The notes under the pieces are model-generated. The model saw nothing but the letters and a program-made list of their open reading frames with translations. It made no database searches and had not been told where the DNA came from. A stretch of 53,902 nt of DNA from Nitrospirota bacterium (GTDB lineage Bacteria; Nitrospirota; Thermodesulfovibrionia; Thermodesulfovibrionales; UBA6898): contig JAJXTV010000025.1 of the NCBI GenBank assembly GCA_021783515.1, positions 1 through 53,902 on the forward strand, given 5' to 3'. The first letter of the stretch is position 1. Every line of letters begins with the position of its first letter. Below are positions 1-53,902 of this stretch, in pieces. Made by a program: the position numbers and the translations under genes.

Positions 1-439
1 GTCTGGATTGAAAATCTCTCTCCTCTGTCAGAGGCCAGCGCCTGTTAATTCTTCCATCATCAATTCTCCTTTGGAGTGCGACAATCCTGTCCCCATTCCT
101 TGGTTCATCAATTCTTGTGGTCCGGGACATCGCTCTGTTGATCTCATCTCCGAGCGCATCAAGTCTTCCAAGGAGGCTTTCCCACTCTTTACGATAGACC
201 CTTTTTTCTCTCAGCACCTCATAGTCTGTTCTAATACCCTTCAGTCTCGCAAGAAACATCTGGGACTGATCGGGTGTAAGCGCGCCGGTTTTCAGCCCGT
301 CCCCGATCTTTTCCTGTATCACGACCATCTTGTTCTCTGCATTTCTTTCATAATCCGGCCATGTCTGGGTAGTAGCGCAGCCTGAAAACAAGGCCAATCC
401 TAAAACCATCAACACTGCCATAAAAATAACTTTCTTCAT
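1..439 (-). CDS. Hypothetical lipoprotein, C-terminus cut by window edge
   Basis: The reading frame starts at the ATG at 439 and stays open for 146 codons to the left edge, so the C-terminus lies outside the window. The start is supported by a strong GAGGAGAGG ribosome site directly upstream. The N-terminus MKKVIFMAVLMVLGLALFSG followed by Cys is a clear lipoprotein signal with an FSGC lipobox, so the product should be a lipid-anchored envelope protein. The mature part is hydrophilic, rich in Arg, Glu and Asp, and looks mostly helical. I recognise no domain. It lies downstream of, and points the same way as, the OmpA-like lipoprotein gene, separated by two hairpins. Confidence 0.75.
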   Translation of the reverse strand, partial: MKKVIFMAVLMVLGLALFSGCATTQTWPDYERNAENKMVVIQEKIGDGLKTGALTPDQSQMFLARLKGIRTDYEVLREKRVYRKEWESLLGRLDALGDEINRAMSRTTRIDEPRNGDRIVALQRRIDDGRINRRWPLTEERDFQSR

Positions 440-461
440 TCCTCTCCTCTTTCCTTGGCCG

Positions 462-511
462 TGCAATCACTCGATTGCAGTAAGCAGGGGCGTATCGCAA
501 TACGCCCCTGC
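462..511. repeat. Two adjacent perfect hairpins, REP-like
   Basis: Positions 462-468 and 473-479 form a 7-bp stem (TGCAATC/GATTGCA) with a 4-nt loop. Positions 484-495 and 500-511 form a perfect 12-bp stem (GCAGGGGCGTAT/ATACGCCCCTGC) with a 4-nt loop. They lie between the stop of the OmpA-like gene and the start of the next gene on the minus strand. Neither is followed by a T-run, so they are not classical intrinsic terminators. GGGGCGTAT-type palindromes of this kind are, as far as I remember, dispersed repeats in many environmental genomes; that link is from memory. They could slow 3' decay or partly terminate. Confidence 0.6.
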
Positions 512-527
512 AGGCGTCTCTGGGCTC

Positions 528-1313
528 CTATTCTCCGATTACTTCAAAATGAACTCTCCGGTTAGACTTCATACATGTACTGTTCTTATTTTTGGGAGTA
601 GGCTGCTCGACACAGAGCGGCCTTGTTTCGCCATAGCTGATCGTCGTCATCCTGTCTGCGGCGATGCCCTGCTTTGCAAAATACTCCTGCACTGCATTAG
701 CCCTTCGATCGCCGAGCGCCATATTGTAGTCTTCAGCGCCATGCGCACAGGCATGTCCCTCGATTTGCACCTTTACGCCAGGGTTTTCTTTCAGGGTCAT
801 TATGTCGCGGTCGAGAATACCCGTTGCGACTGCCGTAAGGGTCGCCTTATTAAAGTCAAAATGTATGTCCTCAAGTGTTATCTTCACGGGCTCGGCAACC
901 GGAGCAGGCGGAGGCGGTGTAGGCGCCGCTTCCGGCGCCGGCGTTGGCGCAGGCTCAGGTTTGGGCTCGGGTTTCACCTCGGCAACCGGTTTGGCCGGAC
1001 AAAGGGCCTTAATCTTGCCGATCGCTTCTCCGGCCATGTCGATTGCTTCCTGCGTATGGCATGCCATATAGACCTCATAGGCCCTGTCCACCTGGTCTTT
1101 TAACGCATTAAATTCATCCGGACATTCCTTGTTTTTGCCAGCCGCGCGAGCTTCATCCAGCGCCGCGTCTGCATTGACTAAGGCCGGGGGATAATATAAA
1201 TATCCGCCCCTGTATGCGGGTCTTTTCACCAAACCGGAACACCCGGCCATCAAACTCATGGAGAACACGGCAATGACGACTATGAACACTCTCTTTGCTG
1301 TTATTGCTTGCAT
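528..1313 (-). CDS. OmpA/Pal-family peptidoglycan-binding lipoprotein
   Basis: This 261-residue protein begins with a signal peptide ending in the lipobox LMAGC, so it is predicted to be lipid-anchored in the outer membrane. A helical region (about 45-105) follows, then a Pro/Ala/Glu-rich linker (about 110-140), then a C-terminal OmpA domain (about 145-261) with the typical IHFDFNKATL strand, the VQIEGHACAHGAEDYNMALG segment and a final NRRVHFEV strand. OmpA domains bind diaminopimelate in peptidoglycan and tie the outer membrane to the wall. The start has a GGAGG ribosome site 7 nt upstream. The extra cysteines in HACAHG and near the C-terminus are unusual for Pal. It is not the tol-pal pal gene by context, since no tol genes are present. 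Confidence 0.85.
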   Translation of the reverse strand: MQAITAKRVFIVVIAVFSMSLMAGCSGLVKRPAYRGGYLYYPPALVNADAALDEARAAGKNKECPDEFNALKDQVDRAYEVYMACHTQEAIDMAGEAIGKIKALCPAKPVAEVKPEPKPEPAPTPAPEAAPTPPPPAPVAEPVKITLEDIHFDFNKATLTAVATGILDRDIMTLKENPGVKVQIEGHACAHGAEDYNMALGDRRANAVQEYFAKQGIAADRMTTISYGETRPLCVEQPTPKNKNSTCMKSNRRVHFEVIGE

Positions 1314-1415
1314 CTTTACACCTCCTCTGGATTTTTTTTACAGGTCCTCAAGGCGAATCCGAACGATATCCCTAATATTCCCGAATACGCACCCCCCTTC
1401 GATTTTTGCCGGCAT

Positions 1416-1508
1416 TTATCTTTGTCCCCCAATAAGGTTGATTAGCACAACTATCAGTATCACCGGGTCGTCCAAAGCATAGCACTCTCCTTTCTTATCC
1501 GGCATCAT
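1416..1508 (-). CDS. Possible 30-residue membrane peptide
   Basis: This short frame lies in the gap between the OmpA-like gene and the monooxygenase gene. It begins with two ATG codons and its second half is one hydrophobic stretch (VILIVVLINLIGG), compatible with a small membrane peptide. A TTG at about 1475, 10 nt after an AAAGGAG motif, is an alternative start giving about 19 residues. Nothing else supports it; it could be chance. I list it because the gap otherwise holds no gene. Confidence 0.25.
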   Translation of the reverse strand: MMPDKKGECYALDDPVILIVVLINLIGGQR

Positions 1509-1562
1509 GCCTCATGTGCTTGGATCGAGGCCTGCGGCATATTCTTCTCCATCGCATTTCGA

Positions 1563-1901
1563 TCACGCTGTCCTGTGCAGCACTTCGTCTATGAGCTCCA
1601 TCCCCGCTGTCTGGGACACCGTGTTGAACTGCAATTCAGGCTGACGGCTCAAGAGGTCCGTCAGTGCGAGAAGTCGCCGCTGACTGTCTGAGCGGATGTG
1701 GCTCTCAAGGTCTTTTTGTGTCTTCCATTCCTCCACCAGGACGAATGCATTTCTGTCTTCTACGTCTTCATAGAGACGGTAACTCAGACAGCCCCTTTCG
1801 ACCCGTGCGGGTTCGAGCATTCCCCGGATCGTTTCTAAAAGATCACTCCGCCTTTCGGGCAGGACAATCATCCTTAATGTCACAAGCATCTTCTTGTCCA
1901 C
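1563..1901 (-). CDS. ABM-domain (quinol monooxygenase-like) protein
   Basis: The 112-residue product has the antibiotic-biosynthesis-monooxygenase fold pattern: a first strand (MLVTLRMIVLPERR), the helix and turn ARVERGCLSYRLYEDVEDRN, and FVLVEEWKTQKDLESHIRS. Such small cofactorless dimers oxidise quinols or related aromatics, but substrates of most members are unknown. I chose the GTG at 1901 because AAAGGAG sits 5 nt before it; the ATG four codons later has poor spacing. It is the third gene of a likely operon with the entericidin-like and Gly-rich lipoprotein genes (gaps of 32 and 45 bp). A stress-related role is inference from that context. Confidence 0.7.
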   Translation of the reverse strand: MDKKMLVTLRMIVLPERRSDLLETIRGMLEPARVERGCLSYRLYEDVEDRNAFVLVEEWKTQKDLESHIRSDSQRRLLALTDLLSRQPELQFNTVSQTAGMELIDEVLHRTA

Positions 1902-1946
1902 CCGCTCTCCTTTCCTTTCGACATCGGAACCCTGTTCGTTATAGGC

Positions 1947-2177
1947 CTATTGATGATCGTCAAGGTCTTTGTGGTCGTCATGTCTATCCCCGTCGTGACC
2001 CCGGCGGTCTTGTTCTCCAGATCCTTCACGGTCATGCTCACCGTACCCCCGTTGGTCTCGTTCACTATACCCGCCGCGGTCACGTTCACCGTACCCTCCG
2101 CCTCTCCCTTCCCAAAGACAGCCGGAAGATGCGATAAGCAGAATGCCGGCAAATATTAGACTAAGGGTCCTTCTCAT
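1947..2177 (-). CDS. Small lipoprotein with Gly/Arg/Asp/His-rich repeats
   Basis: The start at 2177 is set by a GGAGGA ribosome site 5 nt upstream; the frame remains open further upstream but without such a site. The 76-residue product has a lipoprotein signal ending in SSGC. The mature part is low-complexity, with repeated units of the type GGYxERDxRGYGEHD, ending in a His/Asp-rich tail (DGDRHDDHKDLDDHQ). No fold is recognisable. The highly charged, His/Asp-rich tail could bind metal ions or stay disordered in the periplasm; this is inference. It is the middle gene of the putative sigma-54-driven operon. Confidence 0.7.
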   Translation of the reverse strand: MRRTLSLIFAGILLIASSGCLWEGRGGGYGERDRGGYSERDQRGYGEHDREGSGEQDRRGHDGDRHDDHKDLDDHQ

Positions 2178-2209
2178 ACGTCCTCCTTCTTTACCGTATA
2201 CTTGCGGGA

Positions 2210-2344
2210 CTATTTTCCCGAAGACCTCTCGATGGCCCGTCCACCGCCCTCTATGTCCTGGCCGACGCCGTGGACGGTATGGCAGCCTGACAGGGTCCAC
2301 ATACACATGAGGAGCAGAGCTCCTGCTGCGATGTTCCTTATCAT
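2210..2344 (-). CDS. Entericidin-like small lipoprotein
   Basis: The 44-residue product (MIRNIAAGALLLMCMWTLSG then Cys) has a lipoprotein signal with lipobox LSGC, and a mature part, HTVHGVGQDIEGGGRAIE, that matches the entericidin A/B pattern (xxxGxGxDIxxGGxAI). Entericidins are tiny envelope lipoproteins; EcnB in E. coli is stress-induced and membrane-active. The start at 2344 follows a GGAGAG site by 5 nt. A sigma-54 type promoter lies about 70-86 bp upstream, which makes this the first gene of its transcription unit. Confidence 0.8.
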   Translation of the reverse strand: MIRNIAAGALLLMCMWTLSGCHTVHGVGQDIEGGGRAIERSSGK

Positions 2345-2413
2345 TTCTCTCTCCTTTCGATAAACGACAATATTTTCGGGCGACATGCTTTGGTGATTGC
2401 TACTGCATAAAGG

Positions 2414-2430
2414 AGCAGAATGCGTGCCAG
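2414..2430 (-). promoter_or_regulatory. Sigma-54 (-24/-12) promoter
   Basis: On the minus strand this reads CTGGCACGCATTCTGCT, which matches the consensus YTGGCACGNNNNTTGCW at every fixed position except one T of TTGC. It retains the invariant GG and GC dinucleotides 10 bp apart. It points toward the entericidin-like gene, leaving an untranslated leader of roughly 60 nt. The enhancer-type palindromes upstream and a sigma-54 activator gene next door strengthen the call. Confidence 0.75.
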
Positions 2431-2527
2431 GACCGGTTTTGAAAGAAGAGGCTCTCCAGCGCATTGTAATCATGGAACTTTAGCGAAAGACTACGATGAA
2501 GGAATGATATTTGAAATTCGCCGACTT

Positions 2528-2558
2528 CTGATATATCAGGAGTCTTCTGATATATCAG
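2528..2558. promoter_or_regulatory. Tandem palindromes, candidate upstream activator sites
   Basis: The perfect 12-bp palindrome CTGATATATCAG occurs at 2528-2539 and again at 2547-2558, 19 bp apart (about two helical turns), embedded in a longer direct repeat. The pair lies about 100-130 bp upstream of the sigma-54 promoter. The stop codon of the adjacent sigma-54 activator lies inside the second copy. Position and dyad symmetry are what one expects of binding sites for a Fis-type helix-turn-helix dimer; binding itself is inferred. Confidence 0.65.
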
Positions 2559-4186
2559 GTATTATTCTTGTTTCTTCGGATGCCCAGTTTCTGCATCCTC
2601 GATTCAAGCGTCTTTGGATTGATTCCTAAAATCTCTGCCGAGCCGTCCTTGCCGCTTACCCGCCATCCGGTGGCGTTCAGTGCCTCGATAATGCGCCGTT
2701 TCTCCACCTCCTGAAGAGTCATGCACTGCTCTTCACCTGATTGCGCAATCCTCGGTACATCCAAATGCAGTACAGGTCCGGCGGTGATGATCATCGCACG
2801 CTCGGTAATATTCCGCAGTTCCCTTACGTTGCCCGGCCAGGGATAGGCCTGCAGGGCCTCAACGCTTTTCTGCGGTATTGATTCTATCCGTTGGCCCATC
2901 CTCTTGCTCAACTCCTTCACAAAAGACCATACGAGCGGCAATATGTCCTCCCTGCGCTCACGAAGAGGCGGCACGGTAATCTGAAAAACGTTCAAACGGT
3001 AGTAAAGGTCCTCCCGGAACCCGCCTTCGCTGACCACCCTGGCAAGATTGCGGTTTGTCGACGAAATGATTCTCGCGTCGACCTTAACGGTCCGGGGGCT
3101 GCCAAGGCGCTCAAACTCACCGCTCTCCAGTACCCGAAGCAGCTTGGACTGGAGTTCCAGCGGCAAAGCGTCGACCTCATCCAGAAAAATCGTTGAGGCG
3201 TCCGCAAGCTCAAACCGACCAATTTGCTTCGACAACGCGCCGGTAAAAGCGCCCTTTTCGCGGCCGAACAGTTCACTTTCGATGAGGGTCGGCGGCAGGG
3301 CCGCACAGTTGACTTTAATCATGAGCCGGCCCTTGCGGCCGCTCAAGTTATGGATGGCATGAGCGATCAGTTCCTTACCGGTGCCTGTCTCCCCCTGGAT
3401 CAGGACCGTCGAATCTGTCGGCGCCACTTGTTCTATCTGCTGCAGGACGGTCCTGATCGCTTCACTGTTGCCCACGATATCCTTATGTGAGTGCAGCAGA
3501 GTGATTTCTTCCCGAAGGTAGAGGTTCTCCTCACGCAATTTGCTTCTTAACTCCTTGATTTCAAGGAGCGTGCCCTGCAGTGACTCCTCCGCCTTCTTGC
3601 GTTCTTCTATTTCCCCCAAGAGTTGCTCGTTTGCTGCGATCAACTCTTCAGTCCGTTCCTTCACGCGCAGGTCCATCTCATCATACGCCTTCCGGAGCAC
3701 CTCCTCCGCCTGTTTACGCAAAGTGATGTCACGGATGTTGCACTGGATGATCTTCCCCTTATCGACGAGGTAGACATTACTGACAACTTCGACATCTATG
3801 AGACGGCCATCTCTTGTTTCTAGCGGCAAATGTTCGTACCGTACATACCCTTTCGTCTGCAGTTCTTCAAAACGGAGCTTCGATGCTGTCATGTCGCTGA
3901 AAGGACCGATTTCCCAGAGTTTCTTCCCGAGAAAATCCTTATGCGAGTACCCCAGTATCTTTAAAAGGAATGGGTTCACGTCGAGAATCTGACCCGTATC
4001 TGCATCGAGAAGAACTATCCCGTCCTGAGCAGTTTCAAAAAGCCTCCGGTAGCGGGTTTCCGATCTCTTAAGCTCCTCATCCGCCCGCCTGCGTAAGGTT
4101 TCTCTTGTTGTCTCCCCCCCCGCAGGCTGACGCTGCTCCCCTGAATCATTTATCAGTTGCCCTTCTGTTTTGTCTTTGCTTTGCAT
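2555..4186 (-). CDS. PAS-domain sigma-54-dependent transcriptional activator
   Basis: This 543-residue protein has an N-terminal PAS domain (about 45-160), a coiled coil (about 165-235), an AAA+ domain (about 240-465) and a Fis-type DNA-binding helix-turn-helix at the end. The AAA+ part shows Walker A GETGTGKE, the sigma-54-contacting loop GAFTGA, Walker B IFLDEVDA and the arginine-finger region FREDLYYRLNVF. Such proteins bind upstream sites, hydrolyse ATP and open sigma-54 holoenzyme promoters. There is no receiver domain, so a PAS ligand or redox signal probably controls it. Its stop codon sits in one of two palindromes that lie in front of a sigma-54 promoter, so its likely target is the small-lipoprotein operon directly downstream. 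Confidence 0.9.
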   Translation of the reverse strand: MQSKDKTEGQLINDSGEQRQPAGGETTRETLRRRADEELKRSETRYRRLFETAQDGIVLLDADTGQILDVNPFLLKILGYSHKDFLGKKLWEIGPFSDMTASKLRFEELQTKGYVRYEHLPLETRDGRLIDVEVVSNVYLVDKGKIIQCNIRDITLRKQAEEVLRKAYDEMDLRVKERTEELIAANEQLLGEIEERKKAEESLQGTLLEIKELRSKLREENLYLREEITLLHSHKDIVGNSEAIRTVLQQIEQVAPTDSTVLIQGETGTGKELIAHAIHNLSGRKGRLMIKVNCAALPPTLIESELFGREKGAFTGALSKQIGRFELADASTIFLDEVDALPLELQSKLLRVLESGEFERLGSPRTVKVDARIISSTNRNLARVVSEGGFREDLYYRLNVFQITVPPLRERREDILPLVWSFVKELSKRMGQRIESIPQKSVEALQAYPWPGNVRELRNITERAMIITAGPVLHLDVPRIAQSGEEQCMTLQEVEKRRIIEALNATGWRVSGKDGSAEILGINPKTLESRMQKLGIRRNKNNT

Positions 4187-4427
4187 GCGGTGTTATTGAT
4201 ATTTTAGCGCAGTATCGAGTGATGTCAATGTCAGGAATTTTCTGCAAGATGATTGCCAAAGGGACATGCATTAGCTCAACCCATCAAAGATTACTCATGA
4301 GTAAATATCGCTTCACTTTGGGAAGCAGCCTCCCGCTGAGTTTAATCCCTTGAAATCTTCACGTTTGCTAAAAAGTGTACTATCATGTAAATGACGGGAT
4401 TTATTGGTATCCCTGCAATCTTAGGAA

Positions 4428-5399
4428 GTGCAGGCTGAGCCGTGCGTAAAGAAACCTAAAAAAAAGAAAGCCGTGAAGCACATACATAATTTCATGCTGA
4501 TCGCCGTTCTTGTGCTCTGTCCGGTCTCTCTCCGTGCAGCTACTTCTTCAGCAGCCCTGGATACGGAGCACTCTCAGGCGCCGCCTCACATCTCACGCGA
4601 AGCTCTTATCGATAAATACCATAAGATCGAAAGAGAACTGGAGCAGAATACGTTGTCTATCCCCTTCTATGTGGAGTCGTCCGTGAATAATAATGCCTCC
4701 CGTGTCGATATCTACGGTACTATTAACTATCCTTTCGGGCTTATAAAAAAGGAGTTTCTGGCCCCGGCTAACTGGTGCGAGGTTGTTTTGCCTCATGTGA
4801 AGGTCGGAGCATGTACGTACAGGAAGGTGAATGATACATGGCTGCTCAATATCTACAACGTCGATAAATTTTCCGACCCTCCTGAGGATGCATATCAAAT
4901 GAAATTCGAGTACCGCGTCAGTGCGCTGCAAGCGGGGTATTTCGATATTTTACTCACTGCGCCGAGGGGTCCCTTTCATACAAAGGACCACCAGTTCAGA
5001 CTTGAGGCGATACCATTACGCAACGATAAGACATTCATCCATTTGCGGTATTCTTATCGTTACAGCTCCCTGGCATATTTGTTTATGAAATTATTCGGCG
5101 GCAGCAAGGCCGGTTTCAGCGTAACCGGCACGGACAGCAACGGCAGCCCAGTCTATGTGGAAGGGCTAAGAGGTTCAGTCGAGCGCGATGTTGTATGCTA
5201 TTATCTCGCAATTCTGGCGTATCTGGACACACGGGAGATCACTGCCGGGCAACGATTTGAGAAACAGCTGGGTCGATGGTATGATTTGGCCGCTCTGTAC
5301 AAAAAACAGCTTCTCGACATGGGGAAGGAAGAATATCTCACCCGCAAGAGAAAAGACCGGGAAGGCCAGCAAAGACTTCAGAAAACTTTGGGCGAATAG
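4428..5399 (+). CDS. Exported hypothetical protein
   Basis: The product (up to 323 residues) has a basic N-terminus (KKPKKKK) followed by a hydrophobic signal segment (FMLIAVLVLCPVSLRA), so it is probably exported. The mature part is mixed alpha/beta; segments such as GPFHTKDHQFRLEAIPL and FIHLRYSYRYSSLAYLFMK loosely recall START/SRPBCC-like lipid-binding proteins, but I cannot assign a family. The start is uncertain: GTG at 4428 has a GGAA immediately upstream, and an internal GTG at about 4473 would put the signal peptide at the very N-terminus. It is divergent from the sigma-54 activator. Confidence 0.65.
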   Translation: MQAEPCVKKPKKKKAVKHIHNFMLIAVLVLCPVSLRAATSSAALDTEHSQAPPHISREALIDKYHKIERELEQNTLSIPFYVESSVNNNASRVDIYGTINYPFGLIKKEFLAPANWCEVVLPHVKVGACTYRKVNDTWLLNIYNVDKFSDPPEDAYQMKFEYRVSALQAGYFDILLTAPRGPFHTKDHQFRLEAIPLRNDKTFIHLRYSYRYSSLAYLFMKLFGGSKAGFSVTGTDSNGSPVYVEGLRGSVERDVVCYYLAILAYLDTREITAGQRFEKQLGRWYDLAALYKKQLLDMGKEEYLTRKRKDREGQQRLQKTLGE

Positions 5400-5459
5400 C
5401 GATATCCTGCCTGCCAACGGCGGTGCTGCTTTTGTTCCGAAACGGTCAGTTTACCGTTG

Positions 5460-5850
5460 TCAGTCTTCCTGCAGGAAGAACGCAAACTCTCCTGCCCAGA
5501 GCCAGAATGGTCGAAGAATAGTAAATCCACAGAACGAAAATAACCACGGTGCTTAATGAACCATACACGAGGGAGTACTCGGCGAGGTGGACGATATACC
5601 AGGCGAAAAGATGTTTGGCCAGTTCCCATAGCAGGCTCGTAAAGAAGGCCGTCTGGAGGGCGGCTGTGAAATGGACCTTCTTATTAAGGGTGATTTTATA
5701 AATCGATAAGAACCTGCAGCAGATGAGGAAGAAGGGGAGCAGGCATTTTAAGATCCATTGCGCCGCCGGTCCTATGGCCGCGGGAATCCGCCCCTGGTAA
5801 CTCTGCAGGAAGATGACAAGGGAGCTGAGAATCGTTTCGAGGTTGATATG
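5460..5850 (-). pseudogene. YihY/BrkB-family membrane protein, 3' remnant
   Basis: About 115 codons on the minus strand match the C-terminal part of the YihY/virulence-factor BrkB membrane family: hydrophobic helices, the IYKITLNKKVHFTAALQTAF segment, the signature FFTSLLWELAKHLFAWYIVH, then YSLVYGSLSTVVIFVLWIYY and STILALG. The N-terminal half (usually 130-170 residues) is missing, and the open frame upstream reads as unrelated Cys-rich sequence. At the 3' end the frame must shift by one base near 5495 to give the plausible family ending AGEFAFFLQED with a stop at 5460-5462. Truncation and frameshift together indicate a dead gene. The 5851-6086 stretch holds no recognisable gene. Confidence 0.7.
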
Positions 5851-6086
5851 GTCTTTACCCGTTGCGTTGCGACAGCTTTGGATTATACGATCGTCTCCGT
5901 TCTCGCCGGTGCCCGCGCAATTGTCGACGTGCACACTCCCACATGCCGTGCAATTTCGGCAGACGGAGTCCTGACCCTTGCCTGTCCTGCCCTGTGCGGG
6001 ATATAGAATCCCCCCCGGAATTATGGTAATATTTGGAAAAATAACCGGATTGCAGAACCAAATCCGGAAGATGAAGGGGAGAAGAG

Positions 6087-7142
6087 ATGCCCGAAACCAC
6101 GATTGAATCATGCGAGGTGAAACGCCTCGAAATCCTGAGTGAGAACGGGGATGCGGACGAGTCGCTTGCGCCGAAGTTCACGGATTCTCAGATCAGGGAG
6201 TTGTACGAAACACTTGTCCGGATGAGGACCTTCGACGGCCGGGCGCTGAACCTCCAGAGGGAAGGGCGGATCGGCACCTACGCCTCGATCCTCGGACAGG
6301 AGGCCGCCCAGCTCGGGACGGCTTATGCGCTCGAAAAGCGGGACTGGATCTTCCCGTCGTTCAGGGAGAACGGCGTCTTCGTCGCCCGCGGCTACGAGAT
6401 GTATATGATCCTCCAGTATTGGGGCGGCGACGAGCGGGGGATCAAGGTCCCGGAGGATATCAACATGTTCCCGATATCGATTCCGGTCGGCACGCATATG
6501 CTCCATGCGGTCGGTGCGGCGATGGCGGCGAAGTACAAGGAAGACAAGACGGTGACGCTGACCTATTTCGGTGACGGCGGGACGTCCGAGGGCGACTTTC
6601 ACGAGGCGATGAACTTTGCCGGCGTCTTTCAGGCCCCGGTCGTCTTCATCTGCGAGAACAACCAGTGGGCGATCTCGGTGCCCCGCGCACGGCAGACCGC
6701 CGCCATGACGATCGCGCAGAAGGCCTTCGCCTACGGCTTCGAGGGGATACAGGTAGATGGCAACGACATCTTCGCCGTCTACAAGGCGACGAAGTCGGCG
6801 GTCGACAAGGCCAGAAGCGGGGGCGGGCCGACCCTGATCGAGTGCCATACCTACCGGATGTCGGACCATACCACCGCGGACGACGCCTCCCGGTACCGTA
6901 CGAAGGAGGAGGTCGAGGCCTGGAAGGAGAAGGACCCGATCCTGAGACTGAAGCGGTACATGGAAAAGAAGGGCCTCTGGGCGGACTCCTACGGGAAACA
7001 GGTTGACGAGGACGCCAAGGCGCTGGTGGACGAGGCGGTGAAGAAGGCCGAGGCGGTCGAAAAGCCGAAGCCGCAAGACATGCTTGTCTACACCTATAAA
7101 GAGCTTACCCCGAGACAGAAGAAACAGATGGGGGATTTCTGA
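6087..7142 (+). CDS. pdhA: Pyruvate dehydrogenase E1 component, alpha subunit
   Basis: This 351-residue protein is the thiamine-diphosphate-binding alpha subunit of a heterotetrameric E1, which decarboxylates pyruvate (or a related 2-oxo acid) and passes the acyl group to lipoyl-E2. The ThDP/Mg motif GDGGTSEGDFHEAMNFA with CENNQWAIS follows the typical pattern, as do RMRTFDGRALNLQREGRIGTY near the N-terminus and the phosphorylation-loop-like YRMSDHTTADDASRYR. An AGGGGAGAAG ribosome site precedes the ATG. The stop overlaps the start of pdhB (TGATG), so translation is probably coupled. The E2 gene is 5.8 kb away rather than next in line. Branched-chain 2-oxo acid specificity cannot be excluded from sequence alone. 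Confidence 0.92.
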   Translation: MPETTIESCEVKRLEILSENGDADESLAPKFTDSQIRELYETLVRMRTFDGRALNLQREGRIGTYASILGQEAAQLGTAYALEKRDWIFPSFRENGVFVARGYEMYMILQYWGGDERGIKVPEDINMFPISIPVGTHMLHAVGAAMAAKYKEDKTVTLTYFGDGGTSEGDFHEAMNFAGVFQAPVVFICENNQWAISVPRARQTAAMTIAQKAFAYGFEGIQVDGNDIFAVYKATKSAVDKARSGGGPTLIECHTYRMSDHTTADDASRYRTKEEVEAWKEKDPILRLKRYMEKKGLWADSYGKQVDEDAKALVDEAVKKAEAVEKPKPQDMLVYTYKELTPRQKKQMGDF

Positions 7143-8104
7143 TGGCGACGATGAATATGGTGCATGCGATCAACCTCGCGCTGAAGGAAGAGATGCAGCG
7201 CGATAAGGACGTGGTGATACTCGGAGAGGACGTCGGCAGGGACGGAGGCGTTTTCAGGGTGACCGAAGGGCTTCTCGAGCAGTTCGGCGAGGCGCGTGTG
7301 ATGGACACGCCGCTTGCGGAATCCGGCATCGTCGGAACCGCCATCGGCATGGCGGTCTACGGGCTGAAGCCGGTGGCCGAGATCCAGTTCATGGGCTTCA
7401 TCTATCCGGCGGCAGACCAGATCTTCAATCACGCCGCCCGCATACGCTCACGCTCGCGCGGCCGCTACAGCGTGCCGATGGTGATCAGGACCCCCTACGG
7501 CGTCGGCATCAGGTCGCCGGAGCACCACTCCGAAAGCTCCGAGGCCCACTTCTGCCATATGCCGGGGATCAAGGTGGTGGTGCCTTCTTCGCCGTATTAC
7601 GCAAAGGGGCTCCTCATCTCCGCGATCAGGGACCCCGACCCGGTTATTTTCCTCGAATCCACGAGGCTCTACCGCATGATCAAGGAGGATGTCCCGGAAG
7701 GCGAATACACCGTGCCTCTCGGCAAGGCCCGGATCGTCCAGGAGGGCGGCCAGGTGACGGTGATCTCCTGGGGGAGCATGCTCCAGAAGACGATAAAGGC
7801 GATCGAGGGGGTGGACGCAGAGGTGATCGACCTGATGACGCTCAATCCCTTCGACGAAGAGGCCATCTTTAACTCGGTAAAGAAGACCGGCAGGGCCGTC
7901 GTCGTGTATGAGGCCCCGAAGACCGGCGGTTTCGGCGCCGAGATATCAGCGTCGATCGCCGAGGACGCGATGCTCTATCTGAAAGGGCCGATCAAAAGGG
8001 TGACGGGATACGACGCGGTGCTTCCGCTTCCGAAGCTGGAGGACTATTACATGCCGAGCACCGAAAGGATACGCAAGGCGATCGATGAGGTGATGCAGTA
8101 TTGA
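7142..8104 (+). CDS. pdhB: Pyruvate dehydrogenase E1 component, beta subunit
   Basis: The 320-residue product is the transketolase-like beta subunit of E1. It shows the usual start (ATMNMVHAINLALKEEMQRD), the ThDP-contacting VVILGEDVGRDGGVFRVTEG, DTPLAESGIVGTAIGMAVYG, FMGFIYPAADQIFNHAARIR and GVGIRSPEHHSESSEAHF, and a C-terminal transketolase domain (VISWGSMLQKTIKAIEG to GGFGAEISASIAEDA). It overlaps pdhA by a stop/start and completes the E1 heterotetramer. Length is normal for the family. A mobile repeat lies between it and mlaA, so the transcript probably ends in that gap. Confidence 0.92.
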   Translation: MATMNMVHAINLALKEEMQRDKDVVILGEDVGRDGGVFRVTEGLLEQFGEARVMDTPLAESGIVGTAIGMAVYGLKPVAEIQFMGFIYPAADQIFNHAARIRSRSRGRYSVPMVIRTPYGVGIRSPEHHSESSEAHFCHMPGIKVVVPSSPYYAKGLLISAIRDPDPVIFLESTRLYRMIKEDVPEGEYTVPLGKARIVQEGGQVTVISWGSMLQKTIKAIEGVDAEVIDLMTLNPFDEEAIFNSVKKTGRAVVVYEAPKTGGFGAEISASIAEDAMLYLKGPIKRVTGYDAVLPLPKLEDYYMPSTERIRKAIDEVMQY

Positions 8105-8255
8105 TGGAACGTGCATGACGGCGGGGAGATGTGTATGCAGTTGGAGGGCTGAGAGAGGAGCACTGTTGTTACGGTCATGCAGTATTAGTGAGAGCGCACA
8201 CTCTGTCTCGATAGGATGCGTATACTGACTTAATAACGGCAGCAAAATAGTCCGT

Positions 8256-8340
8256 GCATAACCCCTCCTCACCTCCCCTTACGTTAAGGGGAGGAAACCG
8301 TTCCTCCTCTTAGGTTAAGAGGGGGCGAGGGGAGTTAGCA
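8256..8340. repeat. Palindromic MITE/REP-like element
   Basis: The 85-bp stretch has an internal perfect hairpin (8272-8281 CCTCCCCTTA pairing with TAAGGGGAGG, 3-nt loop), a second related half (CTCCTCTTAGGTTAAGAGGGGG) and outer ends that are imperfect inverse copies of each other (TGCATAACCCCTC and GAGGGGAGTTAGCA). This nested design is typical of dispersed palindromic elements. It sits between pdhB and mlaA and its right end runs into the longest open frame of mlaA, showing that the upstream ATG of that frame is unlikely to be used. Confidence 0.6.
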
Positions 8341-8390
8341 TGGTAAATAGTTTTGAGACTATTAATGTGGAAAGGAACGAACGTGAACAG

Positions 8391-9197
8391 ATGAAAACAA
8401 GAAACATTTTCATTTCGATGGCGGTGGCATTTATTATCCTGCTTCCACGGTACTCTTTTGCTGCCGGGGCCCCGACCGACACCGGGGCTGATGCGGTCGT
8501 CTCGGACGAGGCTGGCCCGGGCGGTCCCGACGGGGCGGTGCAGGAGGAGGGTGGGATCGTCGATCCGCTGGAGCCCTGGAACCGGGCGATGTTCACCATT
8601 AACGACAGGCTCTACTTCTGGGTGATGAAGCCGACGGCGAAGCTCTATAGCTTCTTCGTTCCCGAATACGGACGCATACGGGTGCGCAACGTCGTCAACA
8701 ACGTGGCGTTCCCGGTGCGTTTCGTCAACTCGATCCTCCAGCTGAAGATTCACGCCGCGGCCGCTGAGCTCGGGCGGTTCGTGGTGAACAGCACTGCCGG
8801 GATCGGCGGGATGTACGAGATCGTCAAGGCGAACCCCGCTATCGGCACGGGAGACAAGGACCTGGGCCAGACCCTCGGAGAATACGGCATCCCCAACGGG
8901 TTCTATTTCATCTGGCCGTTTCTCGGGCCTTCGTCTTTCAGAGACAGCGTAGGCATGGCGGGTGATTACTTTCTCACCCCGGAGAACTATATCACTCCGT
9001 TTGCGGACTCGCTTGCGGTCGAAGGGTACGAGCAGGTCAACGGGGTCTCGCTCAGGATCGGGGACTACGAGGACTTCAAGGACTCGGCGATCGAGCCCTA
9101 TGTGGCGATGCGCAACGCCTACTACCAGTACCGCAAGAGCAAGGTGGAAGGCGGAGCGTATAGCGGGCCGCTCTACCAGGAAAAGGACCGGCAGTAG
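8391..9197 (+). CDS. mlaA: MlaA (VacJ) phospholipid-transport protein
   Basis: MlaA removes phospholipids from the outer leaflet of the outer membrane and hands them to periplasmic MlaC. The 268-residue product shows the family landmarks: DPLEPWNRAMFTINDRLY, RVRNVVNNVAFPVRFVNSIL, ELGRFVVNSTAGIGGMYEI, DLGQTLGEYGIPNGFYFIWP and FLGPSSFRDSVG. I placed the start at 8391, giving a signal peptide (MKTRNIFISMAVAFIILL) cut after SFA; the longer frame begins in a mobile repeat. The signal has no lipobox cysteine, unlike the E. coli lipoprotein. It converges with mlaEFDC. A Gly/Asp/Glu-rich linker (about 27-55) precedes the domain. Confidence 0.9.
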   Translation: MKTRNIFISMAVAFIILLPRYSFAAGAPTDTGADAVVSDEAGPGGPDGAVQEEGGIVDPLEPWNRAMFTINDRLYFWVMKPTAKLYSFFVPEYGRIRVRNVVNNVAFPVRFVNSILQLKIHAAAAELGRFVVNSTAGIGGMYEIVKANPAIGTGDKDLGQTLGEYGIPNGFYFIWPFLGPSSFRDSVGMAGDYFLTPENYITPFADSLAVEGYEQVNGVSLRIGDYEDFKDSAIEPYVAMRNAYYQYRKSKVEGGAYSGPLYQEKDRQ

Positions 9198-9204
9198 CCG
9201 GTCC
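9185..9204 (-). terminator. Intrinsic terminator of the mla operon
   Basis: GGACCGGC (9185-9192) pairs perfectly with GCCGGTCC (9197-9204) around a 4-nt loop. Read on the minus strand the hairpin is followed by TTTT, as expected for the end of the mlaC transcript. It overlaps the mlaA stop codon on the other strand, so the two converging units share this space. On the plus strand there is no T-run. Confidence 0.55.
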
Positions 9205-9216
9205 CTGCGTTATGGG

Positions 9217-9837
9217 CTATTCGGTCTCCTTCTTCTCCTTGTCCCGGAGGCGCTTCAGGAGCCCCGCGAAGGATTCCGAATTCAGGATATCACGGAACTG
9301 CGACCGATAGTTGTTGACGAGGCTGACGCCCTCGATAATGACGTCGTAGACCTCCCACTTGGCGTCTTTTTTAAATATCCGGTATTCAACGGGGATCTCG
9401 ACCCCCTTGGCGGTGATGACCGTCGTCTTGACCGCTGCGTACGCCCCATCGACCCTTTCGCTGTTATAGCGCACTTTCTCATCCTCAAAGCGTTCGATCT
9501 TCCTGATATAGGTATTTTCGAGAAGGTCGGAAAAGAGCGATACGAATTCCTTCTTCTCTTCCGGCGTCCTCTTGCTCCAGGCGGGTCCGAGGGAGCGTTT
9601 CGCCATCTCGCCGAAGTCGAAGCGTTTATCGACGATCTCCCTCAGTTTCTTCCTCTTTTTTTGCCTGTTCTCGGGCTTCCGGAGCTCCTTGTTGTTCAGA
9701 ACGGCGATTACGGCGTCTGACGTCTCCTTGATCTGCTCCGTGGCTTCGCCCGCATACGCCTCCGGGACGGCGAAGGGGAAAAGTGCGAGACAGAAGGCGA
9801 AAAAGACTGCTGCGGCAACGGTGCGGCGGTTTCTCAT
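9217..9837 (-). CDS. mlaC: MlaC periplasmic phospholipid carrier
   Basis: This 206-residue protein has a Sec signal peptide (to about PEAYA) and the Tol_Tol_Ttg2 / MlaC fold: RKKLREIVDKRFDFGEMAKR, LGPAWSKRTPEEKKEFVSLF, LLENTYIRKIERFEDEKVRY, and the C-terminal VEYRIFKKDAKWEVYDVIIE plus GVSLVNNYRSQFRDILN. MlaC shuttles single phospholipids between outer-membrane MlaA and the inner-membrane MlaFED complex. It is the last gene of mlaEFDC, 9 bp after mlaD, and is followed by a terminator hairpin. The highly charged C-terminal tail (RLRDKEKKETE) is not part of the domain. Confidence 0.9.
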   Translation of the reverse strand: MRNRRTVAAAVFFAFCLALFPFAVPEAYAGEATEQIKETSDAVIAVLNNKELRKPENRQKKRKKLREIVDKRFDFGEMAKRSLGPAWSKRTPEEKKEFVSLFSDLLENTYIRKIERFEDEKVRYNSERVDGAYAAVKTTVITAKGVEIPVEYRIFKKDAKWEVYDVIIEGVSLVNNYRSQFRDILNSESFAGLLKRLRDKEKKETE

Positions 9838-9846
9838 GGCTTCCTC

Positions 9847-10290
9847 CTAAATCTTCCCGAAGGCGTATTTTGAAAGCAGCGATTCGATGTCGATGGCGGA
9901 CTCGGTGTCCCGTATCGTGCCGCCCGGGGCTATGAACTTTTCCGACGCGCCCGGAGAGATCTGCACGAATTTTTCTCCGATAAGCCCCGAGGTCTTGATC
10001 GAGGCGATCGAGTCGTCCTGCAGCTTTACCCCCTCGTCGATCTCGAAGCTGACAAGCGCCTCATAGTTTTTGTCGAGTCTGATGCCCGTGACCCGTCCGA
10101 CCGTGACTCCGGCGATCTGGATATCGGCCCCGGGTTTGATGCCTCCTGACTGGGCGAACTGGGCGTACACAGTATACCCCTTCCCCCCAATGACTTCGAG
10201 TTTCCCCATTTTGATCGATATGTAGGCGAGTGAAAAAATGCCTATCAGGAGAAAAAAACCCACCGCGATTTCAAGATCGATCTTTTTCAT
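9847..10290 (-). CDS. mlaD: MlaD, MCE-domain membrane protein
   Basis: The 147-residue product has one N-terminal membrane helix (IAVGFFLLIGIFSLAYISI) and one MCE domain (about 38-118; QSGGIKPGADIQIAGVTVGR, TSGLIGEKFVQISPG). MCE rings of MlaD bridge the inner membrane and the periplasm and pass lipids to or from MlaC. Size and single-MCE layout fit MlaD rather than the multi-MCE proteins PqiB or LetB. It lies 18 bp after mlaF in the mlaEFDC operon. Confidence 0.9.
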   Translation of the reverse strand: MKKIDLEIAVGFFLLIGIFSLAYISIKMGKLEVIGGKGYTVYAQFAQSGGIKPGADIQIAGVTVGRVTGIRLDKNYEALVSFEIDEGVKLQDDSIASIKTSGLIGEKFVQISPGASEKFIAPGGTIRDTESAIDIESLLSKYAFGKI

Positions 10291-10308
10291 CGGTTGCGCG
10301 TCTCACCT

Positions 10309-11058
10309 CTACTTTATTATTTCTATGGGGCCTTCGAGCGCGCCGGAGACAAACTGCCTCACGTACGGGTTGTCCGATCTCCTGAACTCCTCCGCGGGCC
10401 CCGTTTCGATAATAGTACCATTGTATAACATGGCTATTCTATCTGCAACCTCGAATATCGCGGGTATCTCATGGCTGATGATCAGGCCGGCGAACCCGTA
10501 TTTCTGGTGCGTCTTCGTGATCAGTTTGTGGATCGAGCTCGAAATGATCGGGTCCAGCCCCGTAGTGGGCTCGTCGAAGAGCACGATCTTCGGCTCGGTG
10601 ATCAGCGCCCGGGCGAGGGCGACCCTCCTCTTCATGCCGCCGCTTATCTCGGCGGGATACTTGTTCCCCATCTCGCTGAGACCGACGTCAACGAGCGCGT
10701 GGAGCACGCGCTCGTTGACCTCGTCTTTCTTCATGCGCGTCTTTTCCCGGAGAGGAAAGGCGATGTTCTCATAAACGGTGAGAGAATCGAAGAGCGCGCC
10801 TTCCTGGAAGACGACGCCGAATTTTTCCCTGACCGAGTCGAGGTCCTTCCCTGTAACGGTGGTGATGTCCACCCCCTCGATTAATATCTTCCCTTCGTCT
10901 GGTTTCACGATGCCGATCAGATGCTTCAGGAGAACGCTCTTGCCGCCCCCGCTCTGGCCGATCACTGCGACGAGCTCCCTGTTTTCGATCTTCAGGTTGA
11001 GTCCGTTGAGGACCTTCTGGTTGCCGAAACGCTTTCTGAGATTGACGATCTGTATCAT
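10309..11058 (-). CDS. mlaF: MlaF, ABC transporter ATPase
   Basis: This 249-residue ATP-binding subunit has Walker A GQSGGGKSVLLKH, a Q-loop in FGVVFQEGALFDSLTVYENI, the variant signature ISGGMKRRVALARAL, Walker B KIVLFDEPTTGLDP and the switch His in LIISHE. FQEGALFDSLTVYENIAFPL is characteristic of MlaF-type ATPases that pair with MlaE permeases. It powers phospholipid movement through MlaE. mlaE ends 2 bp upstream, so the genes are translationally coupled. No STAS-domain partner MlaB is encoded here. Confidence 0.92.
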   Translation of the reverse strand: MIQIVNLRKRFGNQKVLNGLNLKIENRELVAVIGQSGGGKSVLLKHLIGIVKPDEGKILIEGVDITTVTGKDLDSVREKFGVVFQEGALFDSLTVYENIAFPLREKTRMKKDEVNERVLHALVDVGLSEMGNKYPAEISGGMKRRVALARALITEPKIVLFDEPTTGLDPIISSSIHKLITKTHQKYGFAGLIISHEIPAIFEVADRIAMLYNGTIIETGPAEEFRRSDNPYVRQFVSGALEGPIEIIK

Positions 11059-11060
11059 GG

Positions 11061-11849
11061 CTACCTCAGGAGGATCGTCCCCAGGAAATAGTCCCAGATC
11101 AGGATGAATACGGAAGAGAGCACCACCGCCGAGGTCGTCGACTTGCTCACCCCCTCGGCGCCGTAGCCGGTGTAATACCCCTTATAGCAGCAGACCCACG
11201 AGACGATGACTCCGAAGCTGAGCGATTTGTAAAGTCCGACCCGGATGTCTTCCAGTTTGAGGAACGTTTCCATCTGAGAGAAATAGGTGCCCGAGCTGAG
11301 GCCGAGAAGCTTCACGCCGACGAAATAACCTCCGTAGATGCCGATCAGATCGAAGATCGCGGTCAGAAGGGGAAAGGCGATGAGCGCCGCGACGATGTTT
11401 GGCACGATCAGGTACCGGACCGGATTCAGCGCCATCGAGGTGAGCGCGTCGATCTGCTCGGTGATCTTCATGATGCCGATCTCGGCCGTCAGGGCCGACC
11501 CGGCCCTGCCGGTCACCATGAGCGCCGAAAGCACCGGCCCCAGTTCCCGGATGATCGAAAGGGCGACTGCCGGTCCGAGCATCGCCTCGGAGCCGAATTT
11601 TCTGAGGGTGTAATAAATCTGCAAGGCCAGAACCATGCCGGTGAAGGAGCCGGTCAGGAGGATGACGACCATCGATTTGCTGCCGAGAAAACGTATCTGC
11701 CGCAGGAGCATCCTGAATTTGAAGGGCGGCCTGAAGACGGTAAAAATCGCATTCATCAGGAAGATGAACATGCGGCCCATCTCGGCGAGCAGGTCGATCA
11801 CCCATGCGCCGATGGCGCGTATGCAGACCGTCATGTCGTATATCGTCAT
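11061..11849 (-). CDS. mlaE: MlaE, ABC permease of the Mla system
   Basis: The 262-residue membrane protein belongs to the MlaE/YrbE permease family. It contains the amphipathic interface region and the conserved stretches ALQIYYTLRKFGSEAMLGPA, LSIIRELGPVLSALMVTGRA, GSALTAEIGIMKITEQIDAL and MALNPVRYLIVPNIVAAL, with about five hydrophobic helices. It forms the membrane core of MlaFED that moves phospholipids between the inner membrane and MlaD. It is the first gene of the operon, with a plausible sigma-70 promoter about 50-75 bp upstream. Confidence 0.92.
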   Translation of the reverse strand: MTIYDMTVCIRAIGAWVIDLLAEMGRMFIFLMNAIFTVFRPPFKFRMLLRQIRFLGSKSMVVILLTGSFTGMVLALQIYYTLRKFGSEAMLGPAVALSIIRELGPVLSALMVTGRAGSALTAEIGIMKITEQIDALTSMALNPVRYLIVPNIVAALIAFPLLTAIFDLIGIYGGYFVGVKLLGLSSGTYFSQMETFLKLEDIRVGLYKSLSFGVIVSWVCCYKGYYTGYGAEGVSKSTTSAVVLSSVFILIWDYFLGTILLR

Positions 11850-11897
11850 AGTGTGGTACGCCGCTCCGACGGACCGTTGTGGCGCGGACCGTAGTAT

Positions 11898-11926
11898 AGT
11901 CTATTCGATTCCCCCGGTCTATGCAA
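11898..11926 (-). promoter_or_regulatory. Possible sigma-70 promoter of mlaEFDC
   Basis: Read on the minus strand, TTGCAT (11921-11926) and TAGACT (11898-11903) are separated by exactly 17 bp and lie about 50 bp before the mlaE start. Four of six bases match in the -10 box and the -35 box keeps TTG and A. A TATACT slightly downstream would need a 22-bp spacer. This is the only good candidate in the gap. Confidence 0.35.
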
Positions 11927-11946
11927 TGTCTTTTTGCCCGGCGGAA

Positions 11947-12864
11947 TCACCACTGCTCGACGGCATATCTCCGCGCCCTGAGCATTTCGACTACCCCTCT
12001 CGGGCCGACGAGATGGCCTGCCCCGACGACGACGAATACCGTGCCGTGTGATTTAAGAAACGTTTCTATCCGGCGGACCATTTTTTTGTTCCGTTCGTAC
12101 AGGAGCTTCTCCCAGACGGAGGACATTCCCGCCTCTTTCGACATTCCCTCGCGGAGGACCGCCGCAAGACCGTCGGCGTCTCCCGACTTCCATGTTGTGA
12201 CGAGGCTCCGGGACTCCTTGGCGGCCTTCTGCATGTCCCTGAGGGTATACCGGAGGAATGACTCCTGCTCGGAGTCGGAAAATCCGGAGAGGAGTTCGGT
12301 CTGGTATTCGAGACTCTCGATCTCGACGATCTTCTTCCCTCCTGCTTTCGAAAGGAAATGCATATCGACGCCGAGCTCCGGGTCGAACCCGCCTTTGAGC
12401 AGCTGCAGAGACGTCAGCGTCAGTGCGAGAAACCACGGCCTCTCCCGTTCGGTCAGCTCTTCCGGCAGCCCGAACTTCCCGAGTTCCTCCCTGAGGAGCG
12501 CATAGGTGTCAGGGGACAGATGGTTTTTCAGTGAATCGCCTTCAGGGTAAAAGGCGCGCTCCAGGAACTTCGTGAAAAAGAGTTGGTCCGGATTGTTGAT
12601 GTTCGCTTCGACAGCCAGCACGTCCGACTTCGCAAAGGCCTCTTCTATCGGCGCGGAGAGCGGATAGGCGTCGCGGGTCAGAAAGTGGACCGACCCGAGA
12701 AGATAGACCGTGGCGGTTTTCGAGCGGGCCTCCCACATGAAATCTCTCGCATCGGCGGCGGGCACTGCGGCCTCCGGGAGCGAGCAGAGGGCTACCACGA
12801 ACGAAAACGCCGCGAGGATTCCTGCCCGCACATTCTTTCTGTCTTCCCTATTCATCATCTGCAT
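11947..12864 (-). CDS. TraB/GumN (YbaP)-family protein
   Basis: This 305-residue protein has a signal peptide (about 1-40) and the TraB/GumN/PrgY layout: two separate GX2H-type motifs, VYLLGSVHFL near the mature N-terminus and VVVGAGHLVG near the C-terminus, plus a conserved Glu in VLAVEANI. The family is related to the Tiki metalloproteases, and the GX2H and Glu residues are thought to bind the catalytic metal. Bacterial YbaP-type members sit in the periplasm or membrane and have no agreed substrate. It is encoded between mlaE and the E2 gene, on the mla strand, and may be transcribed separately. Confidence 0.85.
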   Translation of the reverse strand: MQMMNREDRKNVRAGILAAFSFVVALCSLPEAAVPAADARDFMWEARSKTATVYLLGSVHFLTRDAYPLSAPIEEAFAKSDVLAVEANINNPDQLFFTKFLERAFYPEGDSLKNHLSPDTYALLREELGKFGLPEELTERERPWFLALTLTSLQLLKGGFDPELGVDMHFLSKAGGKKIVEIESLEYQTELLSGFSDSEQESFLRYTLRDMQKAAKESRSLVTTWKSGDADGLAAVLREGMSKEAGMSSVWEKLLYERNKKMVRRIETFLKSHGTVFVVVGAGHLVGPRGVVEMLRARRYAVEQW

Positions 12865-12957
12865 TATACCACGGTGGAAATTGACTGTCTCAATGGCGCG
12901 TGATATCCTTTACAATGGCGTTTCAGAAGCAGCAATCCCGCGCGAGGAGGAGGAGGT

Positions 12958-14193
12958 ATGCCTTTTAAGTTTGTGTTGCCCGACCTGGGAGAAGGGATCA
13001 CCGAGGGTGAGATAAGAAAGTGGGTGGTGAAGGAGGGCGACGCGGTCGAGGAACATCAGACCGTGGTCGAACTGGAGACGGACAAGGCGGTGGTCGAAGT
13101 GCCGTCCCCCAGAAAGGGCAGGGTACTGAAACTGAACAGGCAGGAGGGGGAGATCGCGAAGGTCGGCGAGGTCCTGATGACGATTGCGGAGGAAGGCGAG
13201 GCCGCCGAAGAGGAAAGGGCGGCGGAGAAAGGGTTCGCGGAAGAGATGAGGCCAGCCGAAGCAAGAAAGCCGGCGGAAGAACAGAGGCCGAAGTCGGTCT
13301 CGGTGGTAGGCGTCCTTCCTGAAGAAGAGGAAGAGACGGTCCTTGCCGCCCCCGCGGTCAGGGCGCTCGCGAGGGAACTCGGCGTCGACCTCTCGGCGGT
13401 GAAGGGCACGGGACCGGGAGGGAGCATCACGAAGGACAATGTGACCGCGGCGGCGGGTCCGAAAGAGAAGAAGGCGGAAGTCACGTACGGGCCGGTCGAA
13501 AGGGTCCCCCTGCGCGGGGTCCGCAGGACGATTGCTAGGAACCTGATCATGGCGCAGAAGACGACGGCGTTCGTGACCGGGATGAACGAAGTCGATATTA
13601 CCGACCTCTGGGACCTGAGGGAGAGGGAGAAGAGGCCGCTTCTCGAAAAGGGGCTTCATCTGACGTTCTTCCCCTTCTTCATCAAGGCGGTCCTCCATGC
13701 CCTTCCTGAACATCCGATGCTGAACGCCTCGATCGACGACGAAAAGGAAGAGATCATCGTCAAGAAATACTACGCCATCGGTGTTGCGACGGATACGCCA
13801 GACGGCCTCATGGTGCCGGTCATCAAGGAACCGGCCAAAAAGACAATCCTCGAACTCGCGCTCGAGATCCAGGACCTGAGCATCAAGGCGCGCGAAAGGA
13901 AGATCAAGATCGAAGAGATGAAGGGCGGCACCTTCACGATCACGAACTATGGCCATTTCGGGGGCTATTTCGCGACGCCGATCATCAATTATCCCGAATC
14001 GGCGATACTCGGCACCGGCATGATCTCCGAACGGCCCTGGGTGAAGGACGGCAAGATCGCGATACGGAAGATCCTCCCGATCTCGCTCACCTTCGACCAC
14101 CGGCTGACCGACGGGGTGGACGCCTCGCGCTTTCTTGCCAAAGTGACGGGGTATCTCGAGGACCCCGCGCTGATATTCATCGAGAGCGCATGA
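12958..14193 (+). CDS. pdhC: Dihydrolipoamide acetyltransferase (E2)
   Basis: The 411-residue E2 has an N-terminal lipoyl domain (about 1-80; lipoyl-lysine in ELETDKAVVEVPS), a long Glu/Ala/Lys-rich linker (about 80-130), a peripheral subunit-binding domain (about 135-170; APAVRALARELGVDL and GTGPGGSITKDNV) and a C-terminal catalytic domain with TFTITNYGHFGGYFATPIIN and the active-site motif SLTFDHRLTDGVDASRF. It transfers the acetyl group from E1 to CoA. A GGAGGAGGAGG ribosome site precedes the ATG. Its 3' end overlaps the acyl-CoA synthetase gene by 4 bp, so acetyl-CoA formation and use are probably co-expressed. No E3 gene is in the window. Confidence 0.92.
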   Translation: MPFKFVLPDLGEGITEGEIRKWVVKEGDAVEEHQTVVELETDKAVVEVPSPRKGRVLKLNRQEGEIAKVGEVLMTIAEEGEAAEEERAAEKGFAEEMRPAEARKPAEEQRPKSVSVVGVLPEEEEETVLAAPAVRALARELGVDLSAVKGTGPGGSITKDNVTAAAGPKEKKAEVTYGPVERVPLRGVRRTIARNLIMAQKTTAFVTGMNEVDITDLWDLREREKRPLLEKGLHLTFFPFFIKAVLHALPEHPMLNASIDDEKEEIIVKKYYAIGVATDTPDGLMVPVIKEPAKKTILELALEIQDLSIKARERKIKIEEMKGGTFTITNYGHFGGYFATPIINYPESAILGTGMISERPWVKDGKIAIRKILPISLTFDHRLTDGVDASRFLAKVTGYLEDPALIFIESA

Positions 14194-15542
14194 ACGCCCT
14201 CGACCCTCTCTTCGCGCCCCGCTCGATCGCGCTGATCGGCGCCTCCCACAGCGAGATGAAGCTCGGCGGGGTGGTGATGAAAAACCTCCTCGGCTTCAAC
14301 GGGATGCTGTATCCGGTCAACCCCAAATATGACGAACTGATGGGAGTGAAGGCATTCGCGGAGGTTTCGGATATCCCGCAGCCGGTCGACCTTGCGCTGA
14401 TCCTGCGGCCTGCCCAGGAGGTCCCTGGCATACTGAAGGAATTCAGGGGGAAGGCGAAATGCGTGATTGTCATGAGCTCGGGTTTTGCCGAGGTGGGGGA
14501 GACGGGGCTTCAGGATGAGGTGAGGCGCATCGGGGAGGAGGCCGGATTCAGGATAGTCGGGCCGAACTGCATGGGACTCTATAATCCCCACCGTAAGCTT
14601 GACACCTTCTTCCTCCCGCCGTCGAGGCTGCACCGGCCGAAGAGGGGCAATGTCGCGGTCATCTCTCAGAGCGGCGCTATCCTCAGCTGCCTGCTGGGGG
14701 CGATGAAGGAGGCCCGCGCCGGAGTATCGAAGGCGATCGGGTACGGCAATGCCGTCGACGTAGCCGAATCCGACCTGTTCGAATATCTTGTCGGGGACGA
14801 CAAGACTGAAGTAGTGGTTTCGTATGTCGAATCCGTGCGAGACGGCAGGAGGTTCGTTCAGAGCGCGAGGGAACTCTCGGAGCGGAAGCCGCTGCTTGTC
14901 CTGAAATCGGGGAAGGGGGCCAGCGGACAGGCGGCCGCTTTTTCCCATACCGGCAGACTTGCGGGGCGGTATGAGGTGTTCCACTCGATCGCGGCCCAGT
15001 GGGGAATACGCGAGGTCGCGGATTTCGACGAGCTCCTGGACGCCGCCAAGGCGCTTGCGTACCAGAGGCCGTCAGCGGGCGGGCGGGTGTGCATCATCAC
15101 CAACGGCGGCGGCTCCGGCGTGCTTGCCGCGGACGAATGCATGAGACAGGGGCTGCAGGTGCCGTCGATTGCCGAAGAGATCAGGGACCGGCTTCATCAC
15201 CTCTTCCCCGATTTTTTTGTCGTCAATAACCCGGTCGATCTCACCGCGCAGGTGAAAGATAAGGACTATGTGGCTGCGCTCGGCGAACTCCGCGACGAAT
15301 ACGACGGATTCGTGATCATCGCGCTTCCGAACGTCTTCGGGATTACCGAAAATCTCGGCGCGCTCCTGGCTTCGGCGAAAGCCGGGCTGGGAAGACCGAT
15401 TGTCGCCCATATCGCCGAAAGCGGAATTACGGGAAAGATACGGAACCTGCTCGAACGGGCGGGGATTCCGGTCTATGCGTCGCCCGAAAGGGCGGTGAGG
15501 GGCCTCAAGGCCCTGCTGTCGCACGGACGGGTTGCCAAATAG
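14190..15542 (+). CDS. ADP-forming acyl-CoA synthetase, alpha subunit
   Basis: This 450-residue protein has the alpha-subunit layout of ADP-forming acetyl/acyl-CoA synthetases: an N-terminal CoA-binding domain (PRSIALIGASHSEMKLGGVV, GMLYPVNPKY, VGPNCMGLYN) followed by a succinyl-CoA-ligase-like domain with the phospho-histidine motif AAFSHTGRLAG and IITNGGGSGVLAADEC. Such enzymes convert acyl-CoA, ADP and phosphate to acid, CoA and ATP. The ATP-grasp beta domain (about 230 residues) that fused versions carry is absent, so a separate beta subunit is needed. The 4-bp overlap with the E2 gene suggests coupling of pyruvate oxidation to ATP formation. A protein-acetyltransferase role is less likely, since there is no GNAT domain. 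Confidence 0.85.
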   Translation: MNALDPLFAPRSIALIGASHSEMKLGGVVMKNLLGFNGMLYPVNPKYDELMGVKAFAEVSDIPQPVDLALILRPAQEVPGILKEFRGKAKCVIVMSSGFAEVGETGLQDEVRRIGEEAGFRIVGPNCMGLYNPHRKLDTFFLPPSRLHRPKRGNVAVISQSGAILSCLLGAMKEARAGVSKAIGYGNAVDVAESDLFEYLVGDDKTEVVVSYVESVRDGRRFVQSARELSERKPLLVLKSGKGASGQAAAFSHTGRLAGRYEVFHSIAAQWGIREVADFDELLDAAKALAYQRPSAGGRVCIITNGGGSGVLAADECMRQGLQVPSIAEEIRDRLHHLFPDFFVVNNPVDLTAQVKDKDYVAALGELRDEYDGFVIIALPNVFGITENLGALLASAKAGLGRPIVAHIAESGITGKIRNLLERAGIPVYASPERAVRGLKALLSHGRVAK

Positions 15543-15623
15543 CAGACGAAATGCAATAATTGTAGTGCGCCGGATGCGGATTTACCCGCTGTTGTTCGGG
15601 AAACACCAAGGGGGAATGTATTC

Positions 15624-18416
15624 ATGGCACGCGGCATAGGCGGCTTGCCGTCAAAATTGCGGCTCGTCTTTTCGAGTTCTCCGAGGGCCGTTCTTCTTAT
15701 CTCACTTTTTGCGGCTGCCATCTTCCTGCTGCTTTTTTCCCTGTGGCAGCAGACCCGGGGCCTCAACCGTGTCCTTCTGCCCGCCGGTCATGAACTGACC
15801 GGGCCTGACATCGCCGGCGTACCTTCTGCGTACGCCCATGACGTGCTCGTCCTCAATTCCTACCACATGGGCTATTCCTGGTCCGACAACGAGATGGACG
15901 GCATTACCGCGACGCTGCGGATGAGTCCGCTCAGGACAAGGGCGATTGTCGAATATCTGGACTGCAAGCGCTTCCCCGGCATGGAGCAGTTCGATAAGCT
16001 GAAGGACCTCTTTGCGCTGAAATATCGGGGCAGGAAGTTTGCCGCGGTCATTGCCGCGGACAACCCTGCGCTTCAGTTTGCCCTGAAATACCGGCAGCAG
16101 CTTTTTCCCGGCGTCCCCGTCGTTTTTTGCGGCATAAACGGGTTTCGCCGGGAGATGATGGGGGGACAGGACAATGTCACCGGGGTCGCCGAGCTTCTTG
16201 ACGCCAGGGGAACGGCCGAGACGGCGCTCAGGCTGCACCCACGGACCCGCGAGATCGTCATCGTCCATGACTACAGCGTAACCGGCCTTGCTACCCGAAG
16301 GGAGACGGAGGAGCAACTGGCGGACCTTTCCCGGAAGGTGAAGATCAGGTATATGGAAGACATGACAACGGCCGAACTTATGCGGCGGCTCCGAGACCTT
16401 CCGGGAGACAGTATTGTGCTTGCGCTGTCATACAGTTTGGACAAGGACGGGCATGTGATCAATCATGAGAAGATCTCGAAGCTGCTGAGCCTGAACTCTC
16501 CGGTGCCGGTCTACGGGCTCCACGAGGAGCGGCTCGGATATGGCATCGTGGGAGGGAGCCTGCTCGGGGGGGGGCCGCAGGGCGTCTGCGCAGCCGAGGA
16601 CGTACTGAAAATCCTTTCGGGCACTCCCGCATCGGAGATCCCCGTGGACCTCAGGAGCCCCACCCGGATGATGTTCGACTACGTCCAGCTCGCCCGGTTC
16701 GGGATCCCGCTCTCCTCGCTTCCGGACGGCAGCACCGTCGTCAACAGGCCGGTCTCTTTCTTCTCTCAGTACCGCACGCTGGCCGTGACTACCGTGGTCC
16801 TGATCTTCCTCCTCGTCCTGGGGGTCATCTTTCTGGGGCTCAATATCTACCGCCGGAGGCTGGCGGAAGAGGCGCTCATCGATTCGGAGGGGAATTTCAA
16901 GATGCTCTTTGAGAGCGCGGGCGATGCGATGTTCATCCAGGAGCTGGAGGGCACGTGCGTGGAGGTGAACGAGGAGGCGTGCCGGAGCACCGGCTATTCG
17001 CGGGCCGAGCTCAGGGGGCTGTCTCTGGCCGATATCACCTCGCCGGAGCGGCTGGAAGCCTTCTTGGAGAACCGGAAGAAGCTGATGACCGACGGCAGGG
17101 CATTTTTCGAGTCTGTCCACGTTGGGAAGGACGGAAAGACTATTCCGGTGGAGCTCAACTACAGGATGATCGACTATTCGGGCCGGAGGGCAGTGCTTGC
17201 CGTGGCCCGGGACATCTCGGAGCGCAGAAAGGCCGAGCAGGAGCAGGAGTATCTTTCTTCTCAGCTCCTGCAGTCACGGAAGATGGAGTCGATCGGGCGG
17301 CTTGCGGGGGGCGTCGCGCACGACTTCAACAATATCCTCACGAGCATACTGGGGTATTGCGAGATCCTGATGGCGGGCCTGCCCGAAGGCCATCCGATGC
17401 TGAAACAGCTCGAGATCATCCGCAATTCCGGGGAAAGGGGGGCGGGGCTTATTCGGCAGCTCCTCGCCTTCAGCCGCAAGCAGGTGCTCCAGATGAAGCC
17501 GGTGGACCTCAATGAGGTCATCGGGAATGTGGCGACGATGATCTCGAGGATCATCGGTGAAGACATCAGGTTCGAGCTGCGAACGAAGCCGGTAAAAAAC
17601 GTGCTTGCGGATCCGGGGCAGCTCGAGCAGGTGCTGATGAACCTGGTGGCCAACGCGCGGGATGCGATGCCCGACGGCGGGCGGCTGCTTGTTGAAACGG
17701 GGAATGAGCTTCTCGACCGGCAGTATGCGATGACCCACGAAAACGTCAAGCCGGGAATTCACGTCATGCTTGCCGTCAGCGACAACGGCAAGGGGATAAC
17801 GGCCGAGATGAAGGAGAGGATCTTCGAGCCGTTTTTCACCACAAAAGGGAAGGGAAAAGGGACGGGACTGGGCCTTGCCACGGTATATGGTATCGTAAGG
17901 CAGCATAACGGCTATATCGACGTGGAGAGCGAGCCGGGATCCGGGACCATCTTCAGGGTCTATCTGCCGGCGACCGAGGAAAGCATACAGCCCGGCGGCG
18001 AGCCGCCGCTCACGCCGCCGGCGCGGGGACGGGAAACGATACTCGTCGTGGACGATGATCCGGTCATTGTCGAGATGATCGAAAAGACGCTTGGTTCCCT
18101 CGGCTACACCGTCCTGACGGCTACCGGCGGCGAAGACGCGGTCGCGATCAGCAGACGCTGGGACGAACCGATCGATCTCCTCCTCACCGACGTGATCATG
18201 CATTCGATGAACGGCCGGGAGGTGGCGGAGGCGATACGGAAGCACCGCCCGGGGATAGTAACGATATTCATGTCGGGATATACCGACGACATCATAGCCC
18301 ATAAAAGGGTCCTCGACCCCGGGGTCGTTTTTATCCAAAAACCCTTGAGCCAGCGGCTGCTCGCACGAAGCATCCGCGAGGCGCTCGACGGGAAACGGCC
18401 GGCCGGTAATGCCTGA
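15624..18416 (+). CDS. Hybrid histidine kinase with ABC-substrate-binding sensor domain
   Basis: The 930-residue kinase has a first membrane helix (about 15-40), a long periplasmic region (about 60-365) resembling the ABC_sub_bind/BMP-like substrate-binding fold ([47 protein letters not shown]), a second membrane helix (about 385-405), one PAS domain (about 420-530), HisKA (phospho-acceptor His in [13 protein letters not shown]), HATPase_c ([11 protein letters not shown]) and a C-terminal receiver ([12 protein letters not shown], phospho-acceptor Asp in LLLTDVIM). It probably senses a small extracellular ligand and relays phosphate to an unlinked regulator. No response-regulator gene is adjacent; its neighbour across a short gap is another hybrid kinase on the opposite strand. 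Confidence 0.88.
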
Positions 18417-18440
18417 CCTCCCGCAACCGGCGGAATGCGG

Positions 18441-21110
18441 TCAGTTCTTTTCGGGCCGCGTCAGCTGATGAAGGGTGCTGCTCAGTTCCTCGATCGCGTA
18501 GGGCTTCGATAATACCGCCTTGAACCCGTAGTCCTCATAGTGGGACAGGATCGCACTGTCCGAGTAGCCGCTCGATACGATCGCGCGCACGGCGGGATCG
18601 AGGGAGGTCATTTTTCTGATCGTCTCTTCGCCTCCCATCCCTCCGCGTACGGTCAGATCGAGGATTACCGCATCGAACGGCCGCGCCGCATTCAGGGCGC
18701 CGATATATTTCTCGATCGCCTCTTCCCCGTTTTCGGCGAAGTCGATCTCGTAGCCGAGACTCTTGATCATATACCCCGCCACCGACCTCACGACCTCTTC
18801 GTCGTCCATCAGGAGTACCGTCCCCTTGCCGCGGACGATCCTGCCCTTTCCGGCCTTCTCAGGAACCGGCATTTCCCCGGACGCCGGAAGGTAGACAAAG
18901 AAGGTGCTGCCGGCGCCGAGATCGGATTTCACATCGAGCAGTCCTCCATGTTTTTTGACGATGGAATACGACGTGGTGAGGCCGAGGCCGCTCCCCTTCT
19001 TTTTGGTGCTGAAATAGGGGTCGAATATGCGGGAGAGATGGGACTCGGGAATCCCGATCCCGTAATCTTTTACGCTGATTCTCACATAAGCCCCCTTCGG
19101 GAGGGGCAGGGCTCCTTTATCAGACAACGGCATGTTGCATGCCTCTACCGAGACGGTGCCGCCGTCCGGCATAGCTTCCGCCGCGTTCAATACGAGGTTG
19201 TGCATCACCTGACTGATCTGGCCTTCGTCCGCCCTGACGGCAAGGAGGTCGTCGGCCGTCGAAAAAACGCAATCTATGTTCGAGCCGCTCAGTGCGAATT
19301 TTACGGAATCATGGATCAGGGGGGGAAGCGCAACGCTTTTCTTCACCGGCTCGCCGCCCTTCGAAAAGGTCAGGAGCTGCTTGGTGAGGTTTCTTGTCTG
19401 CATGAGCGCCCGCTCGGCTTCCTCGAGCAGCTCAAAGGGTTTCCCGTCCCTGTCGGAGAGCAGCTTTGCCATCGAGATGGTGCCGAAGACGCCCTGCAGG
19501 AGGTTGTTGAAGTCATGGGCTATCCCGCCGGCCAGCAGCCCGACCGCCTCGAGTTTCTGGGTGCGGAGGAACTGTTCCTCAAGGAGATGCTTGTCGGTGA
19601 TATTATTGATCACCTCGATCGCCGACACGATCTTGCCGGATGCGTCTTTCAGCGGATACGACTTCGTTTCGACATAAAGAATGCCGCCGTCTTTCGCAAG
19701 ATGCTTGTGGACACAGGCATGGGGCTCGCCCGTATCGAAGGTATGGCGCACCGCGCATTCCTCGCCCTTTTCGTGGCAGGGGGCGGTGTTTTGATGGGAA
19801 ACCTCATAACAAGGCTTCCCGAAGATATCGCCGACGGGGATTCCCGTCTGTCTGCTATAGGCGCTGTTTGCCATCGTGATCCGGTAATCGGCATCCACCA
19901 CGATGAAAGCCTCGTCGACGGTGTTCAGAACGCTGCTGACGAATTCACGGCTGTTGCGCAGCTCTTCTTCGGCCTTCTTTCTCCCGGTTATGTCCCGGAA
20001 TATCCCTATGCCGTACTGCGCCCCCCCGAGGACGATAAACGCCGTCCCGATGTCCGAGTAAAAGACGGTGCCGTCTTTCCGCAGCACCGGAAGGTCCGCA
20101 GCGATGATCTTCCCGCCTTTTTGCTGCTCCCTGAATTCGGCGAGAACGCGGGCGAGATCGCCGGGGGGATGGATGTCTTTGATGCCGAGAGTGAGAAGCT
20201 CCTCCCTGGTGTATCCCAGCATGGCGCATATGGTCCTGTTGGCCTCGCAGAATTTTCTGGTCTCGCTGTCGACGATCAGGATCCCGTCGTTGGCGTCGTC
20301 GAAGATGCCCCTGAATTTCGCCTCTGATTCGCGCACCGCGTCTTCCGCTTTCCTCTGCGAGGTGATGTCCTGGACGATTCCGACCATCCGCACCGGTCCG
20401 CCGTCCGCGCCGCGGATCACACGGCCTATCGTATGGAGGACCGCTACCGAGCCGTCTTTCCGGTAGAACTTGTAGTCCATCTCGAACGGTCCCGTCCCTG
20501 TGAGCGCATCGTTAATAGCCTGAAGGAACAGTTCCCTGCTGTGGGGGTGCATCGCCTCGACGACGAGGCCGTAGTCCGGTGCGATTTCGCGGGGCTCGTA
20601 TCCGTAAATGCGGTAGAGTTCGTCCGACCAATGGACGGCATTGGTGGCAAGTTCCCATTCCCAGTCCCCCACGTGCGCAATCTGTTGTGCCCGCGCCAGT
20701 CTCTCCTGGCTCAGGCCCAACGCTTCTTCTGCCTGCTTCCGCTCGCTGACATCGCGCCATATCGAATGGAAGAGGGTGCGGCCGGACAGGTCCACGACAC
20801 TCGAGATGACATGGATGGTCCGGACTTCTCCGTTATTTGTCCTGTATTTCCCCTCGAACTCGCATTTCCCTTCGCTGGCCAGCCTGTCGATGCATGCCTG
20901 GGTTTCTTCGGGACTCTTCAGACTGAGCGAGCGGATGTCGATTCCCGTAAACTCTTCGCGCGAGTATCCGAGCATCCGGTGTGCGGCCTCGTTGAAGTCC
21001 AGTATCTTGCCCTGGGGGTCGATAAGGAGAATGCCGTCCGGAGATTGATCGAACAGCGCGCGGTAGCGTACTTCGGCTTCAGTCGGCCGGTGTCCCTTAT
21101 TTTGGCTCAT
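18441..21110 (-). CDS. Soluble hybrid histidine kinase with four PAS domains
   Basis: I place the start at the ATG at 21110 (MSQNKGHRPTEAEVRYRALF), preceded by a GGGAGG site; the frame is open another 50 codons but these look non-coding. The 889-residue product has four PAS domains (roughly 15-130, 135-265, 270-390, 395-520), HisKA (GGIAHDFNNLLQG), HATPase_c (GSGLGLTTSYSIVKKHGG) and a receiver domain (LLMDDEEVVRSVAGYM, Asp in VILDLTV). No membrane helix is visible, so it is cytosolic. The fourth PAS carries four spaced cysteines (CYEVSHQNTAPC, EECAVRH, ACVHKH), which hints at redox or metal sensing. It converges on the neighbouring hybrid kinase gene. Confidence 0.87.
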   Translation of the reverse strand: MSQNKGHRPTEAEVRYRALFDQSPDGILLIDPQGKILDFNEAAHRMLGYSREEFTGIDIRSLSLKSPEETQACIDRLASEGKCEFEGKYRTNNGEVRTIHVISSVVDLSGRTLFHSIWRDVSERKQAEEALGLSQERLARAQQIAHVGDWEWELATNAVHWSDELYRIYGYEPREIAPDYGLVVEAMHPHSRELFLQAINDALTGTGPFEMDYKFYRKDGSVAVLHTIGRVIRGADGGPVRMVGIVQDITSQRKAEDAVRESEAKFRGIFDDANDGILIVDSETRKFCEANRTICAMLGYTREELLTLGIKDIHPPGDLARVLAEFREQQKGGKIIAADLPVLRKDGTVFYSDIGTAFIVLGGAQYGIGIFRDITGRKKAEEELRNSREFVSSVLNTVDEAFIVVDADYRITMANSAYSRQTGIPVGDIFGKPCYEVSHQNTAPCHEKGEECAVRHTFDTGEPHACVHKHLAKDGGILYVETKSYPLKDASGKIVSAIEVINNITDKHLLEEQFLRTQKLEAVGLLAGGIAHDFNNLLQGVFGTISMAKLLSDRDGKPFELLEEAERALMQTRNLTKQLLTFSKGGEPVKKSVALPPLIHDSVKFALSGSNIDCVFSTADDLLAVRADEGQISQVMHNLVLNAAEAMPDGGTVSVEACNMPLSDKGALPLPKGAYVRISVKDYGIGIPESHLSRIFDPYFSTKKKGSGLGLTTSYSIVKKHGGLLDVKSDLGAGSTFFVYLPASGEMPVPEKAGKGRIVRGKGTVLLMDDEEVVRSVAGYMIKSLGYEIDFAENGEEAIEKYIGALNAARPFDAVILDLTVRGGMGGEETIRKMTSLDPAVRAIVSSGYSDSAILSHYEDYGFKAVLSKPYAIEELSSTLHQLTRPEKN

Positions 21111-21384
21111 CAATAATTGATTCCTCCCTCCGTTGTCCCGTCCGCGGCCGGTATGTGCCGACACGCAGAGAAAGTCCTTCCGCCCCCGGACTGTGCCGTG
21201 AAGGATTAGCCCCTGTTCTTCAGAGCTTCCTTCCGTAGCTCTCCTATTCTCGATGCACAACAGATACCAGCCTGATAAATCCGCTTATATCAAGCGGTTG
21301 GAACAACAAGGGATGTTGGCGCAGGGGAGATATGCGCGAAATAACGCACCGTGAGTCCGGATTCCGGTCACCTTTATCAGCGGG

Positions 21385-21753
21385 CTAATTGAACGTCTTC
21401 AGGATATAATCGGCAATCTTCAACGCATCCTCGTCCGAAATCTTGTTCTTGTCGAACATCTTCATGCCCGCCCACTCCTGGGGATGGGTCGGCACGGGCC
21501 CCGGATTTCTCATCTTCCTGACAATATCGGCCGCTGTCCTGATATTGTGTGCCTCGCGGTCTTTCTTATGCAGGGTCTTTTTTGAATTGAGAATATTCCC
21601 GCCGTCGGGATGGCAGGGTGAGCAATTGGCCTTGAAGAGGGCTTCGCCTGTATCCTGGCCGAGGGCCCGTCCCGGCGAATAGGCGGAGAAAATTACCGCA
21701 AGACAGACGGCCGCCCAGGGAACTATCATAAAACCGGTCTTCCGTTTGCGCAT
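21385..21753 (-). CDS. Monoheme c-type cytochrome, periplasmic
   Basis: The start at 21753 (MRKRKTGFMIVPWAAVCLAV) follows an AAAGGAG site by 6 nt. The 122-residue product has a signal peptide ending near GRALGQ and one heme-binding motif, CSPCH, in LFKANCSPCHPDGGN, with a Met in the MKMFDKNKISDEDALKIADY region as probable sixth ligand. This is the small class I (c6/c-553-like) cytochrome pattern, an electron shuttle in the periplasm. It is transcribed divergently from the DoxX gene with about 130 bp between starts. Confidence 0.88.
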   Translation of the reverse strand: MRKRKTGFMIVPWAAVCLAVIFSAYSPGRALGQDTGEALFKANCSPCHPDGGNILNSKKTLHKKDREAHNIRTAADIVRKMRNPGPVPTHPQEWAGMKMFDKNKISDEDALKIADYILKTFN

Positions 21754-21886
21754 CGTATCTCCTTTCAACAGATGGTATACGGTATCACCCTATCACATAG
21801 TTTCAGCCTTTGCAACGGCCCGCCCGTTTGCGGGGATCCGGATACCTGATATACTGGAACCAGAACAGAAGAAAGAGGAGGCGCGC

Positions 21887-22336
21887 ATGATCAAAGGGAT
21901 ATTTCAGACGGAGGACGATACGGCACTGCTTGTCCTGCGGCTCCTGCTCGGGATAGTATTTTTCCCGCACGGGATGCAGAAGGTCTTCGGCTGGTTCGGG
22001 GGGCCGGGATTCAGCGGGGCGATGGACGCCTTCACCGTAAAGATGGGCATACCCGCCTTCTTCGCCTTCCTGGCGATTCTGGCCGAGTCCGCAGGCTCTC
22101 TCGGGCTGATTACAGGCTTTCTCACGAGGATCGCGGCTTTCGGCATCACCTGCAATATGGTCGTGGCGGTCGTGATGATCCACTGGCAGAACGGTTTTTT
22201 CATGAACTGGTTCGGCAAGCAGAAGGGAGAGGGTTTTGAGTATCACATCCTCGTCGTGGCGATCACGCTGGCGCTGATGATCAAAGGCGGCGGCCGCTGG
22301 TCCGTCGACAGGCATATCACGAAGAAGATGAAATAG
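21887..22336 (+). CDS. DoxX-family membrane protein
   Basis: The start at 21887 has an AGAGGAGG ribosome site; the longer open frame upstream is non-coding. The 149-residue product has four hydrophobic helices and DoxX landmarks: ALLVLRLLLGIVFFPHGMQK, FGWFGGPGFSGAMDAF, AILAESAGSLGLITGFLTR and FFMNWFGKQKGEGFEYHIL. DoxX/DoxD proteins are small inner-membrane proteins linked to quinone or sulfur chemistry and oxidative stress, but most have no proven activity. The divergent cytochrome c gene fits a respiratory or redox setting. Confidence 0.85.
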   Translation: MIKGIFQTEDDTALLVLRLLLGIVFFPHGMQKVFGWFGGPGFSGAMDAFTVKMGIPAFFAFLAILAESAGSLGLITGFLTRIAAFGITCNMVVAVVMIHWQNGFFMNWFGKQKGEGFEYHILVVAITLALMIKGGGRWSVDRHITKKMK

Positions 22337-22344
22337 GGCGGGCA

Positions 22345-25278
22345 CTACAGCGGCGCGAAGCCCCTTCGCATCGTATTTTCGCTGATGCTCCCGGGCTCCA
22401 TGAACTGCAGGAGGTAATCCGGGCCGCCGGCCTTCGACCCGACGCCCGACATCCCGATGCCGCCGAAGGGCTGTCTGCCGACCAGCGCGCCGGTGATCTT
22501 CCTGTTGATATAGAGATTGCCGACCCTGAACTCCTCACGGACCTTCAGGATATTCTTCGGGCTCCGCGAAAAAAGCCCTCCGGTAAGCGCATAGGGCGTT
22601 GCGTTTGCGATACCGATCGCTTCGTCGATGTCCGATGCCCTGATGACCGAGAGGACCGGGCCGAAGATCTCTTCCTGCGCGATCGCCGCCGCCGGATCGA
22701 CGTCCCTGAAGATCACCGGGCCGATGAAGTATCCGCCGCGTTCCACTTTTCCTTCGAGAAAGGGCGGCGCACCATTGCTCGCCCTCTCGATGTATCCTTT
22801 GATCTTGGCGAGGGCGGCCCCATTGATGACAGGCCCCATGTATACTCCGGGATCAGAGGGGTCCCCGATGCGGATGCTTTCCATCGCGGCCTTCAGCCTC
22901 CGGAGCAGGTCTTCGTAAATCCCCTCCGTCGCGATTACCCGGGAACATGCCGAGCATTTCTGCCCCTGGTAGCCGAGGGCCGATTCGAGGATGGCTTTTA
23001 CCGTCTCGTCCGGCTCGGCGGTGTCGTCCACGATGACCGCGTTCTTCCCCCCCATCTCGGCGATCACCTTTTTCACATTCCGCTGTCCGGCCTTAGTGCC
23101 GGCTGCGAGCGAGACGATCTTCAGCCCGACATCCTTCGAGCCGGTGAAGGCGATGAAATCGACATCCCGATGTTCCACGAGATACTCTCCGAGCTCAGCG
23201 CCCGGGCCGGGCAGAAACTGGAGCACCCCGGCCGGCAGTCCCGCCTTTGTGAAGGCCTCGACGAGACGCCACCCGGTGACAGGGGAAAGCCCTGAAGGTT
23301 TGAAGACCACGCAATTGCCGGTCACGACTGCGGCAGAGACCATGCCGGCGGGGATCGCAAGCGGGAAGTTCCAGGGCGAGATGACGACCCCGACTCCCCT
23401 CGGCATATAGAAATAGTCGTTCACCTCTCCCGGATAATCTCCGAGTCGGCGGGTAGCGCCGAGGCGCACCATCTCGCGGCCGTAGTATTCGAGATAATCG
23501 ATCGCCTCGGTGACGTCACCGTCCGCTTCTCTCCATGTTTTGCCGACCTCATGCACTTCGAGGGCGGCAAGCTCATCTCTTGCAGTCCGCAGCCCGGCGG
23601 CGGCCTCAAACAGATAACCCGCCCTGATCTCGGGAGGGACCTTTCTCCAGGCAGCCGACGCCTCCTTTGCCGCCGAAAGTGCTCCGTCCGCGTCCCCCCG
23701 TCCCGCTGAAGAGACGCTTCCGAGGGCCCGGGACGGGTCTGCGGGGCTGCGGGATATGATCTGTCTTTCCGTGTAGACCTCCGCCCCCCCGATTATCAGC
23801 GGGTATTTATTGCCGAAGGCGTTTTTCGGGGCGTCGAGCGCCTGCGTCATTTTCTCCCTGTTTCCGGCCTTCGAGAAGTCGCGGCCGGGCTCGTTTCTGA
23901 ATCCCCGCGGCGTCTCTTTTTCCGCCCCGGGGCGCGAGGGACGCGGGGGCTTCAGTATCTCTCCTGCCGGTCTCCCCTCGGCAAAAAAGGTCCTCAGAAA
24001 AGAGACGTTCGAGGTGTTTTCGAGCAGTCTCCTGACGAGATAGGCCATGCCCGGGATCAGTTCTCCGGCGGGCGCATAGACCCTGACCCGATAGCCCATA
24101 TCGCGGAGCTTCTTTCGCAGGGGATCGCCCATGCCGAAGAGCATCTGGAATTCAAAGGAGTTTCTCGGCAGGCCCAGCGCTTCCGCCGTGGCGATGGCGT
24201 TGCTGATGCTCCGGATATTGTGCGAGGCGATCGCCGGACGGACTACGTCGGAATTTTCGAGGAGCATTCGCGTAAGTTTCTCGAAGCTGAGATCGGTTTC
24301 GGCTTTATCGAGAAATACCGGCGCCGGCCATCCCTTTTGGCGGTTGACGACCACCTCGTAATCCCAGTAGGCTCCCTTCACCAGCCTGATGCGCACCGCC
24401 TTCTTTCTCCCCCTCGCCCAGGAGATAAGGCCCTGCAGGTCGTCCTCGGTCTCCCTCAGGTAGGCCTGCAGTGCGACGCCGGTGAGATGGCCGGCAGGCG
24501 CATCTTCCGCTGTTTCCCTGAAGATGTCGAGTATGAGGTCTTTCACGTAATACTGCTCCATGTCGAAGCATACCGATGCGCCCTGCTCCTGCGCCCCGGC
24601 GATGACCGGCAGGAGGTTCTCCTTCGCCCTTGCGACCGACCGCGCCCAGTCGATCGGGTCGAGTTGGGAATAAAGCGAGGTCACCTTGAGGGATATGTCG
24701 AAGCGCGGCAGCGCGCCCATGTGGTCGCTTTCAAGGAGCGGATCGCTCCTCCATCTGCGGCCGGCCCGGCCGAGGATATCGAGAAGCTCCAGGTATCTGC
24801 CCCGGTATGCTTCAGCCTCTTCGTCGCTCAGCACCTCTTCGCCGAGAAGGTCGACACTGCCGGCGCAGCCTTCGGCCCAGAGCGATTCGAGCGATTGCAG
24901 AGCCTCTTCCGGGTCCACCCCCGCGATGAATTGCCGGGCGAGCGCCTTCACTCCGGCCCGGATCACCCTGGCGGCGACAAAGGGGACGAAGCCCCGGCCG
25001 ATGCGGTCGATCCCCTTTCTCATGATCAGGGGGAGCGTTTCGACGCCTTCGAGATATTCGCGGAAGAGCTCTGAGACGAGCGCGTCGGTCCTGAGCGAAG
25101 GCAGCACGTCGATGTACCGGAAGAGATGCAGTTTGAACTTCTCGTCTTTCATCGCAAGATCCATCGTCCTGCCCATCCAACGCCTCTTGTCGAAGATCGA
25201 GGGGACCTCGCTCATCGAGGCGTAGAGTTCGTGTCCTATCTCGGATATCCTTTCCTCGAGGGCATGATCCGCTTTCAT
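22345..25278 (-). CDS. putA: Bifunctional proline dehydrogenase / P5C dehydrogenase (PutA)
   Basis: The 977-residue enzyme oxidises proline to glutamate in two steps. The N-terminal half carries the FAD-dependent proline dehydrogenase barrel (about 100-430; KENLLPVIAGAQEQGASVCF, RLVKGAYWDYE, SHNIRSISNAIATAEALG, RVRVYAPAGELIPGMAYLVR). The C-terminal half is an aldehyde dehydrogenase (about 480-970; VVISPWNFPLAIPAGMVSA, FTGSKDVGLKIV, EMGGKNAVIVDDTAEPDE, catalytic Cys in GYQGQKCSACSR). There is no ribbon-helix-helix DNA-binding domain, so it is a short catalytic-only PutA. It gives access to proline as a carbon, nitrogen and electron source. The DoxX gene converges on it with only 8 bp between the stops. 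Confidence 0.93.
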   Translation of the reverse strand: MKADHALEERISEIGHELYASMSEVPSIFDKRRWMGRTMDLAMKDEKFKLHLFRYIDVLPSLRTDALVSELFREYLEGVETLPLIMRKGIDRIGRGFVPFVAARVIRAGVKALARQFIAGVDPEEALQSLESLWAEGCAGSVDLLGEEVLSDEEAEAYRGRYLELLDILGRAGRRWRSDPLLESDHMGALPRFDISLKVTSLYSQLDPIDWARSVARAKENLLPVIAGAQEQGASVCFDMEQYYVKDLILDIFRETAEDAPAGHLTGVALQAYLRETEDDLQGLISWARGRKKAVRIRLVKGAYWDYEVVVNRQKGWPAPVFLDKAETDLSFEKLTRMLLENSDVVRPAIASHNIRSISNAIATAEALGLPRNSFEFQMLFGMGDPLRKKLRDMGYRVRVYAPAGELIPGMAYLVRRLLENTSNVSFLRTFFAEGRPAGEILKPPRPSRPGAEKETPRGFRNEPGRDFSKAGNREKMTQALDAPKNAFGNKYPLIIGGAEVYTERQIISRSPADPSRALGSVSSAGRGDADGALSAAKEASAAWRKVPPEIRAGYLFEAAAGLRTARDELAALEVHEVGKTWREADGDVTEAIDYLEYYGREMVRLGATRRLGDYPGEVNDYFYMPRGVGVVISPWNFPLAIPAGMVSAAVVTGNCVVFKPSGLSPVTGWRLVEAFTKAGLPAGVLQFLPGPGAELGEYLVEHRDVDFIAFTGSKDVGLKIVSLAAGTKAGQRNVKKVIAEMGGKNAVIVDDTAEPDETVKAILESALGYQGQKCSACSRVIATEGIYEDLLRRLKAAMESIRIGDPSDPGVYMGPVINGAALAKIKGYIERASNGAPPFLEGKVERGGYFIGPVIFRDVDPAAAIAQEEIFGPVLSVIRASDIDEAIGIANATPYALTGGLFSRSPKNILKVREEFRVGNLYINRKITGALVGRQPFGGIGMSGVGSKAGGPDYLLQFMEPGSISENTMRRGFAPL

Positions 25279-25356
25279 ATTCCTATCATTATAGTACGAA
25301 ATAGTGCGGCCGCGCCGGCGGAAATACTTGTGAGGGGGAGGGGAAAGGGCCGCCGG

Positions 25357-26790
25357 CTACAGGACCTTGCTCAAAAGAAGACGGGCGACGGCCTCCTGGG
25401 TGAAAGGGGAGTCCCAATAGGCAAAGAGTGTGGCGGCGCCTTCGATGCCGTCAAGGAGGTAAGGGCTTCCGAAGGAGATGAAGATCTTCCCCCTGCCCGC
25501 AAGACGGGACAGCGCATCGTGGAGCCAGTTGCCGGCGCCCCCCTTCCATCCTCTGGTCTCCGAAAAAATCGCGGCGACGACCTGCAGGCCTTCAGCCTGC
25601 GGGAAGCGCTCCGTCCCGGAAGAGCGGGTGAGACGGATGACCTTCAATCCCGCCAGCCCCTTCCGCAGTTCGCGGACGAGCGGGCCGCTCCTGTCGTCTT
25701 CTTCGTCGTTCAGAATGACGAGACAGGACCGGCCCCTCAGTCGGAGACTGCCGGAAACCGTGAGCGCCCTTTCCGTCACTGCCCGCGACAGCATAGTATT
25801 CTTTCTGAAATCCGGCCGCTCCTTTGCGGGAGAGCTCAAGAGGTCCCGGCGGAACTCCTCGATGCGGGCAGTTTCAAGAGGCGCCTTCCGCGCCCTGAGA
25901 TATGCGGCTACCCTGTCCGCGTTCGAAGGGTGCAGGATGATGTCGACGCCGGCGGTAAGCGCCATGAGAGACGCCGCTTCCTCGGAGTAGCCGGCTATCC
26001 CTCCCATGTTCATCGCGTCGGTGATCACGATCCCGCCGTAGCGCATCTTCCTTTTTAGAAATGAGACAGCCCTTGGGGAAAGCGTAACCGGGACCCCCGA
26101 AGGGTCGAGGGCCGGCACTTTCAGATGGCCGAGCATGATCATCTTCACCCCGGCTCCGATCGCGTCCCGGAAAGGCCTCAGCTCTGTCTTCCGGAGCGCG
26201 GCAATCGGCCGGCGTATTACCGGCAGGCTGATATGAGAGTCGACTTCGGTATCGCCATGGCCGGGGAAATGTTTCCCGCAGGCCGCTATGCCGAAAGATT
26301 GGAAGACCTTGACCATCTCACAGCCGAGCAGGGAGACGGTGGGCGCATCCGCGCCGAAGGCCCTTTGCGCGATGATCGGATTTCTCGGGTTGGTGTTGAT
26401 GTCGAGGACCGGGGCGAAGATCGTATTGATGCCGGCGTAGGCGGCCTCTTCGGCGACGGCGGAGCAGACCTTTCTGAAGCGGGAAAGTTCAAAGTGTTCC
26501 CGGTCTGCCCGTTTCCTTCTTGCCGCCTGAGCAAGCGCCATGGCGGGAGGAAACGGCGTTCCTCCTCTTAACTGCTGGCCGAGACCCCGCTCGAGGTCCG
26601 AGGCGATGATCAGGGGCAGTTGGGCCTCGCTCTGCAGAAGCGCGATATGTTTTCTCACTTCGGAGAGCCTCCCGCCGAACACGATGAAACCGGCCACGCC
26701 CTTTTTCACAAGGGAAAGGTAGCGGGAGAAGTTGCGTCCGATCTCCTCTCCGTTGAGCCGCGGGACAAGGACCCGGTAATAGCTTTGCAT
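25357..26790 (-). CDS. GH3 beta-N-acetylhexosaminidase, NagZ-like
   Basis: The 477-residue protein has a GH3 TIM-barrel (about 1-330) with the NagZ-type motif KHFPGHGDTEVDSHISLP (general acid/base loop), ASDLERGLGQQLRGGTPFP for substrate binding and the nucleophile Asp in GIVITDAMNMGGI, plus a GH3 C-terminal alpha/beta domain (about 350-477). NagZ enzymes release N-acetylglucosamine from muropeptides in cell-wall recycling; two-domain versions also act on exogenous glycans. No signal peptide is visible, which favours a cytosolic recycling role. Confidence 0.87.
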   Translation of the reverse strand: MQSYYRVLVPRLNGEEIGRNFSRYLSLVKKGVAGFIVFGGRLSEVRKHIALLQSEAQLPLIIASDLERGLGQQLRGGTPFPPAMALAQAARRKRADREHFELSRFRKVCSAVAEEAAYAGINTIFAPVLDINTNPRNPIIAQRAFGADAPTVSLLGCEMVKVFQSFGIAACGKHFPGHGDTEVDSHISLPVIRRPIAALRKTELRPFRDAIGAGVKMIMLGHLKVPALDPSGVPVTLSPRAVSFLKRKMRYGGIVITDAMNMGGIAGYSEEAASLMALTAGVDIILHPSNADRVAAYLRARKAPLETARIEEFRRDLLSSPAKERPDFRKNTMLSRAVTERALTVSGSLRLRGRSCLVILNDEEDDRSGPLVRELRKGLAGLKVIRLTRSSGTERFPQAEGLQVVAAIFSETRGWKGGAGNWLHDALSRLAGRGKIFISFGSPYLLDGIEGAATLFAYWDSPFTQEAVARLLLSKVL

Positions 26791-26899
26791 GGGATATTAT
26801 ACGTATTTTTGAGGGGGGACAGGTACGCTGTTCCCTGCCGGCGGCCTGAATTTAGGGCTTCAGTTTGACATTCCTGCCGGTCCGGGGTAGAGTCTAAAT

Positions 26900-27175
26900 A
26901 TGACGTCCCCTCCGGCAGGGAAAGAACGGCGACATCCGCGAAGGATTTACGTGAGCCCCTTTGCCTACCGTTTTCCGGCCGCATCCGGGATCCATTTTGG
27001 GGTGACCTCCAACATAAGCGAATCCGGGCTCTGCGTCTATTCTGACGTCCGGCCTGACCAAGGCGAGCAGATCGAATTCAGGAGCTCTCTTCCGGTGCCG
27101 TCCTCCCGGGCGACCGTGCGCTGGGTGAAGAAGGACGCCGAGAATCTTTACAAAATGGGTCTCGTGTTCGAGTAG
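26900..27175 (+). CDS. Stand-alone PilZ-domain protein (c-di-GMP binding)
   Basis: The 91-residue protein consists of a single PilZ domain with both c-di-GMP motifs: RRHPRR near the N-terminus (RxxxR) and SNISESGLCVYS ([D/N]xSxxG). It ends with the typical VRWVKKDAENLYKMGLVF strand. It probably binds c-di-GMP and acts by contacting a partner. The upstream ribosome site is weak (GGGGTAG-like). It converges on a decayed IPTL-CTERM gene. Confidence 0.85.
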   Translation: MTSPPAGKERRHPRRIYVSPFAYRFPAASGIHFGVTSNISESGLCVYSDVRPDQGEQIEFRSSLPVPSSRATVRWVKKDAENLYKMGLVFE

Positions 27176-27195
27176 CCTGCGGCCCGTCGGAGGAC

Positions 27196-27664
27196 TCAGC
27201 TTTCCCGGCTTCTCCGTCTCCCGAGGTAAAAGGCAGACCCTAATCCCGCCAAGACCATGAAGAGGAGCATCCCCGTTTCGGACACCGTCGGGACCGACTG
27301 CCCAGGCATAGGACGGATTGCCGTTGCAGGCGGCAGGAGAGGAACTGGTCTGAACCACTCCGGTCGTTCCGGCGGAAAAAGGGCTGCAGATGGAATCGCT
27401 GTCGCTCGAATAAAGCGGAGTCAGTCCCCTTATGTCGATACGGCCGGTCGTGAGGGGATTGGAAACATTCGGTGCCGGCAGATAGTTATATCCTCCGTCA
27501 TATCCGCGGTAGCTTCCGAGAAACACCAGAAAAGGGCGGGGCGGGAGGTCGGGGTTATAGGAGTCGATTACCCCGTCGGCGCCGGTGATGAAGTAGCATC
27601 CCCGGGATGAATTGTCCATGCGATGAGGCTTGCCTGCCAGGGCCTGCGGCGACCCGGCGCCCAC
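27196..27664 (-). pseudogene. IPTL-CTERM surface protein, frameshifted and truncated
   Basis: On the minus strand a frame beginning near 27664 reads YFITGADGVIDSYNPDLPPR and continues as a Gly/Ser/Asn-rich extracellular-type sequence to NGNPSYA. One base later, in the neighbouring frame, it continues as GQSVPTVSETGMLLFMVLAG, LGSAFYLGRRR and SRES with a stop at 27196-27198. That ending is a good IPTL-CTERM type sorting signal (VPTLSE-like motif, membrane helix, Arg cluster). Removal of one base near 27310 joins the two. There is no signal peptide, and the frame is closed by a stop just upstream, so the 5' end is also lost. Confidence 0.65.
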
Positions 27665-27814
27665 GGCATGTCGGCACGTTTAGCAGCTGAATCTATAGGA
27701 TGCAGGACTGATTGTAATTGAAATTACAGGTTGACGGAGGGGCCGGGAATCCATAAAGTACCGGATAAAGATGAGCGGGATCGTACCATTCCTGTTGAAG
27801 ATGGAGGAGGGAGC

Positions 27815-28162
27815 ATGAACCAGTACGGCTTAAATCCGGAGATATTTGCGGACCAGACGCGGGCTGCCGACCCGGCGGCGAGGAACTGCTGGGAGTTCTT
27901 CTCATGCAAGGATTATTCGACCTGCCCGGTGCCGGGGGAGACACGACTCGACGGCGTCCACGGCGGCAAGAACGCCGGGAGGGCCTGCTGGGTTGTTGCG
28001 GGCACGATGTGCGGCGGAAGCAGGCAGGGCAGCCATGTCGACAAGGAGCACGGATGCCTGCAGTGTAAGTTTTATGCTCTCGTGAAAGAAGAGGAATTCG
28101 GGAAATCGGAGGGGTTTAAGCTCTCGATGTCGCTCGTGCAGATGCTGAAGGGGAAGGCATAG
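27815..28162 (+). CDS. Two-CW-domain cysteine-rich small protein
   Basis: I start at 27815 because a GGAGGAGGGAG site lies directly upstream. The 115-residue product has eight cysteines in the arrangement NCWEFFSCKDYSTCPVP, GKNAGRACWVVAGTMCGG and HGCLQCKFYALVKEEE, the layout of the small two-CW family found in anaerobic and sediment bacteria, often near signalling genes. The cysteines may bind iron-sulfur or zinc; the function is unknown. It has no export signal. Confidence 0.7.
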   Translation: MNQYGLNPEIFADQTRAADPAARNCWEFFSCKDYSTCPVPGETRLDGVHGGKNAGRACWVVAGTMCGGSRQGSHVDKEHGCLQCKFYALVKEEEFGKSEGFKLSMSLVQMLKGKA

Positions 28163-28208
28163 CGCCTGAGGAAAGGCGCGGCCCGTATGACCGGATGCCC
28201 CGACTGTC

Positions 28209-30908
28209 TCACCAGTCCAGGAATCGCTTTGCGATCGGGCTTTGCCGTCTCAGAAGAAGCTTGCGCAGCTCCTCCACAAACAGTATGAAAAACGCGAAGG
28301 GCAGAGAAAGCGACGTCTCGGCGGCCGTCAGGCGGGACGTGCCGAATATTGTCCGGGCCGCGTCGTTGTGAACGATAAGCCAGACGAGGAAGACTTCTGA
28401 GGCGATCCCGAGAAGGATCAGCCTGTTGGCGAATATCCCCTTCCTGAAGACGGATTCCCTGGAGGTCCGGCAGACCATCACGTTGGATATCTGGCATATG
28501 ACGATGCTGACGAAGAATGCCGTCACCGCCTTCAGATAGAGAGGGTCTGCCGGCGACAGCCTTGTTCCCCAGCTCCATCCGCCGGCAAAGAGGACCACGA
28601 AGTAGGAGAAGAACCCGGCGGCGCCCTGGACCATGCCGTAGATCCCGTAAGATTTTATGAGAAGCTCTGGCGAGAGCAGCCTTTCGGTCCGGGGCCTCGG
28701 CGGTCTCGTCATCACGTCGTCCTCAGGTGTTTCCACGCCCAGCCCGAGCGCCGGAAGGATATCGGTTCCGAGGTCGATCGTCAGGATGAGCACGACCGTA
28801 AGCGGCAGGGGGATGGCGAAGAGGACGAAGGCGATAAAGGGCAGGATCTCGGGGATGTTGCTGGTGAGGATATACCCGATGAACTTCCTGATGTTGCTGA
28901 ATACGGTCCTTCCCTCCTCGACGGCGTTTACGATCGTGGCGAAATTGTCGTCCATGAGCACCATGTCGGCGGCCTCCTTCGCCACTTCCGTGCCGCTGAC
29001 GCCCATCGCGACCCCCATATCCGCATGCTTCAGGGCGGGGGCATCGTTGACTCCGTCTCCGGTGACGGTAACGACCTCTCCCATGGCCTGGAGCGCCTTG
29101 ACGATCCTGAGCTTCTGCATCGGGGATGTTCTGGCGAAAATGAGGTCCTCTTTCTTCAGGGTCTCCCGCAGGCCGGCCTCTCCGAGGGAGTCGAGGACCT
29201 CTCCTGTTATCGTATGCACTCGGGAGAGGTCGATCATGCCGGCCATTGCGGCGATCGCCTCGGCCGTTACACTGTAATCCCCGGTTATCATGATCACCCT
29301 GATGCCCGCCGTCCTGCACTTCGCTATGGCCGAGGGGATCTCCTTCCTCGGCGGATCGATCATGCCGATCAGCGCGACAAAGACGAAATCCTCTTCCACG
29401 GCTGAGGGCTCTTCGTTATAGGCCAGGCCCAAAACGCGCTCGCCGCGGGAGGCCATGCGCTCATAGCAGCGCAGAATCTTTTCTTTGTCCTTTTCCTGAA
29501 GCGGTATGACCTTCCCCTCGTGAAGGAGACGACTGCATTTCGCAAGCACGACCTCGGGCGCGCCCTTCAGGTAGGCTGCGGGGCCGGCGGCGGACTCATT
29601 GATGGTGATCATTCTCTTTGTGGTCGAGTCGAAGGGCGATTCCTGCCGGCGCGTGTTTTCGCGGACGATATGCTGAATGTCGCCCAAAACGGCTGCGTAC
29701 TGAAGGAGCGCGATTTCCGTGGGGTCGCCGCGAAAGGCCCCGTGGATATCCTGTCCGGCATTGTTGCAGAGCGCCGAAATTCTGATGAGGGCATCGATGC
29801 CGGGCAGCTTCCCGATGCCCCGCTCGTGCACGTTTCTTTCTTCCATGCTCAGAAGCAGGGTGTTTACCGAGATCCTGTTTTCGGTGATCGTTCCGGTCTT
29901 GTCCGTGCATATTACGGTTGTCGAACCGAGTGTTTCGACCGATTCGAGCCTCTTGATCAGGGCCATCCTCCCCGCCATTTTTTTTGAGGCCATGCTCAGC
30001 GACAGGGTGACCGTCGGGAGCAGACCTTCCGGCACGTTAGCGACGATTATGCCGATGGCGAATATCATGCTTGCGGTAAAAGGGTCCCCGATCAGGACGC
30101 TGACCGCGAAGAACGCAATACCGAGGATGATCGCGATAGCCGAGATGATCCGGATGAAGTGGTTTAACTCCCTTCTCAGCGGGCTGACTATGTTTTGGGT
30201 CTGCTTTGTCATGCGGGCAATTCTTCCGATCTTGGTGTCCATTCCGATGCCGTATATGAGGGCCGAACCGTTTCCGGACTGGACGGAGGTGCCCGAAAAG
30301 ACCATGTTCCTGGATTCCAGGATGTTGTCGTGTGTGCAGGCGAGCTTTCTCAACTGGGGCTCCGATTCGCCGGTCAGGGACGAGTGGTCGACCTTAAGCG
30401 AGTTCTCCTCGATGAGTCTGCCGTCGGCCGGGATTTTGTCCCCTTCCGAGAGGCAGATGATGTCTCCCGGCACGACTTCGCGGGCCGGCAGCTTCTGGCG
30501 GAAGCCGTCCCGGAGTATGTCGATCGTTTCAGGCATCATCCTGCGGAAACTCTCGATGATCTTCTCCGAGTGATATTCCTGGATAAAGGTGAATACGGCG
30601 TTCAGGACGACAACGCACGCCAGGGCAATGCCGATATAAAGGCTCCCCTGACCGGGTGATATCCGTTCAGAGATGAACGACAGAATCGCCCCCAGCCACA
30701 GGAGGATGGCAAAGAAATTCACGAGGTGCCTGGCGAATTTTATCGGGAGGGGGATGCGCCCCCTGATCTCCAGGGTATTGGGGCCGTACCGGAGGCGTCT
30801 TTCTTTCGCTTCCGCACTGCTCAGGCCGGAAGGCCGGGAGCGGAGCCGCTCGAAAAGCTCATCGAGACTTATCCTGTGCTCGTCATCGTGCATGACGGCC
30901 GGCTGCAC
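28209..30908 (-). CDS. P-type ATPase of type II, Na,K-ATPase (IIC)-like
   Basis: The 899-residue pump has an N-terminal cation-ATPase domain, ten predicted membrane helices, the actuator motif SSLTGESEP, the phosphorylation site ICTDKTGTITENR, the nucleotide-domain KGAPE-type motif and hinge VTGDGVNDAPALK. Its transport helices resemble animal Na,K-ATPase: M4 IIVANVPEGLLPTVT, M5 YILTSNIPEILPF and M6 LTIDLGTDILPALGLGVETP keep the Glu, Ser/Asn/Glu and the two Asp that bind Na+ and K+ there. The HFIRII segment before M3 also matches. No beta subunit is evident. The start is GTG at 30908 or ATG at 30893; neither has a strong ribosome site. Ca2+ transport is the main alternative. Confidence 0.88.
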   Translation of the reverse strand: MQPAVMHDDEHRISLDELFERLRSRPSGLSSAEAKERRLRYGPNTLEIRGRIPLPIKFARHLVNFFAILLWLGAILSFISERISPGQGSLYIGIALACVVVLNAVFTFIQEYHSEKIIESFRRMMPETIDILRDGFRQKLPAREVVPGDIICLSEGDKIPADGRLIEENSLKVDHSSLTGESEPQLRKLACTHDNILESRNMVFSGTSVQSGNGSALIYGIGMDTKIGRIARMTKQTQNIVSPLRRELNHFIRIISAIAIILGIAFFAVSVLIGDPFTASMIFAIGIIVANVPEGLLPTVTLSLSMASKKMAGRMALIKRLESVETLGSTTVICTDKTGTITENRISVNTLLLSMEERNVHERGIGKLPGIDALIRISALCNNAGQDIHGAFRGDPTEIALLQYAAVLGDIQHIVRENTRRQESPFDSTTKRMITINESAAGPAAYLKGAPEVVLAKCSRLLHEGKVIPLQEKDKEKILRCYERMASRGERVLGLAYNEEPSAVEEDFVFVALIGMIDPPRKEIPSAIAKCRTAGIRVIMITGDYSVTAEAIAAMAGMIDLSRVHTITGEVLDSLGEAGLRETLKKEDLIFARTSPMQKLRIVKALQAMGEVVTVTGDGVNDAPALKHADMGVAMGVSGTEVAKEAADMVLMDDNFATIVNAVEEGRTVFSNIRKFIGYILTSNIPEILPFIAFVLFAIPLPLTVVLILTIDLGTDILPALGLGVETPEDDVMTRPPRPRTERLLSPELLIKSYGIYGMVQGAAGFFSYFVVLFAGGWSWGTRLSPADPLYLKAVTAFFVSIVICQISNVMVCRTSRESVFRKGIFANRLILLGIASEVFLVWLIVHNDAARTIFGTSRLTAAETSLSLPFAFFILFVEELRKLLLRRQSPIAKRFLDW

Positions 30909-31140
30909 CGAAATATGATCGCGAAGGTCTCACCATGCCCATTTGGCGTATAGCGCCGTCATTTCATCTCCCTCTCACGATTTCCGGAAGCACCTTTTGA
31001 CCTCTCCCCGCATATTATCTCACGAAAGAAACGGCTGTCCAAGCCCCTTTTCATTGCGGCCGACACGGCGGCAGGACCGCGCTGCGGTATACGCCGCCGC
31101 TCCGGTTGATAAATGTAATTTCTACCATTTACAATTCATT

Positions 31141-31566
31141 ATGAAGAAGATCGCGTGGACGCTCGCCTGCCTGTTTGTTTTCTGTTCCTGCGCGAGGAAG
31201 CCGGCATACCCCGAGGCGCGCCTCGACGGACAGGACGTCAGGATTGTCCTGAGCGGGCTCAGGGAGAAGACCCCGGAGTTTTTCACTTTTCGGGCCGGCG
31301 ACACGGCGATCAATTATTTTGTCGTGAAGGTCGGGGGGGACGTCCAGTCCTACTTCGACGCCTGCGCGAAATGTTATCCGAAGAAGCTTGGCTACCGCCT
31401 CGAACGCGGCAGGCTCGTCTGCAGGGCGTGCGACGTGCATTACGGCATCGAGGATTTGAAAGACGGAATCGGAAGCTGTTATCCTATCAGGCTTCCCGGC
31501 AGGATCGACGGGACGGCGTACGTGATCAGCAGGAACGACATCCTGGCGGGAGGAAGGTATTTCTAG
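31141..31566 (+). CDS. DUF2318-type lipoprotein, possible metal binding
   Basis: The 141-residue product has a short signal (MKKIAWTLACLFVFCSC) with a possible lipobox, and a C-terminal DUF2318-like domain: FRAGDTAINYFVVKVGGDVQ, then paired cysteines in FDACAKCYPKKLGY and LVCRACDVHYGIEDL, and GSCYPIRLPGRIDGTAYVI. DUF2318 domains occur with iron or copper uptake genes (FTR1/P19 systems) and are thought to bind metal or Fe-S, without proof of mechanism. No such transporter is adjacent. The longer frame upstream is non-coding. No clear ribosome site is visible; the start is set by the signal sequence. The following 31567-31828 gap holds nothing I recognise. Confidence 0.7.
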   Translation: MKKIAWTLACLFVFCSCARKPAYPEARLDGQDVRIVLSGLREKTPEFFTFRAGDTAINYFVVKVGGDVQSYFDACAKCYPKKLGYRLERGRLVCRACDVHYGIEDLKDGIGSCYPIRLPGRIDGTAYVISRNDILAGGRYF

Positions 31567-31828
31567 AGCGCGGTTCTTGCAGGGCGGCCGGCAGAGTGTC
31601 CCTCAAATCCCTTCTGATGCGATAGGATTTGACAGGGCATGGCGTCGGGGATGCGGGACTTCGCGAAAAGTGATGTTCCGGGCGAGGGTCTCGAAGGTGG
31701 CTTCCGGTGCGCTAAGGAATCGCTGCGAACGACTTTTCGGTCTACTCTGCCCGCCTCAGTGACGCTTTTTATGCGACCGGAGAGTTTATTTTGTCCGAAA
31801 TGTTCTTAAATAGGATCGAGGGGGAATA

Positions 31829-32734
31829 ATGGGTTTTTTCGACAGGCTGAAGGAAGGGCTGAGCAAGACGAGAAAGGGGTTTGCCGAGAAGGTCGAATCG
31901 ATCTTTGTCGGCCGGCCGGTCGACTCCGCGACGCTCGAGGAGCTCGAAGAGACGATGATCCTTTCCGACGTCGGCGCCCAAAACGCCGGGGAGATCGTCC
32001 GGCATCTGCAAGAGAAGTCCGACAGGGGAGAAGTAAAAGGGGAAGGGTCGGTGAAGGAATTCCTGAAGAAAGAGATGACCTCGATGCTCGGCAACCCGCA
32101 TCCGCTCGTGGTCTTCGGGGAAAAGCCCTTTGTGATACTTGCCGTCGGCGTCAACGGGGTCGGGAAGACGACGACGATAGGCAAACTCGCCGGCAGGTTC
32201 AGGAACCAGGGGTTCTCGGTCATGCTTGCGGCGGGCGACACCTTCAGGGCGGCCGCCATCGAGCAGCTCGAGATATGGGCGAACAGGAGCGACGCCCAGT
32301 TTGTGAAGCACCAGTCGGGCTCCGACCCCTCAGCGGTTGCGTTCGACGCGGTCGAGGCGGCGAAGGCGCGCGGTGTGGACGTGGTGATCATCGATACCGC
32401 CGGACGGCTCCACACGAAGAGCTCGCTGATGGACGAGCTCAAGAAGGTCAAAAGGGTATGCGGCAAGGCGATGGCGGGCTCGCCCCACGAGGTGCTTCTG
32501 GTGGTCGATGCCACGAACGGCCAGAACGCCCTGCGGCAGGCACAGCTGTTTCACGAGGCGATCGGCGTGACCGGCATCGCGCTGACGAAACTCGACGGCA
32601 CGGCGAAGGGCGGAATCGTTTTTGCGATCAAGAAGGAGCTGAACATCCCGGTGCGGCTCATCGGCGTCGGCGAAGGGATCGAAGACCTCCAGGACTTCGT
32701 CCCGGCCGATTTCGTGAAGGCGCTTTTTGAGTGA
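31829..32734 (+). CDS. ftsY: Signal recognition particle receptor FtsY
   Basis: The 301-residue GTPase has the NG domains of FtsY: N domain helices (MGFFDRLKEGLSKTRKGFAE), G1 VGVNGVGKTTTIGKLA, the insertion region AGDTFRAAAIEQLEIWA, G3 VVIIDTAGRLHTKSSLMDEL, G4 ALTKLDGTAKGG and the closing GVGEGIEDLQDFVPADFVKA. It docks ribosome-SRP complexes at the inner membrane for co-translational insertion. It lacks the long acidic A domain of E. coli FtsY, as is common. It has a GGGGGAATA ribosome site. The Ig-like exoprotein gene starts about 56 bp downstream on the same strand. Confidence 0.96.
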   Translation: MGFFDRLKEGLSKTRKGFAEKVESIFVGRPVDSATLEELEETMILSDVGAQNAGEIVRHLQEKSDRGEVKGEGSVKEFLKKEMTSMLGNPHPLVVFGEKPFVILAVGVNGVGKTTTIGKLAGRFRNQGFSVMLAAGDTFRAAAIEQLEIWANRSDAQFVKHQSGSDPSAVAFDAVEAAKARGVDVVIIDTAGRLHTKSSLMDELKKVKRVCGKAMAGSPHEVLLVVDATNGQNALRQAQLFHEAIGVTGIALTKLDGTAKGGIVFAIKKELNIPVRLIGVGEGIEDLQDFVPADFVKALFE

Positions 32735-32790
32735 AAGATAGTTTTGCCCTTCCGAAGGGTTGTTGCGATAAGATAAGGGTAGAAGGGGGA

Positions 32791-35328
32791 ATGATGAAGA
32801 TTTCGATTTCCGCGGTTTTGGCGCTTGGTGCAATGATAGTTACCGGCGGAGTTGCGCGGGGCGGAGACGCTCCGGTTTCGCCACGCCCTCTGTCCGCGGC
32901 CCCGGTTTTTGTGGCGGGCACGCCATGGCAGGGCGAGTTGGGAATTCGGGAGACAGTCGGCGAGATCATGGGGCGGGAGGGTTTGAGGATTTCCGTTCCT
33001 GCCCGGCCGAACCGCGTGATCCCCCTTCGCACCAATCCCGCCCGCCGAAATAATCCGCAGGATCCAAACTCGGCGGAATCTCAGGGTTCCCCGCCCCGAA
33101 AGGCGGCCCAATCTCTGGAGCCGTTTGCTGCCTTCACCCCGCAACTGGTGACAACAATCAATTTTACCGGGGCAACATTGGCCGACACGGGGGGCTCCTA
33201 TCCGCCGGACAGCATGGGTGCGGCTGGACCGACGCAGTATATCGTCGCCGTCAACGGAAGGATCAGGTCGTTCAATAAAACAAACGGCGTCGCCGACAAC
33301 GTGCTGAATGCGGACATGGATGTCTTTTTTAATTCAGTGCGGGGCGGCTCTTATACCAGCGATCCGCGAATCCGCTACGACAGGCTGTCGGGACGCTGGT
33401 TCATCGTGATAATAAACGTCAGTACTCCCAACAGGATTCTCATTGCCGTCAGCGACGGTTCGAGCGCCGGGGTCATCAGCAATTCGACCATCTGGACATT
33501 TTTCTATATCCCGATCGATACGACGCCCCCGACCATATCTAACACATGTCTTGCGGATTATCCCACCCTGGGCATAGATGCAGATGCGTTATATATAGGG
33601 ACCAACAACTTCTGCGGCAGTCCATCCCAGACCTTTGACAGCAGCGACGGCTACGTTGTCAATAAGAGTTCGGTGATCAACGGGGGGCCGCTTGTAGTGA
33701 CAGTATTCAGGGGGCTGGTGCCGGCCTGGAACTCCGACGGGCCGTACACCCCCCAGGGCGTTGACAACTACGACCCCTTATCCAACGAAGGCTATTTTAT
33801 CGGGGTGAGCAATACGAGTTTCGGAAGGCTTGTGCTCAGGCGGGTAAGCAATCCCGGCACGACGCCGGGGATATCGGGTAACATAAACATCACAGTCGAC
33901 AGCACGTATTATCCTCTTCCCGTGCCGCAGCAGGGTTCTACTACGACGCTCGATCCGATCGACGACAGGCTCTTCGCCGCCCATATCAGAAACGGCGAAC
34001 TCTGGACGGCCCATAATATAGACGTCGATAGCGGAGGTATCGCCACGAGTGCGACTGCTGCGGCAGGCGGTCGCACCGCTACCCGGTGGTACGAGCTTAG
34101 CAGCATCGCCTCGCCCGGCACGCCGACGGTTGTCCAGTCCGGCACGGTATACGATTCGTCGGCAACCAACCCGCGCTTCTACTGGATACCGTCGATCATG
34201 GTCTCGGGACAGGGGCATGCCGCGCTCGGATTCAGCACCTCGGGGAATAATGAACATCCGAATGCCGCGACGGTGGGCCGGCTCGTGGGAGATACCCTCG
34301 GCACGATGCAGACTCCGCAATTGTACACAAACAGTACGACCGTTTATGACCCGAACGACCAGAGTAATCCCCACCGGTGGGGAGACTATTCCTATACGAG
34401 CCTCGACCCTGACGACGACATGACGATGTGGACGATCCAGGAGTTCTGCAACGCCGCTAATTCCTATGGCGTGCAGGTGGTGAAGCTCCTTGCTCCCCCG
34501 CCTGCCACCCCCTCTTCGGCCTCGCCTTCCACTGTCGCAGCCGGAGAAGCCTCGGTGAATGTGACAGTGACCGGGACGTCGGTATCCGGCTCTGAATTCT
34601 TCGACCCCGGGGCGGGCTTCCCGAATCATATCTCGGCGTCCGTGCCCGGTACCACGGTGAACAGCGTTACCTACACCGATCCCACGCATGTCACCGTGAA
34701 TCTCTCGACAGTGGGCTCTTCAGCCGGCGCAAGAAGCGTTACCGTCACGAACCCAGACGGGCAGTCTGTCACGAGCGCGTCGCCTATCCTGGCCGTCTGC
34801 AGCTCCCTCACGATCAGCCCTTCGGCCGTCCCTATGGCTGTTTACAATACCCCCTATTCCCTGAGCTTCAGCGCAAGCGGCGGGACGGCCCCGTACACGT
34901 TTAATCTGAGCGGCAGCCTGCCGGCGGGGATCGGCTTTTCGGGCGCGACGCTCTCCGGCACTACTACTGCCACGGGCGGCTTTCTATTCACCCTCGACGT
35001 GACCGATGCAAACGGATGCACCGGCAGACAATCCTATATTCTCACTGTCGTGACATATCCGGCGAGGGTCGTCGAGACGACCACGGACTACTCTACAATC
35101 CAGGCTGCATACAACTCCGACATGGATGGAAGCCCGTTGACGATACGGGTGCTGGCGGCGATGCTATCGGAAGATCTGAACTTCAGCTATCCCAATCCTG
35201 TCGCGCTTGCGCTCCGGGGCGGCAACAGCAGTCTTGCCAGTGCGAGCGTCGTGGACTACACGTATGTGTCCGGATCCCTTACGGTGGGCACCGGATCGGT
35301 CACCGTGGACTATATCGTCATCCATTAA
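32791..35328 (+). CDS. Large secreted protein with Ig-like domains and STIQAA module
   Basis: I start at the first of two ATGs at 32791, after GAAGGGGGA; a signal peptide (MKISISAVLALGAMIVTGG) follows. The about 845-residue protein has an N-terminal beta-rich domain containing GSYPPDSMGAAGPTQYIVAV, a region with YDRLSGRWFIVIINVS, an IPT/TIG-like Ig domain (about 580-680), a He_PIG-type Ig domain (about 685-770; YNTPYSLSFSASGGTAPYTF) and a C-terminal module (about 775-845) with DYSTIQAAYNSD, ALRGGNSS and GSLTVGTGSVTVDYIVIH. Function unknown; adhesion or surface-layer association is inference. It converges with the GH44 gene, 9 bp apart, and both end in the same type of module. Confidence 0.75.
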   Translation: MMKISISAVLALGAMIVTGGVARGGDAPVSPRPLSAAPVFVAGTPWQGELGIRETVGEIMGREGLRISVPARPNRVIPLRTNPARRNNPQDPNSAESQGSPPRKAAQSLEPFAAFTPQLVTTINFTGATLADTGGSYPPDSMGAAGPTQYIVAVNGRIRSFNKTNGVADNVLNADMDVFFNSVRGGSYTSDPRIRYDRLSGRWFIVIINVSTPNRILIAVSDGSSAGVISNSTIWTFFYIPIDTTPPTISNTCLADYPTLGIDADALYIGTNNFCGSPSQTFDSSDGYVVNKSSVINGGPLVVTVFRGLVPAWNSDGPYTPQGVDNYDPLSNEGYFIGVSNTSFGRLVLRRVSNPGTTPGISGNINITVDSTYYPLPVPQQGSTTTLDPIDDRLFAAHIRNGELWTAHNIDVDSGGIATSATAAAGGRTATRWYELSSIASPGTPTVVQSGTVYDSSATNPRFYWIPSIMVSGQGHAALGFSTSGNNEHPNAATVGRLVGDTLGTMQTPQLYTNSTTVYDPNDQSNPHRWGDYSYTSLDPDDDMTMWTIQEFCNAANSYGVQVVKLLAPPPATPSSASPSTVAAGEASVNVTVTGTSVSGSEFFDPGAGFPNHISASVPGTTVNSVTYTDPTHVTVNLSTVGSSAGARSVTVTNPDGQSVTSASPILAVCSSLTISPSAVPMAVYNTPYSLSFSASGGTAPYTFNLSGSLPAGIGFSGATLSGTTTATGGFLFTLDVTDANGCTGRQSYILTVVTYPARVVETTTDYSTIQAAYNSDMDGSPLTIRVLAAMLSEDLNFSYPNPVALALRGGNSSLASASVVDYTYVSGSLTVGTGSVTVDYIVIH

Positions 35329-35337
35329 CCTTTCAGG

Positions 35338-38073
35338 CTAGGGCCCTATCGTGATGTTTTCGACGGTGAGGCTGCCTTCCGAGACGGTAAGGGCGGAAAC
35401 AGTAGTCATCCCGGTGATCGTGGTGAAGGCGCAGTCGAGGCCTCCGCGAAGGGTTGCCGACATCGGCCGGTCGAATACGACCGCCTCGGCGGTAGATTCC
35501 GCTCTCGCCTTCACCAGCGCGTCGGCGGGAGCTGCCTCGCAGGCGGCCTGAATCGTCGAATAGCCTATGCCGAGCACCATCGCGCTGTCGGTCCCGGCGC
35601 AGGCGCAGGGCGCGCAGCTTCCTCCGCAGTCGACCCCGGTCTCGTTTCCGTCCAGGATACCGTTACTGCAGGAGCTCGATACCGGCGACAGCGAAAAAGC
35701 GGCGGTTACCGCCTTTGACGCGTCCATGAGGACGCTGCACTGGGCGCCGGCCGCAGCGTTGCAGCCGGTCCATCCGGAGAAGACGGAACCCGTTGCGGGC
35801 GAAGCGGTCAGGGTGACGGCAGTACTCGCGGCATATGCCGCCGTGCCGGTGTTGCCGCTCCATGCGATCGCGCCGGTGTTCGCTGCCACGCTTCCGGTGC
35901 CGGTACCTGTCTTTGTTATCATGAGGGTCCGGTCCGCCACCGTCCCGGCCGCGATCACATAGAGCGTGATCGATTCGGCGGGGAACATTGCGGTGAACCC
36001 GCCTCCGGTTATCTGCAGGTCGGCCGTGCGAAGTATCGCAGCCGGCGCCGCACCGCTGTATGAATAGACAGCCGCCGTCGAGCCGGAAGGCACGCCCGCA
36101 AGACTGACGGCGCTGGTCAGATCGGTCCCGGTCTTGTTGATGACGATCAGCGTAAGCGCGCTATCGGCGCTGCGCCTGGAGGCGTAGATAGCAAGCTTGT
36201 CCTGGTCGCCGCTCGACGCCTGTACGCTTTCGTCGCCGAACCCGTGCCCCGCCCCGTCATAATTGCGATACATCCGGAAGGCATATGCGCCCGGGTCCGC
36301 CGCCGAGGGGGGATCCCAGAGGGTCGCCAGGTCAAGCCCTTCGCGGCCGAAGATGCCGAGGACGTCGGCCTCGGCAAGGGCGCCGTTGATGCTTTCGAGT
36401 CCTCCCCAGTTGTATTCGGTCAACGCGAGTTTGGTCCCCGGGTAATCGGTGTCGACCCACTGGCGCATTCTGGGGATCAGGTTTACGGTCCCGTTGATCC
36501 AGCTTTCGTCGGCATAGGCAGGGTCCCAGAGCGAGCGCGTGGAGCGGAGGCGGAGCGCCTGCGTTGCGGCGTCCCCCGCCGGAGAGAGGGCTACGTTGGC
36601 CGCCTGCGGATAATAGTGAAGGTCGAGGTAGTCGAGGATCCGGACTCCGTTCTGGTCCTGATATGCGCGCATCTGCTGGAGATACCACTCCACGAAAGGG
36701 GTATTGGCGTGCGTCTTGTAATCGGTGCCCTTGCTGCATCCGTCGACGGCCGAATAGAAATATGCGCACCATCCGTAGACGGTCGGCCCGAGGGTTTCCG
36801 CTGTAGGGTCCGCTGTCTTGATCGCCGAGGCATACTGATAGGTGCGGTCCCTGATTTCGTCGTACGAAACGGGCTGGGGATGGACGTCGCGGTGGGTCTT
36901 ATGCCAGAGCATCGGCTCGTTGTCGAGGCTGTAATAGGAAACGCCCCCGCCGGCTGCTGCGCCGTAATTCGCCGAGAGGTGGCTGACCCAGGCGGCCGCA
37001 AAGCCTGGGCCGACCTGAACGCTGGTGTCGGAGGGGTCGTTATTCGTGATGAGTGATCCGTCCTGCCTGACGCCGTTGCCGCAGTCGGGCTCCCACGGGT
37101 CGGCCGCCTGCTGCGCGCCGTATTTCGCCACGCTGAAGCCGCATGAGACCGCCCGTGCCTTCGGCAGCCACCCGATAAGCGGCACCGTGACGAGCGACCG
37201 GGTATTCGTACCCCTGTTCTGCTCGACGAAACGGTCCGCCGCCGATCCTTTCGGCAAGAGGGCCGGGTTGGAATTATCCTCTGGGATGCTTTCGTAAAAC
37301 CAGTCCCTGTCGTGATTGGCCGTGTCGTTCTGCCAGTTATACCGCGTTGTTCTGTTGCCGCCCCAGCGGTTGACCGGAAGCCTCAGCTCGGCGGCGAGCC
37401 CCGCGTCGGCGAAATTCATCCCGTAGATCCCCTCGCTGATCGGATGCCGTCCGGAGCCGGCGTCGATAAGAAGGTCCGGACCTGTCCCGCTCTGGGGCGT
37501 GGGGGGGCCAGCTGTCTTGGTGAGGGTTATCTGGTCAAGATATAACGTTGGCTGCGCCCCTCCGGTGTCGTCCTGCCAGGCGATGCCCCGGATCAGGGCT
37601 GGACTTCCGAGATCGGCCAACGCAATCGTGACCTGAGTCCATCCGGCGCCGGCCTGCACTGCGACCCCGGTCCCGACCAGGTTGTGATTGCCGTCGGCGA
37701 GCATCACCCTGAGCTTTTGGCCGCTCCGGTTTCCCCCGTTAATCCAGAATGCAAGCGTGTCGTAATCGGTGCCGGTAATCCCGACGGTGGAGCTGAGATA
37801 AAGGCCTCCCCACGCCGCGATGTAAGTGACGGAGAGGGAATCTGATCCGCTAAAGACAGGGGAGGAGTTCAGAAAATTGAGGGATGTGTCCCACGACCAG
37901 TCCTCCCACCCGGCCGCGAGTCCGTCGCTATATACCGCCAAATCGGCGGCCGAGGCGCTGTCCGCGGAGATACAGACCGTTGTGGCTGTGATAAGGACTG
38001 GAATCAGGATAAAGAGAAGGGCTGCCAGGAATGCACGAGACGAGAGGGATGAGACCGTAAAGCAAATGCGCAT
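35338..38073 (-). CDS. Secreted multidomain glycoside hydrolase family 44
   Basis: The 911-residue protein has a signal peptide (about 1-43), a CBM-like beta domain (about 45-190; DTLAFWINGGNRSGQKLRVM), and a GH44 catalytic domain (about 205-700) with LRLPVNRWGGNRTTRYNWQN, the acid/base region YYSLDNEPMLWHKTHRDVHP and the nucleophile region KLALTEYNWGGLESINGAL. A bacterial-repeat-like domain (SVFSGWTGCNAAAG), a Cys-rich linker (GNETGVDCGGSCAPC) and the STIQAA C-terminal module follow. GH44 enzymes cleave beta-1,4-glucans such as cellulose derivatives and xyloglucan. No other polysaccharide-degrading genes are adjacent. High Ser/Thr/Gly/Ala content fits an extracellular protein. Confidence 0.85.
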   Translation of the reverse strand: MRICFTVSSLSSRAFLAALLFILIPVLITATTVCISADSASAADLAVYSDGLAAGWEDWSWDTSLNFLNSSPVFSGSDSLSVTYIAAWGGLYLSSTVGITGTDYDTLAFWINGGNRSGQKLRVMLADGNHNLVGTGVAVQAGAGWTQVTIALADLGSPALIRGIAWQDDTGGAQPTLYLDQITLTKTAGPPTPQSGTGPDLLIDAGSGRHPISEGIYGMNFADAGLAAELRLPVNRWGGNRTTRYNWQNDTANHDRDWFYESIPEDNSNPALLPKGSAADRFVEQNRGTNTRSLVTVPLIGWLPKARAVSCGFSVAKYGAQQAADPWEPDCGNGVRQDGSLITNNDPSDTSVQVGPGFAAAWVSHLSANYGAAAGGGVSYYSLDNEPMLWHKTHRDVHPQPVSYDEIRDRTYQYASAIKTADPTAETLGPTVYGWCAYFYSAVDGCSKGTDYKTHANTPFVEWYLQQMRAYQDQNGVRILDYLDLHYYPQAANVALSPAGDAATQALRLRSTRSLWDPAYADESWINGTVNLIPRMRQWVDTDYPGTKLALTEYNWGGLESINGALAEADVLGIFGREGLDLATLWDPPSAADPGAYAFRMYRNYDGAGHGFGDESVQASSGDQDKLAIYASRRSADSALTLIVINKTGTDLTSAVSLAGVPSGSTAAVYSYSGAAPAAILRTADLQITGGGFTAMFPAESITLYVIAAGTVADRTLMITKTGTGTGSVAANTGAIAWSGNTGTAAYAASTAVTLTASPATGSVFSGWTGCNAAAGAQCSVLMDASKAVTAAFSLSPVSSSCSNGILDGNETGVDCGGSCAPCACAGTDSAMVLGIGYSTIQAACEAAPADALVKARAESTAEAVVFDRPMSATLRGGLDCAFTTITGMTTVSALTVSEGSLTVENITIGP

Positions 38074-38298
38074 GTCTTATGGTATATGGGACGGCCATTA
38101 TCATTCGGTGATCATAATCACATTTAATTCGCGAAGGAAGCGGCATGATATGCAAGGTGCTTTTAAAGCGAGGTCGGAACCGGTGATGCGGGACATCAAA
38201 CCGCCCGGCAAATACGGGTGCGTAGGAAATCTACAATGATAAGTTACTTTAACAATTGCGGTAAAGTTACTGATAATAAGCAATTATAAAACTAACAT

Positions 38299-38748
38299 CT
38301 AAAAGGTTGAAGGGTCTTCGGGAGGAAGTGCGGCCTCGTCGAAAGGCATCACTCCGAGCTGGGTCATGACCGACTCGATCTCTTGCAGTAATTTCTTGTA
38401 GTCGTAATCCGGCATCTCGTTTTCTGAGGCGTAGTCCACCAGGGAATCGAGTTCCGCAAAATTGAAACTGCCGTCCAGCACGCCCGAGCGGACGAGTATC
38501 TCATAGAGCGTCGTTTCCTTCTTCATATCCTCGCCTTCGCGGATGTCGAGCTTCTTTCTCCGGTCGGGCGGAAAGGCATACCAGTCCATCGCAAAACAGA
38601 GCGCGTCGTAGAGGGTGAGAATGCCGGCGGAGATCTTCCCCTGCCTCAGTCTCCGCTTCCCGCCGCGGATATGGAGCTTTGCGCGGAGCAGGGCGCCTTC
38701 CGCGGTCTTGAAACTGTCCTCTGTATTCATAAGCCCGAAATGAGGCAT
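38299..38748 (-). CDS. Hypothetical small protein, HEPN-like helical region possible
   Basis: The product is about 149 residues (or 143 from the ATG at 38730, which gives MNTEDSFKTAEGALLRAKLH). It is alpha-helical and charged; FKTAEGALLRAKLHIRGGKR and GKISAGILTLYDALCFAMDW suggest a helical bundle reminiscent of HEPN proteins, but no RX4-6H motif is seen. I cannot assign a function. It is the second of two tandem small genes on the minus strand, 46-64 bp after the first. The 38074-38298 stretch downstream is AT-richer and shows no gene. Confidence 0.6.
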   Translation of the reverse strand: MPHFGLMNTEDSFKTAEGALLRAKLHIRGGKRRLRQGKISAGILTLYDALCFAMDWYAFPPDRRKKLDIREGEDMKKETTLYEILVRSGVLDGSFNFAELDSLVDYASENEMPDYDYKKLLQEIESVMTQLGVMPFDEAALPPEDPSTF

Positions 38749-38793
38749 ATCCGGCAGGCGGCTGCGGGGCCGCTTCTCCCTCCTGGTCCTATT

Positions 38794-39213
38794 TTATGTC
38801 TTGAAGTAGCCCAGCTCGTTCATCGTGTTAAACGCCCAGTCGTCTGCCTGCAGGTCGTCTTTCACGTCCGTCTGGCTGTAGGCGTATTCGTTAAGAAAGA
38901 GAAAGGCGAGTTTCTTCTGGATCGAATCCAGTGTATCGGCCCTGCCCGAGGCTGCATTCGTGACCTGGTCGCGTATCTTCACGGCGCGTATCCGCCGGTC
39001 GATCACCTCATCCGGGACATCTTCCCTGAGAAGCAGCTTGCAGCCCACCCCTTCTTTCACGACCAGCTTGAGCGGCCTCTCCTTGTCGCGCTCGGGCACC
39101 CCCCGTTCTTTGCACCATTCGGCGATGTCTTCGACGAAGAGGATGTCTTCATGCGGCAGACACTGCTTTTCCATAAGATACCTGAAGACCTCATAATACT
39201 CCCTCATATTCAT
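38794..39213 (-). CDS. Hypothetical small protein
   Basis: The 139-residue product starts at 39213 (MNMREYYEVFRYLMEKQCLP), with AAGGAG about 9 nt upstream; the longer frame upstream is non-coding. It is soluble and charged, with a mixed helix/strand pattern, ending DDWAFNTMNELGYFKT. I do not recognise a family. It forms a probable two-gene unit with the next small gene and is divergent from the seven-heme cytochrome gene, with about 190 bp between starts, so joint regulation is possible. Confidence 0.6.
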   Translation of the reverse strand: MNMREYYEVFRYLMEKQCLPHEDILFVEDIAEWCKERGVPERDKERPLKLVVKEGVGCKLLLREDVPDEVIDRRIRAVKIRDQVTNAASGRADTLDSIQKKLAFLFLNEYAYSQTDVKDDLQADDWAFNTMNELGYFKT

Positions 39214-39406
39214 ACCAGCCGTCTCCTTACCTTCTTTATTCGTTACCAATAAAAGACTATCACGAGGAGGCGGAATGTCAAGGCCGGCCTGGACGGCGGC
39301 TTGACATTGCATAGGCGCGTAGTAGGATGAAAGAAACAGCCGAGGGAACGGGGACCGCGCTTGCCCGCTCCATTGGCACATAACCGAACAGGGAAAGGTG
39401 CTCACC

Positions 39407-41800
39407 ATGAAACGTCGCAGCCCGGGTTATTTCATCTTTCTTGTCTGCATATTCAGCTTGGCAGCGGTCTTCGCCTCGTATGCCGCCGGTCCTTCTTACG
39501 ACACGAATCCTCCCTTCGGCACAGCCGGGTTGCAACCGGCGAGGCTTGCCGGGGAGGGCGCCGTTTACAACCCCAAAAACCCCTACGACATCTTTATCAA
39601 TTACGAGCTCGGCATGCACTGCGTCGGGTTCGACGTCTCCTACTGCTGCGTGATCCCGCCGTATAACAGCGTGCAGGCGCAGGCCGTGAAGGCCGGCGCG
39701 GGCGGCGGCCTTCCGGCGTTGCTGTCCCCGGATGACGGCTATCAGCTGTACTACCATATCAAAGACAACAGCTACAGCGAGGGCAACAAGATGCGGTACT
39801 GGGAGGTCAGAAAAGACGTCTTCGGAAACGGCGGGATGGACGAGCCCGGAGACAACATGGCGAATTACGTCTGGACCCACCTCTTCATCTATAAAGACCT
39901 CGAAGGGACGCTGCCGCCTGATCCCGCGGCCGCCAAAAGACTCCATGTCGGCAAGGAGATCCAGGTGCAGATCGATTCCGGGCCGAGCGGAAAGAGCGTC
40001 GCAGGGGGATATCTTTCCTATGCGGGTCCGCACGGAGGGAACAAGGTCTTCACCGACTCGCTGATACCCGAGGTGAAGAACGTGCCGCTTACGCTCACCT
40101 CGTCGTACCTCTGGGACGCGCTCGGCCTTCCGCTGACCGCCTTTAACGACAGCACCAGGAAAGGTACAATCAGGAGCGTCCTTTCGCGCGATTTTCAGCC
40201 CTACCAGTATTCGGTCGTTCAGCTCCGGGACAAGGCGGGGAATCCCGTGAAGCAGGGGAAGAAGGACGTCGAGTTCTTCGGTACGAACCCCGTCGACATC
40301 CCAAACTGCTACGTCTGCCATTCCGGAGAGGGAAGGGCGGCGAAACTTTCGAGGCAGGAGGGGCTGAAGCTTTTCGACAAAGAGTATGATTACTGGAAGA
40401 AGACCTATCCGGACGAGAGCGAATTCATGGCGAGACAGTCCCAGGCGACGATTGACGTGCTGGAGCTGCACGACAGGCGTCACGGCACCTCTTTTCTGAA
40501 GGAATATGGCCCGAACGCCTCCTCCAACAGGCTCGGATCATCAGGGCCTGTCTTCTGCGCCGACTGTCACGGCGACAACGTCTCGGGGAACCTTCAGACA
40601 CCGAGACCCGGAGCGACCGGGTACAAGACGGTGAAGGCGATGCCGCTGAGCGAAGCGATGCATGCGGTCCATCACACCCTCGTCCCGATGCCGGACAAGG
40701 CGGGGCGCACCCAGGATTGTCAGGCCTGCCATCCGATGCATTGGCAGCTCCCGGAGATGAACGAGCCGGGGCATAACACTTACGACGTAGTCGACTCGGA
40801 AGGCAACCCGCGTTTTTCGAACGCGGACGTCAGGACATCCGGGGGAGGCTGCTACCTGCGAAGGGACGCGCATACGAATCCCCGCGTGAAGCCGCCCTTC
40901 TTCCTCAACGAGATCGGGAAATGGTATCTGAACGAGGTGAGCTTCAAGGACGAAAACGGAAAGACAGTGAAAGAGCTCAGAGGGCTCTATTGCACAAACT
41001 GCCACAGCCCTCTTTCGCAGGAACTGTATCGGCATGACGATCTGACGAACGTGGTCAGTCAGGACGGAAAGACCCTCCGGGACAAAGCGGTCGGCGAGAC
41101 GGTGAGGGCAGTAGCAGGCGGTGATATAAAAAAATTCAGAAATTACTTTGCCGACCCCAAGGTCGGTGCCGAGGGAGACCCCTTGGTATCGTATTACGCG
41201 AAGCATACCGGCGCTACGCTCGTGAAGGCGACGAAGGACGGCAAGGGGGCGCTGAAACTGCTGCCGTGGAACGCAAAGGACGGAAATGCGGTCCCCTATG
41301 ACGGCGCGTCCGGCGGGAAGGACTGGTGGCTTGCCGCCGCCGAGCCGCACTGCGCGGACTGTCATATCGCGCCTTTCGTCGAGAGCGAAGGAGGGGGCTA
41401 TTTCCCTATCGACCAGCCGAACAAGTATTCGCTCTACCGGTATTCGAAGGCCCACGGCAGCCTCGCATGCCAGTCGTGCCACGAATCTATCCACGGGCTC
41501 TACCCGGTGCGGTATGAGGGGCCGAAGTCATCGGTCGACCTGACGACTCATCAGCAGGCGCTCCAGTTCAGCCCCGACGGGAAATATGCAGGCCCTGTCA
41601 CCTGCGCGGCCTGTCATACCGTCAACAGGAAAGGGGTCCCGGTCCAGCTGAAGGGGACAGGGTATTACAACGACTACTGGGCATCGGTCGCGCTCATCCA
41701 CTCGATGCGCGAAGGAGACCAGAAGCTGCCGGTGGCCGACCTCCTCAGAAAATTCCCTTTTGAAAAAGCGCGCGAGATTGTGGCGAAGGGATGGAAATAG
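39407..41800 (+). CDS. Seven-heme c-type cytochrome with N-terminal GMHC domain
   Basis: The 797-residue exported protein has a signal peptide (MKRRSPGYFIFLVCIFSLAA) and seven CXXCH heme-attachment sites (CYVCH, CADCH, CQACH, CTNCH, CADCH, CQSCH, CAACH), all in the C-terminal two thirds. The first third (about 30-300) is heme-free, beta-rich and carries FINYELGMHCVGFDVSYCCV followed by IPPYNSVQAQ, a conserved Cys/His-rich motif I recall from uncharacterised proteins of anaerobes. It is likely a periplasmic or surface electron-transfer protein; the redox partner is unknown. The start is the ATG at 39407 with AAAGG 8 nt upstream. Confidence 0.82.
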   Translation: MKRRSPGYFIFLVCIFSLAAVFASYAAGPSYDTNPPFGTAGLQPARLAGEGAVYNPKNPYDIFINYELGMHCVGFDVSYCCVIPPYNSVQAQAVKAGAGGGLPALLSPDDGYQLYYHIKDNSYSEGNKMRYWEVRKDVFGNGGMDEPGDNMANYVWTHLFIYKDLEGTLPPDPAAAKRLHVGKEIQVQIDSGPSGKSVAGGYLSYAGPHGGNKVFTDSLIPEVKNVPLTLTSSYLWDALGLPLTAFNDSTRKGTIRSVLSRDFQPYQYSVVQLRDKAGNPVKQGKKDVEFFGTNPVDIPNCYVCHSGEGRAAKLSRQEGLKLFDKEYDYWKKTYPDESEFMARQSQATIDVLELHDRRHGTSFLKEYGPNASSNRLGSSGPVFCADCHGDNVSGNLQTPRPGATGYKTVKAMPLSEAMHAVHHTLVPMPDKAGRTQDCQACHPMHWQLPEMNEPGHNTYDVVDSEGNPRFSNADVRTSGGGCYLRRDAHTNPRVKPPFFLNEIGKWYLNEVSFKDENGKTVKELRGLYCTNCHSPLSQELYRHDDLTNVVSQDGKTLRDKAVGETVRAVAGGDIKKFRNYFADPKVGAEGDPLVSYYAKHTGATLVKATKDGKGALKLLPWNAKDGNAVPYDGASGGKDWWLAAAEPHCADCHIAPFVESEGGGYFPIDQPNKYSLYRYSKAHGSLACQSCHESIHGLYPVRYEGPKSSVDLTTHQQALQFSPDGKYAGPVTCAACHTVNRKGVPVQLKGTGYYNDYWASVALIHSMREGDQKLPVADLLRKFPFEKAREIVAKGWK

Positions 41801-41859
41801 GAGGAGCAGGCAGATACTGTCGATGACGGCCGGCGGCCGGAAGGTCAGGGACCGATGAA

Positions 41860-41960
41860 CTAGGGCCAGTCTTTTTCGACCAGCCTTCCGATCGGCCGGC
41901 TGCTATAGACCGCGCTTTCTATCCTGCCGCCGGGACCGATGATGAAGCCGGCGGTCAGAT
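41860..41960 (-). pseudogene. Possible redoxin (AhpC/TSA) C-terminal remnant
   Basis: Directly after the nth stop, in another frame, about 33 codons read LTAGFIIGPGGRIESAVYSS followed by RPIGRLVEKDWP and a stop. FIIGPGGRI and the YSSxPIGRL ending resemble the last strands of peroxiredoxin-like proteins. No start codon or catalytic Cys region is present, and the upstream part of the frame runs antiparallel in phase inside the conserved end of nth. It is best seen as a gene scrap; chance similarity is possible. Confidence 0.3.
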
Positions 41961-42587
41961 ATCTCTCGACGGGCAGATGTCGGAAAGCACGCATTCCGAA
42001 TGTTTCGGCTTCCTTGCCTGGCAGGTCTGCCGCCCGTGGAAGATCAGGAGGTGGGAGAGGTTTCCCCAGTCTTTTTTCGGCGTGATCTCCATAAGGTCCT
42101 TTTCTATCTTGACCGGGTCTTCGTATTTCGTGAGGCCCAGCCGCAATGAGAGTCTCTTTACGTGCGTGTCGACCGCTATGCCTTCGTTGATCCCGAAGGC
42201 GCCCGAAAGCACGATGTTCGCCGTCTTTCTCGCCACCCCCGGGAGTGCTGTCAGCTCCTCCATCGTTTTGGGGACCTTCGATCCGTATTTTTCGAGGATA
42301 AGCCGGGCCGATGACTGGATGTTCTTCGCCTTGTTGTTATAGAAATTGATCGAGCTGACGTCTTTTCGCAGGGTATCGAGGGGCACATCGGCATAATCCC
42401 TGATCGTCCGGTATTTCCTGTAGAGGGACTCCGTCACCTTGTTGACATGGACGTCTGTCGTCTGTGCCGAAAGGATTGTCGCGACGAGGAGTTCGAAGGG
42501 GGTCTTGAAGTTCAGCGCCGTTCGAGACCCAGGATACTCTTTCGCCAGTCTTTTTATGATCTCCGAAACCTTCGATTTATTGTCCAC
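41955..42587 (-). CDS. nth: Endonuclease III, atypical Fe-S ligand set
   Basis: This 210-residue DNA glycosylase/AP lyase removes oxidised pyrimidines in base excision repair. It shows LLVATILSAQTTDVHVNKVT, the helix-hairpin-helix LTALPGVARKTANIVLSGAF with the catalytic Lys, and the catalytic Asp in GIAVDTHVKRLSLRLGLT. The C-terminal 4Fe-4S loop normally reads C-x6-C-x2-C-x5-C; here it is CQARKPKHSECVLSDIC, so the second cysteine is replaced by His (codon CAT). Three Cys plus one His might still hold a cluster, or the cluster may be weakened. Everything else looks intact. Confidence 0.92.
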   Translation of the reverse strand: MDNKSKVSEIIKRLAKEYPGSRTALNFKTPFELLVATILSAQTTDVHVNKVTESLYRKYRTIRDYADVPLDTLRKDVSSINFYNNKAKNIQSSARLILEKYGSKVPKTMEELTALPGVARKTANIVLSGAFGINEGIAVDTHVKRLSLRLGLTKYEDPVKIEKDLMEITPKKDWGNLSHLLIFHGRQTCQARKPKHSECVLSDICPSRDI

Positions 42588-42703
42588 TCTGACCTCCGAA
42601 GGATGTTATCCCGAATAATTATATATTAGAGTATAGCAGGAACAGTCTGTCCGCATAGAGGGAGAGACGCGGAGGACCGCAAGCAGTGCGGCCGGATAAG
42701 AAG

Positions 42704-42740
42704 GGACCGGGGCCCCGGCGCGGGGGCCCCGGTCCTTTTT
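42704..42740. terminator. Strong GC hairpin terminator
   Basis: GGACCGGGGCCCC (42704-42716) pairs perfectly with GGGGCCCCGGTCC (42723-42735) around the loop GGCGCG, and five Ts follow on the plus strand. On the minus strand it follows the stop of the exported hypothetical gene (42742) directly, with a weaker TTCTT tract. It most likely ends that minus-strand transcript and also blocks read-through from the other side. Confidence 0.75.
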
Positions 42741-42741
42741 G

Positions 42742-43266
42742 TCAGGGAGTTTCCAGGAAAAAGCAGAGTCTGTTGGAGCCGCCAAAGTCGGTCGTCAGGT
42801 ATTTGCCTTTGAGGCTGTTATTCTTTACGCCGGCGTAATTGATCGCGCCGACGATAATCCCATGTGCTCCGATAATTCCGGTGTTGTCGACGTTGACAGA
42901 CCGCCCGAAGATGGTGAGATGATCTGCAAAATCGATAAACGTATCGTCCATCGCGACTTCGGAGTCCGAACCGAAGTCGACCCTCTTGTAATCGGTGACC
43001 ACGTGCGCCACCGCGGTGCCGGACCGGGATACGTCGTAGGTATATACTCCCGTGTAGAAACCCGTCCCGGAGGTCGTGTCATATACAGTTACGCTCCCCA
43101 TGTCTGTGACGACTGAAGCGCCGAAACAGGGATCCATCGTCACACTGGGCGGAATGAACGGTATCGGGTCGATCGGGATCGTGAAAATGGGCGCGGCAAG
43201 GGCCGGCGACGAAGCGATGAGACACAACAATAAGGCTGACAACGCAAGTATTCTACGGAATTTCAT
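42742..43266 (-). CDS. Exported hypothetical protein
   Basis: The 174-residue product starts at 43266 after a GGAGGAG site. It has a signal peptide (MKFRRILALSALLLCLIASS, cleavage near ALA) and a beta-rich mature part with Gly/Thr/Asp-rich strands (VYDTTSGTGFYTGVYTYDVS), resembling small secreted proteins that carry PEP-CTERM in other organisms, but no C-terminal sorting signal is present. I cannot assign a family. It stands alone between a terminator and the thioredoxin-reductase-like gene. Confidence 0.7.
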   Translation of the reverse strand: MKFRRILALSALLLCLIASSPALAAPIFTIPIDPIPFIPPSVTMDPCFGASVVTDMGSVTVYDTTSGTGFYTGVYTYDVSRSGTAVAHVVTDYKRVDFGSDSEVAMDDTFIDFADHLTIFGRSVNVDNTGIIGAHGIIVGAINYAGVKNNSLKGKYLTTDFGGSNRLCFFLETP

Positions 43267-43450
43267 AATCTCCTCCTTTTGATTGCGTGAAGAAATCGAG
43301 ACGGGTACCGCGGCTGATTCCCCTTTCTGAGCCACCCCCTTCCTCTGCGGAACCCTGCATCAAGACTACAGGGATATACTAATAGCGAATCATCGCGGTG
43401 TCAATATATATTCGCGGCAGAGGCCTGTAATCCCGCGCTCATTTTGGCGG

Positions 43451-44341
43451 CTAATATTCGAGCAGTCTTTTCTTGATGTCGATCGCCGCCGCTGCGCCTT
43501 CTCCTGCGGCGATGATCGCCTGATCGTTTCCTGTCAGAGGGCCGACGATATAGAGGCCGGTCAGCGACGACTCATACGCGCTGTTGGTGACGTATTTGAA
43601 ATGCTCCCTGTCCCTTCTGAGGTCGAGACCGGCCAGGAAGTCGTCGTTCAGCTTGTAGCCGAAATTCGACATGATCATCTCGCATTCGACGCGGCGGCCG
43701 TCCTGAAACTCGATCGCCTCGATCTTCTCCTCTCCGACGATTCTCGCCGGCCTGCCGGTAAGGAAAGGGATATTTTCCTCCCTGAGCAATTCGGCATATT
43801 CTTCCGGCGGCTCAAGAAAATAGAGGATCAGGGTTATATCGCGCGTATACATCTTCTTCATCGCGAAGGCGAGGTGGACCGTCTTGAGGGAGTTTCCGAT
43901 GACCGCGAGTTTCCTGCCGGTCGTCCTGTAGCCGTCGCAGTCCAGGCAGGTGAAGAAGAACGTCCCGAGAAATTTATGGACGTTCTCGATCGGGGGCAGG
44001 TTGTCGCCGGCGCCGCTCGAGACGATCACGAATCTCGCAAGGAAGGTCATCTCCCCGGTACCGACCTCGAACCAGGTCTTTTTGCCGAGCCGGAGGACTT
44101 CGCCCTTCAGGATCTTCACGTTGAAGTGCCTGGCCTGCTCCAGCCCCGCCCTGATGATCTCCGGGCCGGAGATGACCTTTTGCGTGAGGAAATTTTCGAT
44201 ATGCCGCGCATGCCAGGTCCTGCCTCCGCCCCTGTCAATGAGCAAGACGTTGCGGTTATATCGTCCAAGGTAAATGGCGGCCTGCAGACCGCCCGGGCCT
44301 GCGCCGACAATTATGCAATCGAAGACTTCTCCCTGCGTCAC
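43451..44341 (-). CDS. Thioredoxin-reductase-like FAD/NAD(P) oxidoreductase
   Basis: The 296-residue flavoprotein has an FAD-binding N-terminus (CIIVGAGPGGLQAAIYLGRY), a CXXC redox pair in FFTCLDCDGYRTTGRKLAVI at the place of the TrxR CAxCDG motif, and a closing FAD segment (LYIVGPLTGNDQAIIAAGEG). It is shorter and more divergent than true TrxB; the NADPH motif is modified (IGNSLKTVHLAFAM instead of GGGDSA), so the electron donor is uncertain. It may reduce a thioredoxin-like partner or act as a ferredoxin/flavodoxin-dependent reductase. The start is GTG, with GGAGG about 13 nt upstream. It is divergent from the PilZ-DUF4388-J-TPR gene. Confidence 0.8.
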   Translation of the reverse strand: MTQGEVFDCIIVGAGPGGLQAAIYLGRYNRNVLLIDRGGGRTWHARHIENFLTQKVISGPEIIRAGLEQARHFNVKILKGEVLRLGKKTWFEVGTGEMTFLARFVIVSSGAGDNLPPIENVHKFLGTFFFTCLDCDGYRTTGRKLAVIGNSLKTVHLAFAMKKMYTRDITLILYFLEPPEEYAELLREENIPFLTGRPARIVGEEKIEAIEFQDGRRVECEMIMSNFGYKLNDDFLAGLDLRRDREHFKYVTNSAYESSLTGLYIVGPLTGNDQAIIAAGEGAAAAIDIKKRLLEY

Positions 44342-44428
44342 GGCCTCGCAGTACCTCCTCTTTCGGGGCTACGAAGCCATTATACCACCCCGGACGCGGA
44401 GCGCGGAAAGGAGGGGGGAGGCAATATC

Positions 44429-46150
44429 TTGAAAAGGCCGTTGACAGTCAGTAAACTAACTGAGATGGGGAATCAGGACAAAAGACATTTCAGGAGATAC
44501 CGGAAAGGGCTGGATTATTCCGTGAAGCTCAATGACGCGTATTATCGGGCGACGCTTACCGATTATTCCGTTGAGGGACTCGGCCTGCTGATCGGGCAGC
44601 CGCCGAAGATCGCCGAGGGCGATGTGGTGGACCTGGCGATAGAGGAGCTGGCGATCAGAGGGGCGGGAAAGGTGGTCTGGAGCTACAGCGGGCCGTCGGG
44701 TCTGAGAGTAGGGCTGAAGAATATGGGACCGATTGGCGGGCGTGTGAGAGACTATCGCTTTGCGGACATACTGCTCGGCATGCAGAGTGCCAAAAGGACC
44801 GGCATCCTCACGGTCGAGAATGCCGGCGCCGTCAAGAAGATCTACATTCGCGGCGGCGAGATGGTGTTTTCTTCCTCCAACGACAAAAGAGACAGTCTCA
44901 CCGAGCTGCTCGTCCGGGAAGGCAAATTGACGGAGGCGCGTCGCGATGCCGTCGTCGCGGAAATGCAGAAGACGGGCCGAAAAGAGGGGGCTCTGCTTAT
45001 CGGGATGGGCTGCTGCAGCCCGGCCGACCTGGTGCCGCTGGTGAAGCGCCAGATAGAAGAGGTCATCCTCGGCCTCTTTAATCTCGGCGACGGCAGTTTT
45101 TCGGTTGAGGAGACTGTGCTTTCGGACCGGGAGATCGTATCGCTCAAATTGTCGACCATCGATTTGATATACTCCGGGGCAAAAAGGGTCGGCGATGTCC
45201 GGCAGATTGCGGAGTTGGTGCCGTCGATCGACGACGTCCCGGTTCCCTTGCCCGATGAGGGCGCGCTGGCGCGGGGGGTGAGACTGGATGATGCGGGCAA
45301 CACCGTGCTGGCGTGCGTCGACGGAGTGACTTCGGTCGCCGGGATTATAGACCGGACCGGCCTGGACAGGTTCGAGGTCCTCAGGACGCTGTTTGCCCTG
45401 ATCACCATACGTCTCGTCGAGATGCAGGAGATTATCTTCGCCGCCGCAGAAGAGATTGCTGCGCCGGAAGATGAAGCCGCGGTGCCGGGTGTCGACCCGG
45501 AGGAGGTGCGGACCATCGAGGAGATGCACGGGAAATACGTGGACCTCGGTTATTACGGCGTCCTTGGCGTGAAGCCCGTTGCCTCTCTCCAGGAAATAAA
45601 GAGCGCATACTACCGCGCGGCTAAAAAGTACCATCCGGATATCCATTTCAGTCGTGCCGACGATTTGCTGAAGAACAAGCTGAGCGATATCTTCTCATAT
45701 GTGTACGAGGCCTATGCCACGCTTGCAGACCCGGAGAAAAGACGGGAGTACGACAAGTCCGTCAGCTTCAGGCCGGCGAGAGTCGCCTCGGGAGGGGAGA
45801 AGGCGAAGATGAAGTTCGAGGAGGGGAGAGCCGCATTTAAAAAGGAGCAATACGGCGAAGCGGAGCTTCTTTTCGGGCAGGCGACCTATTTCGATTCGTC
45901 GGTTGCCGTATACCACTTTTATTACGGGTTGTCTCTTTTCCGCCAGGCGAAGGTCAAGGCGGCGGAAAAGGCGATTGCGCGAGCAGTGAAGCTCGACCCC
46001 TTTAATGCAGATTATCTGGCGGAACTCGGGTTTGTCTTCACCACGCTGGGCTTTCCGGCAAGGGCGAAGGGCCTTTTCGAAAAGGCCCTCAAGATATCCC
46101 CCCGCCATGAGCGGGCGCGCGCAGGCGCGGCAGGCCCGAAGGCGCGTTAG
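44429..46150 (+). CDS. PilZ-DUF4388(PATAN)-J-domain-TPR fusion protein
   Basis: I choose the TTG start at 44429 because a strong GGAGG lies 7 nt upstream; the next ATG (44465) has no site. The 573-residue protein has a PilZ domain (about 18-105; RRYRKGLDY and TDYSVEGLGLLI), a DUF4388/PATAN domain (about 108-220; DILLGMQSAKRTGILTVENA, KIYIRGGEMVFSSSN), a linker domain (about 220-350), a J domain (about 375-445; YYGVLGV, AYYRAAKKYHPDIHF with the HPD triad) and TPR-like repeats (about 460-560). It could link c-di-GMP to Hsp70 recruitment; this is inference. A GC hairpin (46169-46189) lies just downstream. Confidence 0.82.
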   Translation: MKRPLTVSKLTEMGNQDKRHFRRYRKGLDYSVKLNDAYYRATLTDYSVEGLGLLIGQPPKIAEGDVVDLAIEELAIRGAGKVVWSYSGPSGLRVGLKNMGPIGGRVRDYRFADILLGMQSAKRTGILTVENAGAVKKIYIRGGEMVFSSSNDKRDSLTELLVREGKLTEARRDAVVAEMQKTGRKEGALLIGMGCCSPADLVPLVKRQIEEVILGLFNLGDGSFSVEETVLSDREIVSLKLSTIDLIYSGAKRVGDVRQIAELVPSIDDVPVPLPDEGALARGVRLDDAGNTVLACVDGVTSVAGIIDRTGLDRFEVLRTLFALITIRLVEMQEIIFAAAEEIAAPEDEAAVPGVDPEEVRTIEEMHGKYVDLGYYGVLGVKPVASLQEIKSAYYRAAKKYHPDIHFSRADDLLKNKLSDIFSYVYEAYATLADPEKRREYDKSVSFRPARVASGGEKAKMKFEEGRAAFKKEQYGEAELLFGQATYFDSSVAVYHFYYGLSLFRQAKVKAAEKAIARAVKLDPFNADYLAELGFVFTTLGFPARAKGLFEKALKISPRHERARAGAAGPKAR

Positions 46151-46197
46151 CGAAAGACGGGATCGCCTCGGGGGCGCGGTGCGCCCCCGGAGCCGTA

Positions 46198-46857
46198 CTA
46201 CTTCTTCTTGGCCTTTGCCTTTGTCGCTGCGGGCGACTTTTTGGGCGATTTGGCAGCCGGCCGCGCAGCCTTTTTCGGGGCGCTCTTCGTTGCTGATGCC
46301 GCCTTCGTCGTCATCTTTTTCGAAGGGGCCTTTGCCTTCTCCGGACCGGCAGCCTTCTTTGCCGCAGGCGCCTTCGGAGATGTTTTTTTCACGGCAGGCC
46401 TTGTTTTCGGCGCGGGCTGCTCCTTTTTTCCCGCGGCCGGAGGGGCGGTCACGGCCGGGACCTTCGCCTCGGGCCGTATCGCGACCGGCCCGTCTTTTTT
46501 CATTTCGACCGCATGCATCTTCCTCTCGACGAGGCTTCTTTCTTCCATCACGCCGAGGATGTCTTCTTCCCTTACCAGCGTGATCGTCTGCCCGCCGAGC
46601 TCGACCTCTCTTTCGGCGTATTTCTGATAGAGCACATGCTGGCCCGGTTTGAGGACCGTCGGGACGAACTTCTTTTTCTTTTCCTTTTCCTTCTCTTTTC
46701 CCTTCTCCGGCACGAGTTTCCCCGGCCCGATTGCAAGAATTGTCCCTTCGAGCGGTTTTTCCTTGGCGACCTCCGGGATGATGATGCCGCTGGCGGTCAT
46801 CTCCGGCGCTTCGGATTTCCTGATCACTGCCCAGTCCTGGAGCGGTTTTATATGCAT
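46198..46857 (-). CDS. GroES-like co-chaperonin with histone-H1-like tail
   Basis: The start at 46857 has a GGAGG site 9 nt upstream. Residues 1-105 form a GroES/Cpn10 domain: MHIKPLQDWAVIRKSEAPEM, the mobile loop MTASGIIIPEVAKEKP, and VLYQKYAEREVELGGQTITL plus VREEDILGVME. Inside it is a Lys/Glu insertion (PEKGKEKEKEKKKK) at the roof-loop region. Residues about 130-219 are a low-complexity Lys/Ala/Pro tail with AAKK and KKTSPKAP-type repeats, like histone H1 or AlgP tails. No groEL is adjacent. The tail suggests nucleic-acid or polyanion binding. Standard GroES is about 95 residues, so this is more than twice the usual length. Confidence 0.83.
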   Translation of the reverse strand: MHIKPLQDWAVIRKSEAPEMTASGIIIPEVAKEKPLEGTILAIGPGKLVPEKGKEKEKEKKKKFVPTVLKPGQHVLYQKYAEREVELGGQTITLVREEDILGVMEERSLVERKMHAVEMKKDGPVAIRPEAKVPAVTAPPAAGKKEQPAPKTRPAVKKTSPKAPAAKKAAGPEKAKAPSKKMTTKAASATKSAPKKAARPAAKSPKKSPAATKAKAKKK

Positions 46858-46960
46858 ACTCAGCAACCTCCTGTAGAAAAGGTGTAATGTATGATTTCCG
46901 TAATTATACCCCATGGAAAGACCTCCTTGGAAGGGCTTTTCGGAGGCTCACCGCTCTTCC

Positions 46961-47413
46961 TTACTGTTGCTTGAGGAGGGCCATGGCGGTGTCCAGGAGA
47001 TGGTAGACCTGCTCCAGACCGTCGAAGGAGCGGTGGACCCACCTGCTTCCCGGGGCACGATGACCATCTCCTCTCCGCCGTGCCGCGCAAGATAGGGATG
47101 GTAGCGGACCTCCTCCCACCTCATCTGCCTTTTCGGTTTGATATACCAGGAGTCGACCAGCACATAGCGGTATCCGTGGCGCTTCAGCATCGGGATCATC
47201 TCCATGCAAAAGCCCATCTCGGGAGGCCAGAACCCCTGAAAGCGGTCTCTTCCCAGAAGGTGTCTGCCCATGCCGAGCCACCATCCGGTCTGGGCGTCCC
47301 AGTCGGCCTGGGGCGTAAGCGGGTATAGCGGATGATAGAGCCCTGTGCAGGGCGAGCAGGTTGCCCGGGGGCCGATGCATGTTCAGGCCGAGGACGTGAT
47401 AGACCTCAGCCAC
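46961..47413 (-). pseudogene. GH57-family glycoside hydrolase, decayed
   Basis: Two minus-strand frames together read like a GH57 protein. The first begins GTG at 47413 with MAEVYHVLGLNMHRPPGNLL. After a shift near 47335 the second continues LYHPLYPLTPQADWDAQTGW, then GFWPPEMGFCMEMIPMLKRH, GYRYVLVDSWYI, and RWEEVRYHPYLARHGGEEMV to about 47050. The first frame then resumes with HRSFDGLEQVYHLLDTAMAL and a stop at 46961. At least two frameshifts and loss of most of the C-terminal part mark it as dead. Intact family members act on alpha-glucans. Confidence 0.7.
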
Positions 47414-47516
47414 AGGGGATATTCCTCGTGCGGGACGATTCGGAAAACATAAAAAATGCTAACACAAAAGGGTGGGGGGTTCAACAGAGGGAGGGGCAGA
47501 TGGTAATATTAACGTC

Positions 47517-48341
47517 ATGGAGAAGAAGGTAGTGAAGATCGATATCGACTTGCGGCCGGCGGGGACCGCCTGCGACCTGCTCGCGGCGAAGTCCGGCCTG
47601 CCGAAGGGCAGGATCAAGGACGCGATGAACAAGGGCGCCGTCTGGCTGAAGTCCAAAAGGGGAGGGCTCAGGAGGCTGCGGAGGGCGACGGCAGCGCTGC
47701 GGCCGGGCGATCATATCGAGCTCTACTATGACGGGGAGATACTCTCCGCCAAGCCGCCGCAGGCGAAATGCCTTGCGGACCGCGTCTCCTACAGCGTCTG
47801 GCACAAACCCGCGGGGCTTCTTTCTCAGGGGACCAAATACGGCGACCACTGTTCGCTCCTGAGACAGGCGGAACTTTTCTTTACGCCTCCGAGAGAGGCC
47901 TTTCTCGTTCACCGTCTCGACCGCGAGGTGGAGGGGGTCATGCTCGTTGCGCACGGCTCGAAGTCCGCGGCCGGGCTTTCGGCCCTGTTTGAAAAGAAAG
48001 TGATCGTCAAGAGGTATCGCGCGGAGGTGCTCGGCTTGGCCGGCGAGGCGGGCAGCGAGGGGAGGATAGACCTGCCCCTTGACGGAAAGCCGGCGATCAC
48101 CGAATATCGCGTCGCATCTTGCGATCCGGAGAATAATTCCACGCGGGTTGAGATCGTGATACAGACCGGCCGGCTTCATCAGATACGAAGGCATTTCGAG
48201 ATGATCGGCCATCCGGTCATGGGCGATCCCAAGTACGGGAAGGGGAACAAGAACCGCGAGGGGATACGGCTGGCGGCCGTCTCGCTCCAGTTCGTTTCGC
48301 CTGATACCGGGGAGAAGGTATACTTCAGCCTGCCCGATTGA
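47517..48341 (+). CDS. RluA-family RNA pseudouridine synthase
   Basis: The 274-residue enzyme converts uridine to pseudouridine in rRNA or tRNA. It has an N-terminal S4-like segment (PKGRIKDAMNKGAVWLK, RPGDHIELYYDG), the catalytic motif AFLVHRLDREVEGVMLVAHG (catalytic Asp in HRLD), KRYRAEVLG and the C-terminal TGRLHQIRRHFEMIGHPVMG. RluA motif II usually reads HRLDxxTSG; here EVEG replaces TSG. The start is the ATG at 47517; GTG at 47472 is an in-frame alternative. A 10-codon frame (ATG at 47501, with GGAGGGG before it) overlaps the start and could couple translation. Confidence 0.85.
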   Translation: MEKKVVKIDIDLRPAGTACDLLAAKSGLPKGRIKDAMNKGAVWLKSKRGGLRRLRRATAALRPGDHIELYYDGEILSAKPPQAKCLADRVSYSVWHKPAGLLSQGTKYGDHCSLLRQAELFFTPPREAFLVHRLDREVEGVMLVAHGSKSAAGLSALFEKKVIVKRYRAEVLGLAGEAGSEGRIDLPLDGKPAITEYRVASCDPENNSTRVEIVIQTGRLHQIRRHFEMIGHPVMGDPKYGKGNKNREGIRLAAVSLQFVSPDTGEKVYFSLPD

Positions 48342-48502
48342 TCTGTCCGGACGGTCTGTCAAAGTATTTCTGCCTTCGTCATTCTTAAGTAAAACGCTGA
48401 GCCTAGACAGGGTGAAGGGCACACTCCAATTCCGGGCTCATTGCTGCTAACCTGTCACTATTCATTTCCGGCAGTCAGTTAATGCGTTTTTGCATTTTCT
48501 TG

Positions 48503-48531
48503 TTGACCAGGCCATAGCGTGTTGATAAAAT
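48503..48531 (+). promoter_or_regulatory. Strong sigma-70-like promoter
   Basis: TTGACC (48503-48508) and TAAAAT (48526-48531) are separated by exactly 17 bp, close to the TTGACA/TATAAT consensus. The start point would be near 48538, about 36 nt before the GTG of the next gene. It faces the cassette-like gene array and could feed it. It marks the start of the AT-richer region. Confidence 0.65.
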
Positions 48532-48573
48532 AGGTAAATTTCGGGGCAGCAAAAAAAAGTTTGTGGGGAACGG

Positions 48574-48921
48574 GTGAAAATACGGCTGATACTGAAAGCG
48601 GGGCAGCGGGGGACCAAGCATCTGGTTAAGAAATATGGCGAGGACCTTTTGTGCGTCCGCTTCCGCTATGATCCGAAGTTGCGCCAGCGGCTGAAAACTG
48701 TCGAGTTGATCGTCGAGAGAACTGAATGGAACCCGCCTCGCTCATGGTATACTGCGGAAACTCTTGTGCCTTTGCGCATCGAAGCCGCTGATATGCCTAT
48801 GCGGCAACAGGCGAAAGCCGCAGGCGGCCGATGGGACCCCAGGAAACGGCTCTGGTTTGTGAAATACGGTGAAGTCTCCGGAACCGAATTGGAAAAGCAT
48901 CTATATGTAGATGCCTCATGA
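48574..48921 (+). CDS. Small DUF5710-like hypothetical protein merging into palindrome array
   Basis: The 115-residue product starts with GTG at 48574 after a GGGGAA site. The N-terminal part (KIRLILKAGQRGTKHLVKKY, VRFRYDPKLRQRLKTVELIV) is basic and beta-rich. The C-terminal part (MRQQAKAAGGRWDPRKRLWF) matches the AKxxGGRWDPxxxxWYV pattern of DUF5710-like domains that occur with replication and mobile-element proteins. Its last eight codons (KHLYVDAS) are encoded by the first unit of a palindromic repeat array, so gene and repeats evolved together. Function unknown; nucleic-acid binding is plausible given the many basic residues. Confidence 0.7.
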   Translation: MKIRLILKAGQRGTKHLVKKYGEDLLCVRFRYDPKLRQRLKTVELIVERTEWNPPRSWYTAETLVPLRIEAADMPMRQQAKAAGGRWDPRKRLWFVKYGEVSGTELEKHLYVDAS

Positions 48922-49024
48922 AACTGCCCGGATCAGGGAAAGCATCCATATATAGATACATGGAATGCATATATATGTATATGACTGCATATACCTATAG
49001 ATACATGCATCTATATATAGATAC
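48897..49024. repeat. Five copies of an 18-bp imperfect palindrome
   Basis: Units start at 48897, 48942, 48967, 48987 and 49007, each 18 bp, with consensus GCATCTATATATAGATAC. Each has 7-bp arms (GCATCTA and TAGATGC/TAGATAC) around a 4-bp TATA-type centre. Spacers are 27, 7, 2 and 2 bp. The first unit lies inside the 3' end of the preceding gene. The irregular spacing rules out CRISPR; the arrangement resembles iterons or operators, or a small self-spreading palindromic repeat. Confidence 0.75.
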
Positions 49025-49048
49025 CTGGTTCCGTCTAGATAATAACTG

Positions 49049-49055
49049 GTTAAAT
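49049..49055 (+). other. GTTAAAT core, possible attI or 1R recombination site
   Basis: GTTAAAT fits the integron core GTTRRRY exactly and precedes the first cassette-like ORF by a few bases (its ATG overlaps the core). No matching left half (RYYYAAC arm) is visible upstream, so it might be attI-like or chance. It is meaningful only together with the three attC-like sites downstream. Confidence 0.35.
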
Positions 49056-49245
49056 GATAAATAAAGACAATAATAACAGCCAATATATCGAAGGCAATTC
49101 GCGGGTTCGGCTCGTCATGTTTGGCTTCCTGGGCTTTTGGGGTCTCACTGGCTTTACATTAAAGCAAATCGCAGACAATAAAATTGAACAGATCAAGTCA
49201 ATAACAAACACAACAACAGCACTGAATGAATTGAACAGCCTATAT

Positions 49246-50571
49246 CACTAGTGTCCGACTGTTAAATGAATAAATTCAACTGGTTTGGGGATTCTGAGAT
49301 TTCCTTGACCAGTGTTGTTTCCGTAAGTAGCTGGAATAACGGTGTTCTTTCGAATACCGAGACGCTGAGAATTTGTAGTATTGTGTAGAGACTTACTGGA
49401 ATGTTGAGCCGCTTCTTGAGTATGGCGACCAGCACATAAACTGATACGGCAATCCAGATTTGAGTTTTTACGGCGTTCTCTGAAGTACCGTAGAAACTCT
49501 TGATGCGCAGGTTTTGCTTTATCCATTTGAAGAAGAGCTCCACCTGCCATCGGCACCGGTACAGTTGTGCAATGGTCAAAGCCGGCAGGGCAAAATTGTT
49601 GGTCAGAAAGACCAAGGTTTTCTCGGTTTCGGAGTCGTAATATTTGACGCGGCGCAGTTTGTCCGGATAGTCTTTGAGCGAATAAAACCCGGTCAGCATA
49701 ATTGTTTGGTCGTACCGTAGGCCGGTTGATCGATCGACAGAATGAGAATAAATTCTGCGGCATTTGAAATTGGACTTTGAGCGGGTTACAAAGAATCCTG
49801 CTGCTTGCGAGATAGTGTGAAGTCTGGCATAGTCCAGATAGCCGCGATCCATTATGTAGAAAGCACCTGGTTCTATGGGAAGCACGTCCAGGACGTTCAC
49901 ATCGTGCACCTTCCCATCTGTGATGCTGATAAAAGTTGGAATATTGCCCCTGAGATCCAGAAGGGTATGCAACTTGATTGCTGCCTTGGTATGCCGGAAG
50001 GTGGCCCAGGGAAACATCGTTAAACACAGGTCTATTGTTGTTGCATCCAGTGCGTATACGGTTTGCTGCAAATCGACACCGAAGGGGTCGTTGCTGTAGA
50101 GAGCACGAGCCGAGATTATTAATGAATGGGCGAGATCGGCGTACATACGCCAGTCTCTCAGTTCGTTTGCATCGGCGAGATTTGACTTTGCAACCGTGCC
50201 GTGAATACCCATGTGGTACAGTTTCTGTTGTTGTGCTCGTAGACATGCTTCGATATCGCGGAGACTCTCCCGATATGTCAGTTGAGCGAAGGCCATGCAT
50301 AGATATTGGTCGAGACAGGTGAAAGTCCTGACGTTGCTGTTTCCTTGATAACGAGTAACGCATCGACGAAATGTATACATGGGCATGAAGTCCATGACCT
50401 GTGAAAATATCAGCTTGCCAGTGTTCATGTGTCATCTCCTTCTGGATGTTCCAGAAACGATGACGGACTGGCTGATAAAATTTCAAATCGGTAACAGGTC
50501 GTAATGTCATTTTTATGTTATTCTTTCAATGAGTTATGGTGCTTTATTTAAAAAACTGTCGGACACTAGTG
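49246..50571 (-). mobile_element. IS4-family insertion sequence (complete)
   Basis: The 1326-bp element is bounded by 14-bp perfect inverted repeats CACTAGTGTCCGAC (18 bp with one mismatch, extending to GTT) and flanked by a 9-bp direct repeat AGCCTATAT at 49237-49245 and 50572-50580. It holds one transposase gene on the minus strand. The intact ends, intact transposase and perfect target duplication indicate a recent insertion. The host frame is restored on precise removal. Confidence 0.92.
49262..50428 (-). CDS. IS4-family DDE transposase
   Basis: The 388-residue transposase has a DUF4372-like N-terminus (GKLIFSQVMDFMPMYTFRRC), catalytic Asp residues in VYALDATTIDLCLTMFPWA and FYIMDRGYLDYARL, and the IS4-type Y-(2)-R-(3)-E-(6)-K signature in YRCRWQVELFFKWIKQ. 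A clear AAGGAG ribosome site precedes the ATG at 50428. Length and order match active members of the ISPepr1-like branch. No frameshift is visible, so it may be functional. Confidence 0.92.
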   Translation of the reverse strand: MNTGKLIFSQVMDFMPMYTFRRCVTRYQGNSNVRTFTCLDQYLCMAFAQLTYRESLRDIEACLRAQQQKLYHMGIHGTVAKSNLADANELRDWRMYADLAHSLIISARALYSNDPFGVDLQQTVYALDATTIDLCLTMFPWATFRHTKAAIKLHTLLDLRGNIPTFISITDGKVHDVNVLDVLPIEPGAFYIMDRGYLDYARLHTISQAAGFFVTRSKSNFKCRRIYSHSVDRSTGLRYDQTIMLTGFYSLKDYPDKLRRVKYYDSETEKTLVFLTNNFALPALTIAQLYRCRWQVELFFKWIKQNLRIKSFYGTSENAVKTQIWIAVSVYVLVAILKKRLNIPVSLYTILQILSVSVFERTPLFQLLTETTLVKEISESPNQLNLFI

Positions 50572-50826
50572 AGCCTATATATTAAATACCTAATCCTGCC
50601 CATGGCACTCTTCTGCATTATTCAAGGTGTCTATCTATTTGCCCTTGGCGTAAAGACTATGAGAGTCGGTATTTATCCGCCTCCTGGCGTTAATATGCCA
50701 TTCAGAACAAAGATAAAGAAAGGCATAACAGCAAAATTATCGGGCATAGGTTGTCTTTTCGCAGGCTTCTGCAACTTTCTGATAATCGCTTTGCTGTTAC
50801 TTATAAGACATGAATTTTACAGACAC

Positions 50827-50917
50827 ATTTAACAATTGCCTCCACACCGACTGGCGATAACGCTGGGTTGGTTTTGGCAAGGCTGGTTGCGCCAGCGGGT
50901 GAGGCATAGCGTTATAC
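50827..50917 (+). other. attC-like site A (integron cassette)
   Basis: The 91-bp stretch begins with ATTTAAC, an exact RYYYAAC core, and ends with GTTATAC, close to GTTRRRY. The arms pair in blocks: TAAC with GTTA, TGCCTC with GAGGCA and CTGGCG with CGCCAG, with unpaired bases between the blocks, and a variable central region. It follows directly on the stop codon of the interrupted membrane gene and is 58 nt before the next ORF. Confidence 0.65.
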
Positions 50918-50974
50918 GACAAAATTGAATTGCAACGGCACAGAAAATTACCGTGATATCGGTGTAGATGACGA

Positions 50975-52384
50975 ATGAAAAAAAATGAGTTAAAGAAACT
51001 GCTCCTCAAAACGGACGAACGATACCAAAAATGCTGGGATATTCTTGCTACCTTGAAGACTAAGCCGGATACATCCATTCAGCTTTTTCAGGCTGCATTG
51101 TGTAAAGCTCTCTTTGATTTATCAAATGCCTACAGAACGATATCACAAGAGCGAAAAAGACTTATTGCCCGAAAGCACCTGCTTTCATCTTCATGGTTTT
51201 CAAAGAGACAGAAGCTTTTAGCCGGTCGTCAAAAGGCGATCATGGAAGCCGTTGCTATTGGTCGCACGATGGGGGACTCTTTTGCATGGCTTTTTTATAG
51301 CAATGACCTAGACTTACTGCAACAACATCTTAAGCATCCTGAGAACAATCATATCCCTCCCGGCTTTGGTGGCATCGGCGAGAAGGAATTTGTTAAACGC
51401 GTCCTCAAGCTGGGTGAGTATATGGTCCTGTATCATGGAACAACTACGCTGCTCCGCCTGGGTGACGTTAGTTTGATAGACTTAAAACAATTTAGGGTCG
51501 CTGGCATCGGCGACCTGAAAACTACACCGCTGGAACCTGGCAAGTTATCAATTACTCTATTGGTAATGGGTGACAAGCGCATACTTCCTGTTGGGTCTAT
51601 TATCCCACTTTCGTCTTCCCCGAATAAATTTCTGAATAATTATCCGCCTGCCATGAAAGCAAGAATTGATCGTCAAATTGACCGGAACATAAAAGCTTTA
51701 TCGTCAAATGATAGCGTCAAGAATGCGTCGCATCTCAAGCTCACGATTGAAACCTACATTCCTGAGTTTCAACGAATGTTACAGACTGCAAAAGTGGGGC
51801 GATTTTCTTATCAGCAATTTGGCGACGGCTTACTGTGTGTTGTTTTCAAGCAAAGAAAACAAAATTTGCACACGACAATTGCTCCTGCTAAAAACATTCA
51901 TCTTAGTCGTAAGCTGGACGAGGTCGCAGCTCATGCCTGCAAGTTAGCCCTTCACGGCTCACCTCACAATAATTTGACATTGGGGTCCTTTCTTTACCAG
52001 CGCGACGGCACGCCAAAATATCAGCTGGGTACCTTGCCGTTATTTTGGTGGCCACTGAATGTGGACACTATAAAAAATTTAATATTTCAAGAATATATCG
52101 TTGTTATTATTTATAATTCAGCGCATTTTATTTCCAAGCTTGAAGCGGCAGGGTTCACTTTAGAGTTTAAAAAGGACCGTACTTTTAACTTATCTTACAG
52201 CATTGGAAAAGGGAAACTGCATGTAACCGGGCTTCGTTACTTTTTTGAGTTAATCTGCTCATACTTCTATAAGGAGGTCGAGGTTATTGAAATGCTAAAG
52301 CGAAGTATACAGGAAATAGAAAAAGTAGGAGTCAATGAGAATGCTAGATATGAGTTTAAATTTGATCATCGACTATTCTTCTAG
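50975..52384 (+). CDS. Hypothetical cassette protein, 469 residues
   Basis: The product begins MKKNELKKLLLKTDERYQKC. It has a helical, charged N-terminal third (coiled-coil-like to about residue 100), a central alpha/beta part (GEYMVLYHGTTTLLRLGDVS, GKLSITLLVMGDKRILPVGS) and a C-terminal part ending NARYEFKFDHRLFF. I recognise no domain, signal peptide or convincing membrane helix. Codon use and base composition are AT-richer than in the 1-48 kb genes, indicating foreign origin. It lies between attC-like sites A and B as a single-gene cassette. A defence or toxin role is possible only by analogy to other cassettes. Confidence 0.7.
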   Translation: MKKNELKKLLLKTDERYQKCWDILATLKTKPDTSIQLFQAALCKALFDLSNAYRTISQERKRLIARKHLLSSSWFSKRQKLLAGRQKAIMEAVAIGRTMGDSFAWLFYSNDLDLLQQHLKHPENNHIPPGFGGIGEKEFVKRVLKLGEYMVLYHGTTTLLRLGDVSLIDLKQFRVAGIGDLKTTPLEPGKLSITLLVMGDKRILPVGSIIPLSSSPNKFLNNYPPAMKARIDRQIDRNIKALSSNDSVKNASHLKLTIETYIPEFQRMLQTAKVGRFSYQQFGDGLLCVVFKQRKQNLHTTIAPAKNIHLSRKLDEVAAHACKLALHGSPHNNLTLGSFLYQRDGTPKYQLGTLPLFWWPLNVDTIKNLIFQEYIVVIIYNSAHFISKLEAAGFTLEFKKDRTFNLSYSIGKGKLHVTGLRYFFELICSYFYKEVEVIEMLKRSIQEIEKVGVNENARYEFKFDHRLFF

Positions 52385-52438
52385 CCACAAAATTAGCGAA
52401 GCCAAGGGTCTGCCTTCGACATTGACAGAAATGACTGC

Positions 52439-52527
52439 TTCTAACCAAACATTCAACCGGCCAAGCCGATTAATTCAGTGTTATAAGAAAATAAAATTAA
52501 AGGCATAATGTTAATCATGCGTTATGG
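52439..52527 (+). other. attC-like site B (integron cassette)
   Basis: The left core TTCTAAC (52439-52445) and right core GTTATGG (52521-52527) face each other over 89 bp, with inner blocks ATTCAAC and GTTAAT pairing with one unpaired base. An alternative shorter site ends at GTTATAA (52480-52486), with CCGGC pairing to GCCG inside. Either version fits an attC. It lies between the 469-residue ORF and the next small ORF. It is the least certain of the three because both cores deviate from consensus. Confidence 0.45.
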
Positions 52528-52542
52528 GGAACTTCGGCTATC

Positions 52543-52869
52543 ATGAAAAAATGTATTTTAATTCTATTCGGATTTGAATACTTATGCTTGGCAACATTTT
52601 CTTTATCTTATTCCGGATTGGTAAAGGATATACCAGCTCTGATGGGATTTCTCATTATTTCAATTGTCCCCCTGTCCGCTCTAGCCCTTCCTATAGCTGT
52701 AATTTGTAGCAGTGCGGTTCTCTTTGTGACAGTGAGAAGATTAATAAAGAAAGAGAAGATAATAACAGGCAATTACTACCTGCTTCTTGCTTATCTCGTA
52801 CTCAGTCTTGGCTTTTTTATTGCCATAATAGGGATGAACGGTTGGAAACTCATTCCAGTACAAATATAA
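52543..52869 (+). CDS. Small three-helix membrane protein (cassette)
   Basis: The 108-residue product begins MKKCILILFGFEYLCLATFS and has three predicted membrane helices (about 4-25, 32-60 and 80-100) with a basic loop (RRLIKKEKIITGN). No family is recognised. It starts 16 nt after the right core of attC-like site B and stops 9 nt before site C, the compact packing expected of an integron cassette. Confidence 0.65.
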   Translation: MKKCILILFGFEYLCLATFSLSYSGLVKDIPALMGFLIISIVPLSALALPIAVICSSAVLFVTVRRLIKKEKIITGNYYLLLAYLVLSLGFFIAIIGMNGWKLIPVQI

Positions 52870-52878
52870 AAGAAGAGC

Positions 52879-52970
52879 TTATAACAAGGCCATCGATCCG
52901 ACCGGGGATAAACTGTCGGTTTTTTTCTTATTTATTATATTTCACCGGCGGCTCATGGCTGTCGTTGGAT
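52879..52970 (+). other. attC-like site C (integron cassette)
   Basis: The 92-bp site ends in GTTGGAT, an exact GTTRRRY core, and begins with TTATAAC. The arms 52879-52905 and 52945-52970 pair in the blocks AAC/GTT, GCCAT/ATGGC and CCG, CCGG/CCGG,CGG with isolated unpaired bases, and are separated by an AT-rich loop. This is the best attC match of the window. The next ORF starts 14 nt later. Confidence 0.7.
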
Positions 52971-52984
52971 AGAAAGGAAATCGT

Positions 52985-53713
52985 ATGCAGTGGATAATTG
53001 ACAATTCTGAAATATTGAAAATAGCGATTGCTTTAATCGGCTTATTCTCTATTCCTTTTGCCCTGTCTCAACTAATTGCTAACAAACGCTCTCACCTATT
53101 TGCTGTTTACACGAACACGATGGATCGTCTGGATAGACAAGAAGTAAGGGAGGCTCGTCATTTCGTTTATTCACTGGTCAACGAGAGAGAGAACATCGAT
53201 CTACGTGAAACGTTATACAAAGAACAACAATGGACAGCATACAGTGTGGAAGAAATCAAAGGAGATCCAGTCTCTGTGCAAAAGTGTTGGGTCAACAGGC
53301 AGAGGTCTGAACTAATTTGTCGCACATTTGATCAACTAGGATTACTGATTAGAAGCGGTCGAGTCCCATTAAACTTGATTGCGCACTTCTATACTTACCC
53401 TGTTCTGAACTGCTGGTACAACTTAGCGCCATACATTTATGCTGTGCGTGAAACGCGTGGACAACCAGGACATATGTGGGAGTTCGAGAACCTTGTTTGC
53501 AAGATATTAATACCTGGCTTGGAATCAAAGTGTGGTGTTTGGGAAGATGTTCTCGATCATGATGTAAACTTACACAGCGTTTATCCCAAGATAAAGAAAG
53601 AATGGGTCAGGGGACCAAAAGACTCAAAGTTCAATCCTGGCCAAAATCTTTGGATTGTAGATCGATGGACTCTTCTGTTTCGCAAACTCAAGAAAAACGG
53701 TTACAAAAGCTAG
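52985..53713 (+). CDS. Membrane-anchored DUF4760-like hypothetical protein (cassette)
   Basis: The 242-residue product has one N-terminal membrane helix (ILKIAIALIGLFSIPFALSQ) followed by a soluble part: FAVYTNTMDRLDRQEVREAR, QRSELICRTFDQLGLLIRSG and LIAHFYTYPVLNCWYNLAPY. This layout (N-terminal helix, then a helical domain tracking residues from R-x-x-L-D) resembles DUF4760-type proteins, of unknown function. It follows attC-like site C; no attC is seen after it before the window or a new element begins. Confidence 0.65.
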   Translation: MQWIIDNSEILKIAIALIGLFSIPFALSQLIANKRSHLFAVYTNTMDRLDRQEVREARHFVYSLVNERENIDLRETLYKEQQWTAYSVEEIKGDPVSVQKCWVNRQRSELICRTFDQLGLLIRSGRVPLNLIAHFYTYPVLNCWYNLAPYIYAVRETRGQPGHMWEFENLVCKILIPGLESKCGVWEDVLDHDVNLHSVYPKIKKEWVRGPKDSKFNPGQNLWIVDRWTLLFRKLKKNGYKS

Positions 53714-53863
53714 CACAGGGATGACTAGGTGGGAATACGGGACATTGCTAATTTTGACAACTTATTGTTCAGCGTGGAGTACAATCAAAAAGTGTGTAAA
53801 TAGAAAAGAAGGCGGTGTATCCTTTTAAGTTGCGACCAAACAACAAAGAAAGGAAACACCACC

Positions 53864-53902
53864 ATGAAAAAGAGTATCACCGAGAGTAAAAAAGGGTCAA
53901 GC
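53864..53902 (+). CDS. Start of a gene cut by the window edge, possibly a transposase
   Basis: An ATG at 53864 follows an AAAGGAAA site and opens the frame MKKSITESKKGSS to the window end. The preceding 80 bp (AGTGTGTAAATAG at 53791-53803, GGCGGTGTAT) resemble the left end of IS256-type elements, which carry TGTGTAAAT-like termini; this is recognition by eye only. If so, a second mobile element ends the cassette array. Confidence 0.35.
   Translation, partial: MKKSITESKKGSS

Follow-up and report, generated by a model that had tools for sequence, protein, structure and literature searches.

The bacterial GroEL cage is usually taken as freely diffusing and as having one lid. In Bdellovibrio a second groES gene, encoding GroES2 (Bd3349), is present beside groES1-groEL; it is differently regulated and its product has been proposed to act as an alternative lid of GroEL (PMC3464611). 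GroES2 is 117 aa long after re-annotation and no Lys-rich C-terminal tail has been described for it (PMC3464611); in the old annotation a repetitive part preceded the core. HspA of Helicobacter pylori is a GroES with a compositionally biased C-terminal extension, which is functional in that protein (PMC5116745). The extension is His-rich and binds nickel. In chloroplasts several co-chaperonin types, Cpn10 and Cpn20, are present per compartment and can form working hetero-oligomers (PMC4242682); in Cpn20 the Cpn10 domain is duplicated in tandem. Outside the GroES proteins, Lys/Ala/Pro-rich C-termini that vary in length and are disordered are found in AlgP and PhaF of Pseudomonas and in Hc2 of Chlamydia (PMC9239181, PMC3574117, PMC2848022). 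DNA binding is known for fragments of AlgP and for KPAA peptides, and PhaF is regarded as a tether between granules and the chromosome (PMC9239181).

The gene described here is carried on a stretch of 53,902 nucleotides (the window) from a Nitrospirota bacterium of the order Thermodesulfovibrionales. All aligned members of its subfamily have Trp at position 9, where canonical GroES has Arg, and the protein is therefore named W9-GroES. Fold, mobile loop and domain boundaries are the same as in canonical GroES/Cpn10 (PF00166). Compared with canonical GroES, W9-GroES has Trp9, an enlarged charged roof loop and, in the window, a long linker and basic tail; its gene lies outside the groESL operon, has no CIRCE operator and falls below every NCBIfam GroES cut-off. 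It is a GroES by fold and sequence, and non-canonical by operon, regulation and curated models. Like Bdellovibrio GroES2 it is a second GroES for which the role of an alternative lid is proposed, but its tail is C-terminal, unlike the repetitive part of the old GroES2 annotation. Like HspA it has a biased C-terminal extension, in this case Lys/Ala/Pro-rich and without His or Cys in its distal part. Such an H1-like tail has not been described for Cpn20. The likeness seen to AlgP, PhaF and Hc2 is one of composition, and the folded parts of those proteins are unrelated to GroES. A sequence-only reading of the window had taken a GroES of this kind to be uncharacterised. This view agrees with the literature, covered in part, in which no Lys-tailed GroES was found, and W9-GroES is a conserved GroES variant, apparently undescribed.

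Gene and upstream region

Features of the W9-GroES gene are listed in Table 1. An exact TATAAT was present within 60 bases of the start in 20 of the 32 genes of tailed lineages, against 1.9 in shuffles. The CIRCE scan, run over 250 bases ahead of the window's gene, found no operator there. In the same scan, CIRCE with at most 1 mismatch of 18 was present at each of the 33 canonical groES loci whose upstream DNA was readable (two duplicates included), whereas none of the W9 genes scanned carried one, their best sites having 6 to 10 mismatches. The gene is stand-alone, with no groEL near it. When neighbourhoods were clustered, no conserved neighbour or operon partner was found past near relatives; the other recurrent clusters include antisense ORFs over the W9-GroES gene itself.

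Table 1. Positions of the W9-GroES gene, its upstream signals and its protein parts in the window.
Feature	Coordinates	Strand	Basis or remark
Tailed second GroES (W9-GroES), whole ORF with stop	46198..46857	-	ATG at 46857, stop codon 46198-46200; 219 aa; Cpn10 E 5.7e-22
Shine-Dalgarno AGGAGG, 5' of the start	46867..46872	-	sequence
TATAAT, -10-like box, upstream	46903..46908	-	sequence
Cpn10 core, residues 1-104	46546..46857	-	Pfam match 3-103; AlphaFold core, Foldseek matches
Trp9 (Arg in canonical GroES), subfamily hallmark	46831..46833	-	invariant in two W9 alignments; Arg in canonical copies
Mobile loop, residues 17-36, hydrophobic tripeptide III	46750..46809	-	conserved
Charged Lys/Glu roof-loop enlargement, residues 50-63	46669..46710	-	in tailed and tailless members
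Linker, residues 105-139, recurrent motif AVEMKKDGPVAI here	46441..46545	-	motif in 20/23 tails of the order, from which it was also derived
Distal Lys/Ala/Pro H1-like tail, residues 140-219	46201..46440	-	composition; AlphaFold: no regular structure, low pLDDT

The gene with its tail is real. As a finding that would count against its proposal, the earlier reading had named a tail missing in close relatives through a frameshift; both gene-bearing genus mates proved to be tailed. Downstream of the gene of the one tailless family member no frame encodes a tail. Thus a frameshift or fusion artefact as the source of the tail was ruled out, by the tailed genus mates and by the lack of a downstream tail-coding frame.

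The convergent neighbour on the plus strand (44342-46150) encodes a protein with PilZ, DUF4388, DnaJ and TPR domains, and its arrangement next to the groES gene is not kept in relatives. Between the two convergent genes lies a G+C-rich inverted repeat, GGGGGCGC...GCGCCCCC (46168-46190), which is possibly a shared terminator of both.

Cpn10 core, mobile loop and roof

The Pfam Cpn10 model (PF00166) matched the window protein over residues 3-103 with 78 bits against a curated cut-off of 21.1, while no NCBIfam GroES model reached its cut-off (best 85.6 bits against 96, NF001531). The core was modelled confidently by AlphaFold; past residue 105 the model has no regular structure and low pLDDT. Foldseek gave good matches to Cpn10-type structures only, Cpn10 crystal structures among them (E 1.7e-9). 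A Cpn10 fold with the roof hairpin is predicted for the protein by the model.

The mobile loop is intact (EMTASGIIIPEVAKEKP), and the hydrophobic GroEL-binding tripeptide (loop SGIIIPEVAKEKP) is kept throughout the W9 subfamily. Mean identity to canonical GroES is 58% in the mobile loop and 40% in the barrel, in agreement with the conserved loop of the first reading. Since strong conservation of this loop is general among GroES proteins, it supports retained docking more than a particular partner. The Lys/Glu insertion that had been assigned to the roof-loop region is also confirmed: in the AlphaFold model the stretch sits inside the roof hairpin, flanked by strands 46-50 and 62-66, and it is conserved. 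Canonical GroES of the window's family (L015, L018, L030, L031, L063, L064 and others) have no roof hairpin (VGSEVKEVKVGNT), and the W9 and canonical lids therefore differ most at the roof. The hairpin is retained in the canonical GroES of families f2, f5 and f11.

A second GroES subfamily in Nitrospirota

To delimit the subfamily, contigs of 84,980 species were scanned with a pattern that includes Trp9 and one preceding residue. Forty W9 loci (L072-L111), all apparently from Nitrospirota, were obtained; as the pattern demands Trp, the scan samples the subfamily and does not exhaust it. Four matches from Vibrio/Photobacterium, about 30% identical, were set aside. A score-based search, in which Trp was not demanded, was carried out on 296 Nitrospirota genomes. 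It gave 56 matches of at least 117 bits followed by a gap, the canonical copies reaching at most 106 bits. Trp9 was present in 56 of 56 parsed loci (57 examined), the Trp-bearing ORF being kept where several ORFs of a locus matched. In the tree, the W9 sequences form one group with moderate support (92/89); the canonical group has 89/72 and a third type 100/100. Several nearly complete genomes of the window's family lacked the W9-GroES gene in the score-based search.

By these sequence comparisons W9-GroES is a second GroES subfamily, widespread in Nitrospirota, and not a lone oddity. In the searches made here (the Trp-pattern scan and the score search of the phylum) it was met only in Nitrospirota; GroES of other phyla may still carry long tails.

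GroEL and GroES complement

In searches with Cpn10 and Cpn60 models, most of 61 genomes had a single full-length GroEL together with one, two or three types of GroES. The types are canonical GroES encoded beside groEL, W9-GroES, and a third, more diverged type. In genomes G012 and G031, each a single contig, one GroEL is accompanied by a canonical and a tailed GroES, and the pattern of one GroEL with several GroES is therefore not an assembly effect. The third type (KKNLIVVGDRV...) has a long roof region of its own, is below all NCBIfam GroES cut-offs and was met in many of the order's genomes. In the window's genome it is represented by L055 4766-5179 (G000 C10:4841-5155; KKNLIVVGDRVLLDPDD...).

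A second strong and very different Cpn60 was seen only in G053; the remaining double rows are due to split genes or to sub-threshold hits. This second Cpn60_TCP1 match (L067, G053 C18:18523-19989) scored 557 bits, compared with about 264 for the GroEL of the same genome, which points to a bacterial genome with a chaperonin of group II (archaeal-type).

The window's assembly (G000; 3.16 Mb, 48 contigs, 98.7% complete) yielded neither a Cpn60/GroEL nor a canonical groES in the model searches, while its genus mates have both. As most relatives have groESL, its lack is probably an assembly or binning gap.

Linker, tail and their distribution

A tail of about 90 Lys/Ala/Pro residues had been noted at first. 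The tail is present, but the extension is longer, about 115 residues, and consists of a linker of about 35 and a distal tail of about 80. The latter has 30% Lys, 29% Ala and 15% Pro, and a composition count found no Cys, His or aromatic residue in it. The whole extension has a net charge of about +25. It is thus a long, Lys/Ala/Pro-rich, disordered and strongly basic C-terminus as in bacterial H1-like tails. A metal-binding tail of the HspA type, rich in His/Cys, was ruled out by the lack of Cys and His in the distal part.

Related DNA (1.13 Mb) contains 1,414 distinct ORFs that reach 140 aa; only 26 of these have at least 25% Lys and a net charge of at least +12 in their last 60 residues, and all 26 are W9-GroES; the DNA was taken from around GroES genes, and hence the count is not a whole-genome census. 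The window tail used as query found only itself in its own genome, low-complexity queries of this type being possibly under-sensitive.

Tails were present in 31 of 56 tree rows: in families f1, f2, f5 and f6 of the window's order, most members of which are tailed, and in f25 of the Nitrospiria. They are absent from f7, f26, f28, f29 (including Nitrospira), f32-f34, f36 and f37, and from one f1 member (L040). The enlarged charged roof loop is common to tailed and tailless members and therefore either predates the tail or is independent of it. Three tail changes are needed on the tree, and supported branches require two of them. Read from the sequence tree, the history of the tail is one of two gains with losses, or of one gain with more losses. 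Linkers differ between the two classes, and we therefore lean to two gains.

Proposed role of W9-GroES

The most probable role of W9-GroES is that of an alternative lid for GroEL, because nearly all related genomes encode a single GroEL and two or three GroES types. We infer its docking on GroEL from the mobile loop and the presence of one GroEL. As a tentative reading of the whole protein, we propose that the basic tails of this lid bind nucleic acid and place a sub-population of the chaperonin at the nucleoid or at mRNA/ribosomes. The examples of AlgP and PhaF would make nucleic acid, be it nucleoid, mRNA or ribosome, the likeliest target of the tail.

Seven copies of W9-GroES, alone or mixed with canonical GroES, would form a dome, and the dome would dock on the single GroEL of the cell through the conserved mobile loop. 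The roof of the resulting cage would carry a ring of Lys/Glu loops, and each subunit would trail a flexible linker and a basic H1-like tail, amounting to roughly +175 per homoheptamer. The tails may point outwards from the dome and bind nucleic acid with no sequence specificity. The sub-population of chaperonin would be kept close to particular clients, either at the nucleoid or on mRNA/ribosomes, and expression of this lid would be uncoupled from HrcA/CIRCE heat-shock control. Counted against the tether are the position of the gene away from groEL, an own assembly without groEL and the dispensability of the tail.

Alternative explanations

An unlikely variant retains the alternative GroEL lid and lets the tail and linker motif act on proteins: they would recruit acidic clients or a partner, or tether GroEL particles together, and a special client set would be fed to the cage. 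The linker motif (pattern hydrophobic-x-x-Lys-Lys...Pro-hydrophobic) is conserved more strongly than the distal tail, and this points to a specific partner. It was counted in 20 of the 23 tails of the window's order against 0.25 in shuffles, the motif having been derived from the same related sequences. In one genus cluster most of the tail is made up of repeats of an ALQKK-type motif, followed by a short Lys end, which also fits a protein target. However, the composition of the distal tail is that of H1/AlgP-type nucleic-acid-binding tails, and no partner gene is conserved nearby.

Rather improbable is a tail that is a nearly neutral low-complexity expansion, with the core as the sole working part of the second GroES. 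Low-complexity Lys/Ala/Pro tails can arise easily. In the subfamily tail length ranges from 38 to about 175 residues and many members have no tail; hence the tail is dispensable for core function. Tails also evolve faster than the core. Against it, net charge and composition of the tail persist across tail GC of 0.41 to 0.61. In pairs of near relatives the dN/dS of the tail is about 0.09-0.36 (approximate, as the repeats make the alignment approximate), well below 1, compared with 0.07-0.13 for the core. The recurrence of the linker motif and the lack of such an end in any other sampled ORF also argue against neutrality. The tail appears to be under purifying selection.

Could W9-GroES have left GroEL and cap another ring, for example ClpP, like the chloroplast co-chaperonin subunits in the Chlamydomonas ClpP structure? 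In the PDB its sequence is matched best by CPN23 and CPN20 of 7ekq, titled CrClpP-S2c; with Trp9 and an altered roof it has diverged from canonical GroES, and its gene is neither next to groEL nor controlled through CIRCE. Yet it is in the mobile loop, the element for docking on GroEL, that the protein comes nearest to canonical GroES, and the CPN20/23 match is to generic GroES sequence and gives no evidence for shared ClpP binding. This explanation is quite improbable.

Polyphosphate as the ligand, an idea of the sequence-only reading that would put the chaperonin on polyP granules, with which AlgP with its similar K/A/P tail associates (PMC9239181), is very improbable, because PPK1 was found in 0 of 27 genomes of the window's family (f1; 19 of good quality) and PPK2 was not found in the window's genome.

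Implications

A dedicated GroEL lid of the Nitrospirota might, by its seven H1-like tails, tether cages to the nucleoid or to mRNA/ribosomes, the choice of lid setting the place and clients of one GroEL; in this full form we regard the proposal as doubtful. In lineages with one GroEL and two or three lids, one of which is tailed in H1-like fashion and altered at the roof, the steering of the cage by lid choice to a place or a client set becomes directly testable, and the natural tailless W9 members, such as those of Nitrospira, are controls for the function of the tail.
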